Shown here piece after piece: positions 1 through 56,427 of a stretch of DNA of 56,427 nt (positions within the stretch are counted from its first letter, which is position 1; the number at the start of each line of letters is the position of its first letter). A program made the translations under genes and the position numbers. The stretch is from NCBI GenBank assembly GCA_017547805.1, contig JAFYOR010000051.1, positions 1 through 56,427 of the forward strand. The letters run 5' to 3'. This DNA is from Clostridia bacterium. GTDB taxonomy: Bacteria > Bacillota > Clostridia > Christensenellales > Aristaeellaceae. The notes beneath the pieces were generated by a model that was given only the letters and a program-made list of their open reading frames with translations, was not told the DNA's origin and ran no database searches.

Positions 1-31
1 ATGAATCAGGCCCCAGTGGGGCCTGATTCAT
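1..31. repeat. Perfect 14-bp inverted repeat
   Basis: The first 31 bases form a perfect hairpin: a 14-bp arm from ATGAATCAGG onward, a 3-base loop and the exact complement. There is no T-run after it, so it is not a clear terminator. It sits at the window edge, so its upstream context is unknown. Confidence 0.7.
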
Positions 32-93
32 TGCCGGGCTGACCGACGAGTGTCGAGCGAGGAGAGACAAATTCCTCCGTCAAGCGAAAGAAA

Positions 94-130
94 ATAAGTC
101 CTGATTTTATTGGAAAAATCGGGGCTTTTT
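94..130 (+). terminator. Rho-independent terminator of an upstream gene
   Basis: AAGTCCTGATTTT pairs with AAAATCGGGGCTT (13 bp, with G:T wobbles) around a short loop and runs into a T-tract. It would end transcription arriving from the plus-strand gene left of the window. It lies just beyond the integrase remnant. Confidence 0.6.
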
Positions 131-173
131 TATTATCGAAAAATGCATTTGTCCACAATTCTGACCACAACTA

Positions 174-371
174 TTATTTCGCCTCACTGAGAGTGTCGTA
201 GAAGCTCTGCATGCGTTTTGCGCTTTCTTTCTGCATGTGATCGGAGACATGTCCGTAGACGTCAAGGGTAAAAGATGCAGTGGCGTGCCCGACATTCTGC
301 TGAACGGTCTTGAAGTCATCGCCGTTTTGCAAGGACAACAGAGCATGGGTGTGGCGCAGACGGTATAAAAA
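174..371 (-). pseudogene. C-terminal remnant of a tyrosine recombinase (phage/ICE integrase)
   Basis: On the minus strand a frame of about 63 codons ends in TAA at 174-176. It reads YRLRHTHALL, then GHATASFTLDVYGHVS. These match the C-terminal catalytic boxes of phage-type tyrosine integrases: the LRHTH box with its Arg, the GH box, and the tyrosine nucleophile in DVYGHV. Everything upstream of the LRH box is missing; the frame runs straight into the hairpin at 367-398. There is no start codon or ribosome binding site, so this is a dead fragment. The bases after the stop (146-170) match a second site at 11438-11462 at 21 of 25 positions. Confidence 0.8.
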
Positions 372-398
372 AGAGTGCTGGAAGGCAGCACTCTTTAT
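367..398 (-). terminator. Terminator after the MBL-fold gene
   Basis: AAAGAGTGCTG and CAGCACTCTTT form an 11-bp stem. Read on the minus strand the stem is followed by TTTTTT, so it serves the MBL-fold gene that ends at 433. The stem and the TTTATTTGTTGTGG sequence beside it resemble the hairpin at 11592-11623. Confidence 0.75.
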
Positions 399-432
399 TT
401 GTTGTGGTTTTCTGAAGGGCGTTGTGCGCCGG

Positions 433-1704
433 TTACAAGGGGAGGGACGTTCCGGGCTTCAGGCAAATGCCCTCTGCGCCGAGCTGTGCATACAATGCGG
501 ACGTGCTTTCGCAGTTTTCGGCGGGTGAGTGGAAAAAGACGGTTTTGTGTGCATGCAGATGCTTCTGCATTGCTGCGGCATCACGATCATCCAGATGTAC
601 CTTGATGATCAGTTTGCCGACTTGCATGGCGATGGCGTTGTCGCTTCGCCACGCGGCGTCGAGCAGATTGCCGCCCAACGTGCCGGGCGCCGCATGGCCG
701 GAGATAAGCACCCGGTTCTGCGCGCTGTCAGAAAGAAGCCGGAGACACAGCTGGCCTTCCTCCGTGGTCAGCATGCCGTCTGTGACAAGAAGAATGCTGC
801 CGGAGCAGGAACAGGCTTTTTTGTAGTCCTCATGGGTTTCAAGCGGGCGGACACGGCGGAGAATGGTTTCCTCGGGCAGGCTGTCACGGAGCCATTTGCG
901 GTTTTTCATCATCTTGCCGGTATTGGTGATGATGCTCTTTGCCGCAAAGACCTGCGCATCATCGCCGGTGTGACGAATCAGACGCAGGAGCATATCGCAG
1001 CCGCGTCCGGTCGGCGGAACGGGGAGAAGAAGACAGCTGCCGCTGCAGGCGGCCTCCTTTGCGAATGTGATGAGCGTATCGTATTGCTCATCCTGATTAA
1101 GGATCTGTCCGGCATACGCACAGTTCAGCACGGCGGCGTCGCATTCGGGCGGAGCGTCGTATGCCAGAGAAGCGGCGCATGTGCACATATCTCCGGAATA
1201 GAATAGCTGAAAGCCTTCTTCCTTCCAGCCAAGGGCGATCCACATGCTGCCCACGGTGTGTCCGCTGCGTCCTGTCATCGCGCGCAGACCGCCGAGCGTG
1301 CTGCTGCCCAGCGCCAGCGCGGCATATCGGACTTTTGAAGCATCCGCAGAAGAATAGGGGAGCGTTCCGCCCTGCTTCCTGACAAAGGTCATCCACTTTT
1401 CGATCATCTGCCCGGCGGAGGCGATCGTCTCCGGAGAACCGTAGACAAAGCCTTCATATCCCAATGCATAGAGCAAAGGAAGCGCTGCGCAGTGGTCCTC
1501 GTGGGCGTGGGAGAGAAATACCGCCTGAATGCCGGCGACAATTTCGCGGTTCAGCAGCGGATATTCGCCGACGTGATCGGGCGTGACAATGCGCTTGACG
1601 CCGCAGTCGAGCAGAATGCTGCCGGACGGCGTTTCAAGCAGATAACAATTCCGGCCGTTTTCTGCGCTGCCGCCCAATGCGGTCAGTCGGGGTAAGCGGG
1701 ACAT
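433..1704 (-). CDS. MBL-fold metallohydrolase (beta-CASP/RNase-like)
   Basis: A 423-residue metallo-beta-lactamase-fold hydrolase. The dinuclear zinc motif HAHEDH lies near residue 66, GHTVGSMW near 148 supplies a further metal histidine, and YSGDM near 170 the bridging Asp. The layout resembles the RNase J/CPSF-like nuclease branch, with an inserted domain after the MBL half and a return segment at the C terminus (VLISGHAAPGTLGG). It lacks the long C-terminal domain of RNase J, so RNA or DNA hydrolysis is inference. Start: ATG with AAGGAGG 8 bases upstream. It follows the AraC-type regulator by 38 bases, with a terminator hairpin between them. Confidence 0.75.
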   Translation of the reverse strand: MSRLPRLTALGGSAENGRNCYLLETPSGSILLDCGVKRIVTPDHVGEYPLLNREIVAGIQAVFLSHAHEDHCAALPLLYALGYEGFVYGSPETIASAGQMIEKWMTFVRKQGGTLPYSSADASKVRYAALALGSSTLGGLRAMTGRSGHTVGSMWIALGWKEEGFQLFYSGDMCTCAASLAYDAPPECDAAVLNCAYAGQILNQDEQYDTLITFAKEAACSGSCLLLPVPPTGRGCDMLLRLIRHTGDDAQVFAAKSIITNTGKMMKNRKWLRDSLPEETILRRVRPLETHEDYKKACSCSGSILLVTDGMLTTEEGQLCLRLLSDSAQNRVLISGHAAPGTLGGNLLDAAWRSDNAIAMQVGKLIIKVHLDDRDAAAMQKHLHAHKTVFFHSPAENCESTSALYAQLGAEGICLKPGTSLPL

Positions 1705-1724
1705 ATGAAGAACCTCCTTAAGAA

Positions 1725-1750
1725 AAAGCTGATGGGAAACCGTCAGCTTT
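1725..1750 (-). terminator. Hairpin overlapping the regulator stop codon
   Basis: AAAGCTGA (1725-1732) pairs with TCAGCTTT (1743-1750). On the minus strand the stem includes the TGA stop of the AraC-type gene and is followed by TTTTTCTT, a typical terminator. It would limit read-through into the MBL-fold gene. Confidence 0.65.
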
Positions 1751-3953
1751 CTTTGTTTTCAGGGCGGAACTGCAGTCGGTACTGGCGCGGCGTGAGACCG
1801 GTTGCCTGCTTGAAGCGGACGAAGAAGTACTGCATATTTTCCACTCCCAGCTTTTCGCCCAGATCCATGACTTTGATATCCGTGTGGGTCAGCAGGCGCT
1901 TTGCTTCTTCAATGCGCAGCTGATTGATGTAATCGGAGATGGACACGCCCTGCGCCTGCTTGAAGATGCGGCTCAGGTAAGCGGAAGACATGCCAATGGT
2001 ATCGGCGAGGAATTGGGCGCTGAGGGTCGGATCCTGATAGCGGCTGTGGATGAGCGCTACGATATCGTCGAGCATCTGGGACTGTTTGCTGCGGCGTTCA
2101 TGGCGGATGTGCTCGGTGATTTCGGTAAACCAGGAGAAGAAGACGGATTGCAGATCGGAAATTCTGGAGATTGTGATCAGAGAAGCGTCAAACTGCGCTC
2201 TGGCGGCTTTGTAATCGGGCTGGGCATCGGGAAAATGCTCATAGTAGAGCTTAAGGACAGAACGCGCAAGCTGCGTCAGCGCGGTGTATACGCTGCGGTA
2301 ATCCTTGCCGGGAAGGGCGGTGATGAAGGCGGCATATTCCTTCTGCGCCGATTCAAGATTGCCTGTTTTCAGCGCAGCGATGATGCGCTCGATGAACGCT
2401 TCGCTGGCGACGGAATAATCTTCCAGCACCATGTCGCGGGTGATATAGCGGACATTCTGATCAGGATAGAGGAAATGCAGTTTATAGAACTGATAAAGCT
2501 GATTGTAAAGCTCGCGCAGATCCTGTTCGTTTTGTGCAGGAACGGCGATAAAGATGTGACGACCGGGGAGGATCGAAAGCAGCTTGTCGCAGATGGATGT
2601 GAGGATATCCGGCGTATCGGGCTGCAGCAGCAGCACGGTATGATCGCCATTGAGGGTAACGCCTTCGCAATGGGGACAGAGCGGGCGAATGATGTCGAGC
2701 ATCGGCTGAACACGGATGCTGGATACCAGCATCGGGGTAATGGCTTTGCCTGCTAGGAGCGCCAGATGCTCGCTGGCGGCTGCGGTGCCTTCCGTCTGGT
2801 CGTAGCCCATCAGAAGGCTTCGAAGCGCTTCCTCGCGCAGCATGGACCGAAGTGCGCTCTTAATGTGTGTGGAGTCCGCGCTGCGGCGCACAAGCTCGTT
2901 GAGCTGGGCGATCGGATCGCCCGAAGCGTCCTGCATATGCGCAGACAGCTTGTCCTGAATCGTCCGGAAGGGGAAGATCACGCGGTAGGAGAGAATGATC
3001 GAGGCGACAGCGCCGATCAGGAACACGCAGGAGAAGAACATGTAGGCCTTGCTCTGCATGCCGGAAAGGCCGGAGAGGTATTTGGCATAGGGAACGGTGT
3101 GGATATACGTCCAGCTGCGCTCCGGCATGCTGGAAAAGAAGCAGAGTTCCTCTTCGCCATTTTCAAGATCAAAAATCAGAAAACCATTGTCCGAAGAAAG
3201 CTCTTCCTTCTCAAGGAGATGGGCGAGAATATGCTCGCAGGCTTCGATACTCGTTCCGGGGGAGCGGAAAAGCAGATCGCCATCGGCGTCGACAATAAAG
3301 GCGACGGTATCCAGATCCTCGCCGAAATAGAGCTCCGAGAACCATTTGCTGCTGATGTTGAGCATCATGGCGTTGTCTGCGTTCTGGCTGTCCACGGAGA
3401 CGTCAAAGACCAGAACGGAGACCATCTCCTGATTGGTCGTGCTGCTGGCCGCTTCGCTGATGCGGGGGATGGGAATCATGCGGTCGCTCGGAGCCCGGTT
3501 TTTGATGAGACGGACTGCATCGGCGTCCTTGAAGGAAGAGGCATAATCGCTCACCGCGCCAAAGGACAGCGTGGAGTAGATGTAGTCCTGTTTTCCACTA
3601 TAAATATAGATGGAGTCGACCACGGTGCTGGAGGCGGTGAAGTCGTTGAGAAGCCGGAGACCTTCGATCATTTCTGAATTGCTGATCGTCGGATAGGTGC
3701 GCAGCCTCAGGACGCTGCGCATGTTGAATACCTGCGACGCCAGATTCTTCAATACGTTTTCCGCGGAGCGCGCCGTGCTGTTGACACGATGGACAAAGTC
3801 AAGGCTGAGCGTGTTGATGGATTCCATCATGGCATACTGGTAGCTGCTGTACAAACCGTAAAAAACCATGAAAACAATACAAAGATAGATGCAGCCAAGA
3901 ATGACGGGATGCTTATCCCGGAGTTTTTTGCGGACATCAGGTACGAATTTCAA
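1743..3953 (-). CDS. Membrane-anchored AraC-family sensor-regulator
   Basis: A 736-residue transcription regulator. A transmembrane helix at about residues 16-38 is followed by an extracellular sensor of about 260 residues, a second helix near 305-327, a cytoplasmic linker region, and a C-terminal AraC/XylS DNA-binding domain (about 630-730) with two HTH motifs (LADTIGMSSAYLSRIFKQ and the segment ending TGLTPRQYR). Such one-component receptors sense an external ligand, often a sugar or other nutrient, and act on neighbouring transport genes. It is transcribed divergently from the ABC transporter that starts at 4173, the most likely target. The ligand cannot be read from the sequence. Confidence 0.88.
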   Translation of the reverse strand: MKFVPDVRKKLRDKHPVILGCIYLCIVFMVFYGLYSSYQYAMMESINTLSLDFVHRVNSTARSAENVLKNLASQVFNMRSVLRLRTYPTISNSEMIEGLRLLNDFTASSTVVDSIYIYSGKQDYIYSTLSFGAVSDYASSFKDADAVRLIKNRAPSDRMIPIPRISEAASSTTNQEMVSVLVFDVSVDSQNADNAMMLNISSKWFSELYFGEDLDTVAFIVDADGDLLFRSPGTSIEACEHILAHLLEKEELSSDNGFLIFDLENGEEELCFFSSMPERSWTYIHTVPYAKYLSGLSGMQSKAYMFFSCVFLIGAVASIILSYRVIFPFRTIQDKLSAHMQDASGDPIAQLNELVRRSADSTHIKSALRSMLREEALRSLLMGYDQTEGTAAASEHLALLAGKAITPMLVSSIRVQPMLDIIRPLCPHCEGVTLNGDHTVLLLQPDTPDILTSICDKLLSILPGRHIFIAVPAQNEQDLRELYNQLYQFYKLHFLYPDQNVRYITRDMVLEDYSVASEAFIERIIAALKTGNLESAQKEYAAFITALPGKDYRSVYTALTQLARSVLKLYYEHFPDAQPDYKAARAQFDASLITISRISDLQSVFFSWFTEITEHIRHERRSKQSQMLDDIVALIHSRYQDPTLSAQFLADTIGMSSAYLSRIFKQAQGVSISDYINQLRIEEAKRLLTHTDIKVMDLGEKLGVENMQYFFVRFKQATGLTPRQYRLQFRPENKES

Positions 3954-3981
3954 AGAATCACCCCGTTTTTTGTCTGAGAAA

Positions 3982-4011
3982 AGTATAGCATAAAAGAAAT
4001 ATGAAATACAA
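3982..4011 (-). promoter_or_regulatory. Promoter of the AraC-type regulator
   Basis: On the minus strand TTGTAT (4011-4006), an 18-base spacer and TATACT (3987-3982) make a sigma-A promoter 29 bases before the start codon. Confidence 0.5.
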
Positions 4012-4072
4012 ATATGTTCAAAATTGGAATATTTGAATTCCGGATAATGATTCGAAAATATGATTTTTGCGA

Positions 4073-4102
4073 TTTACGGGTGAATCTCCTTTGAATTATA
4101 AA
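4073..4102 (+). promoter_or_regulatory. Promoter of the ABC transporter operon
   Basis: TTTACG, an 18-base spacer and TATAAA precede the binding-protein gene. The weak -35 suits activator dependence. The AT-rich stretch just upstream (4015-4070) has repeated TTTGAATTC and ATTCGAAAATATGA elements that could be AraC-type operators; this is inference. Confidence 0.45.
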
Positions 4103-4172
4103 GAGTACAGCAACAAGATCCGGCATTGAAAGCAATATGACCGGGTCACAAAAGAAAGAGAGGACATTCCCT

Positions 4173-5174
4173 ATGAAGAAGATTCTTGCTCTGGTCCTTG
4201 CGTGCATGCTGATGCTGTGCGCCGCTGCCTTTGCCGCCGCCGAGCCGGCCGGCAACGTCATGATCTACTCTTCCGCCGGTGAAGACGTCGTTCTGGCGAT
4301 CAAGGAAGCCTTTGAGGCGAAGTATCCGGGCGTGAAGCTGGATTACTACGCTGCCACCTCCGGCAAGTGCGTGACCAAGCTGGCCACCGAGTTCCAGTCC
4401 GGCACCGTCGCGTGCGACGTGTTCTGGCCGGCGGATTTCTCTACCACCATCAGCCTGAAGAACAACGGACAGCTCGAGCAGTACGTTTCCCCGTTTGCCG
4501 AGAACATCGACCCGCAGTTCAAGGATCCGGACGGCTACTTCGCCGGCGCCCGCATGCTGGTTTTCGGCCTGACCTATTCCACCATCGCCTGCACCGAGGA
4601 TGAAATCCCGGATAATTACGATGGCCTGCTGACCGACAACTTCTACAACCAGATCCTCATGTCCGACCCGTCCGGCTCCGCCTCCACCCGCGCGCTGGTC
4701 TATGCGTTCGTCAACAACGAGAAGTACGGCTGGGAATTCTTCGAGAACCTGAAGAAGAACGCTGCGGAGCTGGAATCCTCCTCCGGCGCGGTCAACAACA
4801 AGGTTGCGTCCGGCTCCTACAAGCTGGCCTTCGGTCTTGACTACACCTCCCGCAACCTGATGGCGGACGGTTCCCCCATCAATTACAAGGATACCACCGA
4901 TATGGTCGCCATGGCGGCTCCGATCTGCATCCCGGTCGGCGCGCCGAACCTTGAACTGGCGAAGCTGCTCTACGACTTCATCCTCGATCCGCAGGGCGGC
5001 CAGAAGATCCTGACCCAGTTCTACACCACGCCGGTCGTTTCCGGTGTTGACCTGCCGGAAGGCATGCTGGACTCCGCCTACATCGCTGAAAAGTGCATGC
5101 CCATCGATTTCGCGGATCTCTCCGAGAAGAGCACCGAACTGCTTGACCGTTTCGACGCGATTTTCAAGAAGTAA
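4173..5174 (+). CDS. ABC transporter substrate-binding protein, iron(III)/organophosphate type
   Basis: A 333-residue periplasmic-type binding protein. The N-terminal signal peptide (MKKILALVLACMLMLC, then an Ala-rich cleavage region) is followed by the first strand VMIYSSAGEDV typical of the FbpA/AfuA/PhnS group of binding proteins. Members of this group bind ferric iron, sugar phosphates or aminoethylphosphonate, so the name alone does not fix the ligand. The ATG at 4173 is chosen because of its GAGAGGA site; an upstream in-frame ATG would put residues before the signal peptide. It is first in an operon with two ATPases, a fused permease and a phosphoglycerate mutase, which argues for a phosphorylated ligand as strongly as for iron. 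Confidence 0.88.
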   Translation: MKKILALVLACMLMLCAAAFAAAEPAGNVMIYSSAGEDVVLAIKEAFEAKYPGVKLDYYAATSGKCVTKLATEFQSGTVACDVFWPADFSTTISLKNNGQLEQYVSPFAENIDPQFKDPDGYFAGARMLVFGLTYSTIACTEDEIPDNYDGLLTDNFYNQILMSDPSGSASTRALVYAFVNNEKYGWEFFENLKKNAAELESSSGAVNNKVASGSYKLAFGLDYTSRNLMADGSPINYKDTTDMVAMAAPICIPVGAPNLELAKLLYDFILDPQGGQKILTQFYTTPVVSGVDLPEGMLDSAYIAEKCMPIDFADLSEKSTELLDRFDAIFKK

Positions 5175-5221
5175 GCGAAGAAACTTGTCAATAGGCGTTC
5201 TTAATGAGCTCGAACGCTTTG

Positions 5222-5245
5222 CCGGCTGCGGTTCGCTGCAGCCGG
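5222..5245 (+). terminator. Attenuating hairpin after the binding-protein gene
   Basis: CCGGCTGC (5222-5229) pairs with GCAGCCGG (5238-5245) without a long T-run. Hairpins here commonly stabilise the binding-protein mRNA and lower expression of the downstream membrane and ATPase genes. Confidence 0.5.
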
Positions 5246-5400
5246 TGATTTCTTGAATGCTCAATTAAGCTTCGTCCACCCCTCCTCCCACCGCCCGGCT
5301 GGCATGGATCGAGCTTCCCGTGCCGGTCGGGCGGGCATTTCCAAACATACTCTTCGCCGGCGCGCTGCGCAGGCGGAATCAAGAAAGGAGCCTGAGAGAA

Positions 5401-6492
5401 TTGGCAAAGATCAAGTTCGACCATGTGACTGTCAAATACGGCAATCACACCGTCGTCAAGGATTTCTCTCTGGAAGTCAAAGAAGGCGAGATTCTGGGCA
5501 TCGTCGGCCCGTCCGGCTGCGGCAAGACCTCGCTGGTGCGCAGCCTCGGCGGTTTCCTCAATCCCGACGAGGGCGATATCTATATCAGCGACAATCTGGT
5601 ATACAGCAAGAAAAAGAGGATCAACCGCTCCCCGGAGACACGGCGTCTGGGCATTGTCTTCCAGGATTACGCGATCTGGCCGCATCTGTCGGTATATGAC
5701 AACGTCGCCTATCCGCTTAAGAAGCGCAAGACGCCCAAGGCGGAAATCGACAAGCTCGTGCGTCAGGCGCTTGAGCAGGTCCGCATGACCGGCTATGAAA
5801 AGCACATGCCGGCGCAGCTTTCCGGCGGACAGCAGCAGCGCGTCGCCATTGCCCGTGCGCTGACGTCCTCCAATGACATCATCATCATGGACGAGCCGAT
5901 CACCAACCTTGACGCGAAGCTGCGCGAGGGCATGCTCGACGAGATCCGTGTCCTGCAGCAGAATCTGCACACGACCATCATTTATATCACCCACGATCAG
6001 GAAGCTGCGCTGCAGCTTTGCGACCGCGTGGTCATCATGGAGCCCAACGGCAACATCTGCCAGATCGGCACGGACGAGGACATCATCGAGCGTCCGGCTA
6101 ACCGCTTCGTCTTCAAGTTCATCGGCGTGAGCAACTTCATCCCGGTGGTGGAAGAGAAGGGCAAGTACTATGTCTATCAGGCGAAGAAGGAACTGTGCTA
6201 CGCGGAGAAGAAGCCGAAAGGCTTCATCAGCGGCAAGCCCAGCGTGATGGGCATTCGTCCGATGGATATCGTGTTTGACGATGAAAGCCCGGTTAAGGGC
6301 GTCATCACGCAGGCGGTCTTCCTTGGCACGCTGTTTAACTACTTTGTCAAAATCGGCGGCGCCGAGCTGCGCGTGCAGCGTTCGATGCTCGATTCGCTCG
6401 ATGGACGCGAGTATAAGGAAGGCGAAACCGTCGGTCTGCGTTTCCTGAATGAAAAGTACTACGACGCTGAAGAGGGGGAGGTACGCAAATGA
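5401..6492 (+). CDS. ABC transporter ATP-binding protein (first of two)
   Basis: A 363-residue ATPase of the FbpC/PotA type. Walker A GPSGCGKTS is near residue 38, the Q-loop in VFQDYAIWPH, the signature LSGGQQQR near 140, Walker B IIIMDEP and the switch His in ITHDQ. A TOBE-type regulatory region occupies the last ~110 residues. The start is taken as TTG at 5401, with AAAGGAG 10 bases before it; an upstream ATG at 5320 would add 27 residues with no family counterpart. It overlaps the permease gene by 4 bases (ATGA), so the two are translationally coupled. Confidence 0.88.
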   Translation: MAKIKFDHVTVKYGNHTVVKDFSLEVKEGEILGIVGPSGCGKTSLVRSLGGFLNPDEGDIYISDNLVYSKKKRINRSPETRRLGIVFQDYAIWPHLSVYDNVAYPLKKRKTPKAEIDKLVRQALEQVRMTGYEKHMPAQLSGGQQQRVAIARALTSSNDIIIMDEPITNLDAKLREGMLDEIRVLQQNLHTTIIYITHDQEAALQLCDRVVIMEPNGNICQIGTDEDIIERPANRFVFKFIGVSNFIPVVEEKGKYYVYQAKKELCYAEKKPKGFISGKPSVMGIRPMDIVFDDESPVKGVITQAVFLGTLFNYFVKIGGAELRVQRSMLDSLDGREYKEGETVGLRFLNEKYYDAEEGEVRK

Positions 6493-8216
6493 GCATGTCC
6501 TTCACCAGAAAGAATTCCGACCTTGCCCGCATGGACGGAAAGAAGTTCGGTCTTGACCAGATCATGACCGTGCTGTGCTTCCTGATTCTGACCACGGTCG
6601 TCATCCTGCCGGTGGTCATGATCATCTACAACACCTTCTGGGACGGCACGAAGATCGACCTTGAGATGTTCGGCCGCGTGATTTTCCGCGAGGAAAACCT
6701 CACGGCGATGAAAAACACGGTCATCATCGCAGTCATTTCCACGATCTTTGCGACGATCATCGGCGTGTTCTTTGCGTGGCTCCTTGGCCGCAGCGACATT
6801 CCGATGAAGGGCCTGATGCGCTGGCTGTTCTCCATTCCGTTCATGATTCCGCCGTTCCTGGCGGCCATGGCGTGGGATATGATGTTCTCCGGCCGCGGCG
6901 GTTATGTCAACCGCTTCCTGATGAGTATTTTTAACCTCAAGAGTGCGCCGTTTAACATCAACACATTGGCGGGCATCATCGTCATTGAGGTTGTGTATTA
7001 TTTCCCGTTTGTCTATATGCAGGTCGTTTCCGCGCTGGAGCGTATGGACCCGACGCTGGAAGAATCCGCCCGTATCGCGGGCGCCAAGCAGTGGTATGTC
7101 ATCCGCACGGTTACGCTTCCGCTGACGATTCCGGCGATCTCTTCCGGCACGCTGCTGGTACTCATTACGTCTCTGTCCAACTACGGCATTCCGCGCATGG
7201 TCGGCAGCTCGAAGAATATCTTCACCCTGCCCACCAAGATCGTTGACCTTGTCAACCGCGCCGGCGGTGATTTCCAGGGTATCCGCGAGGCCACCGCGCT
7301 TTCCGTCGTTCTGGTCATCGTCGTGTCCATTGCGCTCTTTGTCCAGCGCAAGCTGCTCAAGGCTGGCCGCTATGACATCATCAAGGGTAAGTCCATGCGC
7401 CCGACGCTCATCAAGCTGCGCGCGGCGAAGTACCCGCTGCTCATCGTCTCCCTCGTGTTCCTGACGCTGGTCGTTCTTGCACCGCTGGTCATCATCGTTC
7501 TGGTCAGCCTTCTGCGCGCGTATGGTCTGCCGTTTGCATGGGAGAACTTCACGCTGGCGAACTACACCAAGATTCTCGTGAACAACAAGGCCGTCACGGA
7601 TTCCATCCAGAACTCGCTGTTCCTTGGCTTCAGCTCCGGCTTTGTCTGCCTGTTCCTGGGCGTTATGCTTTCCTACGTCATCTACAAGGTCAAGCCGAAG
7701 GGAAGCGGCATTCTGGAGACGCTTGCCGTTCTGCCGTATTCTCTGCCGGGCACGGTTATGGCAATCGGCTGTATCCTCGCTTGGTCCGGCGCGGTGTTCG
7801 GCATTACGCTGTATAACAGCATCTGGATCATCATGGTTGCGTATATTGCGCGCTACCTGTCCTACACCCTCAAGAGCTGCTCGGCTTCCCTGCAGCAGGT
7901 TCACGTATCGCTGGAAGACGCGAGCCGTGCCTGCGGCGCTACGCACATGGAATCCCTCGCTGACGTGACGCTGCCGCTGATCAAGCCGGCGATGATTTCC
8001 AGCTTCTTCATGGTGTTCCTCCCGGCGATGCGCGAACTGACGACCTCTGTCCTGCTCTATGGCCCCAACAGCCGTACGCTGGGCGTTGCGATTCAGAACC
8101 TGCGCGACAACGGCTATATGACGCAGGCGGCTGCGCTGTCCGTCGTGGCGATTATCATCATCATGGTCTGCAACGGCGTGGTCAAGTTCATCACCCGTGA
8201 CCGGAAGGGAGTGTAA
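6489..8216 (+). CDS. ABC transporter permease, fused two-domain (FbpB type)
   Basis: A 575-residue inner-membrane protein made of two tandem MetI-like permease domains, roughly residues 30-290 and 310-570. Each ends in an EAA-type loop that contacts the ATPase: LEESARIAGAKQWYVIRTV in the first half and LEDASRACGATHMESLADV in the second. One polypeptide thus supplies both permease halves, as in FbpB. About twelve hydrophobic segments are visible. It lies between two different ATPase genes, which means the two halves could each recruit their own ATPase; that is inference. Confidence 0.9.
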   Translation: MSMSFTRKNSDLARMDGKKFGLDQIMTVLCFLILTTVVILPVVMIIYNTFWDGTKIDLEMFGRVIFREENLTAMKNTVIIAVISTIFATIIGVFFAWLLGRSDIPMKGLMRWLFSIPFMIPPFLAAMAWDMMFSGRGGYVNRFLMSIFNLKSAPFNINTLAGIIVIEVVYYFPFVYMQVVSALERMDPTLEESARIAGAKQWYVIRTVTLPLTIPAISSGTLLVLITSLSNYGIPRMVGSSKNIFTLPTKIVDLVNRAGGDFQGIREATALSVVLVIVVSIALFVQRKLLKAGRYDIIKGKSMRPTLIKLRAAKYPLLIVSLVFLTLVVLAPLVIIVLVSLLRAYGLPFAWENFTLANYTKILVNNKAVTDSIQNSLFLGFSSGFVCLFLGVMLSYVIYKVKPKGSGILETLAVLPYSLPGTVMAIGCILAWSGAVFGITLYNSIWIIMVAYIARYLSYTLKSCSASLQQVHVSLEDASRACGATHMESLADVTLPLIKPAMISSFFMVFLPAMRELTTSVLLYGPNSRTLGVAIQNLRDNGYMTQAAALSVVAIIIIMVCNGVVKFITRDRKGV

Positions 8217-8219
8217 GGC

Positions 8220-9323
8220 ATGGATCAGATCGTTCTTAAGAACGTAACCAAGCGGTTTACGACCAAAACGCTGGGAACTGTTACGGCGGTCGATAATTTT
8301 AACCTCAACGTCAGGGAAGGCGAGTGCTTTTCCTTCCTCGGTCCCTCCGGCTGCGGCAAGACGACCACGCTGCGAATGATTGCGGGCTTTGAGGATCTTT
8401 CCGAAGGCGAAATCTATCTGGGCGGCGCGCCCGTTTCCATCCGCTCCAGAAATCTGTATGTGCCGCCGGAGGACCGCGGTCTGGGCATGGTGTTCCAGGC
8501 GTTTGCGGTCTGGCCACACATGAACATCTTTGATAACGTTGCTTATCCGCTCAAGGTCAAGAAGGTTCCGGCGGCTGAAATCCGCGAACGCGTGAAGAAG
8601 GCGCTCAAGCATTGCAGCCTCGACGGTATGGAGAAGGTCTTCCCGTCGGATCTTTCCGGCGGACAGCAGCAGCGCATTGCGCTTGCCCGCGCGATCGTCA
8701 CCAGTCCGAAGGTTATGCTGCTGGACGAGCCGCTTTCCAACCTTGACCCGAAGCTGCGCGAGACGATGCGCTTTGAGATCAAGAAGCTGCAGAAGGAATT
8801 CAACTTTACCATCATCTTTGTTACCCATGACCAGAGCGAGGCGATGGCGCTGTCCGACCGCATGCTCGTCATGGATATGGGCGTTGTCAAGCAGATCGGC
8901 ACGCCGACTGAGCTGTACAACAACCCGACGGATAAGTTTGTGCACAGCTTCCTTGGCCAGTCCAACTTCACGAACGTGGAGCTTTCCGGCGGCCGCGTGT
9001 ATCTCAAGGGTGACCGCAGCGTCCCGCTGGGCATGGAAGCGCCGAAGACTGGCGAAACAGAGATGCTCCTTGCGACGCGCCCGAACACCATCGAAATCAA
9101 CCGCGAGGAAGGTTTCAGGGGTACCGTCGTCAAGCGCGTTTTCCTGACGGATTTCACCGAGTATATCGTTGCGCTGGGCGATCAGACCGTCCGCGTGCAG
9201 GCGCCGCACCGCAATATGTTCCGGGCGGGCGAAACGTGCTACCTGCGCTTTGCCAATCCGATCTGGTATTCCGCGAAGAAGGATGCCTCCGACGCGGAGC
9301 GTGAGCGCAGAACCCTCGTTTAA
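8220..9323 (+). CDS. ABC transporter ATP-binding protein (second of two)
   Basis: A 367-residue ATPase, paralogous to the one at 5401 but clearly diverged. It has Walker A GPSGCGKTT, signature LSGGQQQR, Walker B MLLDEP, switch His in VTHDQ and a C-terminal TOBE region. All catalytic motifs are intact in both copies, so neither looks like a decaying duplicate. It starts 3 bases after the permease stop. One transporter operon with one fused permease and two full ATPases suggests an ATPase heterodimer or two alternative homodimers. Confidence 0.88.
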   Translation: MDQIVLKNVTKRFTTKTLGTVTAVDNFNLNVREGECFSFLGPSGCGKTTTLRMIAGFEDLSEGEIYLGGAPVSIRSRNLYVPPEDRGLGMVFQAFAVWPHMNIFDNVAYPLKVKKVPAAEIRERVKKALKHCSLDGMEKVFPSDLSGGQQQRIALARAIVTSPKVMLLDEPLSNLDPKLRETMRFEIKKLQKEFNFTIIFVTHDQSEAMALSDRMLVMDMGVVKQIGTPTELYNNPTDKFVHSFLGQSNFTNVELSGGRVYLKGDRSVPLGMEAPKTGETEMLLATRPNTIEINREEGFRGTVVKRVFLTDFTEYIVALGDQTVRVQAPHRNMFRAGETCYLRFANPIWYSAKKDASDAERERRTLV

Positions 9324-9355
9324 GTCGATACAGGGAAAACCCTCTCTAGCTGGAA

Positions 9356-9416
9356 GGGCCGTATGCGGCACGGAGACACAGATCTGTGTGTTCGCGCGGT
9401 ATACGGCTCTTTCTGT
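9356..9416 (+). terminator. Long hairpin between transporter and mutase genes
   Basis: GGGCCGTAT (9356-9364) pairs with ATACGGCTC (9401-9409), with an inner ACACAG/CTGTGT stem and a U-rich tail (TTTCTGTTCTG). It is a partial terminator or processing site that separates expression of the transporter from that of the mutase. Confidence 0.5.
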
Positions 9417-9463
9417 TCTGCTTTGAGGATTCCCGGCGAAGGCATCTGGAAAGGATGAAACAT

Positions 9464-11041
9464 ATGAATAAGGTTGAAGGACGCGGCGGCGCGAGCCTTG
9501 CTGCGGCAATCAGGGAAGCATATCAAAGAGGCGCCGGCGATTATTACATGGAGCCGCTGGTCGCCGTGGATGAATCGGGCAAGCCGGTAGGCAAGGTAGA
9601 GGATGGGGATTCGGTCATCTTCTGCTGCCGCCGCGGCGAGCGAGAGATTGAGCTGACGGAAATGTTCACCGACGAGGCGTTTTCGGCGGTCGAGATTGAA
9701 AAGCGCAAGGATCTGCATTTCGTCCTGTTTACGCTCTATCACGAAAAGTTTGCGGGCATGCCGGTTGCCTTTGGCCCGGAGAAGCTTGTGGGCACGCTGG
9801 CGCAGGCGATCAGCGAAGCGGGAAAGACGCAGCTGCACTGCGCGGAATCGGAAAAGTACGCCCATGTGACGTTCTTCTTTAACGGCGGAAACAATGTTCC
9901 CTACGCGGGTGAAACGGATATCCGCATTCCGTCTCCGCGCGGCGTGGCGTTTGAAACCGTACCGCAGCTGAGTCTGCCGGAGGTCACGCAGCGCGTGATC
10001 GGCGAGCTGGGCAAGACGGACTTTGTTGTGGTGAATTTCGCCAATGGCGACGTCATCGGTCACACTGCCAGCAATGAAGCGAAGATTGAAACAGCGAAGT
10101 GCGTCAGCGAGAATCTTGATCAGCTCGTTCAGGCGGCGAAAGAAAAGGACTACGTGATCATGATCACGGCGGATCATGGCAACCTTGAACTGATGACCAC
10201 GCCAAAGGGGACGCCGGACGTCGCGCATACGAAGAACCTCGTGCCGTTTGTGCTGATTGATCCGCGCGGCGAATCCGTTCTCCTGAAGGAGGGAAAGAGC
10301 CTGTCCTGCGTTGCGCCGACGGTGCTTGAGTGGATGAATATCAATAAGCCGGCGGAAATGACGGCGGAAAGCCTGACGGCCTGCGCACCGGCGGACGGCG
10401 GACGCAAGGTTCTGCTCGTGATTCTCGACGGCTGGGGCATGGGCCGCGAGGACGAAACCAATCCGATTCACATCGGCCGGACGGAGCTGTGGAAGAAGCT
10501 CTTTGCTTCCTATCCGCATACGCTGCTGCATGCGTCCGGAAAATGGGTCGGCCTCGGCGAAGGCAAGGCGGGCAATTCCGAAGCCGGACACAGCAATCTC
10601 GGCGCTGGACGTACCGTTCCGCAGGACGATATGCGCCTTGCTGCCGCGATGGAAGACGGCTCCTTTGAAAGCAATCCGATCTTCCTTGAGGCGATCGATC
10701 ACGCCCGACGCAGCAAAAAGGCGCTGCATCTGCTGGCCTATCTTACGAAGCTTTCTTCCCATGGATCCATTGTTTACGCCCAGAAGCTGGCCGCGATGGC
10801 GAAGGATCTTCCGCAGGTGTATTTGCATCTGATTCTGGATGGGCGCAGCACAGAGCCCGGCAGCGCGCCGGAACTGGTGCTCGAGCTGGAAGAGGAGCTT
10901 GGCAAGATCGGCGCAGGCGTGATTGTTGACTGCGTAGGCCGCGGCATCGTTCTGGATCGCGACCTTGATTATGCAAAGGTAAAGCGGGGCTATGACGCGA
11001 TGGTGCTGGGTACGGGAACGGCATATTCCTTCAAGGGATAA
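9464..11041 (+). CDS. Circularly permuted cofactor-independent phosphoglycerate mutase
   Basis: A 525-residue protein holding every segment of GpmI (2-/3-phosphoglycerate interconversion) in rotated order. Residues 11-305 match the second half of normal GpmI: EKYAHVTFFFNGG at 130, NFANGDVIGH at 191, ITADHGN at 234, VAHTKN at 253. Residues 314-525 match the normal first half: VLLVILDGWG at 316, KAGNSEAGHSNLGAGR at 368 with the phospho-serine, GR at 492 and DRD at 498. The new C terminus (YDAMVLGTG) and new N terminus (SLAAAIREAY) are neighbours in the usual protein. Metal and substrate residues are kept, except the LDGRD motif, which is LDGRS at 458-462. The ATG at 9464 has GAAAGGA 9 bases upstream. 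Length equals a full GpmI, so nothing is lost. It lies in the transporter operon. Confidence 0.9.
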   Translation: MNKVEGRGGASLAAAIREAYQRGAGDYYMEPLVAVDESGKPVGKVEDGDSVIFCCRRGEREIELTEMFTDEAFSAVEIEKRKDLHFVLFTLYHEKFAGMPVAFGPEKLVGTLAQAISEAGKTQLHCAESEKYAHVTFFFNGGNNVPYAGETDIRIPSPRGVAFETVPQLSLPEVTQRVIGELGKTDFVVVNFANGDVIGHTASNEAKIETAKCVSENLDQLVQAAKEKDYVIMITADHGNLELMTTPKGTPDVAHTKNLVPFVLIDPRGESVLLKEGKSLSCVAPTVLEWMNINKPAEMTAESLTACAPADGGRKVLLVILDGWGMGREDETNPIHIGRTELWKKLFASYPHTLLHASGKWVGLGEGKAGNSEAGHSNLGAGRTVPQDDMRLAAAMEDGSFESNPIFLEAIDHARRSKKALHLLAYLTKLSSHGSIVYAQKLAAMAKDLPQVYLHLILDGRSTEPGSAPELVLELEEELGKIGAGVIVDCVGRGIVLDRDLDYAKVKRGYDAMVLGTGTAYSFKG

Positions 11042-11053
11042 GGATGATCGTAA

Positions 11054-11377
11054 GTGAAAGCGTTTCGATGGCTGAAAAGAGATAAACAGGCGCAGGCAAA
11101 TGAAAAGGCAATTGTTTATGTGCTGAGCGTGGAATGTGCGGTGTCGGATAATCGGGATGCGTTTTTTGCTGATTATTTTGATCGTCATGGAATCGGCGTT
11201 CTCCGCAGCCAGAAATGGAATGAAGGCGCAAGAACGAGATATGTCTACACCGTCGTTCTCCCGGACACGATAAGCAGTGCGTCTTTGGTGGATAAGCTGG
11301 CGCGTGTTTCCGGAATTCTCGCAGTAAGGATCCACATGGATTACAGGATACTGCGTAAAACGCTCATCGAAATATAG
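11054..11377 (+). CDS. Small protein of unknown function in the mutase operon
   Basis: A 107-residue protein starting at GTG, 12 bases after the mutase, with AAGGAT as ribosome binding site. The N terminus is basic (KAFRWLKRDKQ). The rest alternates strands and helices, and the segment LVDKLARVSGILAVRIH resembles the end of ACT-like or MgtC C-terminal domains. I do not recognise the family firmly. Tight spacing suggests co-expression with the mutase; a regulatory ACT-like ligand sensor would fit but is unproven. Confidence 0.6.
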   Translation: MKAFRWLKRDKQAQANEKAIVYVLSVECAVSDNRDAFFADYFDRHGIGVLRSQKWNEGARTRYVYTVVLPDTISSASLVDKLARVSGILAVRIHMDYRILRKTLIEI

Positions 11378-11591
11378 CCCTGCAGCCGCGACGGGTTTTC
11401 CATCTGACTGCAGGGTGAGGGGAGAAGGCGCTAACGTCATTTGACGACAGTTTTGACCACAATGCCGACTGAATTGGGTTTACTTGAGTTATCGAACCTG
11501 GACTGAAAACGCGAAAATGTTATTGAAAACTGACCGTCGTTTCCGCTGATTTCAGTGTTCTTGATTCTATCAATCCTTCTGTCGGGCGCCT

Positions 11592-11623
11592 AAAAGAGAC
11601 TTTGAGAAATCGGAGTCTCTTTT
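11592..11623. terminator. Bidirectional terminator-like hairpin
   Basis: AAAAGAGACT pairs with AGTCTCTTTT (10 bp). The flank TTTATTTGTTTTGTGG closely resembles the flank of the hairpin at 367-398. Confidence 0.55.
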
Positions 11624-11657
11624 ATTTGTTTTGTGGCTTTCTCAAAGGTTGAATCTG

Positions 11658-11731
11658 CTTCCTGCGAAGGCTGCGGACGAGCTATGGATCCCCGTAAAGG
11701 GGAGCGGCTTTGCATCGCATGCCGCAGGAAG
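11658..11731 (+). promoter_or_regulatory. Structured leader directly before the mobA-like gene
   Basis: CTTCCTGCG (11658-11666) pairs perfectly with CGCAGGAAG (11723-11731), closing a region with an inner CCCC-GTAAA-GGGG hairpin. The structure ends 18 bases before the start codon, so it could control translation. It does not match any riboswitch consensus I can recall, including the molybdenum-cofactor motif. Confidence 0.4.
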
Positions 11732-11749
11732 AGAAAGTGAGGAAGAACA

Positions 11750-12322
11750 ATGGCGAAACTGGGCTTTTTGCTCCTGAGCGGCGGCAAGTCGAAGCGTATG
11801 GGCTGCCACAAGGCGCTGCTTGAGCTCAATGGCAGCACGCTGCTTGATACCGTCGCCAAAGCGGGAGAAGGATTCGATGTGCGTATTCTTTCCGCCAATG
11901 ATCCTCAGATCCCTACGCCCGAAGGCTTTGTCCGTTGTCAGGACGTTTTCCCCGACTGCGGCCCCATGGCGGGCATTCATGCCGCGCTTTTGATGGCGGA
12001 CTGCGATGCACTCGTCGTCGCACCCTGCGATGCGCCATATTACAGTCAGGCGCTTGCTCAGTATCTGGCGGCGCAATACGAGGAGGGGCTTGATGCGCTG
12101 GTGCTCATGGATGGCAGCGGGCGCGCTCAGCCGCTCAGCGGCGTTTACGCCAAGAGCTGCCTGCCGGTGCTGCAGGAGCATCTTGAAGCGGGAAAGCTTA
12201 AGATCATGTGGATGCTGGAAGAGATGAATCTGCGTAAAATCAAGCTGCCGGAAAATCTCGGCGCACAGGTATTTGAGAACCTCAATACGCCGCAGGACAT
12301 GGAAAAGCATAGCAGGAGGTAA
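11750..12322 (+). CDS. mobA: MobA-like molybdenum cofactor guanylyltransferase / NTP transferase
   Basis: A 190-residue nucleotidyltransferase with a Rossmann-like fold. The N-terminal nucleotide loop LLLSGGKSKRMGCHKALLEL matches the MobA/IspD/GlmU signature (GGxSxRMGxxKA). DCGPMAGIHAAL and VVAPCDAPY supply the PPi/metal-binding acidic pair in the usual places. MobA attaches GMP to molybdopterin; related members use CTP. The length agrees with MobA (about 190 residues). No other Moco genes occur in the window, so the assignment rests on the sequence alone. Start: ATG with GAGGAA 7 bases upstream. Confidence 0.78.
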   Translation: MAKLGFLLLSGGKSKRMGCHKALLELNGSTLLDTVAKAGEGFDVRILSANDPQIPTPEGFVRCQDVFPDCGPMAGIHAALLMADCDALVVAPCDAPYYSQALAQYLAAQYEEGLDALVLMDGSGRAQPLSGVYAKSCLPVLQEHLEAGKLKIMWMLEEMNLRKIKLPENLGAQVFENLNTPQDMEKHSRR

Positions 12323-12611
12323 AAGAATCCTGCATAACAGTCGTCCCTTTTTCCCGGAGCGGGCGGGAGTCTGCTGATGAAGGCGAGAGTATCCCGCGCG
12401 AACGAGGTATCAACCGGCAGGAATGCCCTCCTTTGTGGTGGGTTTCCTGCCGGTTTTTGTTTCGAGCTGTGCAGCCTGACCGCAGGAACAACCGGGGCTG
12501 GACATGGAAGGTGAGAAATGGTATGCTTTGGTTAGGCATGGATCCCCATGACCGGTATACGCTGCGCGGGCGCTCAAGCCGCAGCGCGCTTGATTCGGAG
12601 GTAATAAAGCG
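12323..12611 (+). promoter_or_regulatory. Structured intergenic leader upstream of the TauE/SafE gene
   Basis: The 289-base gap holds a short stem GCGGGA/TCCCGC (12363-12368 with 12392-12397), then a strong terminator at 12412-12459. A second structured stretch follows: GCTGCGCGGGCGCTCAAGC with GCAGCGCGC near 12560-12592, just before CGGAGG and the start codon. A structured region followed by a terminator is the form of a cis-regulatory attenuator, but the element class is not recognised. Confidence 0.45.
12412..12459 (+). terminator. Terminator between mobA and the TauE/SafE gene
   Basis: AACCGGCAGGAA (12412-12423) and TTCCTGCCGGTT (12444-12455) form a perfect 12-bp stem ending in a T-run. 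It may end the mobA transcript or act as the expression platform of the leader. Confidence 0.8.
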
Positions 12612-13388
12612 ATGATTTTGTTTGTGTTTGCTGTGTGCCTTTGCGCGAGTACGATTGGCGGTATCTGCGGCATCGGCGGAGGCGTGGTCATCAAGCCGCT
12701 GCTGGATGCGACGGGCATCATGAGCGTATCGACGGTGTCTTTTCTTTCGGGCCTTACCGTACTGGCGATGTCGCTGATCTCGGTATACAAGAACCGGAAG
12801 ACAACGGAGCTGGACGCGGCGCGCAGCGTTCCGCTTGGATTGGGCGCAGCCGTCGGCGGCGTGATGGGCAAGCGTCTGTTTGAAATCATCAGGCGGGCGG
12901 CGCAGGCGGATCAGCTGGTCGGCGTGATTCAGGTGGTCGTGCTGGGGCTGATGGTGCTGGGTACGCTGGTTTATGTGCGCAATAAGTCCCGCATCCGCGC
13001 CAGAAACGTTCAAAACCCGTGGGCAGCAGCGGTCATCGGCTTGCTGCTGGGCTTGTGCTCGTCGTTCCTTGGCATCGGCGGCGGCCCGATGAATCTGGCG
13101 GTGCTGTATTATTTCTTCTCCATGGGAACCAAGCAGGCCGCGGTCAATTCGATTCTGATCATCCTGATCAGTCAGATGATGAGCGTGATCGTAAGCCTTG
13201 TCTCGGGCAGCGTGCCTGTGTTTGAAGTGCCCGTTCTGCTGGCGATGGTCAGCGCGGGCGCGCTTGGCGGTTTTGCGTCCGCAAAGCTGCACAAGAAGCT
13301 GTCTGCAGAAACGACGGACAAGCTGTTTTCTTGTCTGCTGGTTGTGATACTCCTGATTTGCTGCTATAATGCGGCGAAATGGATGTAA
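12612..13388 (+). CDS. TauE/SafE family anion exporter
   Basis: A 258-residue membrane protein with about seven to eight hydrophobic helices arranged as two repeats. Each repeat carries the family's glycine motif: GICGIGGGVVIKPLL near residue 18 and FLGIGGGPMNLAVLYYF near 154. Family members export sulfite, sulfoacetate or other small organic or sulfur anions. The substrate here is unknown. It is a single gene behind its own structured leader, which hints at regulation by its substrate. Start: ATG with CGGAGG about 10 bases upstream. Confidence 0.85.
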   Translation: MILFVFAVCLCASTIGGICGIGGGVVIKPLLDATGIMSVSTVSFLSGLTVLAMSLISVYKNRKTTELDAARSVPLGLGAAVGGVMGKRLFEIIRRAAQADQLVGVIQVVVLGLMVLGTLVYVRNKSRIRARNVQNPWAAAVIGLLLGLCSSFLGIGGGPMNLAVLYYFFSMGTKQAAVNSILIILISQMMSVIVSLVSGSVPVFEVPVLLAMVSAGALGGFASAKLHKKLSAETTDKLFSCLLVVILLICCYNAAKWM

Positions 13389-13494
13389 TGCGCCTCGCAT
13401 GAAAGCCGGCGGGCAAGCCTTCCGCCACGGCAGAAGGGAAACGCGCACGGATGCAGAATCTTTCCTGCGATGATAGACAAAGGGGAACAAAAGG

Positions 13495-15330
13495 ATGAAC
13501 GAAGCACAGTTTCATGCACGGTTTTTGCAGCGCCGGGACGAACTTGAGGCGCTGTTTATGCAGCTGTATGATGATCCGGCAGCGTTTGAAACGCTGAAGA
13601 TGGCGATGCGGGCAGCCTATTTGGCCCGCGGGGAAGCGCTTCATGCGCTCGACGCGCAGCGCGAAAGCGATCCGCAATGGTATAAGCGCGCCGACATGCT
13701 CGGCATGACGATGTATACCGATCTTTTTGCCGGATCAATCCGCAATCTGATCTCCAGACTGCCGTATCTCAAGGAACAGAAAATCCGTTACCTGCACCTG
13801 ATGCCCCTGCTTAAGATGCCCCATCCGCATAACGACGGCGGCTATGCGGTGGAAGACTTTGCCTGCGTGGATCCAATGCTTGGCACGAACGAGGATCTTG
13901 CCGCGCTGACGAAGGAGCTGCGCGATGCGGGCATCAGCCTGTGTCTGGATTTCGTGATGAATCATTCTGCGTCCACGCATGAATGGGCGATGCGCGCCAA
14001 GGCGGGGGAAAAGGCGTATCAGGACATGTACTTCTGCTACGACGACCGCACGATACCGGATCAGTTTGAAAAAACCATGCCGGAGGTATTTCCGGCGACG
14101 GTTCCCGGCAACTTTACCTATTGTAAGCAGATGGGCAAGTGGGTGCTCACGACCTTCCATGATTATCAGTGGGATCTCAATTACGGCAATCCGGCTGTGT
14201 TTGTCAGGATGATGCAGAGCATGCTGGCGCTGGCAAACCTTGGTGTGGAAGTGCTGCGCGTGGATGCCACGCCCTACATCTGGAAGGAACTTGGCACCAG
14301 CTGCCGCAATCTGCCGCAGGTGCATACGATTGTGCGCATGGTGCGTCTGGTGCTTGAATGCGTCTGTCCGGCGGTGATCCTCAAGGGAGAGGTGGTCATG
14401 GCGCCCAGAGAACTGGCTGCCTACTTTGGCACGCCGGAAAAGCCGGAATGCCATGTGCTGTATAATTCCTCCGTGATGCTCAACCTCTGGGGCGCGCTGG
14501 CGGCAAGAGATGTGCGCCTGCTCAAGCGCCAGATGGACGTCTTTCATAGCCTGCCGGCGCATTGCTGGTTTGTCAATTATCTGCGCTGTCATGACGATAT
14601 CGGCTGGGGATTTGACGAGGATGCCGAGCGCGCGCTTTACATCGATCCGCAGATGCACAAGGAGTACGTCTATCGTTTCTACGAGGGAACGTTCCCGGGC
14701 AGCTGGTCCATGGGCGAATTGTATAACTACGATCCCGCTACGCGCGATGCGCGTACCTGCGGCACGGCAGCGAGCCTTTGCGGCGTGGAAAAGGCGCTTG
14801 GCGAAGGCGATGGAGCGGCGCTTGATCTGGCCGTGCGGCGCATGCTGCTCTTGCATGGCGTAATGCTCTTTGAGCAGGGGCTGCCGATGCTCAACTGCGG
14901 CGATGAAATCGCGCAGCTCAACGGCTGGGATTACAGGGAAAACGAGGCCCTTGCCCATGACAGCCGGAACCTGCACCGCAGCGTCTTCTCCCATGAAAAC
15001 GCATCGCTTCGCCATGAACAAGGCACGCTGCAGGAGCGCGTATTCTCCGGCCTTGCTGCGCTTGCGCGCCTGCGCAAAGAAAAGGCGTTTGACCCGGACG
15101 CTTACGTGAGCACGTGGGACACGGGGAATGACGGCGTGCTTGCACTGGTGCGCTTTGGCAAGGCGCAGACGATGGCCGCGCTGTTTAACTTTACGGATGC
15201 GCCGGCGCATGCCCGTCTTGAGTGCCTTGACGGCACGTACCGGGAGCTTAGCAGCGGCGCGGCGATACGTCCCGACGCGGTTTCCCTTCAGGCATATGAA
15301 ATGAAATTCATCGTCTGCGATGGAAAATGA
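13495..15330 (+). CDS. Amylosucrase / sucrose-active GH13 enzyme
   Basis: A 611-residue glycoside hydrolase family 13 protein of the amylosucrase type (subfamily 4). The N-terminal helical region (1-90) precedes the (beta/alpha)8 barrel. Catalytic residues are visible: nucleophile Asp257 in LRVDATPY, general acid Glu299 in LKGEVVMAP and Asp367 in RCHDDIGWGF, with DFVMNH as conserved region I. The C-terminal beta domain ends at 611. Amylosucrases cleave sucrose to fructose and grow an alpha-1,4-glucan; close relatives only hydrolyse sucrose. There is no signal peptide, so it works in the cytoplasm. It is 12 bases from the GH31 gene, so the two are co-transcribed. Confidence 0.87.
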   Translation: MNEAQFHARFLQRRDELEALFMQLYDDPAAFETLKMAMRAAYLARGEALHALDAQRESDPQWYKRADMLGMTMYTDLFAGSIRNLISRLPYLKEQKIRYLHLMPLLKMPHPHNDGGYAVEDFACVDPMLGTNEDLAALTKELRDAGISLCLDFVMNHSASTHEWAMRAKAGEKAYQDMYFCYDDRTIPDQFEKTMPEVFPATVPGNFTYCKQMGKWVLTTFHDYQWDLNYGNPAVFVRMMQSMLALANLGVEVLRVDATPYIWKELGTSCRNLPQVHTIVRMVRLVLECVCPAVILKGEVVMAPRELAAYFGTPEKPECHVLYNSSVMLNLWGALAARDVRLLKRQMDVFHSLPAHCWFVNYLRCHDDIGWGFDEDAERALYIDPQMHKEYVYRFYEGTFPGSWSMGELYNYDPATRDARTCGTAASLCGVEKALGEGDGAALDLAVRRMLLLHGVMLFEQGLPMLNCGDEIAQLNGWDYRENEALAHDSRNLHRSVFSHENASLRHEQGTLQERVFSGLAALARLRKEKAFDPDAYVSTWDTGNDGVLALVRFGKAQTMAALFNFTDAPAHARLECLDGTYRELSSGAAIRPDAVSLQAYEMKFIVCDGK

Positions 15331-15342
15331 GGAGGAATGCAT

Positions 15343-17769
15343 ATGAAGAACAACCTGCCGCAATACCTGCGAATGCAGACGGATGCTGCGCCTTATGACC
15401 AGCAGGTTTTCTGCGTTGAGGATATTCGGCTGACGGTGATCACCCCGCGTCTGATCCGCATTGAGCAGGGGACGTTCACGGACGATGCGACGCTGACGGT
15501 GCTCTGCCGGCGCGTTGAAGAGTGCGCCTGCGCGGCGGAGGAAAGCGAAAACTGCCTGATCCTGCGCACGGATGCGCTTGAAATTGTTCTCAAGAAGGGG
15601 CTGCCGCTTGAAGAAGGATTGACCATCCGCCACCTTGGCGAGCCGGCATTCCTGTGGCATTACGGGCAGAAGCCGCTGCATAACCTTGGCGGAACGACGT
15701 CCACGCTTGACGAGGTGGACGGCGCGTGCGAAATCTCTGACGGTGTGTGTTCGCTGGACGGCTTTGCGCTGATCGATGACAGCGGAACGCCCGTCTTTGA
15801 CGGCAGCGGCTGGTTTGCGCCGAGGGCGGCTGGCACGGACGTGTATTTCTTTGGCTATGGCCATGCATACACGAAGGCTGTTCAGGATTATTGCACCCTG
15901 ACCGGACGCGTGCAGCGGCTGCCGGCGTTTGCGCTGGGCAACTGGTGGAGCCGGTATTTCGCCTACACGCAGGAGGGGTATCTTTCCCTGATGGACCGCT
16001 TTGCCAGGGAGGATGTGCCGCTTTCCGTGGGCATTGTGGATATGGACTGGCACCTGACTGCCGGCGAGGGCAGAACCTATCATGACGGCTGGACGGGCTA
16101 TACGTGGAATACGGAGCTGTTTGCGGATTACCGGGCGTTTATCGCCGCGCTGCATGAAAAAGGGATCAGGACAGCGCTGAACCTGCATCCGGCGCAGGGC
16201 GTCCGCGCGTACGAATGCCAGTATGAAGAGATGGCGAAGGCCATGGGCGTTGACCCGCAGACGAAGAAGACCGTTCCCTGCAACTGGCTCAGCCCCGAAT
16301 ACCTGAAGGCATACTTTGAAATCCTGCACTTCCCGTATGAGCAGGACGGCGTTGATTTCTGGTGGCTTGACTGGCAGCAGGGCAACGATTTCAAGATGCT
16401 CGTGGGAGAGGAAGCCGACGCGCACGGGCTGGAGGCGATTCACCCGCTTTGGATGCTCAACCACATGCATTATCTGGCGTCCCGGAGGGCGGGAAAGCGC
16501 GGCATGATCTTTTCGCGCTTTGCCGGCTACGGCAGCCAGCGTTATCCCATCGGCTTTTCCGGCGACACCTATGTGACGTGGGACAGCCTGAAATTTCAGC
16601 CGTATTTTACCGCGACGGCTTCAAACATCGGCTACGGCTGGTGGAGTCATGACATCGGCGGACATATGGGCGGCGTGCGCGATGACGAGCTGGCGGCGCG
16701 CTGGATCCAGTTCGGCGTATTTTCGCCGATCTTCCGCCTGCACAGCACCAACGGTTTGTTCAATACCCGCGAGCCGTGGAGCTATAATCCCAGAAGCGAG
16801 CGCGTGATAACGGATTTCATGCGCCTGCGTCATCAGCTTTTCCCGTATCTCAATACGATGAATGCGCGGGCGGAGCGCGAACAGATTCCGCTGATGCTGC
16901 CGATGTATCATATCCATCCGCAGGAGCAGGCGGCGTATCAGGTACCCAATCAGTACTGGTTCGGCACGGAGATGATCGCTGCACCCATTACGCAGCCGAT
17001 GGATGAAGGCGGAATGGCCTGCACGGATGTGTTCTTTCCGCAGGGCCTGTGGACGGATCTGTTTACCGGCGCGGTCTATCGCGGCGGGCGGGTGCTGTCC
17101 GTCTGCCGGGCGCTTGAACAGATGCCGGTCTTCCTCAAGGCGGGCGCCATCGTTCCGCTGCAGGCGCATGTGCCGGGCGAAAAGAGGCTTGGCAACGCGA
17201 AGATGATGGAGCTGTTTGTTGCACCGGGCGCGGACGGCAGCTTTACGCTCATCGAGGACGACGGTGAAACCCTTGATTACCGTCAGGGCATGCAGAGCGA
17301 AACGCGCTTTGCGCTTGCGTGGCAGCAGACGCAGGCGGAATTGACAATCGGCGCAGCGAAGGACAATGCGCATGTGCTGCCGCAGACGCGGCGCTGGGAT
17401 GTGCACTTCATCGGCTTTGCGGCAGCGTGCACGTTTACAATTGATGGAAAGGCTGCGCAGAGCGTCTATGACGAAGTGCGGCGGATGCATACGGTCAGCG
17501 TCGTTCTGGCGGCGGGAGAAGGCGCGCAGATCGAGGTGCGCAATGATCGTGGGCTGATTGACGAAGGAAGCGACGCTTACGAGCGCTGCGTAGACCTGAT
17601 TACCCGCGCGCAGCTGCCGATGATCGCCAAGAACCAGTTCAAGGAGAAGCTTGACTGGACGGTGGAGCGCATCCAAAATGGCCTGCCTGTGCGTAGGGCG
17701 CATTTCGGCACGGACTGCTCAAAAACGCTGGGATTGGCGCTGTATGAGCAGATGATGCGCCTGAAGTAA
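15343..17769 (+). CDS. GH31 family alpha-glucosidase
   Basis: A 808-residue glycoside hydrolase family 31 enzyme. The N-terminal beta-sandwich is followed by the barrel with the nucleophile in FWWLDWQQG (near residue 342) and the acid/base in FSGDTYVTWDSL (near 408). SHDIGGHMGG and FSPIFRLHS are further family signatures. GH31 enzymes release alpha-glucose, or alpha-xylose or sulfoquinovose in other branches. It lacks a signal peptide, so it acts on imported oligosaccharides or stored glucan. Start chosen at ATG 15343 because GGAGG is 7 bases upstream; the ATG at 15337 is too close to it. Beside the amylosucrase it suggests glucan turnover. Confidence 0.9.
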   Translation: MKNNLPQYLRMQTDAAPYDQQVFCVEDIRLTVITPRLIRIEQGTFTDDATLTVLCRRVEECACAAEESENCLILRTDALEIVLKKGLPLEEGLTIRHLGEPAFLWHYGQKPLHNLGGTTSTLDEVDGACEISDGVCSLDGFALIDDSGTPVFDGSGWFAPRAAGTDVYFFGYGHAYTKAVQDYCTLTGRVQRLPAFALGNWWSRYFAYTQEGYLSLMDRFAREDVPLSVGIVDMDWHLTAGEGRTYHDGWTGYTWNTELFADYRAFIAALHEKGIRTALNLHPAQGVRAYECQYEEMAKAMGVDPQTKKTVPCNWLSPEYLKAYFEILHFPYEQDGVDFWWLDWQQGNDFKMLVGEEADAHGLEAIHPLWMLNHMHYLASRRAGKRGMIFSRFAGYGSQRYPIGFSGDTYVTWDSLKFQPYFTATASNIGYGWWSHDIGGHMGGVRDDELAARWIQFGVFSPIFRLHSTNGLFNTREPWSYNPRSERVITDFMRLRHQLFPYLNTMNARAEREQIPLMLPMYHIHPQEQAAYQVPNQYWFGTEMIAAPITQPMDEGGMACTDVFFPQGLWTDLFTGAVYRGGRVLSVCRALEQMPVFLKAGAIVPLQAHVPGEKRLGNAKMMELFVAPGADGSFTLIEDDGETLDYRQGMQSETRFALAWQQTQAELTIGAAKDNAHVLPQTRRWDVHFIGFAAACTFTIDGKAAQSVYDEVRRMHTVSVVLAAGEGAQIEVRNDRGLIDEGSDAYERCVDLITRAQLPMIAKNQFKEKLDWTVERIQNGLPVRRAHFGTDCSKTLGLALYEQMMRLK

Positions 17770-17792
17770 CGGCGAGGGCGGAGGCGAAACAG

Positions 17793-19025
17793 ATGGAGAG
17801 AGAAAACCGTTTGATTTCCGATGCGATGCAGATTGTCCGGACATCGATTGCGCAGGTGCTGCCGGATGAGGCGGTTCGGCGTACGCTCAGCGGCGTGCAG
17901 TTTTCCCGGCCGGTGACGCTCATCGCGCTCGGCAAGGCTGCGTGGCGGATGGCGGATGCGGCGTACCGTACGCTGGGCAAGCAGCAGATCAGGCAGGGCG
18001 TTGTCATTACCAAGTATGGCCACTGCGAGGGCGAGATCGGCTGCCTTGAACTCTACGAGGCGGGGCATCCCGTTCCGGATGAAAACGGCGTGCGGGCGGC
18101 GCAGCGCGTGCTGGAGATGGTGCGCGGGCTTGGCGAAGGGGACGAGGTGGTGCTGCTCATTTCGGGCGGCGGTTCAGCGCTCTTTGAATCGCCTGCGCCT
18201 GACGTAACGCTTGAAGACATCGCCGACGCAACGCGCCAGCTGCTTGCCTGCGGCGCGGATATCACGCAGATCAATTGCATCAGAAAGCGGCTGTCCGCTG
18301 TCAAGGGTGGAAGGCTTGCGCTTGAAATTGCGCCGGCAAAGACGATGGCGATCGTTCTGTCGGATGTGCTGGGCGATCCGCTGGACGCGATCGCATCCGG
18401 TCCCGCATACCCGGATGAAACGACCTGTGAAAAAGCGATGGAGATTGTCAGGCAATACGGGCTTACGCTCAGCGATGCTGCCATGGCGGCGATGGGCAGG
18501 GAAACGCCCAAGATGCTCAGCGGCGTAAAAACGGTGATCGCGGGCAATGTGCAGGCGCTGTGCGCGGCGGCAGCGCGGGAAGCGCAGCGCCTTGGCTACA
18601 GCGCACAGATCGTGGAGGAAGGACTCTGCTGTGAGGCGCGCGACGCCGGCTTGATGCTGGCGGAAAGAATCCGGACGGAAAAAGGTCCGTGCGCGCTGAT
18701 CTGGGGCGGCGAAACGGTCGTTCATGTGCGCGGAACGGGCAAGGGCGGCAGGAATCAGGAGGCGGCGCTCGCCGCGGCGTTGGGCATTGCCGGCATGGAT
18801 GATGTGTGCGTGTTCGCGGTGGGCTCGGATGGAACGGACGGTCCGACCGACGCCGCCGGAGGCATTGTGACGGGCGCGTTTGCGCAGCGCGCAGGGATGG
18901 AAAGCATCAGGGCGCATCTTGAAAACAACGACGCCTATACGCTGCTCAGCGCGATGGATGCGCTGATCATGACCGGACCGACGGGAACGAATGTCAATGA
19001 TCTCTATGTAGCGCTCAAACGCTGA
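17793..19025 (+). CDS. Glycerate 2-kinase (MOFRL family)
   Basis: A 410-residue class II glycerate kinase, converting D-glycerate to 2-phosphoglycerate with ATP. The N-terminal domain has LIALGKAAWRMADAA, the motif GHPVPDENG near residue 91 and the nucleotide loop LLISGGGSALF near 118. The C-terminal MOFRL domain ends in GPTGTNVNDLYVAL. It follows the GH31 gene by 23 bases and has its own GGAGG. Its product, 2-phosphoglycerate, is the substrate of the permuted mutase 7 kb upstream. Confidence 0.9.
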   Translation: MERENRLISDAMQIVRTSIAQVLPDEAVRRTLSGVQFSRPVTLIALGKAAWRMADAAYRTLGKQQIRQGVVITKYGHCEGEIGCLELYEAGHPVPDENGVRAAQRVLEMVRGLGEGDEVVLLISGGGSALFESPAPDVTLEDIADATRQLLACGADITQINCIRKRLSAVKGGRLALEIAPAKTMAIVLSDVLGDPLDAIASGPAYPDETTCEKAMEIVRQYGLTLSDAAMAAMGRETPKMLSGVKTVIAGNVQALCAAAAREAQRLGYSAQIVEEGLCCEARDAGLMLAERIRTEKGPCALIWGGETVVHVRGTGKGGRNQEAALAAALGIAGMDDVCVFAVGSDGTDGPTDAAGGIVTGAFAQRAGMESIRAHLENNDAYTLLSAMDALIMTGPTGTNVNDLYVALKR

Positions 19026-19036
19026 AGCTGCTTCCC

Positions 19037-19098
19037 CCGCGCGAAGCGAAGAAGGGTCAAGGGGCAATGCCCCTTGGCGGGTTTGGGCGGCAGCCCAA
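19037..19098 (+). repeat. Intergenic two-hairpin repeat, copy A
   Basis: Begins CCGCGCGAAGCGAAGAAGGG. Stem I is CAAGGGG-caat-GCCCCTTG; after GCGGG comes stem II TTGGGC-GGCA-GCCCAA. The same architecture recurs at 23193, 29731, 45779 and 46932, and inverted at 46831, with different stem bases that still pair. Confidence 0.75.
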
Positions 19099-19117
19099 CG
19101 TATCTCCCAAAAAGAGC

Positions 19118-19158
19118 AGCATCCCGGTTTTATGAAAACAAACCGGGATGCTGTTTTT
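19118..19158. terminator. Terminator after the glycerate kinase gene
   Basis: AGCATCCCGGTTT (19118-19130) pairs with AAACCGGGATGCT (19140-19152) and is followed by GTTTTTG. A second small hairpin, GGGCGGAT-ATC-ATCCGCCC at 19172-19190, serves the converging esterase gene. Confidence 0.85.
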
Positions 19159-19204
19159 GTATGGTGTGTAGGGGCGGATATCATCCGCCCGGTTCTTGAA
19201 TTGA

Positions 19205-19981
19205 TTACGCCTTCCCCATCGCAAAGGGGATGAACTTGGCGATCTCCTCGTCCCAGAAGGCCCAGGAGTGCGTGGTTTCGGGCTTGTCAAAACGGGTGAC
19301 ATTCCAGCCGGCTTTCTCGGCGGCGGGTACGAATTTCTGATGCTGGTGATAGAGGAAATCCTTCGTGCCGCAGGAGACATACAGGCGCGGCTTGCTCTTG
19401 GCCTTGGCATTCTTTTTGAGCAGGTGAAGCAGGTCGTCGCTGGTTCCGGCGATGCTGTCGTGGGAACCGAAGATGCGGTCCATCTGCAGCAGGCTCTGCT
19501 CGCTGCGGTGGGACATGTCGGCGATGTCCGTCACGCCCGAGAAGCTCGCGGCGGCGCCGAAACGCTCGGGATAGGTCAGCGCCAGCTTCATCGCGCCGTA
19601 GCCGCCCATGGACAATCCGGCGACAAATGTGTCTTCCGGCTTGTCGGAGAGACGGAAGAACGTATGCATCACGCGGGGCAGTTCATCGGATACATAGTCC
19701 CAGTAGCGCTCGCCCTGTACCTCATTGCAGTAGAAGGAGTGGTTGACGGCGGGCATGATGACGGCGAGGTTGTGCTGCGCGGCATAACGCTCGACGCTGG
19801 TGCGGCGCATCCAGATAGAATGGTCGTCGCTGTAGCCGTGCAGAAGATAGAGCACCTTGGGCAGCGTGCCGACTTTGCTGGCGTCAACACCAATTCCCTG
19901 ATCGGCCTCCGGGAGGATGACATTGACGGTGGAACAGACATTGAGCGTCTTAGAATAGAACTGAACCTGAAGAAAAGCCAT
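19205..19981 (-). CDS. Alpha/beta-hydrolase esterase (EstA/esterase D-like)
   Basis: A 258-residue cytoplasmic esterase of the alpha/beta-hydrolase fold. The nucleophile elbow GLSMGGYGAM is near residue 125, the oxyanion-region motif LLHGYSDDHSIW near 49, and the catalytic His lies in ETTHSW near 235. It belongs to the family that includes tributyrin esterase and S-formylglutathione hydrolase-like enzymes, which remove acyl groups from sugars and short esters. A longer in-frame start exists, but ATG at 19981 has AGGAGG 8 bases upstream and begins exactly where family members begin. It is a monocistronic gene converging on the glycerate kinase operon. Confidence 0.86.
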   Translation of the reverse strand: MAFLQVQFYSKTLNVCSTVNVILPEADQGIGVDASKVGTLPKVLYLLHGYSDDHSIWMRRTSVERYAAQHNLAVIMPAVNHSFYCNEVQGERYWDYVSDELPRVMHTFFRLSDKPEDTFVAGLSMGGYGAMKLALTYPERFGAAASFSGVTDIADMSHRSEQSLLQMDRIFGSHDSIAGTSDDLLHLLKKNAKAKSKPRLYVSCGTKDFLYHQHQKFVPAAEKAGWNVTRFDKPETTHSWAFWDEEIAKFIPFAMGKA

Positions 19982-20029
19982 GGCAGATGCCTCCTGTTGA
20001 CCGGATGCTGTATCCGGGATTTCACCTTT

Positions 20030-20058
20030 ATGATACGGCGGTTCAAAAAAACTGTCAA
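20030..20058 (-). promoter_or_regulatory. Promoter of the esterase gene
   Basis: Minus strand: TTGACA (20058-20053), 17-base spacer, TATCAT (20035-20030), a good sigma-A promoter about 50 bases before the start. Confidence 0.6.
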
Positions 20059-20121
20059 GCGGCGTTTTGTTTGCGGACCCAAAACGGCAGGGAAAGGATA
20101 AGGATTTTTTTACATACGTCA

Positions 20122-20151
20122 TTGCCAGAAGGATTCGGGATATGCTATAAT
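20122..20151 (+). promoter_or_regulatory. Promoter of the mannonate dehydratase gene
   Basis: TTGCCA, an 18-base spacer and a perfect TATAAT lie 68 bases upstream of the start codon. Confidence 0.6.
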
Positions 20152-20218
20152 CAATCTATCCAAAACTGTCTGCTTCTTCATGGAGGGATGGTACAAACAA
20201 GAATTGGAGGAATGTTCT

Positions 20219-21307
20219 ATGCCTATGCAGATGGGTTTCCGTTGGTATGGCGAAGGCAACGATAAGATCAAGCTTTCCGATATCAAGCAGATCCCCGGCG
20301 TGACCAGCATCGTTTGGGCGCTTCACAGCAAGATGCCCGGCGAAATCTGGACCGTCGAAGAGATTGCCGAGGTGCAGAAGCAGCTTGAGCCCTACGGCTT
20401 CAACATGGACGTTGTCGAGTCCGTGAACGTGCATGACGACATCAAGATCGGTCTGCCGACCCGCGACAAGTACATCGAAAACTACAAGCAGTGCATCCGC
20501 AACCTCTCCAAGTTCGGCGTCAAGGTCATTTGCTACAACTTCATGCCGATCTTTGACTGGACCCGCTCTGACCTGTTCCATCCGGTCGGTGACGGTTCCA
20601 CCGCGCTGTTCTACGAGAAGGGCATGATTCAGGATGACTACAACGCGATGGCGAAGTACATCCTTGACTTCACCGAGAAGTACAACATGACCTTCCCGGG
20701 CTGGGAGCCGGAGCGCATGGCGAAGCTGGACGAGCTGTTCAAGGCGTACGCCGGCGTGGATCACGAGAAGCTCTGGGCGAACCTGAAGTACTTCCTTGAA
20801 GCGATTATGCCCACCTGCGAGGAGTGCGGCATCAAGATGGCGATCCATATGGACGATCCGCCGTGGGATATCTTCGGTCTCCCGCGCCTGCTGATCAATG
20901 CCGAGAACATCGAGCGTTTCCTGAAGATGGTCGATCATCCGTGCAACTGCCTGACCCTGTGCTCCGGCAGCCTCAACGCGGATCCGAACAACAACGTCGC
21001 CGAAATCGTGCGCAAGCACTGCGACCGCATCGCCTTTGCGCATATCCGCAACGTCAAGCACTTTGACAACGGCGACTTCTCTGAGGCCAGCCACCGCGAC
21101 TGCGACGGCGATACCGGCATTCTGGAGATTCTCAAGGCGTACCACGAGTGCGGCTACGAAGGCTACATCCGTCCGGATCATGGCCGTCACCTCTGGGACG
21201 AGGGTCCGGGCAACGTCCGTCCGGGCTACGGCCTGTACGACCGTGCGCTGGGCATCATGTACATGCTGGGCGTGTGGGATATGCTCGAAAAGCTCGCGGG
21301 CAAGTAA
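20219..21307 (+). CDS. uxuA: Mannonate dehydratase
   Basis: A 362-residue D-mannonate dehydratase, turning D-mannonate into 2-keto-3-deoxygluconate in hexuronate breakdown. It has a TIM-barrel of the xylose-isomerase superfamily type. Visible family motifs are GVKVICYNFMPIFDWTRSDL near residue 100, MAIHMDDPPWDIFGLPR near 205, LCSGSLNADPNNN near 245 and the C-terminal YIRPDHGRHLW, whose His and Asp residues bind the metal. The start is ATG 20219, with GGAGGAA 7 bases upstream; an earlier ATG adds 13 unrelated residues. Codon use is strongly biased (AAG, GAC, CGC, CTG), suggesting high expression. No other uronate genes are in the window. Confidence 0.93.
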   Translation: MPMQMGFRWYGEGNDKIKLSDIKQIPGVTSIVWALHSKMPGEIWTVEEIAEVQKQLEPYGFNMDVVESVNVHDDIKIGLPTRDKYIENYKQCIRNLSKFGVKVICYNFMPIFDWTRSDLFHPVGDGSTALFYEKGMIQDDYNAMAKYILDFTEKYNMTFPGWEPERMAKLDELFKAYAGVDHEKLWANLKYFLEAIMPTCEECGIKMAIHMDDPPWDIFGLPRLLINAENIERFLKMVDHPCNCLTLCSGSLNADPNNNVAEIVRKHCDRIAFAHIRNVKHFDNGDFSEASHRDCDGDTGILEILKAYHECGYEGYIRPDHGRHLWDEGPGNVRPGYGLYDRALGIMYMLGVWDMLEKLAGK

Positions 21308-21321
21308 TTCATATCTGATTC

Positions 21322-21349
21322 AGCCGCCGGATTTCCGGCGGCTGTTTTT
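21322..21349 (+). terminator. Terminator after uxuA
   Basis: AGCCGCCGG pairs with CCGGCGGCT and is followed by GTTTTTG. Confidence 0.88.
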
Positions 21350-21424
21350 GTCGCATGGGACGCAACCGGCAGCCTCTTTAGTATGGTATGCTGGTATCAT
21401 CCCAAAGGAAAGGAACGAAATCGC

Positions 21425-22573
21425 GTGGAAAAGAGAACGGTTGTGTTCCCTGCGACATTCAGCCCGGCGACGAAGGCGCATCTGGCGATCATGAAGGCTG
21501 CCATGCAGGCAGTCGGCGCCCAGAAAGGAATCTTCCTGCCGGAACCGCTTGCGGCGGCCCGGAGAATGGCGAAGGCAGAAGAACGCAATGATATCATGAA
21601 TGATCGGCTGCGTGTAGACCTGCTCTGTGCGCTGTGCGACGGGGATGAACGTCTGTCGGTCGACCGAACTGCATTTGAAGGAACGGACAAGGGCATCTCG
21701 CCCCGCCTATGGGGCGTGCTGAAGTGGAAGCATCCGGATGAACATCTTTTCGTCATCCGCAATCAGCGCTGGCCGTATCTGCTTTCCAAGCTGCCGGAGC
21801 GCAATGCGGTCGTTGAACGCTTCTCGTTTGCGATCCTGCAGCAGCCGGACGAGGATGCGGCGAAGGCATTTGACCGTAGTGAGTGGCTGGATAAGCATAG
21901 GGATGCGTTCATCGTTTTTGACCTGCCACAGGGACTTGAGGAGATGCTGCCGTCCGATGTGCGGCGCGGTCTGCGTGCCGGAGAGGAACGATACCGCGAG
22001 GCTGTCGGCGAGACGGGCTGGCAGATGCTCAATTGCTTTGGTTATACCGGCTATAACCGTGTGGGCTTGTTCCGCGGAGAATACCGCTTCCTGAGCAATT
22101 TCTATCCGGCGAAGGTCGAGCTTGATGGAATTGTGTATGATAATTCCGAGGCGGCATATCAGGCGCAAAAGTGCGTCACCCGCGAGGAGCGCGAATGGTT
22201 CAGGTCGTTGGAGCCGCTGGATGCGAAGAACCTCGGCGCGTGGGTTTACCTGCGGGAAGACTGGAACGAAGTGAGGTTTGATGCGATGGCTGCCGTCCTG
22301 CGCGCGAAGTTCACGCAGAATCCCGAACTGGCAGCGCTGCTCGTGGGCACGGGTGATAAGGTGCTTGTTGAAGGCAATACGTGGAATGACCGTTTGTGGG
22401 GCGAGAATATCTATACCGGCGAGGGAGAAAACCATTTGGGACGTCTGCTCATGGCGCTGCGCAAAGAGCTGCGCGATGCGGGTGTGCAGCCCGTCAGTCC
22501 CCTCTCCGGCCAGGAGCCGGCGCTGAACGGACAGCCTGGATGGGAGCGCCTTTTGCCGGCGGAAAATGATTGA
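21425..22573 (+). CDS. Nucleotidyltransferase (NadD-like) fused to a NADAR domain
   Basis: A 382-residue two-domain protein. Residues 4-205 look like a nicotinate/nicotinamide-nucleotide adenylyltransferase: PATFSPATKAH at 9-19 corresponds to the GxFxPxHxGH nucleotide motif, and LPSDVRRGLR at 175-184 to the SxTxxR motif. Residues 216-350 form a NADAR (YbiA-like) domain: FRGEYRFLSNFYPAKVELDG, the SEAAYQAQK motif with Glu242, NTWNDRLWGEN at 318-328 and GENHLGRLLMALR. NADAR proteins act on ADP-ribose N-glycosides, including ADP-ribosylated guanine, and related phosphoribosyl compounds. The fusion points to NAD or ADP-ribose metabolism or repair. GTG start at 21425 with an AAAGG site. Confidence 0.82.
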   Translation: MEKRTVVFPATFSPATKAHLAIMKAAMQAVGAQKGIFLPEPLAAARRMAKAEERNDIMNDRLRVDLLCALCDGDERLSVDRTAFEGTDKGISPRLWGVLKWKHPDEHLFVIRNQRWPYLLSKLPERNAVVERFSFAILQQPDEDAAKAFDRSEWLDKHRDAFIVFDLPQGLEEMLPSDVRRGLRAGEERYREAVGETGWQMLNCFGYTGYNRVGLFRGEYRFLSNFYPAKVELDGIVYDNSEAAYQAQKCVTREEREWFRSLEPLDAKNLGAWVYLREDWNEVRFDAMAAVLRAKFTQNPELAALLVGTGDKVLVEGNTWNDRLWGENIYTGEGENHLGRLLMALRKELRDAGVQPVSPLSGQEPALNGQPGWERLLPAEND

Positions 22574-22598
22574 CGCACAAGCGGCGGCAGGCTACAAT
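22570..22598 (+). promoter_or_regulatory. Promoter of the nitroreductase gene
   Basis: TTGACG, a 17-base spacer and TACAAT; the -35 overlaps the stop codon of the NADAR fusion gene. Confidence 0.65.
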
Positions 22599-22631
22599 AA
22601 GAGCATGCAAAAAGAACCGTGAGGTGAACGC

Positions 22632-23165
22632 ATGAACTTTATGGACATCGCAAGGACGCGCCAGTCCTGCCGCAGCTATGACGAAACAAAGCCGGTTGAA
22701 AAGGAGAAGCTTGATGCGGTGCTGGAGGCGGCGCGGCTCGCGCCGTCGGCCTGCAATGGGCAGCCGTTTCATCTGACCGTGCTGACGGGAGAGAAGGCGA
22801 CGGAAGCCGCGCGGCTGACGGTCGGTCCGGCAGGCATGAATAAATTCGCCGTGCAGGCGCCGGTGATGATCGTCATGTCTGAGGAGGAGTATGTCAAGAG
22901 CGCGGGACTGGGCGCGAAGATCAAGAATAACGATTATCGCTCGATGGATATCGGCATCGCCTGCGCCTATCTGACGGCGGAAGCGACGGCACAGGGACTG
23001 TCTACCTGCATCCTTGGCTGGTTTGACGATGCGAAGGTGCGCGCGCTGTGCGGCATTGAACGTCCTGTCCGGCTGATGATCACGCTGGGATACGCCAAGG
23101 CGGGCGACGCGCTGCGCAATAAGAAGCGCAAAGCGATGGAAGAACTCGTGACCTTCGTGGAGTAA
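22632..23165 (+). CDS. Nitroreductase family FMN oxidoreductase
   Basis: A 177-residue flavoprotein of the nitroreductase superfamily. The N-terminal motif ARTRQSCRSYDETKPV begins with the FMN-binding Arg-x-Ser pattern, PSACNGQPFHLTVL near residue 40 is the second FMN contact, and ATAQGLSTCILGWFDDAKVR near 120 is the conserved helix of the family. NAD(P)H-dependent reduction of quinones, nitro compounds or other electron acceptors is expected; the physiological substrate is unknown. It has its own promoter and GAGGTG ribosome binding site, so it is probably expressed alone. Confidence 0.87.
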   Translation: MNFMDIARTRQSCRSYDETKPVEKEKLDAVLEAARLAPSACNGQPFHLTVLTGEKATEAARLTVGPAGMNKFAVQAPVMIVMSEEEYVKSAGLGAKIKNNDYRSMDIGIACAYLTAEATAQGLSTCILGWFDDAKVRALCGIERPVRLMITLGYAKAGDALRNKKRKAMEELVTFVE

Positions 23166-23192
23166 ATGCCATTCCACCCAAACGGCGTAAAT

Positions 23193-23260
23193 CCGCGCGA
23201 AGCGATGAAGGGAGTCCGAGGGAGAATCCCTGCGCAGGGTTGTAGGGGCGGCAGTCCCTG
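23193..23260 (+). repeat. Intergenic two-hairpin repeat, copy B
   Basis: Begins CCGCGCGAAGCGATGAAGGG. Stem I is GAGGGA-ga-ATCCCTG, stem II AGGGGC-GGCA-GTCCCT. Same orientation as copies A, C, D and E. Confidence 0.75.
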
Positions 23261-23275
23261 ACGCTTCCATAACGA

Positions 23276-23314
23276 AAAGCCTGCGAGAGCACGTATGTGC
23301 TTTCGCAGGCTTTA
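23276..23314. terminator. Bidirectional terminator between converging genes
   Basis: AAGCCTGCGA pairs with TCGCAGGCTT, with an inner GCAC/GTGC stem and T-runs on both sides. It serves the nitroreductase gene and the converging ROK kinase gene. Confidence 0.85.
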
Positions 23315-23332
23315 TGCATATATGCAGGGGTT

Positions 23333-24247
23333 TTAAGAAGCTGCCGTTCTATCAAGGAAAAACTTCGCTGCGCCGATCAGCCCTGCGTCGTTGCCAAGGC
23401 TTGCGCTTTCCACCCGCAGGCCTTCGCCAAAGCGCGGCATAACCGTTTGGAGCACCCGCTTTTTCAGCGGCTTGATGAGCAGCTCCTCCTGCGCGGATAC
23501 GCCGCCGCCGATGAGAATCATCTGCGGATTGAAGATGTGCACAAGGCCGGAAAGGCCGGCGGCAATATCGCCAATCCAGCGGTCAAGCACGCGCAGCATA
23601 GCGGCATCGCCTGCCTGCGCACGGGAAAACACGATGCGTCCGGTCAGCTTGTCTTCGCCGGTTGCTTCCTTTGCAAGACGGACCAGCGCCGACGTTGAAG
23701 CGTATGCTTCAAAGCAGCCGCGTCCGCCGCAGGGGCAGGGCAGGCCGTCAGCGTAGAGGGGAAAGTGACCAAGCTCTCCGGCGATGCCGCGCGTTCCGCC
23801 GTAAATCCGCCCGCCGAGCACAATGCCGCCGCCTACGCCCGTACCGAGCGTGACCATCAGCACGTTGCTCAGGCCTATTGCGCGTCCGGCGAAGGCTTCG
23901 CCCAGCACTGCGGCATTGGCGTCGTTGAGAACGTGGGTTTCCAGCGCGAATTCCCGTTCAAAGACCTCCTTGAGCGCGGCGCCCTCGTAGCCGGGAATGC
24001 TGCCGTTGGTGCCGATGACCACGCCGAGTGTGTCGTCCACCTGACCGGTTGCTGAAATGCCGATGCCGGAGACTTTTGCGTTTTCGCGGCGCAGGAAGGC
24101 ATGCGCCTCCCTGATCACGGTGTCAAGAATCGGCGTGCGGTAACCGTCAAAGCAGACGTCCGCTTCGTGCTTTGCGTGAAGCAGACCGGATTCATCGACG
24201 AGCCCAGTTTTCACGCTTGTGCCGCCGATGTCGATGGCGAGGATCAT
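23333..24247 (-). CDS. nanK: ROK family sugar kinase (probable N-acetylmannosamine kinase)
   Basis: A 304-residue ROK kinase. It starts with the ATP-binding strand MILAIDIGGTSVKTGLV, has the catalytic Asp in VLNDANAAVLGE near residue 103, the glycine motif VTLGTGVGGGIVLGG, the GELGHFPL motif and the zinc site CPCGGRGCFEAYAS near 175. ROK kinases phosphorylate glucose, N-acetylglucosamine or N-acetylmannosamine. Because it lies 46 bases downstream of nanE and opposite nanA, N-acetylmannosamine is the likely substrate; that part is inference from context. The start at 24247 has AAAGGAG 7 bases upstream; a longer frame has no support. Confidence 0.85.
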   Translation of the reverse strand: MILAIDIGGTSVKTGLVDESGLLHAKHEADVCFDGYRTPILDTVIREAHAFLRRENAKVSGIGISATGQVDDTLGVVIGTNGSIPGYEGAALKEVFEREFALETHVLNDANAAVLGEAFAGRAIGLSNVLMVTLGTGVGGGIVLGGRIYGGTRGIAGELGHFPLYADGLPCPCGGRGCFEAYASTSALVRLAKEATGEDKLTGRIVFSRAQAGDAAMLRVLDRWIGDIAAGLSGLVHIFNPQMILIGGGVSAQEELLIKPLKKRVLQTVMPRFGEGLRVESASLGNDAGLIGAAKFFLDRTAAS

Positions 24248-24270
24248 AAGGTTGCTCCTTTCTGAGAAAA

Positions 24271-24288
24271 CCCTCCCCGAAGGGAGGG
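24271..24288 (-). terminator. Attenuating hairpin between nanE and the ROK kinase gene
   Basis: CCCTCCC-CGAA-GGGAGGG, a 7-bp GC stem; on the minus strand only a short TTTTC tract follows, so partial read-through into the kinase gene is expected. Confidence 0.5.
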
Positions 24289-24293
24289 CAAAA

Positions 24294-25001
24294 TCACGCG
24301 TGAAAGTCCTTAACGGCAGCCATAAACCGGCCGGCGATTTCCAGCGGCCGCGTGATTGCGCCGCCCACGACGACTGCCCATGCGCCGATTTCCAGCATCT
24401 TTCTCGCCTGATCGGGCGTATGAACGCGCCCCTCGGCAACGACGGGGCATGGGAGCGCGGCGACCATTTCGCGCACAAGCTCGTAATTGGGCTCGCCCTT
24501 GCAGTGGGCGGTGGCGGCGGTGTAGCCATTCATCGTGCTGGCAACCAGATCGGCGCCGGCGGCATAGGCGGCCTTTGCTTCTTCAAGCGTCGCGCAGTCC
24601 GCCATGATGATGATGTTGGGGTATTTTTCTTTTACCAGCTTGAGAAACTGCGGTGCGGTCAGACCGTCGCCGCGGACGGTGTCAGTGCAGTCGATGGAGA
24701 CGATATCGCTGAGCGCCTCCATACATTCGTCCACCTCGCGCATGGTCATGGTGATGCGGCCGGTGTAGCCGGGATACTCGCGTTTGATCAGACCGATGAC
24801 CGGAAGACCGGTTTCTTCCTTGATTTCCACGATATCGCGCACGGAACTGGTACGGATCATTTTCGCGCCGGCCTGCTTTGCCGCGCGGGCCATGAGATAC
24901 ATGATGGACTGATCCTTCATATAGAGCGGTTCACCGGGTGTCGCCTGACAGGAAACGATGATCGTTCCCTTCATCAGGTCAAAAAGTTCCTGCTTGGTCA
25001 T
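24294..25001 (-). CDS. nanE: N-acetylmannosamine-6-phosphate 2-epimerase
   Basis: A 235-residue TIM-barrel enzyme that interconverts ManNAc-6-phosphate and GlcNAc-6-phosphate in sialic-acid breakdown. Family motifs: IIVSCQATPGEPLY at residues 13-26, IGLIKREYP near 75 (with the catalytic Lys), SIDCTDTVR near 102, MADCATLEEA near 132, ASTMNGYT near 155 and VAEGRVHTPDQA near 190, and GAWAVVVGGAITRP at the phosphate-binding end. Start: ATG 25001 with AGGAGG 9 bases upstream. It shares a divergent promoter region with nanA, so both arms of the pathway can respond to one regulator, which is not in the window. Confidence 0.93.
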   Translation of the reverse strand: MTKQELFDLMKGTIIVSCQATPGEPLYMKDQSIMYLMARAAKQAGAKMIRTSSVRDIVEIKEETGLPVIGLIKREYPGYTGRITMTMREVDECMEALSDIVSIDCTDTVRGDGLTAPQFLKLVKEKYPNIIIMADCATLEEAKAAYAAGADLVASTMNGYTAATAHCKGEPNYELVREMVAALPCPVVAEGRVHTPDQARKMLEIGAWAVVVGGAITRPLEIAGRFMAAVKDFHA

Positions 25002-25049
25002 GGCGCTGTCCTCCTGCGCAGAGCGTATGCAAATATTCTTTATGGAGCT

Positions 25050-25079
25050 ATTATAATCTTAGCGCCCTGTGTGCGTCAA
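25050..25079 (-). promoter_or_regulatory. Promoter of nanE
   Basis: Minus strand: TTGACG (25079-25074), 18-base spacer, perfect TATAAT (25055-25050). Confidence 0.65.
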
Positions 25080-25086
25080 CTCCTGC

Positions 25087-25115
25087 TTGAAAATCATGCG
25101 GCGGCGTGGCATAAT
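25087..25115 (+). promoter_or_regulatory. Promoter of nanA
   Basis: TTGAAA, a 17-base spacer and CATAAT. The -35 boxes of the nanE and nanA promoters are only 7 bases apart, back to back, so one operator could control both. Confidence 0.65.
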
Positions 25116-25155
25116 ACAGTCAGCAGACAACCCATGGCAAAGGGAGGAAAAGCGA

Positions 25156-26076
25156 ATGAATCGGCTTGAAAAATACTGCGGGGTGATTCCTGCGTTCTAT
25201 GCCTGCTACGACGATGCGGGAAAGGTGAGCGCGGAGCGCACGAAGAAGCTTGCGCGCCATCTGGTTAAAAAAGGGGTAAAGGGACTGTATGTCGGCGGTT
25301 CTTCCGGCGAGTGCATCTATCTTGAAAAGGAGGAGCGCATGCTCATCCTTGAAGCCGTCATGGAAGAAGTGGGAGACGAGTGCACAATCATCGCGCATGT
25401 CGCCTGCAACAACACGGAGGAATCCTGCGAACTGGCGGCGCATGCCGAAAGCCTCGGCGTTGACGCCATCGCCGCCATTCCGCCCATTTATTTCCGCCTG
25501 CCGGATTATGCGATCGCGCAGTACTGGAACGATATTTCCGCCGCTGCGCCCCATACCGATTTCATCATCTACAACATCCCGCAGTTGGCCGGCGTGGCGC
25601 TGAGCGTGAGCCTCTTTAAGGAAATGCGCAGAAATCCGCGCGTGATCGGCGTGAAGAACTCCTCCATGCCTGCGCAGGATATTCAGGGCTTTGTTGACGC
25701 CGGCGGAGAAAACTGCGTGGTCTTCAACGGTCCGGACGAGCAGTTCATCGCCGGACGCGCCATCGGCGCAAAGGGCGGCATCGGCGGCACATACGGCGCC
25801 ATGCCGGAGCTGTTCCTGAAGATGGATGAACTGGTCAGGAATGGCGAATTTGTCAAGGCGCAGCCCATTCAGCACGAGGTCAACGGCATCATTGCCGATC
25901 TTTGCTCCTGCCGCGGCAACATGTATGCGGTGATCAAGAAGGTGCTGGAGATCAACGAAGGCGTCTTGTGCGGCAGCGTGCACAGGCCGATGCCCGGGCT
26001 TGCCGCGCAGGATATGGAAAAGGTGCAGGCGGTAGCCGCGCGCATCCGTACGGCGATCGGAAAATACTGCGGATAA
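25156..26076 (+). CDS. nanA: N-acetylneuraminate lyase (DapA/NanA family aldolase)
   Basis: A 306-residue class I aldolase of the DHDPS/NAL family. It carries YVGGSSGECIYL near residue 44 (the GSxGE carboxylate-binding loop), the catalytic Tyr in IIYNIPQLAG near 138 and the Schiff-base Lys in VIGVKNSS near 165. These fit cleavage of sialic acid to N-acetylmannosamine and pyruvate. The TIM barrel is complete. The start is ATG 25156, with AGGGAGG upstream; an earlier in-frame start would cross the promoter. It is divergent from nanE and 19 bases ahead of an MFS carrier, consistent with a sialic-acid locus. Confidence 0.88.
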   Translation: MNRLEKYCGVIPAFYACYDDAGKVSAERTKKLARHLVKKGVKGLYVGGSSGECIYLEKEERMLILEAVMEEVGDECTIIAHVACNNTEESCELAAHAESLGVDAIAAIPPIYFRLPDYAIAQYWNDISAAAPHTDFIIYNIPQLAGVALSVSLFKEMRRNPRVIGVKNSSMPAQDIQGFVDAGGENCVVFNGPDEQFIAGRAIGAKGGIGGTYGAMPELFLKMDELVRNGEFVKAQPIQHEVNGIIADLCSCRGNMYAVIKKVLEINEGVLCGSVHRPMPGLAAQDMEKVQAVAARIRTAIGKYCG

Positions 26077-26095
26077 GCGCAGAAAGAGGATGACA

Positions 26096-27235
26096 ATGGA
26101 CAGAAGTAAACAGCTGCGCATGACCGGCTTTATCGCGTTTTTCTTAAGTGGCGTGAGCGCGATTTCCAGCGGCGTGATTGTCAGCATCCTGCAGGAAATG
26201 CATGGATTCTCCTTCGCGGTGACGGGCACGCTGCTTTCGCTCATGAGCATCGGCAACATGAGCGCGTCGTTCCTGACGGGACTGCTGCCAGCGAAGATTG
26301 GCACAAGGATGACGGTGATGATCCTCTGCCTTGGTTATTCCCTTGGCTACGGACTGATGGCTGTCACGGGCGTGACGGCGCTGCTGATGCTCGCCTTCCT
26401 GATGGTGGGCATGGCGAAGGGCTGCGCCATCAACACCTGCACGGTGCTGGTGGGCAACAATACGGATGACCGCGCCCGCGCGATGAGCATCATGCACGCG
26501 TTCTATGCGACGGGCGCGCTGATCTGCCCGTTCATCATCGCTGCGATGCGCGGCGTGGGACAGACGCTGCCGATGATCGCGGTGGCGCTGTGCGGCATGG
26601 CGATGTGGGCGGTGTTCATGAGCGCGAAGCTGCCGGGCCGCACGCAGGAAGCCGCGCAGAAGGAAAAAACGGACTTCTCCTTCCTGAAAAATGCGAAGTT
26701 CTGGCTGCTGACGGCGCTGGTTTTCTGTCAGAATGCGGCGGAAACGAGCGTCACCGGGTGGATGGTGACCTATTACAAGAGTCAGGAGATTCTCTCCGGC
26801 GGTCTGAGCACGTATACGGTGACAATCATGTGGGGCGCGACGCTGATTGCGCGGCTGCTTATCGCGTTTGTCTTCCCGATCAAGGATACTTTCAGGGCGC
26901 TGGCGGTGATGGGCCTTGGCTGCACCGCGCTCTATGGCGCGATGATGTTCATGAATACGCCGGCTGCGGCGATTGTGATGCTCTTTGCCTTTGCGTTCTC
27001 CATGGCGGGCGTTAATCCCATCGCTGTGGCGGGCACGGGAAAGCAGATGAGCGCGGCAAGCATGGGCATTCTGCTGCCGACGGCGAGCATCGGCGCGATT
27101 GTGATGCCGTGGATCATCGGTCAGGTTGCCGACAGCGTGAGCCTGCAGGCAGGCATGGCCTGCAACCTTGTTCCCTGCGCGGGCATCATGATTCTCAGCC
27201 TGATTGTCAAGAAAATGGAGACGAAGAAAGCATAA
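26096..27235 (+). CDS. MFS transporter, probable sialic-acid or related sugar carrier
   Basis: A 379-residue major facilitator with about twelve hydrophobic helices in two halves joined by a loop with PGRTQEAAQKEKTDFSF near residue 185. The half-repeat motif GLLPAKIGTRMTVMI near 62 is the MFS motif A. Its position 19 bases after nanA suggests it imports sialic acid or a breakdown product; this is inference, as NanT-type carriers are only one of several options. The ATG at 26096 has AGAGG at the right distance; the ATG at 26090 overlaps that site. A terminator follows at 27243. Confidence 0.82.
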   Translation: MDRSKQLRMTGFIAFFLSGVSAISSGVIVSILQEMHGFSFAVTGTLLSLMSIGNMSASFLTGLLPAKIGTRMTVMILCLGYSLGYGLMAVTGVTALLMLAFLMVGMAKGCAINTCTVLVGNNTDDRARAMSIMHAFYATGALICPFIIAAMRGVGQTLPMIAVALCGMAMWAVFMSAKLPGRTQEAAQKEKTDFSFLKNAKFWLLTALVFCQNAAETSVTGWMVTYYKSQEILSGGLSTYTVTIMWGATLIARLLIAFVFPIKDTFRALAVMGLGCTALYGAMMFMNTPAAAIVMLFAFAFSMAGVNPIAVAGTGKQMSAASMGILLPTASIGAIVMPWIIGQVADSVSLQAGMACNLVPCAGIMILSLIVKKMETKKA

Positions 27236-27242
27236 ACTCCGG

Positions 27243-27269
27243 GCGGGACATCAATATGTCCCGCTTTTT
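27243..27269 (+). terminator. Terminator after the MFS gene
   Basis: GCGGGACAT-CAAT-ATGTCCCGC followed by TTTTT. Confidence 0.9.
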
Positions 27270-27439
27270 CGTTGCACAGGAAATTGCGTGAAATCGCCCG
27301 CGTGCGCCATGCTGCATATCATGCAGACCCGTGCGGAGGTGGGGGCGCGCTTTATTATTTGGCTGCATTTTGTTGCATGGCCTGCGACTGCGAAGGCTGC
27401 CGCAGGTGATATACTGATGATATAAATGGAGACGAGGAG

Positions 27440-28879
27440 ATGAGGGGAAGCATGATGAAAACGGAATACGCTCTTGATGGTCTGTTGGGGCTTGCTGTGG
27501 GTGACGCGCTGGGCGTGCCCTATGAATTCAGCAGCCGCGAGAAGATGCGGCGCAATCCCGCGACGGATATGGTGGGCTTCGGGACGCATTATCAGCCGGA
27601 GGGAAGCTGGTCGGACGATACGGCGATGGCGCTGTGTACGGCGGACAGCCTGCTTAAGGGCCTTAATCCCGAGGACATGATGAAGAAGTATGCGGCGTGG
27701 CTGCATCGCGCGCAGTATACCGCTGCCGGCGTGGTTTTTGACAGCGGACTGACGTGCAGAAGAGCGATCGACCGGTATGAAGCAGGCGTGGATATCGATC
27801 TGTGCGGTGATTACAGCGAATGGGGAAACGGCAACGGCGCCCTGATGCGGATCTTTCCGATTGCGCTGTGGCAGAGCCTGAAGACGCCTCGTGAGAAAAA
27901 GGATACGGCGCAATTCCTTCAGCCGGTCCATGCCGTTTCGAGCCTGACCCATGGGCATGAGCGCGGGCTGATCTGCTGCGGCATTTACACGATGATCCTG
28001 GACGAATGGCTGCACAGCGGCGGGGAAGAGACGATGCTCAATGCGTTCAGCCGTGGATTTGAACGGGCGAAGGCGCTTTATACAAAAATGGGCGGCGCAT
28101 TCAGCCAGGAGATGAATACGCCGGGCTTGTTTATCCATCCCGAAGCGCTCAGGACATACGCGATGGACGATCTGCGGGCATCCGGCTATGCGGTTCATAC
28201 GCTGCATGCGGCGCTGTGGTGCCTGCTGACGACGGATAACTACAGCGACTGTGTGCTCAGGGCGGTCAATATGGGCGAGGATACGGACACGACGGCGGCG
28301 GTTGCCGGCTCGCTGGCGGGCGTTGTCTACGGCAGAAAGGCGATTCCGGAAAAATGGATGGAGGCGCTCAAAAACCGGAAGCTGGTTGAAATGATCGCGC
28401 AAAAGCTGGATAACGCGATGGCGGACGAAAAGGAAGAAATCCGATGCATCGACGCATTTGAGAAGGAACATGCGCATATGGCCCTGAAAGCGCCGGCAAG
28501 GATCGAACTGGACGGCGTTGTTTATGGCAATGCGCAGGCGGCGTTTCTGGCGCAGCGCGTTGAGATGGAGGAACGGGTGCGGTTTGCCGTGCTCAATGCA
28601 CATCAGGCGCGGCGGCTGGCAAAGCAGCTTGCGGTCCGGGAAACGTGGGAACAGGAATGGGAGGCGGCGCTGTATGACGTTTGTTGGGCGAAGTATGCGC
28701 AGAATCCGGAACTGGCGCAAATGCTTCTCAGGACGGACGGGCTGGAGATCATCTATGACACCACCGGCGCGCATGACAACGAACTGGGGCGCTGCGCCTG
28801 CAGCGCGTGCGCAGAAAAGGAAGCGAGGAACCTTTACGGAAAGACGCTCATGCGCGTGCGCGAAGCGCTGAAAAAGTGA
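27440..28879 (+). CDS. ADP-ribosylglycohydrolase with a degenerate NADAR-like C-terminal domain
   Basis: A 479-residue fusion. Residues 6-325 are a DraG/ARH-type ADP-ribosylglycohydrolase: GLAVGDALGVPYEF at 17-30, the magnesium sites SWSDDTAM at 56-63 and MGEDTDTTAAVAG at 278-290 are intact. Residues 340-476 align without gaps over long stretches with the NADAR domain of the fusion at 21425: IELDGVVYGNAQAAFLAQ here against VELDGIVYDNSEAAYQAQ there, and KYAQNPELAQMLL against KFTQNPELAALLV. The key Glu is Gln366 here, and the WNDRLWG motif has become GAHDNELG, so this NADAR is probably a binding domain. The start may be ATG 27440 or ATG 27452. Confidence 0.83.
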   Translation: MRGSMMKTEYALDGLLGLAVGDALGVPYEFSSREKMRRNPATDMVGFGTHYQPEGSWSDDTAMALCTADSLLKGLNPEDMMKKYAAWLHRAQYTAAGVVFDSGLTCRRAIDRYEAGVDIDLCGDYSEWGNGNGALMRIFPIALWQSLKTPREKKDTAQFLQPVHAVSSLTHGHERGLICCGIYTMILDEWLHSGGEETMLNAFSRGFERAKALYTKMGGAFSQEMNTPGLFIHPEALRTYAMDDLRASGYAVHTLHAALWCLLTTDNYSDCVLRAVNMGEDTDTTAAVAGSLAGVVYGRKAIPEKWMEALKNRKLVEMIAQKLDNAMADEKEEIRCIDAFEKEHAHMALKAPARIELDGVVYGNAQAAFLAQRVEMEERVRFAVLNAHQARRLAKQLAVRETWEQEWEAALYDVCWAKYAQNPELAQMLLRTDGLEIIYDTTGAHDNELGRCACSACAEKEARNLYGKTLMRVREALKK

Positions 28880-28887
28880 CAAATAAA

Positions 28888-28920
28888 ACGCAGCGGGACA
28901 AAGGATGTTCCCGCTGTGTT
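28888..28920. terminator. Bidirectional terminator between converging genes
   Basis: ACGCAGCGGGA pairs with TCCCGCTGTGT around a short loop, with a T-rich flank on the plus strand. Confidence 0.75.
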
Positions 28921-28925
28921 TGTGT

Positions 28926-29240
28926 TTACTTTACGAACCTGACTGCCGTGCCGTAGGCAATGACCTCGGCTGCGCCCTGCATCACGGCAGAGGAGGCGTA
29001 GCGGATGTTGACGATGGCGTCTGCGCCGAGCGCTTCCGCTTCCGCAACCATGCGCTTGGTCGCGATGGCCCGCGCTTCGTTCATCATCTCGTTGTAGGCT
29101 TTCAGCTCGCCGCCGACCAGCGTTTTGAATGCCTGCGCGATGTCTTTGCCCAAGTGCTTAGAATGGATGGTGCTGCCCTTGACAAGGCCCAGCATTTCGA
29201 ACTGTTTGCCGCTGATATAATCAGTATTGACTAAGATCAT
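28926..29240 (-). CDS. YbjQ/UPF0145 family protein
   Basis: A 104-residue YbjQ-family protein (UPF0145), often labelled as heavy-metal binding. Typical features are MILVNTDYISGKQFEMLG at the start, the KDIAQAFKTLVGGELKAY helix and GADAIVNIRYASSAVMQG followed by AEVIAYGTAV. YbjQ proteins form pentameric rings; their biochemical role is not established. The ATG at 29240 has GAAAGG 8 bases before it; a GTG at 29249 is too close. It overlaps the upstream membrane-protein gene by 20 bases and is the last gene of an SPFH operon. Confidence 0.85.
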   Translation of the reverse strand: MILVNTDYISGKQFEMLGLVKGSTIHSKHLGKDIAQAFKTLVGGELKAYNEMMNEARAIATKRMVAEAEALGADAIVNIRYASSAVMQGAAEVIAYGTAVRFVK

Positions 29241-29445
29241 CTTCTTCACCTTTCTTGATTTCGTCGATTCGTTCCATGCAAACTTTGATCATCACGATGG
29301 ACAGCACAAGGGGGATGACGCCCAGCGCGTATTTCCATATGCCGTCAAGCATCGTAATGAGCAGACCGAAGTAAAGGATGTAATACAGGATCATGAGGAG
29401 CGACACGATAACCGGCGCGATCATTTTTCTTTGATGCGGCTTCAT
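29221..29445 (-). CDS. Small two-helix membrane protein
   Basis: A 74-residue protein with two hydrophobic stretches, VIVSLLMILYYILYFGLLI and YALGVIPLVLSIVMI, and a charged C terminus (RIDEIKKGEEDD). A short basic N terminus (MKPHQRK) suggests a cytoplasmic start. I do not recognise the family. It lies between the RHH protein gene and the YbjQ gene and overlaps the latter, so the three are translated together; a membrane anchor for the operon's products is a plausible role. Confidence 0.7.
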   Translation of the reverse strand: MKPHQRKMIAPVIVSLLMILYYILYFGLLITMLDGIWKYALGVIPLVLSIVMIKVCMERIDEIKKGEEDDLSQY

Positions 29446-29451
29446 GCGTTG

Positions 29452-29709
29452 TCACCTCTTTTTGCGGTTCCTGACGGCGGCGGTCAGGATGTATTCGATT
29501 TGCGCGTTGATGGAGCGGAAATCATCCTCCGCCCATGCGGCGATGTCGTTCCACAGGGACGGCGAGAGGCGAAGAAGCACCTGCTTTTTCGCCTTTTCGC
29601 GTTCCTTGGCGGCCTTTTCCTGCGCCTTCACCTGCGCTTCAAGCGCGGCGATGCGCGCCAGCCGCGCCCTTAACTGTTCCTCTTTTTCAAGAAGTTCCTG
29701 TTCATTCAT
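29452..29709 (-). CDS. Coiled-coil plus ribbon-helix-helix (Arc-like) protein
   Basis: An 85-residue protein. Residues 1-40 are a charged heptad-rich helix (KEEQLRARLARIAALEAQVK). Residues 41-80 read KKQVLLRLSPSLWNDIAAWA, then EDDFRSINAQIEYIL, the strand-helix-helix pattern of Arc/MetJ DNA-binding proteins (RSxNxxIE). It may bind DNA, perhaps at its own operon, or use the fold for assembly on the neighbouring SPFH protein. It starts after a hairpin repeat (copy C) that separates it from the SPFH gene. Confidence 0.75.
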   Translation of the reverse strand: MNEQELLEKEEQLRARLARIAALEAQVKAQEKAAKEREKAKKQVLLRLSPSLWNDIAAWAEDDFRSINAQIEYILTAAVRNRKKR

Positions 29710-29730
29710 CGGGATAACCTCCGGGTGATC

Positions 29731-29809
29731 CCCGCGCCGCGAAGCGGTGCGAAGAAGGGGTCAAGGGGTTGAAAACCCCTTGCAGGGGTTTCGGGGGACA
29801 GCGTCCCTG
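29731..29809 (+). repeat. Intergenic two-hairpin repeat, copy C
   Basis: Contains CGCGAAGCGGTGCGAAGAAG, stem I CAAGGGG-ttgaaaa-CCCCTTG and stem II GGGAC-AGC-GTCCC. The orientation is plus although both flanking genes are on the minus strand. Confidence 0.75.
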
Positions 29810-29822
29810 ATCGTTCCCCTAA

Positions 29823-30836
29823 TCAATAAATGCTGCCGCTGTTGACGATGGGCTGCGCGTCCTTGCTGCCGCACAGAACGACGAGCAGGTTGGAAACCAT
29901 CTGCGCCTTGCGCTCCTCGTCAAGGACGACGACTTCTTCCTGACCGAGCTGGTCGATGGCCATCTTGACCATGCCGACCGCGCCTTCCACGATCTTCTGG
30001 CGGGCGGCGATGATGGCGGTTGCCTGCTGGCGCTGGAGCATGGCGGCGGCGATTTCCTCGGAATAGGCCAGGGTGGTGATGCGCACGTCCTCGATGACGA
30101 GGCCGGCAGCGCTGACGCGCTCCGCCAGTTCCTTCTGCATGATCTCGGAAATCTCTGCCGAGGAATCGCGCAGCGTCATTTCGTCCTGCGTCTCGCTCAT
30201 GGAATCATAGGGATAGAGGCGGGCGATGTTGCGGATGGTGGAATCGCACTGGATGGAGAGATACTCCTCAAAATTCTCCACGGCAAAGATGGCGGCGGTG
30301 GGGTTTTCCACGCGCCAGATGACGATGGAGCCGATGATAATCGGGTTGCCCAGCGCGTCGTTGACCTTCTGCTTGCGGTTGTCAAGCGTGCGGGTCTTCA
30401 GGGAGATCTTCTTGGGCTTGGAGGTGATGGTCGTGGTGGGAACGCCGTTGACGACGGTTTTCTGCGCGGTTTCCGTCGGCTCGCCGTTCATGACGGCGGG
30501 CGCGTTGGCGGTGACAAAGGGATTTACCGCGTAGAAGCCCGGCTCGCGCAGCGTGCCGTAGTATTTGCCAAAGAGCGTCAGCACCAGCGCCTGATTCGGC
30601 CCGACGACCTTGTAGGCGGCAAAGAGAATGCACAGGGCGATGAAGGCGATTGTGCCTGCGGCGAGCAGGAGACCGCCGCCCAGAAACGCTTCACCGGCCA
30701 GAAGGATGGCGCCCAGCACGATGCAGGCGATGGCGGCAATGAGACCGAGGATGTTGAGCAAGAGGACAACAAAGCCGCTATAGCAGGGGGCGTTCTTTTC
30801 CTGCGGAATGGTAGAAGCGAAAGGACGGGTTATCAT
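29823..30836 (-). CDS. SPFH/Band 7 domain protein
   Basis: A 337-residue membrane-anchored SPFH (stomatin/prohibitin/flotillin) protein. Two hydrophobic segments at about 20-75 ([20 protein letters not shown] and a second helix) precede the SPFH domain ([20 protein letters not shown] to about 250) and a C-terminal helical region with [17 protein letters not shown]. Such proteins form rings on membrane microdomains and scaffold proteases or other partners. The start at 30836 has AAAGGAG 8 bases upstream; a much longer open frame is spurious. It heads an operon with RHH, two-helix membrane and YbjQ proteins. Confidence 0.88.
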
Positions 30837-30875
30837 GATCGTCACTCCTTTATATGGTATCAAACTGATATCATC

Positions 30876-30904
30876 ATGATAACGCATGACAGGAATGCTG
30901 TCAA
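30876..30904 (-). promoter_or_regulatory. Promoter of the SPFH operon
   Basis: Minus strand: TTGACA (30904-30899), 17-base spacer, TATCAT (30881-30876). Downstream, GATATCATCATGATAACG-like dyads could be an operator for the RHH protein. Confidence 0.6.
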
Positions 30905-30944
30905 GTGGTTTTGGATAAAACTGCGAAATGCGATCCGGTCTGCG

Positions 30945-30973
30945 TTGCGCGGACGGCTGTGAGGTGATATAAT
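30945..30973 (+). promoter_or_regulatory. Promoter of the LRR protein gene
   Basis: TTGCGC, a 17-base spacer and TATAAT, 35 bases before the start codon. Confidence 0.6.
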
Positions 30974-31008
30974 AAACTGATTGAATATGGCAAAGCGGAG
31001 GAGAGCAG

Positions 31009-32175
31009 ATGCTCATCAGAAGAAGAACGCCCATGCAGTACGGGGACGGTGCCCAGCAGCACCTTGCGCAGGATGGATTCAGCGCATCTGTGCGCGGGGC
31101 GCAGGAAAAGCATGCGGAGCGTATGCCGGCTCCGGCAAGCAGCGTGCAGCCAGCGGCGTTCGTGGGACGCCGGGTGCTGGATATCGCGGACAATGCAGAC
31201 GGCACGGCGACGGTTGTGCGGTGCATGGATCCGCTGGCGGAGGATATCGACATCCAGTTTGAGGCGGGCGTGCGGACGATCACAGCCATCGCGCCCAAGG
31301 CGTTTGAAGGCTGCACGGCGCTGCGGCGGGTCATTCTGCCGGAAACGCTGCGCCTGATCGGCGAGATGTCGTTTACCGGATGCACGGGACTTGAGGGCGT
31401 CGTGATTCCCGGAAGCGTGCAGAAGGTCGGCACGCTTGCCTTTGCCAAATGCACCGGACTGCGGCGCGTGCGGCTGGAACCGGGCGTGCAGTCGCTGGGG
31501 CCGAGCTGCTTTTCCAAGTGTATCCGCCTGACGCGCGTGGACATTCCCGCCAGCGTGCAGGCGTTTGGCGGAGGCGTGTTTTTCGGCTGCCCGAAGGCGC
31601 TGACGCTCTGCGGCGGCGCGGGAACGATGGCGGAAAAATACGCGAAGTTCAACGCCGTCGCCTACGATACCCAGAGCTTTAAGGAGGATGCGCAGCTTGT
31701 CCTTGCGGAGGAAACGGACGGCACGCTGACGGTGCTTGCCCCCAGGGATACGCAGTGCACGGTCATCGAGATTCCAAGCGAGCTGTGCGGACGCAGGATC
31801 GCGCGCATTGCGCCGAAAGCGTTTTTTGCCAGCAGCACGCTGGAAGCGCTGATCATCGGCAGCGGCGTGATGGAAATCGGTGAAAACGCGTTCTTTGGCT
31901 GCAGGCGGCTGGCGCTGCTGTCGCTCAGCCGCGGGCTTGAGAGAATCGGCGAGGGCGCGTTTGCCGGCTGCGATTCCCTGACGCAGGTGACGATGCCGCT
32001 GGGCACGGGAAGCGTGGGCAGGATGGCGTTCTTTGGCTGCTCAGCCCTTTCCTTTGTCAAGATGCCGCCCACGACAAAGGTGGAAGACATGGCCTTTGAC
32101 GGCTGCTCGGCGCAGCTGCGCGTATTTGGCGGCGTGAATGCGGGCAGAATGGCGAGCAATACAGGACTCGTGTAA
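31009..32175 (+). CDS. BspA-type leucine-rich repeat protein (LRR_5)
   Basis: A 388-residue protein of repeated BspA-like leucine-rich units, for example FEGCTALRRVILPETLRLIG, FTGCTGLEGVVIPGSVQKVG and FFGCRRLALLSLSRGLERIG, each about 23 residues long. There are two blocks, at about 75-205 and 245-375, separated by a spacer. LRR_5 arrays usually occur on secreted surface proteins; this one has no visible signal peptide or anchor, so it appears cytoplasmic. The function, likely protein binding, is unknown. Start: ATG 31009 with GGAGGAG upstream. Confidence 0.85.
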   Translation: MLIRRRTPMQYGDGAQQHLAQDGFSASVRGAQEKHAERMPAPASSVQPAAFVGRRVLDIADNADGTATVVRCMDPLAEDIDIQFEAGVRTITAIAPKAFEGCTALRRVILPETLRLIGEMSFTGCTGLEGVVIPGSVQKVGTLAFAKCTGLRRVRLEPGVQSLGPSCFSKCIRLTRVDIPASVQAFGGGVFFGCPKALTLCGGAGTMAEKYAKFNAVAYDTQSFKEDAQLVLAEETDGTLTVLAPRDTQCTVIEIPSELCGRRIARIAPKAFFASSTLEALIIGSGVMEIGENAFFGCRRLALLSLSRGLERIGEGAFAGCDSLTQVTMPLGTGSVGRMAFFGCSALSFVKMPPTTKVEDMAFDGCSAQLRVFGGVNAGRMASNTGLV

Positions 32176-32221
32176 ACAGGCTGAACGGCAAAAACTGCCT
32201 GTGAAATTCAGACGCAATCCC

Positions 32222-32250
32222 TTGAAACAAAACGTCAATTTTGATATACT
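32222..32250 (+). promoter_or_regulatory. Promoter of the DUF1846 gene
   Basis: TTGAAA, a 17-base spacer and TATACT. Confidence 0.65.
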
Positions 32251-32300
32251 GATTGAGTTGTTTTATCTGTAAGCATGAGCGTAAGACGGGAGACGGTCAG

Positions 32301-33788
32301 ATGAAGAAGATCGGTTTTGACAGCCAGAAATACATCCGCCTGCAGTCCCAGCATATCCGGGAACGCATTGAGCAGTTCGGCGGCAAGCTGTATCTGGAAT
32401 TCGGCGGCAAGCTCTTTGACGATTACCATGCATCCCGCGTGCTGCCGGGCTTTGAGCCGGACAACAAGATCAAGATGCTGCTGGAGCTCAGGGATCAGGC
32501 GGAGATCGTCATTGCGATCAACGCAAACGATATTGAGAAGAACAAGCGCCGCGGCGATCTGGGCATTACATACGATGTGGACGTTACGCGTCTGATCGAT
32601 ATTTTCCATAACTTCGGTCTGTATGTCGGCTCCATCGCGCTGACGCAGTATGCTGGTCAGCCCAGCGCCAATATCTTTGAAAGCAAGATGACGAAGCTTG
32701 GACTCAAGGTATACAAGCTTTATCAGATTCCCAACTATCCCAGCGACCTCAAGCTCATCGTTTCCGATGAAGGCTACGGCCGCAGCGATTATATCGAAAC
32801 GACGCGTTCGCTGGTTGTGGTCACGGCGCCCGGTCCGGGCAGCGGCAAGATGGCAACCTGCCTTTCCCAGCTGTATCACGATCACAAGCGCGGCATCAAG
32901 GCCGGATATGCGAAGTTTGAAACCTTCCCGATCTGGAATCTGCCGCTCAAGCATCCGGTGAACCTCGCTTATGAGGCGGCGACGGCGGATCTCAACGACG
33001 TGAACATGATCGACCCGTTCCATCTGGAAGCGTACGGGCAGACGGCGGTCAACTACAACCGCGATGTGGAGAGCTTCCCGCTGCTGCGCACCATCTTTGA
33101 ACGCATTTTTGGCGAGTGCCCCTATAAGAGCCCGACGGACATGGGCGTGAACATGGTAGGCATGTCCATTGTCGATGACGAGGTCTGCCGTGAGGCGAGC
33201 TATAATGAGATCATCCGCAGATACTTCAAGGCGGCGTGTCAGGTGCGTCAGGGCGTCTCCACGAGCGAAAACGAGGTCGGCAAGATCGAAATGCTGATGC
33301 GCACGCTGAAGATTGAGCCGGAGATGCGCAGCGTCGTTCCTGCGGCGATTGAAATCGCGGAACAGACGGGACATCCTGCGGCAGCTATCGAACTGCCGGA
33401 CGGTGCGGTCGTCACGGGCAAGACGACGGAGCTCTTTGGTCCCAGCAGCGCAGTGCTGCTCAACGCGCTCAAGAAGCTGGCAGGGATTGCTGACGAGGTG
33501 AAGCTGATTTCTCCCGAGGTTATCCGCACGATTCAGACGCTCAAAATCGATTACATGAAGAGCCAGAACCCGCGACTGCATACGGATGAGATGCTGGTTG
33601 CGCTGGCCATCAGTGCGGCGAGCGATGAAAACGCGATGAAGGCGATGCAGATGCTCGACGCCCTCAAGGGCTGCGACGTACACATCTCTGTCATTCTCTC
33701 CTCGGTGGACGACAGCGTCTTCAAGCGCCTTGGCATGAACCTGACGTGCGAGCCGACATACGAAAACAACAACCTGTATCACAAGTAA
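32301..33788 (+). CDS. DUF1846 family protein
   Basis: A 495-residue member of the DUF1846 family, widespread in Firmicutes and of unsettled function; a structure from streptococci suggests a nucleotide-binding Rossmann-like N-terminal domain. Here GKLYLEFGGKLFDDYHASRV near residue 30 and VVVTAPGPGSGKMATCLSQL near 180 are hallmark segments, the latter a P-loop-like GPGSGK. The ATG at 32301 has GGGAG 8 bases upstream; an earlier ATG at 32253 adds 16 residues that overlap the promoter region. It is monocistronic, with its own promoter and terminator. Confidence 0.88.
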   Translation: MKKIGFDSQKYIRLQSQHIRERIEQFGGKLYLEFGGKLFDDYHASRVLPGFEPDNKIKMLLELRDQAEIVIAINANDIEKNKRRGDLGITYDVDVTRLIDIFHNFGLYVGSIALTQYAGQPSANIFESKMTKLGLKVYKLYQIPNYPSDLKLIVSDEGYGRSDYIETTRSLVVVTAPGPGSGKMATCLSQLYHDHKRGIKAGYAKFETFPIWNLPLKHPVNLAYEAATADLNDVNMIDPFHLEAYGQTAVNYNRDVESFPLLRTIFERIFGECPYKSPTDMGVNMVGMSIVDDEVCREASYNEIIRRYFKAACQVRQGVSTSENEVGKIEMLMRTLKIEPEMRSVVPAAIEIAEQTGHPAAAIELPDGAVVTGKTTELFGPSSAVLLNALKKLAGIADEVKLISPEVIRTIQTLKIDYMKSQNPRLHTDEMLVALAISAASDENAMKAMQMLDALKGCDVHISVILSSVDDSVFKRLGMNLTCEPTYENNNLYHK

Positions 33789-33793
33789 ACCAA

Positions 33794-33828
33794 TCCCGCT
33801 TCTCGCTGAGATGAGAGGCGGGATTTTT
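33794..33828 (+). terminator. Terminator after the DUF1846 gene
   Basis: TCCCGCTTCTC pairs with GAGAGGCGGGA (one wobble), then TTTTTG. Confidence 0.88.
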
Positions 33829-33910
33829 GTATTCGATCTGTACAAAATGTATAATAACGCACAACAAGGTATATTTGACGCAAAAAGGTGGATAAACATG
33901 CAAATTGTTC

Positions 33911-33939
33911 TTGAAAAGCCGGAGTGTGATTGCTATAAT
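33911..33939 (+). promoter_or_regulatory. Promoter of the ANTAR regulator gene
   Basis: TTGAAA, a 17-base spacer and TATAAT, 47 bases before the start codon. Confidence 0.7.
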
Positions 33940-33985
33940 ATACCATACAAAAGATGTGGCAACACACAGAGACGGAGGATGCGTA

Positions 33986-34561
33986 ATGGAAAAACAGATT
34001 GCATGCCGATTTCTGGCGGCAGCGCCTGAATGCGCAAAGGCGAGAATTGAGGAGATTCTTTATGCAATCGGTTTCACTCCGGACGGAATTTGTACAAGCG
34101 GCGAAGATATTCTTGCGCAGGCGGCGGGAGAGCATGTCCTGCTTCTGACGACCTACCAACTGCCGGATATGACGGGAATGGAACTGGCAGAACGCTTGGG
34201 GGATCAGGCGGATGCGATGATCATCGTGCCGGCGGATTACGACGAGAGCGAGGCGTCGGGCTGCGATGCGCTTTTGCTGAGGAATCCGCTGAGCCAGGAT
34301 GCGCTGTATCAGGCCATCCGTGCGACGCTGTTTATGCAGAAAAAGCTGGTGGCCAGCCGCGCAAAGGCTGAAAAGCTCAGCCGTATGCTGGAAGAGCGCA
34401 AAGTCATCGATAAGGCGAAGGGTCGCCTGATGGATGAGCTGCATATGACCGAAAAACAGGCGCATTACCATATTCAGAAAAAGAGCATGGACATGGGCAG
34501 GCGAATTGCCGACATCGCTCTTGAAATCCTCAACGCGGAAGAACTGACCGGCGAAGCGTGA
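33986..34561 (+). CDS. ANTAR-domain antiterminator with a pseudo-receiver
   Basis: A 191-residue regulator. Residues 1-120 have the receiver fold, but the acidic pair after strand 1 is replaced (RFLAAAPE), the phospho-acceptor Asp is Thr (VLLLTTYQLPDMTGMEL) and the KP motif is RNP. Residues 130-187 form a canonical ANTAR domain (LEERKVIDKAKGRLMDELHM, then TEKQAHYHIQKKSMD), which binds paired hairpins in nascent RNA to prevent termination. The output is therefore probably controlled by something other than phosphorylation. No partner kinase is adjacent. ATG 33986 has GGAGG upstream and an upstream extension is unsupported. Confidence 0.87.
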   Translation: MEKQIACRFLAAAPECAKARIEEILYAIGFTPDGICTSGEDILAQAAGEHVLLLTTYQLPDMTGMELAERLGDQADAMIIVPADYDESEASGCDALLLRNPLSQDALYQAIRATLFMQKKLVASRAKAEKLSRMLEERKVIDKAKGRLMDELHMTEKQAHYHIQKKSMDMGRRIADIALEILNAEELTGEA

Positions 34562-34580
34562 GTGATAAAACCGAATATAG

Positions 34581-34613
34581 ACGCATCTGTTGATTCAAGC
34601 AGATGCGTTTTTC
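34581..34613 (+). terminator. Terminator after the ANTAR gene
   Basis: ACGCATCTG pairs with CAGATGCGT, followed by TTTTTCC. Confidence 0.88.
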
Positions 34614-34626
34614 CGTATCACTTGAA

Positions 34627-34656
34627 AAAGCCAGACTGCCTGAGCAGTCTGGCTTT
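34627..34656 (-). terminator. Terminator after murC
   Basis: AAAGCCAGACTG pairs perfectly with CAGTCTGGCTTT; on the minus strand TTTTTCAAG follows. Confidence 0.85.
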
Positions 34657-34679
34657 CATGCATTAATCCGGATTGCGTA

Positions 34680-36074
34680 TCAGAACGAATACTCGTCCCC
34701 ATGCGCCTGAATCTGCGCATTGAGCAGGTGGATGTTGCCGCAGCTCATCGTGATCACCAGATCACCGGGCTGCCAATTGGCGCGAAGGAACTTTTCGCAG
34801 GCGTCAAACGTGGGCGTATAGTGAACGCTCTTGCCGGTTTTTTTGATGGCGTCCACCAGCATCGTGGAATGAATGTCGCCCGGATCCTTTTCGCGGGCGG
34901 CGAAAATGTCGGTGATCAGGATTTCATCCGCCAGATCGCAGCAGTGGATGTAGCCGTCAAAGAGCGTCTTGACGCGGGAATACGTGTGCGGCTGCATGAC
35001 GGCAAACAGGCGGCCGTGCGGCTGCTTGCTCGCGTTTTCCAGCGCGGAGGCCATCTCTGCCGGATTGTGGCCGTAGTCGGTATACAGTTCAACGCCGCAG
35101 ACCGTGCCCGTGTGTTCAAAGCGCCTGTGCGGCGGGGCAAAGCGGGCAAGGGCGTCCGCAATGGCGTCGGGCGCAGCGCCGACCTTTACGCACGCAGCGA
35201 CGGTGGACAGCGCGTGCATGACGTTGAATTCGCCCGGCACATGCAGCGAAATATGCGCGACAGTCTTTCCATCCTTCGCGGCATCAAAGCTGGCGCAGCC
35301 GTGATCGTCGTAGGTGAGATTCATGGGGCGCCAGTTGTTGTTTTCGCCAAAGCCGAAGGTCTGCGTTTCGCAGGTCAGCTTTTCCATCTCGCGCAGGACT
35401 TCGGGATCGTCGCCGTTGCCGATGCAGCAGCCGTCTTCGGGAAGCAGGGAAAAGAATTTGCCGAATGCGCGGCAAATGTCGTCAAGATCCTTGTAGAAGT
35501 CGAGATGATCTTCTTCAATGTTGGTGACGACGGCGATGGTGGGATGGAACTGATGGAAGCTGGCGTTGAACTCGCAGGCTTCAACAACAAAGGTTTCATG
35601 GCTGCCCACGCGCGTGCTGCCGCCGATGCAGTCAAGCTGTCCGCCGATATGCACTGTCGGGTCGATGCCCGCGTCAAGCAGTACGGCGGCGATCATGGAG
35701 GTGGTGGTCGTCTTTCCGTGCGTGCCGCAGACGTTGATGGCGTGGCGATAGCCCTCCATCAGCTGGCCCAGCAGCTCGGCGCGCTCCATCTGCGGGATGC
35801 CAAGGCGAGCGGCTTCTGCGCGTTCGGGGTTTTCCGTGGAGATGGCTGCGGAATAGATAATCAGATCCGCGCCGGGCACATTCTTCTCATAGTGGCCGAT
35901 GGATACGCGGATGCCCTGCTCTTTAAGCGCGCGGGTTGTGTAGGATTCGGATGAATCGGAACCGGAAACGATGACGCCGCGCTGTTTGAGCATCAGCGCA
36001 AGGCCGTTCATGGAACTGCCGCCGATGCCGATCATGTGCACGCGCTTTCCGGTGAAATCGTTGATATGCGGCAT
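34680..36074 (-). CDS. murC: UDP-N-acetylmuramate--L-alanine ligase
   Basis: A 464-residue Mur ligase adding L-alanine to UDP-MurNAc in the cytoplasm, the first peptide step of peptidoglycan synthesis. The N-terminal domain has HMIGIGGSSMNGLALML near residue 14, the ATP loop is NVCGTHGKTTTTSMIA near 112, the central domain carries FVVEACEFNASFHQFHP and NIEEDHLDFY, and the C-terminal domain has TDYGHNPAEMASAL. Start: ATG 36074 with GAGGAGG 7 bases upstream; the longer frame is unsupported. It is transcribed alone, divergent from purR. Confidence 0.95.
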   Translation of the reverse strand: MPHINDFTGKRVHMIGIGGSSMNGLALMLKQRGVIVSGSDSSESYTTRALKEQGIRVSIGHYEKNVPGADLIIYSAAISTENPERAEAARLGIPQMERAELLGQLMEGYRHAINVCGTHGKTTTTSMIAAVLLDAGIDPTVHIGGQLDCIGGSTRVGSHETFVVEACEFNASFHQFHPTIAVVTNIEEDHLDFYKDLDDICRAFGKFFSLLPEDGCCIGNGDDPEVLREMEKLTCETQTFGFGENNNWRPMNLTYDDHGCASFDAAKDGKTVAHISLHVPGEFNVMHALSTVAACVKVGAAPDAIADALARFAPPHRRFEHTGTVCGVELYTDYGHNPAEMASALENASKQPHGRLFAVMQPHTYSRVKTLFDGYIHCCDLADEILITDIFAAREKDPGDIHSTMLVDAIKKTGKSVHYTPTFDACEKFLRANWQPGDLVITMSCGNIHLLNAQIQAHGDEYSF

Positions 36075-36129
36075 GATGTGCCTCCTCGCTCTGCCGGAGG
36101 ACCGGCAGCGAAATAATTCCTGTTTATCT

Positions 36130-36159
36130 ATTATACGGGAAAAGCGTACAGACAATCAA
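36130..36159 (-). promoter_or_regulatory. Promoter of murC
   Basis: Minus strand: TTGATT (36159-36154), 18-base spacer, TATAAT (36135-36130). Confidence 0.6.
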
Positions 36160-36175
36160 CAGAAAAAAGAAAAAA

Positions 36176-36185
36176 CGAACGTTCG
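36176..36185. promoter_or_regulatory. PurBox-like palindrome upstream of purR
   Basis: CGAACGTTCG, preceded by an A-run, resembles the PurR operator core (CCGAAC and its inverse). It lies 27 bases upstream of a TATAAT at 36213-36218 and 73 bases before the purR start, a place suited to autoregulation. Only the core dyad is present. Confidence 0.6.
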
Positions 36186-36258
36186 GGACTGGATTTATTC
36201 GTATTCCTGAATTATAATAGAGATGTCCGATTGATTATTCGTATCCGGGAGGGATTGT

Positions 36259-37101
36259 ATGGATCGTATCCGCAGAAATGAGCGTCTTGCCGCCATGTCC
36301 AGAATCTTGGTGGAATCGCCGAATAAGATTTTTACCCTCGGAACATTCTGTGAAATGTTCGGCGCGGCGAAGTCGACGCTCAGCGAGGATATCGATATCC
36401 TGCGGGGCGTGTTCAGCCAGTTCAACCTTGGTCAGTTGGATACCGTCACCGGTGCTGCCGGCGGCGTCCGCTACCGTCCGATTCCCTCGGCGGAGGACGC
36501 GTATCGCTGCGTCAAGGATCTCTCGCGCATGCTCAGCTCTCCGGGACGCTTGCTGCCGAGTGGCTTCCTGTATATGGCTGACGTGCTGGCGATGCCGGAT
36601 ATCGTCGCGCGCATGGGCGCGATCATCGCGTCCCAGTTTTACCGCGCGGAGCCGGATTTCGTGCTTACGATGGAAACCAAGGGCATCCCGATTGCCATGA
36701 TGACGGCAAAGGCGCTGGGCGTTCCGCTGGTCATCGTCCGCCGGGATTCCAAGGTATACGAGGGGCCGGCGGTGAACATCAACTACCTGTCCGGTTCCGG
36801 CGGCAAGGTGGAAACGATGAGCCTTTCCCGCCGCGCGGTCAAGGAAGGACAGCGTGCGCTGATCGTGGATGACTTCATGCGCGCGGGCGGCACAGCGCGC
36901 GGCATGGTGGATATGATGCGCGAATTCGCGGTGACGGTCGTTGGCGTGTGCGTGATGATTTCCACGCAGGAACCGGTCAAGAAGCGGCTGGATGGCGTCA
37001 GATCCCTGCTGGTGATTGAAAACACCGATGAGAACACCAGCTCCGTCAACATCCATCCGGCATCCTGGCTGCAGGTGGCGGCTGAAAAGGCGAGAACCTG
37101 A
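36259..37101 (+). CDS. purR: Purine operon repressor PurR (Bacillus type)
   Basis: A 280-residue repressor unrelated to enterobacterial PurR. An N-terminal winged-helix domain (IRRNERLAAMSRILVESPNK, then FTLGTFCEMFGAAKSTLSED) precedes a phosphoribosyltransferase-fold domain with the PRPP-binding motif ALIVDDFMRAGGTARGM near residue 205. PRPP lowers its DNA affinity, linking purine genes to PRPP supply. PurBox-like dyads lie both before (36176) and directly after (37109) the gene. The order purR-pth-mfd on the same strand follows. Confidence 0.94.
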   Translation: MDRIRRNERLAAMSRILVESPNKIFTLGTFCEMFGAAKSTLSEDIDILRGVFSQFNLGQLDTVTGAAGGVRYRPIPSAEDAYRCVKDLSRMLSSPGRLLPSGFLYMADVLAMPDIVARMGAIIASQFYRAEPDFVLTMETKGIPIAMMTAKALGVPLVIVRRDSKVYEGPAVNINYLSGSGGKVETMSLSRRAVKEGQRALIVDDFMRAGGTARGMVDMMREFAVTVVGVCVMISTQEPVKKRLDGVRSLLVIENTDENTSSVNIHPASWLQVAAEKART

Positions 37102-37108
37102 AAAAAGA

Positions 37109-37118
37109 CGAACATTCG
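37109..37118. promoter_or_regulatory. PurBox-like palindrome between purR and pth
   Basis: CGAACATTCG, 7 bases after the purR stop codon, differs from the upstream site (CGAACGTTCG) at one position. It could let PurR control pth and mfd, or be a second looping site. Confidence 0.5.
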
Positions 37119-37195
37119 ACATAAAACCCGAGCGGGGGCGTCCTTGTGGCGCTCCCGCAGTTGGTGTTTTGGCAAAGTGAAGCATGGGGGGACAT

Positions 37196-37765
37196 ATGCA
37201 TATCATCATTGGTCTGGGCAATCCGGGCAAAGAATACCATAGAACAAGGCACAACGTCGGCTTTGACGTGATCGACGTGCTGAGCGAAAAACTGAATATC
37301 CAGCTGACGAAAAATGCCATGCATGGCCTGATCGGCGAGGGATATATCGGCGGGGAAAAGGTGCTGCTGGTCAAGCCGCAGACGTTCATGAATCTCTCCG
37401 GCCAGTGCGTGACGGAGCTGGTGAACTGGTACAAGGTGGACATGAGCGATGTAATGGTCATCTTCGACGACATCGATCTGCCGCTGGGCAAGCTGCGCCT
37501 GCGCAAGGATGGCAGCGCCGGCACGCATAACGGCATGCGCTCCATCATCGGCCTGCTGGGCAGGCAGGATTTTCCGCGCCTGCGCGTGGGCGTCGGTAAG
37601 AAGCCGGAGGGATGGGAACTGGCAAACTGGGTGCTGTCCCATTATCAGACGGAGGAGGACCGCAAGGTGCAGTTTGAAGCGTTCCTCCGCGCTGCGGACA
37701 CCGTAACGGACTGGGTGAAAAACGGCATGGACAGCGCTATGCGCACGGCAAACACACAGAAATGA
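37196..37765 (+). CDS. pth: Peptidyl-tRNA hydrolase
   Basis: A 189-residue cytoplasmic enzyme that releases tRNA from stalled peptidyl-tRNA. The start MHIIIGLGNPGKEYHRTRHN contains the catalytic His20 and the invariant Asn, followed by NVGFDVID. LLVKPQTFMNLSGQCV near residue 63 and DDIDLPLGKLRLRKDGSAGTH near 94, then GMRSII, are hallmark motifs. Start: ATG 37196 behind GGGGGG; an ATG at 37184 adds four residues. It lies 20 bases ahead of mfd, the usual Firmicutes order pth-mfd. Confidence 0.95.
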   Translation: MHIIIGLGNPGKEYHRTRHNVGFDVIDVLSEKLNIQLTKNAMHGLIGEGYIGGEKVLLVKPQTFMNLSGQCVTELVNWYKVDMSDVMVIFDDIDLPLGKLRLRKDGSAGTHNGMRSIIGLLGRQDFPRLRVGVGKKPEGWELANWVLSHYQTEEDRKVQFEAFLRAADTVTDWVKNGMDSAMRTANTQK

Positions 37766-37785
37766 CCCTCTGAGAAAGGAAAAAC

Positions 37786-40700
37786 ATGCAAACCCATTTT
37801 TTGTTTGACCTGATGGCAGACTATGCGCCTTATCAGCGCATCGAGGCGCATGCCAGGGAGAAGGGCGCGGTCATCGCCGCCAGCGGCATGACGCGCGCGC
37901 AGAAGATCCATCTGGCCTGCACGCTTGCCGTGCGCACGGGCAGACCGCTTCTGTATCTTTGCGACAGCGAACGCGCTGCCGGCAGCGTTACCGAGGATAT
38001 GACGGCGCTGTTGGGCGGCGGCGTCAGCCAGATGCCTGCACGCGATATCACGTTTTATCAGGATGTGGCGGCCAGCCGCGATGTGGCGTACCGCCGCATC
38101 GAGACGATGCGCAGGATGATCAGCGGGCAGGCGCGCGCCGTCGTTGCGCCGGCGGATTCGCTCGTGCACAGGCTGATGCCGCGCAGCGTGTTTTCCCTGC
38201 ATACGCTTTCCATCCGCGTTGGCGACAGGATGGAGATGGATTACCTGTGCGAGATGCTGCTGTGCGCCGGTTATTCGCGCGAATACATGGTCGAGGGCAA
38301 GGGACAGTTCTCCGTGCGCGGCGGCATTGTGGATATCTATCCCGCGGACAGCGCGGGCGCGGTGCGCGTGGAGTTCTTCGATGACGAGGTGGATTCCCTG
38401 CGCATGATCGACGTCATGAGCCAGCGCTCGCTGACCAACCTTCAGGAAATCGTCATCCCGCCGGCCAGCGAAGCGCCCGTGCCGGAGGATGGGCTTGATG
38501 AGATTGCGGACGCCATCAGCGCCGCGGTGGAGCGGCAGAAGCGCCGCGTGCAGCGCGCCCGGGAAAAGGGGGCGGAGGATGCGACGCTTGCGGATTTGCC
38601 CCTTGAGGAGGGTGAGGTTGCCGCGCCGGAGGCGTTCACCCGCGAGAGCCGGACGCTTGAGCGGTTTGTGGAAAACATGAATGCGGCGCTTGCGCAGCTC
38701 AGGAGCGGCATTTCCAGCCGCCAGCTGGAGCGGATGATCCACATGCTCTATCCGCAAACGGAAACCATTCTTGACTATATGAACCGTCCGATCGTCGTGC
38801 TGGATGAACCGGACGCGCTGTTTGCGCGCCTTGACAGCCGGCTTTCCGAGTTCCATCAGGCGTATTCAAGCGCGATAGAGCGCGGGGAAGCCGTAAAGGA
38901 GCAGGAAAGCCTGATCCTGACAAAGGATGACGTCATTGAAGCTGCGCTGTCCCATACGGCGCTGGCGCTGACGAGCATCCTGCGTCCTGTAGCGATGCTC
39001 CGCCCGACGCTCCTTGAGCAGATGGGTGGCATGGACGCCGGCAGTTATGGCGGGCGTACGCATGACATGTGTCAGGACATCACGCGCTGGATACACGGCG
39101 GCTGGCGGGTGCTGGTCTTCTCTGGCGGCTCGGCGCGCGGCGAACGCATGCGCCAGTCCTTTGCCGATGAGGGTGTGAAGACCGTCTTTGATGATCTGGG
39201 CGAAAAAGCGCCGGCGCAGGGCGAATGCCGGATTTATCCGCTGTCGCTTTCCGGCGGCTTCCAGTATCCTGCACTCAGGCTGGCGGTGATCGTGGAAAGC
39301 GACGTCTACGGCGCGAAGGGCAGCAAGGCGAAGCGAAAGAAGGAAAAGGGCAGCAAGATCGCAGCCTTTACCGACCTTGCCGTGGGCGATTACGTCGTAC
39401 ACGAAACGCACGGCATCGGCGTCTATCAGGGAACGACGCGCCTGACCAGCGAGGGCGCGAGCCGCGATTATCTGATGGTGCAGTATCTGGGCAGCGATAA
39501 GCTGTATATCCCGGTGGACCATCTCGACCGCATCCAGAAATATATCGGCGGCGGCGAAAGCGCCGCGCCCAAGCTCTCCCGACTGGGCGGGAAGGACTGG
39601 GACAAGCAGAAGAGCAAGGTGCGCGAGAGCCTCAAGGAGCTGGCGTTTGACCTTGTCAAGCTCTATGCCGAGCGTCAGCGCAACAGCGGCTATGCTTTTG
39701 AGGCGGATACGTCGTGGCAGCGCGAGTTTGAGGAAAACTTCCCCTACGAGGAGACGCCCGATCAGCTGCAGGCGACGGAGGAGATCAAGCGCGACATGGA
39801 GCAGGTTCAGCCGATGGACCGTCTGCTCTGCGGCGACGTGGGCTACGGCAAGACGGAGGTCGCCCTGCGCGCTGCGTTCAAGGCTGTGATGGGCGGCAAG
39901 CAGGTTGCGATTCTCGCGCCGACGACGATTCTTGCCCAGCAGCACTACAACACGCTCATGCGCCGTTTCGAGGGCTTCCCCGTGCATGCGGATGTACTCA
40001 GCCGTTTTTCCACGGCGAAGGAACAGAAGGACACGCTGCAAAGGCTTGAATCGGGTGAGATCGATATCGTGGTGGGCACGCACAAGCTGCTGGCCAAAAC
40101 GGTCAAGTTCAAAAACCTCGGTCTGCTAATCGTCGACGAAGAGCAGCGCTTCGGCGTTGGTCATAAGGAAACGATCAAGAACATGAAAAAGTCGGTGGAC
40201 GTGCTGACGATGTCCGCCACGCCCATTCCGCGCACGCTGCATATGTCCATGGTCGGCATCCGCGATATGAGTTTGTTGGAAACCCCGCCGCAGGCGCGCT
40301 ATCCCGTTCAGACGTATGTGATGGAGTATCAGGACAGCGTCATCCGCGACGCAATTCTGCGCGAGCTGGGACGCGGCGGTCAGGTGTTCTTCCTGTACAA
40401 CCGTGTGGCGTCGATCGATCAATGCTACGCCAGACTGCAGAAGCTCGTGCCGGAAGCGCGCATCGCCATTGCGCACGGACAGATGAAGGAGAGCGTGCTG
40501 GAGGATGTGATGCTTGACTTCAGCCAGCAGAAGTTTGACGTTCTGCTGTGTACGACGATCATCGAATCCGGTCTTGATATTCCGCTGGCCAATACGCTGA
40601 TCATCTATGACGCAGACCATTTCGGTCTGTCTCAGCTCTATCAGATGCGCGGACGCGTCGGACGCAGCAACCGTCTGGCGTATGCGTACTTCACCGTCCG

Positions 40701-41394
40701 TCCGGGCAAGGTGCTTTCCGAAACGGCGCAGAAGCGCCTTGACGCTATCCGCGAGTTTACGGAGTTCGGCTCCGGATTCCGCATTGCGATGCGCGACCTT
40801 GAATTGCGCGGCGCCGGCAACCTGCTTGGCCCGCAGCAGAGCGGTCATCTGGCCAATATCGGCTACGACCTGTACTGCAAGCTGCTGGAAGAGGCGGTGT
40901 TGGAGGCGCAGGGCGAAACGCCGAAGGTCGACCGCAGCATTGAGACGCGCATGGACGTCCACGTCAATGCGTATCTGCCGGCGGATTACGTTACCGGCGA
41001 CAAGCAGCGGCTGGACGTTTACAAGCGCATCGCCTCCATCACGACCGCGCAGCAGCGCGACGACGTGGAGGAGGAGCTTGTTGACCGCTTCGGCGACGAG
41101 CCGCAGGCGGTAGCGAACCTCGTTGCTGTGGCGTATCTCAAGGCGCTGTGCGCGCGGCTGGGCATTGAGCGCGTGCATCAGACGGACGGACGCATCGACA
41201 TGAAGTTTTCGCCCAAAACGCGCGTGGACGGCCAGAAGCTCTTTAACGCCATGCAGAAGTTCGATCCGCGATTGACGTTTGCCAACATGCCGCCGATGCT
41301 CATCATGCGCGACCGGACAAAGGCGAGAGATGACATGCTGCATCTGACGCTGAGCGTGATGCAGCGGCTGATTGAGCGCTACGAGGCGCAATAA
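37786..41394 (+). CDS. mfd: Transcription-repair coupling factor Mfd
   Basis: A 1202-residue ATPase that displaces RNA polymerase stalled at DNA damage and recruits UvrA. The N-terminal UvrB-like region covers about 1-240 (QFSVRGGIVDIYP near 180). The RNA-polymerase-interacting CarD-like domain lies near 530 (DLAVGDYVVHETHGIGVY). The helicase motor has Walker A DVGYGKTEVAL near 690, DEEQRFGVGHKE near 785, motif III MSATPIPRTL and TTIIESGLDIPLANT near 925, then RGRVGRS. The C-terminal D7 domain closes the protein. Slightly longer than usual (about 1150) because of a charged insertion near 255-280. Confidence 0.96.
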   Translation: MQTHFLFDLMADYAPYQRIEAHAREKGAVIAASGMTRAQKIHLACTLAVRTGRPLLYLCDSERAAGSVTEDMTALLGGGVSQMPARDITFYQDVAASRDVAYRRIETMRRMISGQARAVVAPADSLVHRLMPRSVFSLHTLSIRVGDRMEMDYLCEMLLCAGYSREYMVEGKGQFSVRGGIVDIYPADSAGAVRVEFFDDEVDSLRMIDVMSQRSLTNLQEIVIPPASEAPVPEDGLDEIADAISAAVERQKRRVQRAREKGAEDATLADLPLEEGEVAAPEAFTRESRTLERFVENMNAALAQLRSGISSRQLERMIHMLYPQTETILDYMNRPIVVLDEPDALFARLDSRLSEFHQAYSSAIERGEAVKEQESLILTKDDVIEAALSHTALALTSILRPVAMLRPTLLEQMGGMDAGSYGGRTHDMCQDITRWIHGGWRVLVFSGGSARGERMRQSFADEGVKTVFDDLGEKAPAQGECRIYPLSLSGGFQYPALRLAVIVESDVYGAKGSKAKRKKEKGSKIAAFTDLAVGDYVVHETHGIGVYQGTTRLTSEGASRDYLMVQYLGSDKLYIPVDHLDRIQKYIGGGESAAPKLSRLGGKDWDKQKSKVRESLKELAFDLVKLYAERQRNSGYAFEADTSWQREFEENFPYEETPDQLQATEEIKRDMEQVQPMDRLLCGDVGYGKTEVALRAAFKAVMGGKQVAILAPTTILAQQHYNTLMRRFEGFPVHADVLSRFSTAKEQKDTLQRLESGEIDIVVGTHKLLAKTVKFKNLGLLIVDEEQRFGVGHKETIKNMKKSVDVLTMSATPIPRTLHMSMVGIRDMSLLETPPQARYPVQTYVMEYQDSVIRDAILRELGRGGQVFFLYNRVASIDQCYARLQKLVPEARIAIAHGQMKESVLEDVMLDFSQQKFDVLLCTTIIESGLDIPLANTLIIYDADHFGLSQLYQMRGRVGRSNRLAYAYFTVRPGKVLSETAQKRLDAIREFTEFGSGFRIAMRDLELRGAGNLLGPQQSGHLANIGYDLYCKLLEEAVLEAQGETPKVDRSIETRMDVHVNAYLPADYVTGDKQRLDVYKRIASITTAQQRDDVEEELVDRFGDEPQAVANLVAVAYLKALCARLGIERVHQTDGRIDMKFSPKTRVDGQKLFNAMQKFDPRLTFANMPPMLIMRDRTKARDDMLHLTLSVMQRLIERYEAQ

Positions 41395-41425
41395 AATGCA
41401 AAAATGCATTTTGCAGAAATTCCAC

Positions 41426-41454
41426 TTGCTTTTTTACAGCCCATCGGTTACAAT
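41426..41454 (+). promoter_or_regulatory. Promoter of the SRP RNA
   Basis: TTGCTT, a 17-base spacer and TACAAT end 6 bases before the mature 5' end. Confidence 0.75.
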
Positions 41455-41460
41455 AGCAAG

Positions 41461-41585
41461 GTAGAATGTGATGACGGATGGAACCCATGCAATGCGAGGG
41501 TGTGAACCTTGTCAGGGCCGGAAGGCAGCAGCAATAAGCATTGTATCGTATGTGCCGTGGGAATTTTCTGCCCCGAGCATTCTAC
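41461..41585 (+). ncRNA. ffs: Signal recognition particle RNA (small bacterial type)
   Basis: GTAGAATG at the 5' end pairs with CATTCTAC at the 3' end. The middle has the domain IV core GTCAGGGCCGGAAGGCAGCA, with the GGAA tetraloop and asymmetric loop that bind Ffh. About 125 bases long, it lacks the Alu domain of the large Bacillus RNA. Its own promoter and terminator flank it. Confidence 0.92.
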
Positions 41586-41601
41586 GTCTTAAGCGATCAA
41601 G

Positions 41602-41627
41602 GCACCGGTTGACCCGGTGCTTTTTTT
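41602..41627 (+). terminator. Terminator of the SRP RNA
   Basis: GCACCGG pairs with CCGGTGC, followed by seven T. Confidence 0.9.
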
Positions 41628-41695
41628 CGGTTTGCCTGTGATTTTGCAGCCGCGGATGTGGTAGAATGTTGTATTCATGAGCGGAGGAAACGGTG

Positions 41696-42538
41696 ATGAG
41701 GGTAGGGCTTGTGCTGGAAGGCGGCGCGATGCGCGGTATGTACACAGCGGGCGTGCTGGATAGCTTTCTTGACTGCGGGATCGACGTGGACGGCATCGTG
41801 GGCGTATCGGCGGGCGCGTGTTTTGGCTGCAATCTGTTTTCCGGGCAGCGCGGGCGCGTGCTGCGCTATAATCAGCGCTTTGCCGGCGACGTGCGCAACG
41901 TGAGCCTGCTGTCGCTGCTGCTGACGGGTGATATCGTCAACAGGAGATTCGCCTATTACATTGTGCCCACAAAATACGATGTTTTTGACGAGGCTGCGTT
42001 TGAAGCGCACGGCGGGGAATACCGGGTCGTGGTGACGAACGTGAATACCGGCGAGGCGGAGTACATGCAGATGCACCATCTGCTGCAGGATATCGAAATG
42101 ATGCGTGCCAGCGCGTCGATGCCGTTCTGCTCGCGGATGGTGAAGATCGGCGGTCAGAAGTATCTGGACGGCGGCATTGCCGACAGCATTCCCGTGCGCG
42201 CTGCGCTGGAACTGGGGTATGACAAGCTGATCGTCGTGCTGACCCAACCGGCATTCTATCGCAAGGAGGCGATGGATCCCCGGATGATCCGGGCGTTTTA
42301 CGGCAGGTATCCGAACCTCTGCCGGACGATGATTGACCGGCATGAGCGCTACAACGCGCAGTGCGATGACGTCGCGCAGCTGGAGCGGGATGGCAAGGTG
42401 TTCGTCATCCGCCCCAAGGAGAAGCTGAGCATCAGGCGGCTTGAAAAAGATCCGCAGGTACTGGCGCGCGTGCACGCAATCGGTCTTGAGGACGGGCTGG
42501 CCTGCATGGACGCGCTGAGGGCGTATCTTCAGGCTTAA
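41696..42538 (+). CDS. Patatin-like phospholipase (YjjU/RssA type)
   Basis: A 280-residue serine hydrolase. The oxyanion motif is GLVLEGGAMRGMYTAGVLD at residues 4-22, the nucleophile lies in GIVGVSAGACFGCNL near 40 and the catalytic Asp in YLDGGIADSIP near 160. Patatin-like enzymes hydrolyse lipid acyl chains; the YjjU branch has no settled substrate. No signal peptide, so it acts inside the cell. The ATG at 41696 has GGAGG 8 bases upstream. Confidence 0.88.
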   Translation: MRVGLVLEGGAMRGMYTAGVLDSFLDCGIDVDGIVGVSAGACFGCNLFSGQRGRVLRYNQRFAGDVRNVSLLSLLLTGDIVNRRFAYYIVPTKYDVFDEAAFEAHGGEYRVVVTNVNTGEAEYMQMHHLLQDIEMMRASASMPFCSRMVKIGGQKYLDGGIADSIPVRAALELGYDKLIVVLTQPAFYRKEAMDPRMIRAFYGRYPNLCRTMIDRHERYNAQCDDVAQLERDGKVFVIRPKEKLSIRRLEKDPQVLARVHAIGLEDGLACMDALRAYLQA

Positions 42539-42593
42539 GTCGATTAGGCACGAAGACTTTGCGCAAAAAATGACAAATCCGGTCATGCCTACT

Positions 42594-42621
42594 TTTCAAC
42601 GGCGTCAAATGATGTTATAAT
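42594..42621 (+). promoter_or_regulatory. Promoter of the pyr operon
   Basis: TTTCAA, a 16-base spacer and TATAAT lie just ahead of the attenuator. Confidence 0.6.
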
Positions 42622-42624
42622 GGA

Positions 42625-42741
42625 TCGGATAGAAGAAGCTTTTAATTCGATCCCGTGAGGTCGGCAAGGCAGATAAATGGTTAATCAGGGCAGCAGTGCC
42701 CTTGTTTGCCCTGTTCTGATATGCGGGACAGGGCTTTTTTG
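42625..42741 (+). promoter_or_regulatory. PyrR-binding leader attenuator
   Basis: The leader carries GATCCCGTGAGGTCGGCAAG, which matches the conserved PyrR-binding hairpin, and then a terminator (GCCCTGT 42708-42714 with ACAGGGC 42728-42734 and TTTTTT). A competing CAGGGCAGCAGTGCCCTTG segment can form the antiterminator. UMP-bound PyrR would favour termination before pyrR. Confidence 0.85.
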
Positions 42742-42771
42742 CGGATTTTTTGTGAGAAAGAGGCGAAAAAC

Positions 42772-43317
42772 ATGGCGAAGACATTCAAGCTCAAGGCCAA
42801 TATCATGGATAAGCAGGCCATGGAGCGCGCGCTGCGCCGCGTTGCTCATGAGATTATTGAGAATAACCGCGGCGTGGAGGGCATTAAGCTCGTGGGCATT
42901 CAGCGCCGCGGCGTGATGCTGGCAAAAATGCTGCGTCAGCTGATCAAGGAGGTTGAGGGTGTCGAGCTGCCGCTGGGCGTGCTGGATATCACCTTCTACC
43001 GCGACGACCTGTCCATCCTGCAGGAGCATCCTGTGGTCAATGCGACCGATCTTCCCTTCCAGGTGCAGGACGCCAAGATCATCATGGTTGACGACGTAAT
43101 TTACTCCGGACGCACTGCCCGCGCGGCGATGGACGCCATCTGTGATCTGGGACGTCCGGCGCTGATTCAGTTTGCCGTGATGGTTGACCGCGGCCATCGC
43201 GAGCTGCCGGTGTGCGCCAACTATGTCGGCAAGAACCTGCCGACCAGCAAGAGCGAGATGGTTGGCGTGCTCGTGCCGGAAATCGACGGAGAGATGGGCG
43301 TCGTGCTCTACGAATAA
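42772..43317 (+). CDS. pyrR: Bifunctional pyr operon regulator / uracil phosphoribosyltransferase
   Basis: A 181-residue PyrR. The phosphoribosyltransferase PRPP motif IIMVDDVIYSGRTARAAMDA is near residue 103, and LVGIQRRGVMLAKML near 40 and DITFYRDDL near 79 are characteristic. It binds the pyr leader RNA when UMP is high and also has uracil phosphoribosyltransferase activity. It is first in the operon, directly behind its own target attenuator. Start: ATG 42772 with GAAAGAGG upstream; an earlier in-frame ATG lies inside the terminator. Confidence 0.95.
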   Translation: MAKTFKLKANIMDKQAMERALRRVAHEIIENNRGVEGIKLVGIQRRGVMLAKMLRQLIKEVEGVELPLGVLDITFYRDDLSILQEHPVVNATDLPFQVQDAKIIMVDDVIYSGRTARAAMDAICDLGRPALIQFAVMVDRGHRELPVCANYVGKNLPTSKSEMVGVLVPEIDGEMGVVLYE

Positions 43318-43411
43318 AGCAGGCCAGCGTGATCAGCCGGCTGAAGCCGGATTTCATATGATACAGCAAACAATCTGCACAACAAGAAAGACCGACCGGG
43401 AGGATAAACTG

Positions 43412-44329
43412 ATGAGAAGAAAAGACCTGCTCGGCCTTGACGGCGTCAGCCGCGAGGAGATTACGGAGATCCTGGACAATGCTATGACCATGCGCCAGGT
43501 GCTGCGTTCGAGCAACAAGAAGACCGCGCACCTGCAGGGCAAGTCCATCGTGACGCTGTTCTATGAGAACTCCACCCGCACCCGCATGTCCTTTGAGCTG
43601 GCGAGCAAGTACATGTCCGCCGCCGCGGCGAACATCTCCGCCAGCGCGTCGAGCGTCGCCAAGGGCGAAACGCTCATTGATACCGGCGTAACGCTTGATC
43701 AGATGGGCACGGACGTCATCATCATTCGCCATCCGATGTCCGGCGCGCCGGCGCTGCTGGCCAAGCATGTGCGCTCCAGCATCATCAACGCTGGCGACGG
43801 TATGAACGAGCATCCCACGCAGGCGCTGCTGGATATGTTCACCATGCGCGAGCATCTGGGCGATCTTGAGGGCATCAAGGTTGCTGTCTGCGGCGACGTG
43901 ATGCATTCGCGCGTCGCGCGCTCCAACATCTATGGCCTGACGACGATGGGCGCAAAGGTCGTGCTCTGCGCGCCGCCCACGCTGATTCCGCCGCGCATTG
44001 AGGAACTGGGCTGCACCGTCGCTCCGACGATTGAGGACGCCTGCGAAGGCGCGGACGTCGTGATGGGCCTTCGTATCCAGCGCGAGCGCCAGCAGAAGGG
44101 TCTGTTCCCGTCCGTCGCGGAATACTGCGACAACTGGGAGATCACGCCCGAACGCGTTGCGCTGGCGAAGAAGCATGCGCTTGTCATGCATCCGGGCCCG
44201 ATGAACCGCGGCGTGGAAATCGCTTCCTCTGCGGCGGACAGCGCGCAGTCGGTCATTAACCAGCAGGTCGAAAGCGGCGTTGCCGTGCGTATGGCGCTGC
44301 TGTACATGTTCACCAGAAAGGAGATCTGA
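43412..44329 (+). CDS. pyrB: Aspartate carbamoyltransferase catalytic subunit
   Basis: A 305-residue ATCase joining carbamoyl phosphate and aspartate. The carbamoyl-phosphate loop FYENSTRTRMSFELASKYM is near residue 50, HPTQALLDMFTMRE near 130 and MHPGPMNRGVEI near 262. The 80s-loop Ser-Ala-Ser-Ser-Val and Lys are present (SASSVAKGETL). No pyrI regulatory subunit is seen, as usual for Firmicutes. Start: ATG 43412 with GGGAGG 8 bases upstream; longer upstream frame is a shadow of pyrR. Confidence 0.95.
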   Translation: MRRKDLLGLDGVSREEITEILDNAMTMRQVLRSSNKKTAHLQGKSIVTLFYENSTRTRMSFELASKYMSAAAANISASASSVAKGETLIDTGVTLDQMGTDVIIIRHPMSGAPALLAKHVRSSIINAGDGMNEHPTQALLDMFTMREHLGDLEGIKVAVCGDVMHSRVARSNIYGLTTMGAKVVLCAPPTLIPPRIEELGCTVAPTIEDACEGADVVMGLRIQRERQQKGLFPSVAEYCDNWEITPERVALAKKHALVMHPGPMNRGVEIASSAADSAQSVINQQVESGVAVRMALLYMFTRKEI

Positions 44330-44330
44330 T

Positions 44331-45614
44331 ATGGAAAAGATGCTTCTTCGCGGAGGCCGCGTCATTGACCCGGCCAGCGGCGTCAATCAAATCGCCGATC
44401 TCCTGATTGAAAACGGCAGGGTTGCGGCAATCGGCGAGAATCTCCCGGCAGACGGCGCGCAGGTGTTTGATGCGGCGGGCAAGGTGGTTGCGCCCGGCTT
44501 CATCGATATGCACTGCCATCTGCGCGATCCGGGTCTTGAGTATAAGGAAGACCTGATTTCCGGCACGAAGGCTGCCGCGCGCGGCGGCTTCACGGGCGTT
44601 TGCTGCATGCCCAATACCAAGCCGGTCAACGACAATGCGTCCGTCACCCGCTATATTCTGGAAAAGGCGCAGTGGCAGGGCTCCGGCGTGCATGTGTATC
44701 CCGTCGGCGCGATTTCCAAGGGGCTTGAGGGCAAGGAGATGGCCGAGATCGGCCGCATGAAGCAGGCGGGCATCATCGCCATTTCCGATGACGGCAAGCC
44801 GGTCACCAATTCCAACCTCCTGCGCCTTGCCATGCAGTATGCCGATTATTTCAATGTTTTCATCATGAGCCACAGCGAGGACAAGAACCTCGTGGGAGAC
44901 GGCGTGATGAACGAGGGCTTCATTTCCACCAAGCTTGGTCTGCCGGGCATTACCCGCGCGGCGGAGGAAGTGATGATCGCCCGCGATATCCTCGTGGCGG
45001 AGGCCGAAGGCAAGCGCATTCACCTGTGCCATGTTTCCACCAAGGGCGGCGTGCAGCTCGTGCGTGAGGCCAAGAAGCGCGGCGTGCGCGTGACCGCGGA
45101 AACCGCGCCGCATTACATCGCCGCGACGGACGATTGGGTCATCGGCTATGACTCCAACTGCCGCGTGAATCCGCCGCTGCGCGAGGAAAGCGACCGCCTG
45201 GCCTGCATCGAAGGCCTGTGCGATGGCACGCTTGATGCGATTGCGACCGACCATGCGCCGCATCATCTGGATGAAAAGCGTGTTGAATTCCACATCGCCG
45301 CAAGCGGCATCAGCGGCTTTGAGACGGCGTTCTGCGTAAGCAACACGATGCTCGTCAAGTCCGGCGCGATGACGCTTGACAAGCTCATCGAGCTGATGAG
45401 CGCGAATCCGGCGAAGCTGCTGGGCGTTGAGGGCGGCTGCCTTGCCGTGGGCAGCGCGGCGGATATCGTCGTGCTGGATCCTGAGCGCGAGGTAACGGTG
45501 GATGCAGACAAGTTTGTCTCCCGTGGACATAACACCCCGTTCCACGGAAAGACGTATTTCGGTGCTGTCTGCGCGACGATCGTCGGCGGCAAGGTTATCG
45601 ATCAGGAGGGCTGA
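44331..45614 (+). CDS. pyrC: Dihydroorotase
   Basis: A 427-residue class I dihydroorotase of the amidohydrolase superfamily, cyclising carbamoyl aspartate. The metal site begins with FIDMHCHLRDPGLEYKEDL near residue 55; DHAPHHLDEK near 303 supplies the catalytic Asp, and MPNTKPVNDN near 88 the substrate asparagine. It starts one base after pyrB, with AAAGGAG inside the pyrB end, so the two are tightly coupled. Confidence 0.95.
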   Translation: MEKMLLRGGRVIDPASGVNQIADLLIENGRVAAIGENLPADGAQVFDAAGKVVAPGFIDMHCHLRDPGLEYKEDLISGTKAAARGGFTGVCCMPNTKPVNDNASVTRYILEKAQWQGSGVHVYPVGAISKGLEGKEMAEIGRMKQAGIIAISDDGKPVTNSNLLRLAMQYADYFNVFIMSHSEDKNLVGDGVMNEGFISTKLGLPGITRAAEEVMIARDILVAEAEGKRIHLCHVSTKGGVQLVREAKKRGVRVTAETAPHYIAATDDWVIGYDSNCRVNPPLREESDRLACIEGLCDGTLDAIATDHAPHHLDEKRVEFHIAASGISGFETAFCVSNTMLVKSGAMTLDKLIELMSANPAKLLGVEGGCLAVGSAADIVVLDPEREVTVDADKFVSRGHNTPFHGKTYFGAVCATIVGGKVIDQEG

Positions 45615-45778
45615 ACCCACGCCCGCATCCGCCAGAGTCAGGTGTAAATGATGCTTTGACGCACGCGAACGAAGCCGTGTTTCCTTCGGGCGGAAGGCCC
45701 TCGGAAACGCGATTCAAGATGCGAAGAATAAAGATACCCACGCACCGCGCAGCGGTGCGATGATAAGCGGCTTAATAC
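45615..45778. other. Gap between pyrC and repeat copy D
   Basis: No gene is visible. The stretch has a CGTGTTTCC/GGAAACGCG stem around 45690-45712 and a small CACCGCGCAGCGGTG hairpin at 45742-45756. It is unusually long for the inside of an operon. Confidence 0.5.
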
Positions 45779-45845
45779 CGCGCGAAGCATGATGGGGTCA
45801 AGGGGCGAAGCCCCTTGGCGGGGAACGGGGCAGCAGCCCCGTCGT
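45779..45845 (+). repeat. Intergenic two-hairpin repeat, copy D
   Basis: Begins CCGCGCGAAGCATGATGGGG. Stem I CAAGGGG-cgaag-CCCCTTG, stem II ACGGGGC-AGCA-GCCCCGT. It lies within the pyr operon, 28 bases before pyrF. Confidence 0.78.
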
Positions 45846-45873
45846 ACCAGACATATATAGGAGGAAAAACGTT

Positions 45874-46812
45874 ATGCATATCATGGATAAGCTCTATGCC
45901 CGTATCAGCGAACTGAAGAACCCGACCGTCGCCGGTCTTGACACCCGCATTGAATACCTGCCGGAGGAGTTCATCAAGGAAATCATGCCCGGCGGCATCA
46001 ATTCCTTTGAGGACGCCGCCGAGGCCGTCTACCAGTATAACGTCCGCCTTGTGGACGCGCTGTATGATATCGTGCCGTCCGTCAAGGTGCAGGTTGCCTA
46101 CTACGAAATGTACGGCGTGGCCGGCATGGCTGCGTTTGAAAAGACGATGGCTTACGCCAAGTCCAAGGGTATGATCGTCATGGCCGACGTCAAGCGCAAC
46201 GACATCGGCGCGACCGCCGCCTGCTATGCCAATGCGTATGTCGGCGAAACCGAGATGCCCTATGGCAAGGTGAAGCCGTTCTCCTCCGATATCGCGACGA
46301 TCAACCCGTATCTGGGCGTTGACGGCATCAAGCCGTTCACCGATGCCTGTGCCGCCAATGGCACCGGCGTGTTCGCGCTGGTGAAGACGAGCAACCCGTC
46401 TTCCGGTCAGCTGCAGGACCTCAAGTATGAAGACGGCCGCACGCTGTATGAAGCGGTTGCCGATCTGGTTGAGGAGTGGGGCGAGGGCACCCGCGGCGAA
46501 ACCGGCTACTCTGCCATCGGCGCTGTCGTCGGCGCGACCTATCCGCAGCAGGGCACTGCGCTGCGTGCGCGTATGCCGCACACCTTCTTCCTTGTTCCGG
46601 GCTATGGCGCGCAGGGCGCGACCGGCAAGGACATCGCCGGCTGCTTTGACGCCAACGGCAACGGCGCGATCGTCAACGCTTCCCGCTCCATCCTGTGCGC
46701 TTGGAAGAAGCGCGAGGGTGTGGCGTTCGACGTCGCGGCGCGCGACGAGGCGATCCGCATGCGCGAGGATCTGTGCAGCTGCCTTGCGGAGATGGGCAAG
46801 GCAATCGTCTGA
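45874..46812 (+). CDS. pyrF: Orotidine 5'-phosphate decarboxylase (group 2)
   Basis: A 312-residue group 2 OMP decarboxylase, the last step to UMP. The catalytic motif is ADVKRNDIGATAACYANAYV near residue 106, with Lys and Asp in DxKxxD arrangement; VAGLDTRIEYLP near 18 binds the base and FFLVPGYGAQGA near 238 the phosphate. Group 2 enzymes are longer (about 300) than the group 1 type. Start: ATG 45874 with AGGAGG 9 bases upstream. It is flanked on both sides by copies of the palindromic repeat. Confidence 0.94.
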   Translation: MHIMDKLYARISELKNPTVAGLDTRIEYLPEEFIKEIMPGGINSFEDAAEAVYQYNVRLVDALYDIVPSVKVQVAYYEMYGVAGMAAFEKTMAYAKSKGMIVMADVKRNDIGATAACYANAYVGETEMPYGKVKPFSSDIATINPYLGVDGIKPFTDACAANGTGVFALVKTSNPSSGQLQDLKYEDGRTLYEAVADLVEEWGEGTRGETGYSAIGAVVGATYPQQGTALRARMPHTFFLVPGYGAQGATGKDIAGCFDANGNGAIVNASRSILCAWKKREGVAFDVAARDEAIRMREDLCSCLAEMGKAIV

Positions 46813-46830
46813 TTTTGCTGATGGAGGACG

Positions 46831-46876
46831 TATGGGGACGCTGTCCCCATACCCCTGGCAGGGACATTGTCCCTGC
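46831..46876 (-). repeat. Inverted copy F of the two-hairpin repeat
   Basis: TATGGGGAC-GCT-GTCCCCATA, then ACCCCTG, then GCAGGGAC-ATT-GTCCCTGC. Read on the minus strand this has the order hairpin I, spacer GGGT, hairpin II as in the other copies. A separate perfect hairpin ATGCTGCGC-GAT-GCGCAGCAT follows at 46883-46903. Confidence 0.6.
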
Positions 46877-46931
46877 ACCCATCATGCTGCGCGATGCGCA
46901 GCATAGATAAATCCAGTGAACAGCGTATAAA

Positions 46932-47001
46932 CCGCGCGAAGCGATGAAGGGAGTCTGAGGGATGAAATCCCTCAGGCGGGTTTCAGGGCGGCAGCCCTGA
47001 C
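46932..47001 (+). repeat. Intergenic two-hairpin repeat, copy E
   Basis: Begins CCGCGCGAAGCGATGAAGGG. Stem I TGAGGGAT-gaa-ATCCCTCA, stem II TCAGGGC-GGCA-GCCCTGA. It lies between pyrF and pyrK. Confidence 0.78.
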
Positions 47002-47025
47002 CGTCTTCCCCCAAAGGAGTTTATC

Positions 47026-47790
47026 ATGATCGATATCGATGCGAAGGTTCTTTCAAGCGAAGTGCTCGCTGAGGGCCTGATCCGGATTATCCTGCATGCG
47101 CCGGAAATTGCCAAGGACGCAAAGCCCGGCCAGTTCATTCAGATGCTTGTCCCCGGCGAAGCGCATGTGCTGCGCCGTCCGATCAGCCTGATGGCGATGG
47201 ATGCTGCTGCCGGCACGCTGACGCTTGCCATCCAGCCCAAGGGCAAGGGCACGCAGCTGATCTGCAGCGCCAAGGAAGGCGACACCATCCGCTGCCTCGG
47301 CCCGCTGGGCACGGGCTTTGACGGCAACGGCGCTGAAACGATTTACTTTGTCGGCGGCGGCGTCGGCGTTGCGCCGGTGTGCGGCGCGATGGACGGTTTT
47401 GCCACCGAAACGTCTCATGCGTTCTTCGGCTTCCGCACGAAGAACCACGTCTATGGTATGACGCAGGCGCCCTGCGCGGTGACGGCGGTTTCCGACGACG
47501 GCTCCATCGGCGAAAAAGCGCTGGTCACCAAGCCGCTCATGGAGGCGATTGAGGCAAAGCGCCCCGACCTGATTATGGCGTGCGGTCCGACCCCGATGCT
47601 GCGCGCGGTGCAGAAGATCGCGGGCGAGCTGAACATCCCGTGCCAGCTTTCCCTTGAGGAGCGCATGGGCTGCGGCATCGGCGCGTGCCTTGGCTGTAAT
47701 GTGAAGGTCAATCTTGAAGACGGCAGCTGGACGTATAAGCGCGTGTGTAAGGATGGCCCGGTGTTTGATTCGAAGGAGGTAGAGTTTTAA
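47026..47790 (+). CDS. pyrK: Dihydroorotate dehydrogenase electron transfer subunit
   Basis: A 254-residue FAD and [2Fe-2S] subunit that passes electrons from dihydroorotate dehydrogenase B to NAD+. FAD-binding segments are HVLRRPISLMAMD near residue 46 and the NAD-binding loop FVGGGVGVAPVCG near 108. The cluster cysteines lie in MGCGIGACLGCNVKV near 215 and VCKDGP near 243. Its stop overlaps the pyrD start (TAATG). Confidence 0.94.
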   Translation: MIDIDAKVLSSEVLAEGLIRIILHAPEIAKDAKPGQFIQMLVPGEAHVLRRPISLMAMDAAAGTLTLAIQPKGKGTQLICSAKEGDTIRCLGPLGTGFDGNGAETIYFVGGGVGVAPVCGAMDGFATETSHAFFGFRTKNHVYGMTQAPCAVTAVSDDGSIGEKALVTKPLMEAIEAKRPDLIMACGPTPMLRAVQKIAGELNIPCQLSLEERMGCGIGACLGCNVKVNLEDGSWTYKRVCKDGPVFDSKEVEF

Positions 47791-48701
47791 TGGCTGATCT
47801 GTCTTTGAATCTGTGCGGCGTTCACCTCAAGAACCCGCTCATCGCTGCCAGCGGCACGTTCGGTTTTGGCCGTGAGTTTGACGAGCTGTACGATATTTCC
47901 CAGCTCGGCGGCATTTCCGTCAAGGGTCTGTGCCTTGGCGGACGCCTCGGCAACCCGCCCAGCCGCATCACCGAGACGGCGAGCGGTATGCTCAACTGCG
48001 TCGGTCTTCAGAATCCCGGCATCGAAAGCTTCATCGAGCACGATCTGCCGTGGCTGCTGACCAAGAATGTCGCGGTCATCGCGAACTTCTTCGGCACGTC
48101 GATTGACTCCTACTGCGCGGCGGCGGAGGCGTTTGCCCCGACCGGCGTGCACATGCTGGAGATGAACATTTCCTGCCCGAACGTGCATGACGGCGGCGTG
48201 GCCTTCGGCGTGAAGCCGGAGGGCGTGTATGAGATCACCAAGGCGGTCAAAGCGCATAGCAAGCAGCCGCTGATCGTCAAGCTCAGCCCGAACGTTGCGG
48301 ACATTACGGAGAACGCGCTCGCCGCGCAGGAAGCCGGCGCTGATGCGATTTCCCTGATTAATACGCTCACTGGCATCGCCATCGATGTGCATAAGCGCAA
48401 GATGATTCTGGCCAACAACACGGGCGGCCTTTCCGGCCCGGCGGTCAAGCCGGTTGCGCTGCGCATGGTCTGGCAGTGCGCCAAGAAGGTTTCCATTCCG
48501 ATCATCGGTCTTGGCGGCATCATGACGGGCGAGGATGCGGCGGAGTTCATGCTCTGCGGCGCGCAGGCTGTCCAGGTTGGCACGGCGAATTTCACCGATC
48601 CCTACGCCATGCCGCGCATCGCGCGCGAGCTTGACGCCTACTGCGACGCGCAGGGCGTGAAGAATGCGCAGGAGCTGGTTGGCACGCTGATTCAGTATTG
48701 A
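47790..48701 (+). CDS. pyrD: Dihydroorotate dehydrogenase, class 1B catalytic subunit
   Basis: A 303-residue FMN enzyme oxidising dihydroorotate to orotate. NPLIAASGTFGFGREF near residue 12, EMNISCPNVHDGG near 122 with the active-site Cys region, VKLSPNVADI near 160, and IIGLGGIMTGEDAAEFML near 235 followed by GAQAVQVGTANF fit the class 1B type, which needs PyrK. Translation is coupled to pyrK. The operon has no pyrE or carAB, which must be elsewhere. Confidence 0.95.
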   Translation: MADLSLNLCGVHLKNPLIAASGTFGFGREFDELYDISQLGGISVKGLCLGGRLGNPPSRITETASGMLNCVGLQNPGIESFIEHDLPWLLTKNVAVIANFFGTSIDSYCAAAEAFAPTGVHMLEMNISCPNVHDGGVAFGVKPEGVYEITKAVKAHSKQPLIVKLSPNVADITENALAAQEAGADAISLINTLTGIAIDVHKRKMILANNTGGLSGPAVKPVALRMVWQCAKKVSIPIIGLGGIMTGEDAAEFMLCGAQAVQVGTANFTDPYAMPRIARELDAYCDAQGVKNAQELVGTLIQY

Positions 48702-48708
48702 TCCTGAT

Positions 48709-48741
48709 ACGGCACGGCTTTCAAAGGCCGTGCCGTTTTTA
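48709..48741 (+). terminator. Terminator of the pyr operon
   Basis: ACGGCACGGC pairs with GCCGTGCCGT, followed by TTTT. Confidence 0.9.
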
Positions 48742-48770
48742 TATAAAACCAAATGTTTAACAAAAGAATC

Positions 48771-48799
48771 TTGACAATTTTGTAGTGACGTGACAAAAT
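48771..48799 (+). promoter_or_regulatory. Promoter of the secreted hydrolase gene
   Basis: Consensus TTGACA, a 17-base spacer and CAAAAT; a second TATAAG lies at 48803-48808. A 90-base leader follows. Confidence 0.5.
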
Positions 48800-48889
48800 A
48801 AGTATAAGGAAAACTTTACGTTTATTTCGATGTGAGGCTCGGGATAAACGTGGGGCGAATCTGAATTAAATCTACGGAGGGACAAAACC

Positions 48890-50047
48890 ATGAAAAAGTT
48901 TCTGACCCTGATGCTGGTTGCGATCATCGCGCTGTTCGCGCTGTCCGCGCTGGCTGAGGAAAATCCGTTCGCCACGGTTGAAGAGTTTGCGGCTGCCGTT
49001 GAGGAAGAGCTCAAGGTTGCCCGTGAAGTCGTCTACTACCCGCATGCTTTCGAAGGCGACTTCGAGCAGCTTTACGTCAACTTCCACAAGCTCTCCCGCG
49101 CCCGTTATGAGACCGTTGCCCCGGCCACCGAGAAGGGCATCGTGATGGGTCACTATGACCTGTACAAGAACCTCAAGGAAATCCGTGAGACCATGGTCAA
49201 GGTCGCCGAGCCGGCCGACACCGTTTGGGACATCTGGGAAGACGACATGGCCGTTGAAGATCCGCTGCCGACCGAAGGCTGGGAGATCTCCTACGACAAC
49301 CCGGGCTTCCGTCCGTTCCTGAACCCCTACCTGCTGGCTGACCAGACTGCCGTTAAGGGCAACGTCGTCATCATCGCCGGCGGCGGCTCCACCCACCGCA
49401 ACAACGTCGTTGAAGGCTACCCGGTTGCTGAGTTCTTCAACGAGAACGGCTACAACGCTTTCGTTCTGCAGCGCCGCGTCAATCCGTACGCCGCCGCTGA
49501 CCAGTGGCTGGACCTCCAGCGTGCCATCCGCTACATCCGCTACTACGCCGAGGCGAAGAACATCGCCAAGACCGACGTCATGATCACCTGCGGCTTCTCC
49601 GCTGGCGGCATGAACATCATGTCTGCGATCGCCAACGTTGGCAAGACCCCGGATTCCGTGCATGCGCACTATGTCTGCGATGAGATCGACAAGGTTGACG
49701 ACAGCATGACCATCGCTCTGCCGATCTACGGCCTGTTCACCACCGGCCTTGACTTCACCGGCATCGAGAATCTGCCGGCGGTCTTCGGCGTCATCGGCCA
49801 CAAGGACGGCCTCTATCAGATGATTCTGCCGGGCCTGACCGACGTTGCTAAGACCTTCCCGGATTTCGCGTTCTACCTTGCTCCGGACGCTCCGCACGGC
49901 GTTGGCCTGGGCACCGGTACCCGCAACTACGTGAACGCGTTCACTCAGCTGGCGCAGTGGCCGCAGATGGCGCTGAACTTCATCGACAGCCGCCTCGGCC
50001 TGCAGCCCAAGAGCTACGATCTGAACCAGACCATGAATTCCTGGTAA
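48890..50047 (+). CDS. Secreted alpha/beta hydrolase
   Basis: A 385-residue protein with a clear signal peptide (MKKFLTLMLVAIIALFALSA, cleavage after ALA). The hydrolase fold shows the oxyanion segment VVIIAGGGSTHRNN near residue 163, the nucleophile elbow TCGFSAGGMNIM near 241, an acid candidate in IGHKDGLYQM near 303 and the His in PDAPHGVGLG near 342. This resembles secreted carbohydrate esterases or lipases; the substrate is unknown. The N-terminal ~130 residues are a helical region of unclear role. Codon use is extremely biased (AAC, GAC, TAC, GTT, GCT), implying very high expression. Confidence 0.8.
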   Translation: MKKFLTLMLVAIIALFALSALAEENPFATVEEFAAAVEEELKVAREVVYYPHAFEGDFEQLYVNFHKLSRARYETVAPATEKGIVMGHYDLYKNLKEIRETMVKVAEPADTVWDIWEDDMAVEDPLPTEGWEISYDNPGFRPFLNPYLLADQTAVKGNVVIIAGGGSTHRNNVVEGYPVAEFFNENGYNAFVLQRRVNPYAAADQWLDLQRAIRYIRYYAEAKNIAKTDVMITCGFSAGGMNIMSAIANVGKTPDSVHAHYVCDEIDKVDDSMTIALPIYGLFTTGLDFTGIENLPAVFGVIGHKDGLYQMILPGLTDVAKTFPDFAFYLAPDAPHGVGLGTGTRNYVNAFTQLAQWPQMALNFIDSRLGLQPKSYDLNQTMNSW

Positions 50048-50091
50048 TCGATTCAAGCGATCACATGTGCGTTTGCCTCACGAACGCAAAA

Positions 50092-50123
50092 AAAGAAGGA
50101 GCTCCGAAAGGAGCTCCTTCTTT
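50092..50123 (+). terminator. Terminator after the secreted hydrolase gene
   Basis: AAAGAAGGAGCTCC pairs perfectly with GGAGCTCCTTCTTT around a GAAA loop. Confidence 0.85.
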
Positions 50124-50345
50124 CAGCCTGTCAAATAGATTTTGACAGGCTGGTGGACGGGGGAACTCTTCCCCCGCCACAACCACCCCTTTCATTTTCC
50201 AGCCGCGCCCGTTGGGCACAACTGAAAAATGCAAAGAAACGTTTTTTCTTCCGGGAAATGGGATTTCCCTGCAGAAAAAAACGATGCGGTCGCGCCGTAC
50301 ACGCCGCCGCGACCGATTTCATTTGCTGATCAATGCAGGCTTTTG
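50124..50345. repeat. Cluster of nested palindromes
   Basis: This gene-free stretch is almost all hairpins: CAGCCTGTCAAA/TTTGACAGGCTG, GTGG-CGGGGGAA/TTCCCCCG-CCAC, GCCCGTTGGGC, CGTTTTTTCT with an inner CGGGAAAT/ATTTCCC stem, and CGGTCGCG/CGCGACCG. It looks like one compound, non-coding mobile or REP-like element. No gene is visible. Confidence 0.65.
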
Positions 50346-50353
50346 ACAAACAG

Positions 50354-50385
50354 AAGGGAGGAGCTCTATGAGGAGCTCCTCCCTT
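50354..50385. terminator. Terminator of the minus-strand ABC operon
   Basis: AAGGGAGGAGCTC pairs with GAGCTCCTCCCTT. It is 12 bases beyond the ATPase stop on the minus strand. Confidence 0.75.
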
Positions 50386-50396
50386 TGGTTTTGGTC

Positions 50397-51503
50397 TTAT
50401 TTGATTTCGCCGTCGGCGATCAGCTTTTTGCTCTGCGCATCGTAGAGCAGCATGTCGCTGCCCTTGAAGGCGAGGTAAACGGTGCTGTCCACCGGGAAGT
50501 CGATGCCGCCGAAGACGACGGATGTGATGATTTCTCCGCCGAGCTTGAGCTTTACCGTCGTTTCCATGCCGGCGGGCAGCGTGGAATAGACGCTTGCCGG
50601 GATGCTGCTGTCGCTCACGATGGAGATGAACTCCGGACGGATGCCAAGGACGACGTTTTCGGGCAGGGACGCAAGCGGCTTGCCGGCGGTGAATGTGCGC
50701 GTGAGGCCGCAGAAGGAAAGCTCGCAGCTGGTTTCGCCGGTTTTCTTTGTCTTTGCGGGCAGGAAGTTCATCGTCGGGCTGCCCATGAAGTCAGCAACGA
50801 ACAGGTTTGCCGGACGCAGATACATATCAAGCGGCGCGGCGTATTGCTGGAGCAGTCCCTTTTCCATCAGGCAGACCTTCGTTGACAGGGTCATCGCCTC
50901 AAGCTGGTCGTGCGTGACGTAGACGAAGGTGGAGTCCGTATCCACATGCAGGCGCTTGAGTTCGGTGCGCATTTCGGTGCGCAGCTTGGCGTCGAGGTTA
51001 CTAAGCGGCTCGTCCATGAAGAGAACCTTCGGGTTGGGCGCGAGGGTACGGGCGATGGCGACGCGCTGCTGCTGACCGCCGGAGAGCTCGCTGGGATAGC
51101 GATGCTCGAACTCTTCGATTTTGAGCATCGCCAGCAGCTCGTCCACGCGCGCGCGGATGCGCTTCTTGTCCCACTTGAGATTCTCAAGACCGAAGGCGAT
51201 GTTCTGATACACCGTCATATGCGGCCAGAGGGCGTAATTCTGAAACAGGAAACCGACGTCGCGCTTGTTGGGCGGGATGTTGATGCCCTTTTCAGAGGAA
51301 AAGACCGTCACGCCGTCGATGATGATTTCGCCCTCGGTCGGCGTTTCGAGGCCTGCGATCATGCGCAGGGTCGTCGTCTTTCCGCAGCCGGAGGGACCCA
51401 GCAGCGTGATAAAGGAGTTGCTGGGGATGGTCAGGTTCAGGTTATCAACCGCGACGAACTTGTCAAAGCGCTTCGTCACGTTTTTCAGGATAATCTCGGG
51501 CAT
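50397..51503 (-). CDS. ABC transporter ATP-binding protein (second system)
   Basis: A 368-residue FbpC-like ATPase: Walker A GPSGCGKTTTL near residue 37, the Q-loop in LFQNYALWPHM, signature LSGGQQQR near 137, Walker B LFMDEP, switch His in VTHDQ and a TOBE region with VVLGIRPEF near 285. Last gene of the operon; the permease stop is 3 bases upstream and the AGGAGG site lies inside the permease end. It is distinct from the two ATPases at 5401 and 8220. Confidence 0.9.
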   Translation of the reverse strand: MPEIILKNVTKRFDKFVAVDNLNLTIPSNSFITLLGPSGCGKTTTLRMIAGLETPTEGEIIIDGVTVFSSEKGINIPPNKRDVGFLFQNYALWPHMTVYQNIAFGLENLKWDKKRIRARVDELLAMLKIEEFEHRYPSELSGGQQQRVAIARTLAPNPKVLFMDEPLSNLDAKLRTEMRTELKRLHVDTDSTFVYVTHDQLEAMTLSTKVCLMEKGLLQQYAAPLDMYLRPANLFVADFMGSPTMNFLPAKTKKTGETSCELSFCGLTRTFTAGKPLASLPENVVLGIRPEFISIVSDSSIPASVYSTLPAGMETTVKLKLGGEIITSVVFGGIDFPVDSTVYLAFKGSDMLLYDAQSKKLIADGEIK

Positions 51504-51506
51504 GGC

Positions 51507-53315
51507 TTAACCTCCTACGCCTTTGTCGATGGATGCGCCGGTGAGCTTGTTGACGATGCCGTTTACCAGCAGCACCACGATGATGATCAGCAGATTGATC
51601 GCGTTGCCGAACTGCGCCCAGCCCTTTTCGCTGTACTGCATGAGCATGGTGGTCAGCAGCGTGTTGCTCGTGGGGACGAGCAGCACGAAGAGCGACAGCT
51701 CGCGCATGCAGGAAACCATCGGCAGCAGATAACCGGAGAGGAAGCTGCTCTTCTGGATGGGGAAAAGGATTCGCAGCATGCGCTTGGGCCACGGCACGCC
51801 GACGATGACCGCCGCCTCTTCAATCTCGCCGGAGAGCTGGAGCATGGCGTTGATGCCCGAGCGCGAGGCGAAGGGCAGGTACTTGACCGAGCCGACCAGC
51901 GCCAGAACGGTGAAGCCGTGCAGGAAGGGAACGCGCGTGCTCAGCGCGAGATAAATTGCGCCGAAGGCGAGGGAAGGCATGAGATACGGGAAGAAGGAGA
52001 GGTTGTTGACGATGGTGGCGAGCTTGCTGCCGCGGCGCTTGACCACGCCGTAACCCACCAGCACGCCGCAGGTGCCGGCAAAGAAGGAGCAGGTCAGCGC
52101 AAGCAGGAGGGAGAAGCCCAGCGCCTTGATAACCTTGGCGGAGAGCAGGATGCCGGTGCTGTCGCCCTGGTCAAGGTACGTGAGATTTCGTCCGATCCAG
52201 AAATCCAGCGTCATGTTGGAAAGCGAGTAGTCGCCCGCCTTGATGATCACGGATTCCAGCGCAAAGGTGAGCAGCGGCACGACGGCAACCAGCACCAGCA
52301 GTACGGTCAGGCCGATGGCGATGGGTAGATTGGCCTTGCGCAGGTTGATCAAAGAGATCTGCGCGGCCTTGCCGGTGACGGTGGTGTAGCTCTTGCGGCT
52401 GCCGGTGACGTACTGGTTGAGCGCAAGGATCGCCACGCCGAAGATGATCATCACGCCAGCGATGATGTAGCCCTGACCGGGATAGTTGTTGATGAGCGAC
52501 ATCATCTTTGTGGAAAGCACATAGTAACGTACCGGGCTGCCAAGGAACACGGGCACCGAGTACGCGCTCATGGAGCTGGCGAAGACCAGCAGGAAGGTTG
52601 AAAGCAGCGCGGGGCGCACGATGGGCAGCGTGATGCGCCAGAGGATGCGCACGCGGCTGGTCTTGAGGATCGTCGCGGCTTCTTCAAGGTTGGCGTCCAT
52701 GTTGCGCAGGATGCCGCCGATAAGGATGTAGGCAAAGGGCGCATAGTGCAGGCCCAATACCATGGAAATCGGGAAGAAGCCATAGACGAACCATTCCGGC
52801 ATATTGACGCCGAAAACGGCCGCCATGATGCCGTTGGATGTGCCGGCGCCGGCGTTTACGTTCTTGAAGAATGTCTGCCACCACGTCGCCAGCGTCCATG
52901 CGGGCATGATGTAGGGGAAGACAAAGACGGTGGAAATGAACTTCTTGAATTTGAGGTTTGTGCGCGTGATCAGCCACGCGACGCTGCCGCCGAAGACGAT
53001 GGAAATCAGCGACGCCGTGACGGCGACGGCCAGGGTGTTAAACAGCGGCTCGTAGAAGGTAAGCTTGCTGTACTGGTTTTTGGCCGTGGCAAAAATGCGC
53101 TCAAGGCTGTAAAGCGTAAAGTCGCCCGCTGTGAGCTTGACGGCGCGCGCCTCCTTGCCGGCGTGCACCGTGATGGTCTCAAGGAAGAGAACGATCAGCG
53201 GATAGAGCGTGAGCATGCATAGCAGCACACAAAACACCACGAGAATCACGTTCGCGGGCTTTGAAAAGAACGCGCGGAGCTTTGCACGCTGCTTTGCAGA
53301 GAAGGGATTTTGCAT
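51507..53315 (-). CDS. ABC transporter permease, fused two-domain (second system)
   Basis: A 602-residue FbpB-like membrane protein with two MetI-type permease halves, each ending in an EAA loop (NLEEAATILKTSRVRILWRI near residue 205 and EIEEAAVIVGVPWPKRMLRI near 500). About twelve hydrophobic segments are visible. The start ATG 53315 has GAGGTG 6 bases upstream. A strong hairpin separates it from the binding-protein gene, so it is expressed at a lower level. Confidence 0.9.
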   Translation of the reverse strand: MQNPFSAKQRAKLRAFFSKPANVILVVFCVLLCMLTLYPLIVLFLETITVHAGKEARAVKLTAGDFTLYSLERIFATAKNQYSKLTFYEPLFNTLAVAVTASLISIVFGGSVAWLITRTNLKFKKFISTVFVFPYIMPAWTLATWWQTFFKNVNAGAGTSNGIMAAVFGVNMPEWFVYGFFPISMVLGLHYAPFAYILIGGILRNMDANLEEAATILKTSRVRILWRITLPIVRPALLSTFLLVFASSMSAYSVPVFLGSPVRYYVLSTKMMSLINNYPGQGYIIAGVMIIFGVAILALNQYVTGSRKSYTTVTGKAAQISLINLRKANLPIAIGLTVLLVLVAVVPLLTFALESVIIKAGDYSLSNMTLDFWIGRNLTYLDQGDSTGILLSAKVIKALGFSLLLALTCSFFAGTCGVLVGYGVVKRRGSKLATIVNNLSFFPYLMPSLAFGAIYLALSTRVPFLHGFTVLALVGSVKYLPFASRSGINAMLQLSGEIEEAAVIVGVPWPKRMLRILFPIQKSSFLSGYLLPMVSCMRELSLFVLLVPTSNTLLTTMLMQYSEKGWAQFGNAINLLIIIVVLLVNGIVNKLTGASIDKGVGG

Positions 53316-53357
53316 GGGTTCACCTCAGCTTTGTCTCAGCTTTGTAGGGAAGAAAAA

Positions 53358-53385
53358 GGGCTGTAAAGCTTGCGCTTTACAGCCC
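53358..53385 (-). terminator. Attenuating hairpin between binding protein and permease genes
   Basis: GGGCTGTAAAGC pairs perfectly with GCTTTACAGCCC; TTTTTCTTCC follows on the minus strand, giving partial termination. Confidence 0.75.
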
Positions 53386-53479
53386 TCTTATTCGTGCGTG
53401 AGCAGTTTCGGAGGGCTATTTGCCCGAACGAAACGGGTTTTTAAGCCGCCGCGAAGCGGGTGCGGGCACAGACCGCCGC

Positions 53480-54631
53480 TTACTGAAGGTACATGGTCAC
53501 GAAGGAATAGACGTCCTCGTAGTTGTCAAGGATGTACTCCGGATCTTCCATGACGAGGGAAGCCTTCCAATCGGAGAGCGGCAGGTCGTTGTCCAGCGGC
53601 GCGATTTCGGTGTTGGTGGAGTAGGCGCCAATGCTCTTGCCCCAGGGCTTGAAGCCGTCGGCAGTCATCAGATACTCGATGAAGAGCATCGCGGTGTAGG
53701 GACGGGAGGCGTTGGAGGAGACCAGCGCATACATCGGATACATGAAGCCGGAGAACGGCTCGATGATGGTGCCGACTTCAGCGGCAACGTACTGACCGAC
53801 GGTCAGGTTCTCGGTGTAGACGGAAGAGGAGCGCAGCTTGGAAAGAACGAACAGACCGGCCTTGCCAGCGGCGGTTTCCTGAGAAAGCTCCTCAGCGAGG
53901 GTCGTATCGGAGTTGCCGAAGGAGCAGTTCGCCAGGAACTCGGCGATCCACTTGTAGCCGGCGTTTTCGAATTCGCCCAGCTCGATCTCCTTGCCGTAGA
54001 GGTTCTTGTAGGCTTCGGCCAGCTTGCCGGACCATTCCTCATTGGTGAGCATGACCAGGAAGTTCATGTTGACCTGCTCGGCGTCCGGGGTCTTGAAGAG
54101 GATGTTGCCCTTGAACTGCGGCTCGGTCAGCTGCCAGACGTTGGTGATGGCGGGAACGTTTTCGCCCTTGTTGTTCCAGATGAAGACCTTGTTGATGAAC
54201 TGATGGATCAGCGGGTTCTGGTCGCCCTCGGCGATGTTGGCCTTGACGGAGGCCGGAACGAAGTTGACGAGGTAGCCGGTGTCAAGCGCCATGGACTGCA
54301 GGGACGCGCCGTCCTGAATCATGACCATGTCCGCGCCCTTCGCCTTGCCTTCGATCTCGGCGGAGAGCTTGGTGTAGATTTCGGCGTCCTTGAGGTTGCT
54401 GCCCTCAAAGGCGATGCCGTAGAGCGCGCCGAAGTTCTCGGCGGCGGTCACGATGCGGCTGGTGTTGCCGTAGACGATGAAGGTGCCTTCTTCAGCGAGC
54501 GCCTTTTCCACGAGCTCGTCATGGGTCAGGGCTTCGCCGGCTGCGCAGATGTCCGCGATGGACTCGGCAAAGGCGGAGGCGGCGGTGAGCGCCAGAAGCG
54601 CGCACAGGAGCAGAGCGATAAACTTCTTCAT
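53480..54631 (-). CDS. ABC transporter substrate-binding protein (second system)
   Basis: A 383-residue secreted binding protein. The signal peptide is MKKFIALLLCALLALTAASA with cleavage after AFA. FIVYGNTSRIVTAAENF near residue 51 is the first lobe of iron(III)-type binding proteins, and YPMYALVSSNASRPYTAML near 295 belongs to the second lobe. The ligand is unknown; family ligands include iron, sugar phosphates and small organic molecules. Codon use is strongly biased, suggesting high expression. No regulator is adjacent except the XRE gene in the opposite direction. Confidence 0.87.
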   Translation of the reverse strand: MKKFIALLLCALLALTAASAFAESIADICAAGEALTHDELVEKALAEEGTFIVYGNTSRIVTAAENFGALYGIAFEGSNLKDAEIYTKLSAEIEGKAKGADMVMIQDGASLQSMALDTGYLVNFVPASVKANIAEGDQNPLIHQFINKVFIWNNKGENVPAITNVWQLTEPQFKGNILFKTPDAEQVNMNFLVMLTNEEWSGKLAEAYKNLYGKEIELGEFENAGYKWIAEFLANCSFGNSDTTLAEELSQETAAGKAGLFVLSKLRSSSVYTENLTVGQYVAAEVGTIIEPFSGFMYPMYALVSSNASRPYTAMLFIEYLMTADGFKPWGKSIGAYSTNTEIAPLDNDLPLSDWKASLVMEDPEYILDNYEDVYSFVTMYLQ

Positions 54632-54670
54632 AGATGGTCCTCCCTTTCGGAGCGGTTTTTAGTTGGTTTT

Positions 54671-54699
54671 ATTATACATGGAAAACATGAACAGTTCAA
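54671..54699 (-). promoter_or_regulatory. Promoter of the second ABC operon
   Basis: Minus strand: TTGAAC (54699-54694), 17-base spacer, TATAAT (54676-54671). The spacer and -35 hold an imperfect dyad, AACATGAACAGTTCAAATGTT, a possible operator. Confidence 0.65.
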
Positions 54700-54796
54700 A
54701 TGTTTTTCGCAAAACAGACAAGGGAAATGCATGCAAATTGAACTGATCCCATACTAAGCGCATAAAAAGACGCGCGGAATTCATCCGGATGCTCCG

Positions 54797-54825
54797 TTTT
54801 GCTGAAATGGGAATAATGGTATAAT
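54797..54825 (+). promoter_or_regulatory. Promoter of the XRE regulator gene
   Basis: TTTTGC, a 17-base spacer and TATAAT, 29 bases before the start codon. Confidence 0.5.
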
Positions 54826-54854
54826 GACGGCATCACACGGACGGAGGCGAGGGT

Positions 54855-55301
54855 ATGGAACTGGGCGCGAATATCAGAAGCATGAGAAAGCAGCGCAGCA
54901 TGACGCAGAAGGCGCTTGCGCAGGCGATGAATGTCACCGTGGGCGCGGTGTACAAATGGGAAACGGAAAAGTGCGTGCCGGACATACTGAGCATCATGGA
55001 GCTGGCGGATCTGTTCGGCGTGTCGGTTGACGTGCTGCTTGGATACCATCTGCGGGAGAACGGCAGAAAGGAGCTCGTGCAGCGGCTCAAAACACTGCGC
55101 AGGGAGAAAGCGGGAGAAGCGGCGCTCTGCGAAGCGGAAAAGGCGCTTGTTCGTTATCCCAACAGCTTTGACGTCGTCTATCAGAGCACAGAACTCTATG
55201 CGGCTGTCGGAATAGAGCGGCACGAACAGGGACAGCTCAGGCGGGCGATCGAGCTTTACGAGCATGCATGCCGGCTCATCGATCAGAATTCGGATGGATA
55301 A
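54855..55301 (+). CDS. XRE-family HTH regulator, truncated by an in-frame stop
   Basis: A 148-residue product. Residues 1-65 are a Cro/CI-type helix-turn-helix domain (LGANIRSMRKQRSMTQKALA, then QAMNVTVGAVYKWETEK), followed by a helical region that begins a TPR-like sensor (residues 90-148). It ends at TAA 55299-55301, after the codons for NSDG. The same frame stays open for another 208 codons with matching helical repeats, so the gene was originally one of about 356 residues. The intact HTH part may still be made. Confidence 0.75.
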   Translation: MELGANIRSMRKQRSMTQKALAQAMNVTVGAVYKWETEKCVPDILSIMELADLFGVSVDVLLGYHLRENGRKELVQRLKTLRREKAGEAALCEAEKALVRYPNSFDVVYQSTELYAAVGIERHEQGQLRRAIELYEHACRLIDQNSDG

Positions 55302-55925
55302 ATCAGCGAACTTTCCATCCGTATCGACATTGCGTATATGTATGCTGCGATCGACGAGGCGGAGTGCGCGGCTGCGATTCTGAAGGAAAACAATCCCTGC
55401 CGCATGAACCATGCGGGAATCGGGTATCTGCTTGCATCGGGTCTGAACGGACCACAGGAGGCGGCGGAGTACCTTTCCCGGGCGCTGCTTGACCAGATCA
55501 TCGTGCAGTTTCAGATGGTGATGGGTTATCTGAATGTATATATGAAAACGAAACGCTACCGGGAAGCGGCGGATATCCTCAGCTGGCAGATCGCTGTATA
55601 TCAGGGGCTGAAGGAACCGGGCAGGGTGAGCTTTCTATATAAGAATGAAGCGCTGCTTGAGGCTGTGTGCGCGCAGATGTGGCTTAATCAGGGAGAGAGG
55701 GGCGCGGCGCAGGATCACCTTCGCCGGGCGAAGGCGGCTGCGCTTTGCTTTGATGCCGCGCCGGATTATCACGCAAAAGGCATCCGCTTTTTTGAAAGTG
55801 CCGAACCAGTTACGACGTATGACGACATGGGCAAAACGGCGATGGAGGCGATTGAAAAGCATATCAGGGATGAAGCGTGCGAGAAACTGAGTGCGATGTG
55901 GGAAGAGGTGAAAAATGAAGAATGA
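55302..55925 (+). pseudogene. Detached TPR-like C-terminal half of the XRE regulator
   Basis: In the same frame, directly after the TAA, the sequence continues ISELSIRIDIAYMYAAIDEA and runs to a TGA at 55923-55925. It is made of helical repeat pairs (AECAAAILKENNPCRMNHAG, YREAADILSWQIAVYQGLKE), as in tetratricopeptide-type sensor domains of XRE regulators. No ribosome binding site precedes the first ATG at 55338. A single base change (for example AAA to TAA) would explain the stop; sequencing error or read-through are alternatives. Confidence 0.7.
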
Positions 55926-55944
55926 AAATCATGGTTTGCGCGCC

Positions 55945-56070
55945 GGCCCTCTCCGTCTGCATCCGGCAGCCACCTCTCCCAAGGGGAGAGGCAAGAACAG
56001 CCGTAGCTGCGAAAGAATCTTGGCTCCCCCTTCGGGGGAGCTGGCGCGGCGAAGCCGCGACTGAGAGGGC
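55945..56070. repeat. REP-like compound palindrome
   Basis: Outer arms CCCTCTC and GAGAGGG enclose three hairpins: CCTCTCCC-aa-GGGGAGAGG, GCTCCCCC-TTC-GGGGGAGC and CGCGGC-GAA-GCCGCG. This type of mini-element is common between genes of gut Clostridia. Non-coding. Confidence 0.7.
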
Positions 56071-56101
56071 TTTGCTGGCGCATAAATCATAGAATAAAAA
56101 G

Positions 56102-56148
56102 CAGCCGCATCCATCCGGGAAAATCGGAAAGATGCGGCTGTGATTGTT
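56102..56148. terminator. Terminator-like hairpin
   Basis: CAGCCGCATC pairs with GATGCGGCTG, followed by TGATTGTTTT. Confidence 0.7.
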
Positions 56149-56197
56149 TTGATGAGACCAGCCCGCAAAACTGCGACGTAAGGCAGAAGCAGAGGAT

Positions 56198-56427
56198 CGG
56201 AGCGCCTGTTGCACGAACGCAGCATAACAGCGCTCGCGTGCGCTAAAGCAGCACATGCGTTAAACAATGGCGGAAGTGGGTGCGGGCACAGCCTGCCAGA
56301 AGCATAGACCGCGCTGCGGAGCACCTTCTGCGCGAACGCAGCATAACAGCGCTCGCGTGCGCTAAAGCAGCACATGCGCTAAACAATGGCGGAAGCGGGT
56401 GCGGGCACAGCCTGCCAGAAGCATAAA
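56198..56427. repeat. Tandem direct repeat, 119-base period
   Basis: Two copies of a unit that includes GAACGCAGCATAACAGCGCT and ends in GGGCACAGCCTGCCAGAAGC, offset by 119 bases (56215 and 56334 mark the same point). They differ at only a few positions. The second copy is cut by the window end, so more may follow. No credible gene is visible here. Confidence 0.75.

Follow-up and report, generated by a model that had tools for sequence, protein, structure and literature searches.

The locus raises the question of what a 525-residue open reading frame can be when it carries the motifs of the phosphoglycerate mutase GpmI/iPGM in the wrong order. It lies in a contig of 56,427 nucleotides from a Clostridia bacterium, and this whole stretch is referred to as the window. 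The first-pass annotation had read the frame as a complete but circularly permuted GpmI, and all of the landmark motifs that it named are present in the ORF in rotated order. Comparison with solved structures by phmmer bears the reading out, as both parts of the protein align with B. stearothermophilus iPGM (PDB 1ejj), residues 15–305 with 1ejj 219–509 and residues 315–521 with 1ejj 5–213, leaving 1ejj residues 214–218 as the sole uncovered stretch at the cut. The gene is laid out as follows.

9464..11041, forward strand: circularly permuted iPGM gene, a 525-aa ORF homologous to GpmI/iPGM
9506..10378, forward strand: old C-terminal part, residues 15–305 (1ejj 219–509), by phmmer
10379..10405, forward strand: joint from the old C to the old N terminus, residues 306–314, by phmmer and comparison of the joint across copies
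10406..11026, forward strand: old N-terminal part, residues 315–521 (1ejj 5–213), by phmmer

Profile searches gave the same swapped order. TIGR01307 (NCBIfam) matched in two stretches, scoring 446.1 bits where 330.65 is the cut-off, and the stronger of them pairs residues 9–304 with profile positions 210–503; a second GpmI model, NF003897, was not reached (356.7 versus 862). Pfam iPGM_N covered residues 394–519 (profile 3–130) and, in the genome search, also 9473–9742 (profile 125–216), and the metalloenzyme superfamily model PF01676 passed its gathering score (178.8 bits versus 24.3). The short linker that had been proposed between the old termini exists, with its limits at 306–314 and not at 303–313. 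In an ordinary iPGM, the phosphatase domain is interrupted by an inserted transferase domain. The resulting order of phosphatase-1, transferase and phosphatase-2 is absent from the permuted protein. Its cut site falls between 1ejj residues 213 and 219 and so, as had been suggested, within the transferase domain, whose limits we take to be about 77–310 in 1ejj. The domain nesting is therefore inverted: the phosphatase domain is contiguous and sits between two transferase parts. A structure model of the whole protein was a confident prediction, with 37% identity to iPGM in the half of the protein that could be superposed (2.4 Å). Residues 314–525 folded alone gave no usable model (pLDDT 64, pTM 0.57), so the first half was placed by its sequence and by the confident model of the entire protein, and not by a structural match of its own. 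The 525-aa protein is a complete natural circular permutation of the GpmI/iPGM fold.

The host assembly is MAG-like (113 contigs, 83% complete), which is what a local rearrangement, an assembly join or a decaying functionless gene might be expected to come with, and the first-pass annotation had itself named the first two as a danger. A search of other genomes for the same order excludes this explanation, to which we give practically no credence. The permuted order was found in 43 genomes from seven families (f1, f10, f112, f148, f161, f167 and f173), all within a single phylum, and additionally in one more record; f148, f161, f167 and f173 lie outside the class of the window. One-piece matches, i.e. 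those in a single open frame, occurred in 3/60 relatives, in 8/396 genomes at the level of the order, 2/391 at that of the class and 12/398 at that of the phylum, and in 29/103 genomes from family f10, these sets overlapping so that their union is the 43 genomes. The wide search used a threshold of E ≤ 1e-78 or 1e-85, at which distant copies may be missed. Two f10 matches (G1228 and G1229) are partial, with the joint still spanned, and the copy of G1064 (locus L067) is truncated at its end. Copies also occur in a sheep-rectum Clostridia MAG record (L036, whose contig is that of G016) and in a Lachnospiraceae MAG record (L037) that apparently lies outside the 43 genomes. In a plasmid search, which bears on spread beyond the phylum, all 30 listed of 44 records were two-piece, like ordinary copies.

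The breakpoint is common to all 41 distinct permuted copies, with a joint of 6–9 residues, although identity to the window protein ranges from 83% down to about 38%. Codon comparison of the window copy with the 83%-identical copy of G016 gave a dN/dS of about 0.13, against 0.145 for the normal GpmI of the same genome pair. The permuted gene is under purifying selection. The invariance of the catalytic residues described below and the behaviour of the two halves in trees stand equally against an artefact. The fetched loci supplied 41 distinct permuted copies and 47 distinct normal ones, which we aligned once the permuted sequences had been rotated; the normal ones all come from this phylum, for the most part from best-scoring loci, so that the tree is unrooted relative to other iPGMs. 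In a thinned tree of the whole rotated protein, 27 permuted and 40 normal copies separated with an SH-aLRT of 100, and separate trees of the two halves each returned a permuted clade (100 and 100), which fits a single rearrangement of one gene. The permuted copies thus form one deep clade, most simply the product of one event.

No normal-order ancestor carrying the sequence signature of the permuted group was found among the 47 normal copies and nine divergent normal-order copies from relatives. The latter are 28–34% identical to the halves and keep DGRD, VHS and NFRxDR, which indicates that the signature goes with the permutation. As a side observation, the divergent normal-order iPGM of some relatives (L136–L144; roughly 30% identical to the window protein) carries SETQK and FRGDR motifs, G004 and G020 have two such copies each, and one frame has, by eye, a signal-like stretch near its start.

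We then compared the active sites, assigning residue roles and 1ejj numbers as we take them to hold for iPGM. The positions that matter in the window protein are listed here.

9623..9646, forward strand: CCRRGERE, residues 54–61, with substrate Arg57 and Arg60 kept
10577..10579, forward strand: Ser372, at the nucleophile position (1ejj Ser62), by alignment
10754..10765, forward strand: SSHG, residues 431–434, with His433 (1ejj His123) kept and flanks altered from G-V-H-S
10847..10849, forward strand: Ser462, in place of 1ejj Asp154 (DGRD), by alignment

Barring gaps in the truncated copy, 14 of the 15 catalytic, metal and substrate positions checked are invariant in both groups. Asp12, Ser62, Asp403, His407, Asp444, His445 and His462 do not vary across the 41 permuted and 47 normal copies, and seven of the eight substrate residues checked are kept in permuted copies, including five Arg and His123. 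The catalytic Ser, the metal ligands and the two Arg of CCRRGER are thus retained, as first noted from the window sequence. The replacement of the DGRD Asp by Ser462, noted there too, proved general: the Asp154 position is occupied by Ser in each of the 40 permuted copies that extend over it (one has a gap), by Asp in 47/47 normal copies and by Asp in 9/9 divergent normal-order copies. Asp154 of 1ejj is presumably the residue that handles the free hydroxyl, and its loss may impair the ordinary mutase reaction. In total, twelve columns separate the permuted from the normal copies by a fixed difference, and the same signature spans the clades linked to cyclic 2,3-diphosphoglycerate (cDPG) synthetase and to inositol genes (see below). 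These switched columns cluster around the substrate, 9 of 12 lying within three residues of substrate residues; among columns that both groups conserve identically, the figure is 20 of 91 (Fisher p 0.0005). In CCRRGERE, C55, R56 and E61 are subfamily-specific, with N, F/Y and A in normal copies. Two papers name residues of iPGM: PMC5382265 gives the nucleophile and the metal ligands by their C. elegans numbers, and PMC3145672 mentions Lys336.

The protein therefore resembles GpmI/iPGM (TIGR01307; PDB 1ejj, 1o98) in full-length homology after rotation, nucleophile, metal ligands and seven of eight substrate residues, and differs from it in swapped segments, inverted nesting, the Asp154-to-Ser change with 11 further fixed columns, and a deep separate clade. 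It is unlike phosphopentomutase (NF003766, 34.7 versus 256; NF009049, 42.2 versus 254; both cut-offs missed) and unlike ApgM (TIGR00306, 33.6 versus a cut-off of 320). The fold of PGM3/AGM1, another phosphomutase, is unrelated to that of iPGM. These alpha-D-phosphohexomutases offer a parallel, as a phosphomutase family in which a circular permutation has arisen naturally, yet there the transposition involves no more than about 60 residues of a single domain (PMC5570346). In the open-licence literature that we searched, we came across no account of iPGM being permuted in nature, in line with the first-pass annotation, and no metalloenzyme-superfamily member with this order. A 2010 survey of bacterial phosphoglycerate mutases (PMC2964296) has no word beginning with 'permut', and a title on a permuted phosphoglycerate kinase appears in a reference list among the literature matches. 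A central glycolytic fold has here been cut open, re-closed and retained as an old subfamily with its nesting inside out. To our knowledge, no other member of the metalloenzyme superfamily has this order. The protein is an iPGM homologue of an apparently undescribed branch and should not be filed as GpmI, because two defining features of GpmI, segment order and Asp154, are both altered. Automatic annotation can hide such a permutation, as profile scores are summed over stretches regardless of their order; since the GpmI equivalog cut-off is passed, the permuted protein would probably be named GpmI by such pipelines.

The host genome also encodes the second, normal gpmI whose presence had been put forward as a check (C48:23841-25346, next to PGK and a triosephosphate-isomerase-like ORF that was recognised by eye), together with an ApgM above cut-off. 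A normal GpmI is present in 20 of the 24 permuted-bearing genomes checked. The four that lack it, three f161 genomes and G1187 (59% complete), all have an ApgM above cut-off; for GpmA, 18 genomes were tested and G1187 alone exceeded the cut-off. The permuted enzyme was considered as the only phosphoglycerate mutase of f161, which has neither normal GpmI nor GpmA over cut-off, and this was rejected as ApgM is present. A housekeeping role is weakened because other phosphoglycerate mutases exist in the same genomes.

Of the kinds of neighbour described below, the window has only an ABC importer, encoded upstream.

4173..5174, forward strand: periplasmic solute-binding protein of the importer (phnS2, 75.7 bits, far under the cut-off of 392.75)
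5401..6492, forward strand: ABC ATPase (best model PhnT2, under cut-off; scanned as 5407–6489)
6489..8216, forward strand: two-domain ABC permease (best model PhnU2, under cut-off)
8220..9323, forward strand: second ABC ATPase (best model PhnT2, under cut-off), 140 bases 5' of the permuted gene
9352..9414, forward strand: strong RNA hairpin between this ATPase and the permuted gene (z -5.6 for a 143-base stretch)

The hairpin core occurs once in the window, no Rfam family was found at 9352–9414 at gathering level, and the hairpin has no counterpart in G016, where the gap before the permuted gene is one base. The best PDB matches of the window binding protein are chains of Fe3+ ABC binding proteins (6fjl, 6hhb), followed by 8x1a and 4r72, with the pyridoxal-phosphate binder P5PA lower. 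A profile of seven linked binding proteins instead ranked 8x1a, 4r72 and P5PA first; we take 4r72 to be AfuA. Since the nearest solved relatives of the window protein are named ferric-binding proteins, the ligand of its importer could even be iron. According to the available text on AfuA, this protein, earlier predicted to bind iron, binds hexose and heptose phosphates (PMC4546632).

We surveyed the neighbours at 24 loci, with genes from a simple caller; each family took its name from one or two members that were scanned, and blastp clustering supplied the others. In f148, f161 and f173, the permuted gene follows an ABC ATPase in 6/6 loci, and in five of them a homologue of cDPG synthetase of about 446 aa is encoded close to the start of the run, the sixth locus beginning at a contig end. 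In those five loci it shares the gene run with the importer and the permuted gene (L088 4916-6256, L089 from 161, L090 4664-6022, L091 4364-5707 and L096 1067-2398). A profile of four of the five copies matched PDB 8ork with 532 bits (E 9e-159, positions 2–441 on 5–454), the fifth (L089) being assigned by blastp clustering. cDPG is a solute of methanogens, and it is worth recording that bacterial homologues of the archaeal cDPG synthetase share a run with an AfuA/PhnS/ferric-type ABC importer. A GntR/UTRA regulator is present in four of these loci, and no inositol gene was recognised in any of them.

In f10 and f112, the setting is different. A HAD-family gene lies immediately upstream of the permuted gene in 11/11 loci, a PHP protein and a TM0415-like PfkB occur in 9/11 (two of the nine PfkB were compared with the PDB), and IolG in 8/11. 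The inositol genes belong to two unlike pathways, of IolG/E/D type in G044 (IolD, IolE and IolG in locus L039) and of IolG/IolN/UxaE type in G277 (IolN and UxaE in L050). Type II GAPDH is found downstream in five loci and a second PGK in four of these; in four f10 loci, both follow IolG in the same gene run. G226 has GAPDH-II and PGK at another locus, and the window and G016 genomes (83% and 77% complete) lack GAPDH-II and a full second PGK. Several loci also carry transketolase halves, malate-racemase-like LarA and malic-enzyme genes. At L051 (10611-19500), L054 (10744-19500) and L102, archaeal-type GAPDH-II and the second PGK make up a shadow lower-glycolysis set inside an inositol gene cluster, together with malate-racemase-like LarA and malic enzyme and, in L051 and L102, a split transketolase.

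The four f167 loci showed none of the cDPG synthetase, inositol or PfkB/PHP neighbours; RapZ is upstream in three and a phosphoglucosamine-mutase-like gene downstream in three. L037 has an ABC ATPase upstream, three HAD genes nearby and an overlapping metallo-beta-lactamase-fold gene downstream, and L036 (G016) has two ABC gene sets upstream and a 164-aa protein without family match adjoining the permuted gene. HAD motif I usually has a second Asp two residues after the nucleophile Asp. The motif was found in 39 HAD proteins near the permuted gene (L037, L039, L049-L054, L097-L100), sometimes up to four paralogues in a row, and all 39 have Gly at that place (mostly DxGGT or DxGNT); these proteins may not be ordinary phosphatases.

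With about even confidence, we read the enzyme as an old specialised paralogue that applies iPGM phospho-serine chemistry to a phosphoglycerate-type substrate, which we infer, outside housekeeping glycolysis. Two metals would activate Ser372, which would take a phosphoryl group and hand it on, and the Arg/His cluster would hold a phosphoglycerate-like molecule such as 2- or 3-phosphoglycerate or 2,3-bisphosphoglycerate, supplied by uptake or by a side pathway encoded next door. The five Arg of the iPGM site presumably grip carboxylate and phosphate, and the retention of all five argues for a phosphoglycerate-type substrate; the loss of Asp154 and the gain of Arg56 argue for a changed acceptor end, e.g. 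on a bisphosphorylated glycerate. The redundancy with GpmI or ApgM speaks for this reading too, as do the neighbours that relate to phosphoglycerate, namely the cDPG synthetase homologue in five loci and the type II GAPDH with a second PGK in four f10 loci. The original suggestion of an active mutase or a new activity on a phosphorylated compound is supported. In f148, f161 and f173, cDPG synthetase would be the natural partner of the permuted enzyme. A more specific salvage route can be drawn from this, though we consider it distinctly unlikely: the importer would take up cDPG, a reversed cDPG synthetase would yield 2,3-bisphosphoglycerate and ATP, and the permuted enzyme, as a 2,3-bisphosphoglycerate phosphatase or mutase, would deliver phosphoglycerate to glycolysis, with the Asp154-to-Ser change and the Arg added beside the Arg cluster making room for the second phosphate. 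The accessible part of one paper (PMC1224877) reports that the M. fervidus synthetase is reversible (cDPG + ADP + Pi to ATP), that the M. thermautotrophicus enzyme appears irreversible and that cDPG occurs in Methanobrevibacter smithii; the first and last of these make the route conceivable.

Two other functions have to be weighed against the specialised phosphoglycerate paralogue. The protein could be a plain additional 3PG/2PG mutase like GpmI, an isoenzyme expressed from the operon in which the permutation and Ser462 are tolerated with little changed. The 14 retained active-site positions, the passed TIGR01307 cut-off, the GAPDH-II and PGK genes in the run of four f10 loci and the three f161 genomes without normal GpmI would all suit such an enzyme; we nevertheless think it rather unlikely, given the strict exchange of Asp154 for Ser between the two groups and the presence of another phosphoglycerate mutase in 24/24 genomes checked, which in f161 is an ApgM. 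Less probable still in our judgement is an enzyme, whether mutase or phosphatase, that acts on inositol phosphates or some other organophosphate taken up by import, the permuted fold having moved to a cyclitol or sugar phosphate. The f10/f112 PfkB, PHP and IolG neighbours do point to inositol rather than glycerate, and this inositol link, which includes two unlike pathways, is not accounted for by the phosphoglycerate reading. The binding proteins of the linked importers also lie close to 4r72 and P5PA in profile, and AfuA binds hexose phosphates in the available account (PMC4546632). TM0415 is described, in the text available, as a PPi-dependent inositol kinase that turns PPi and inositol into inositol 1-phosphate (PMC5931981). 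Against this stand the phosphoglycerate site, in which His123 and every one of the five Arg are retained, the f148/f161/f173 loci with cDPG synthetase and no recognised inositol gene, and the single 12-column signature across both clades. The substrate is open to direct test, given the signature, the presence of GpmI or ApgM in the same genomes and the linkage to cDPG-synthetase, importer and inositol genes, and these features may bring to light a so far unrecognised route for phosphate esters in Clostridia and the phylum to which they belong.

Some further features of the window were recorded. A 107-aa ORF at 11054-11377, 12 bases 3' of the permuted gene and with no Pfam match, may be co-transcribed with it. 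The minus strand carries a second ABC importer of similar type at 50397-54631 (ATPase, two-domain permease and solute-binding protein), and the only Rfam match at gathering level in the window is a Bacterial small SRP RNA at 41476-41575.
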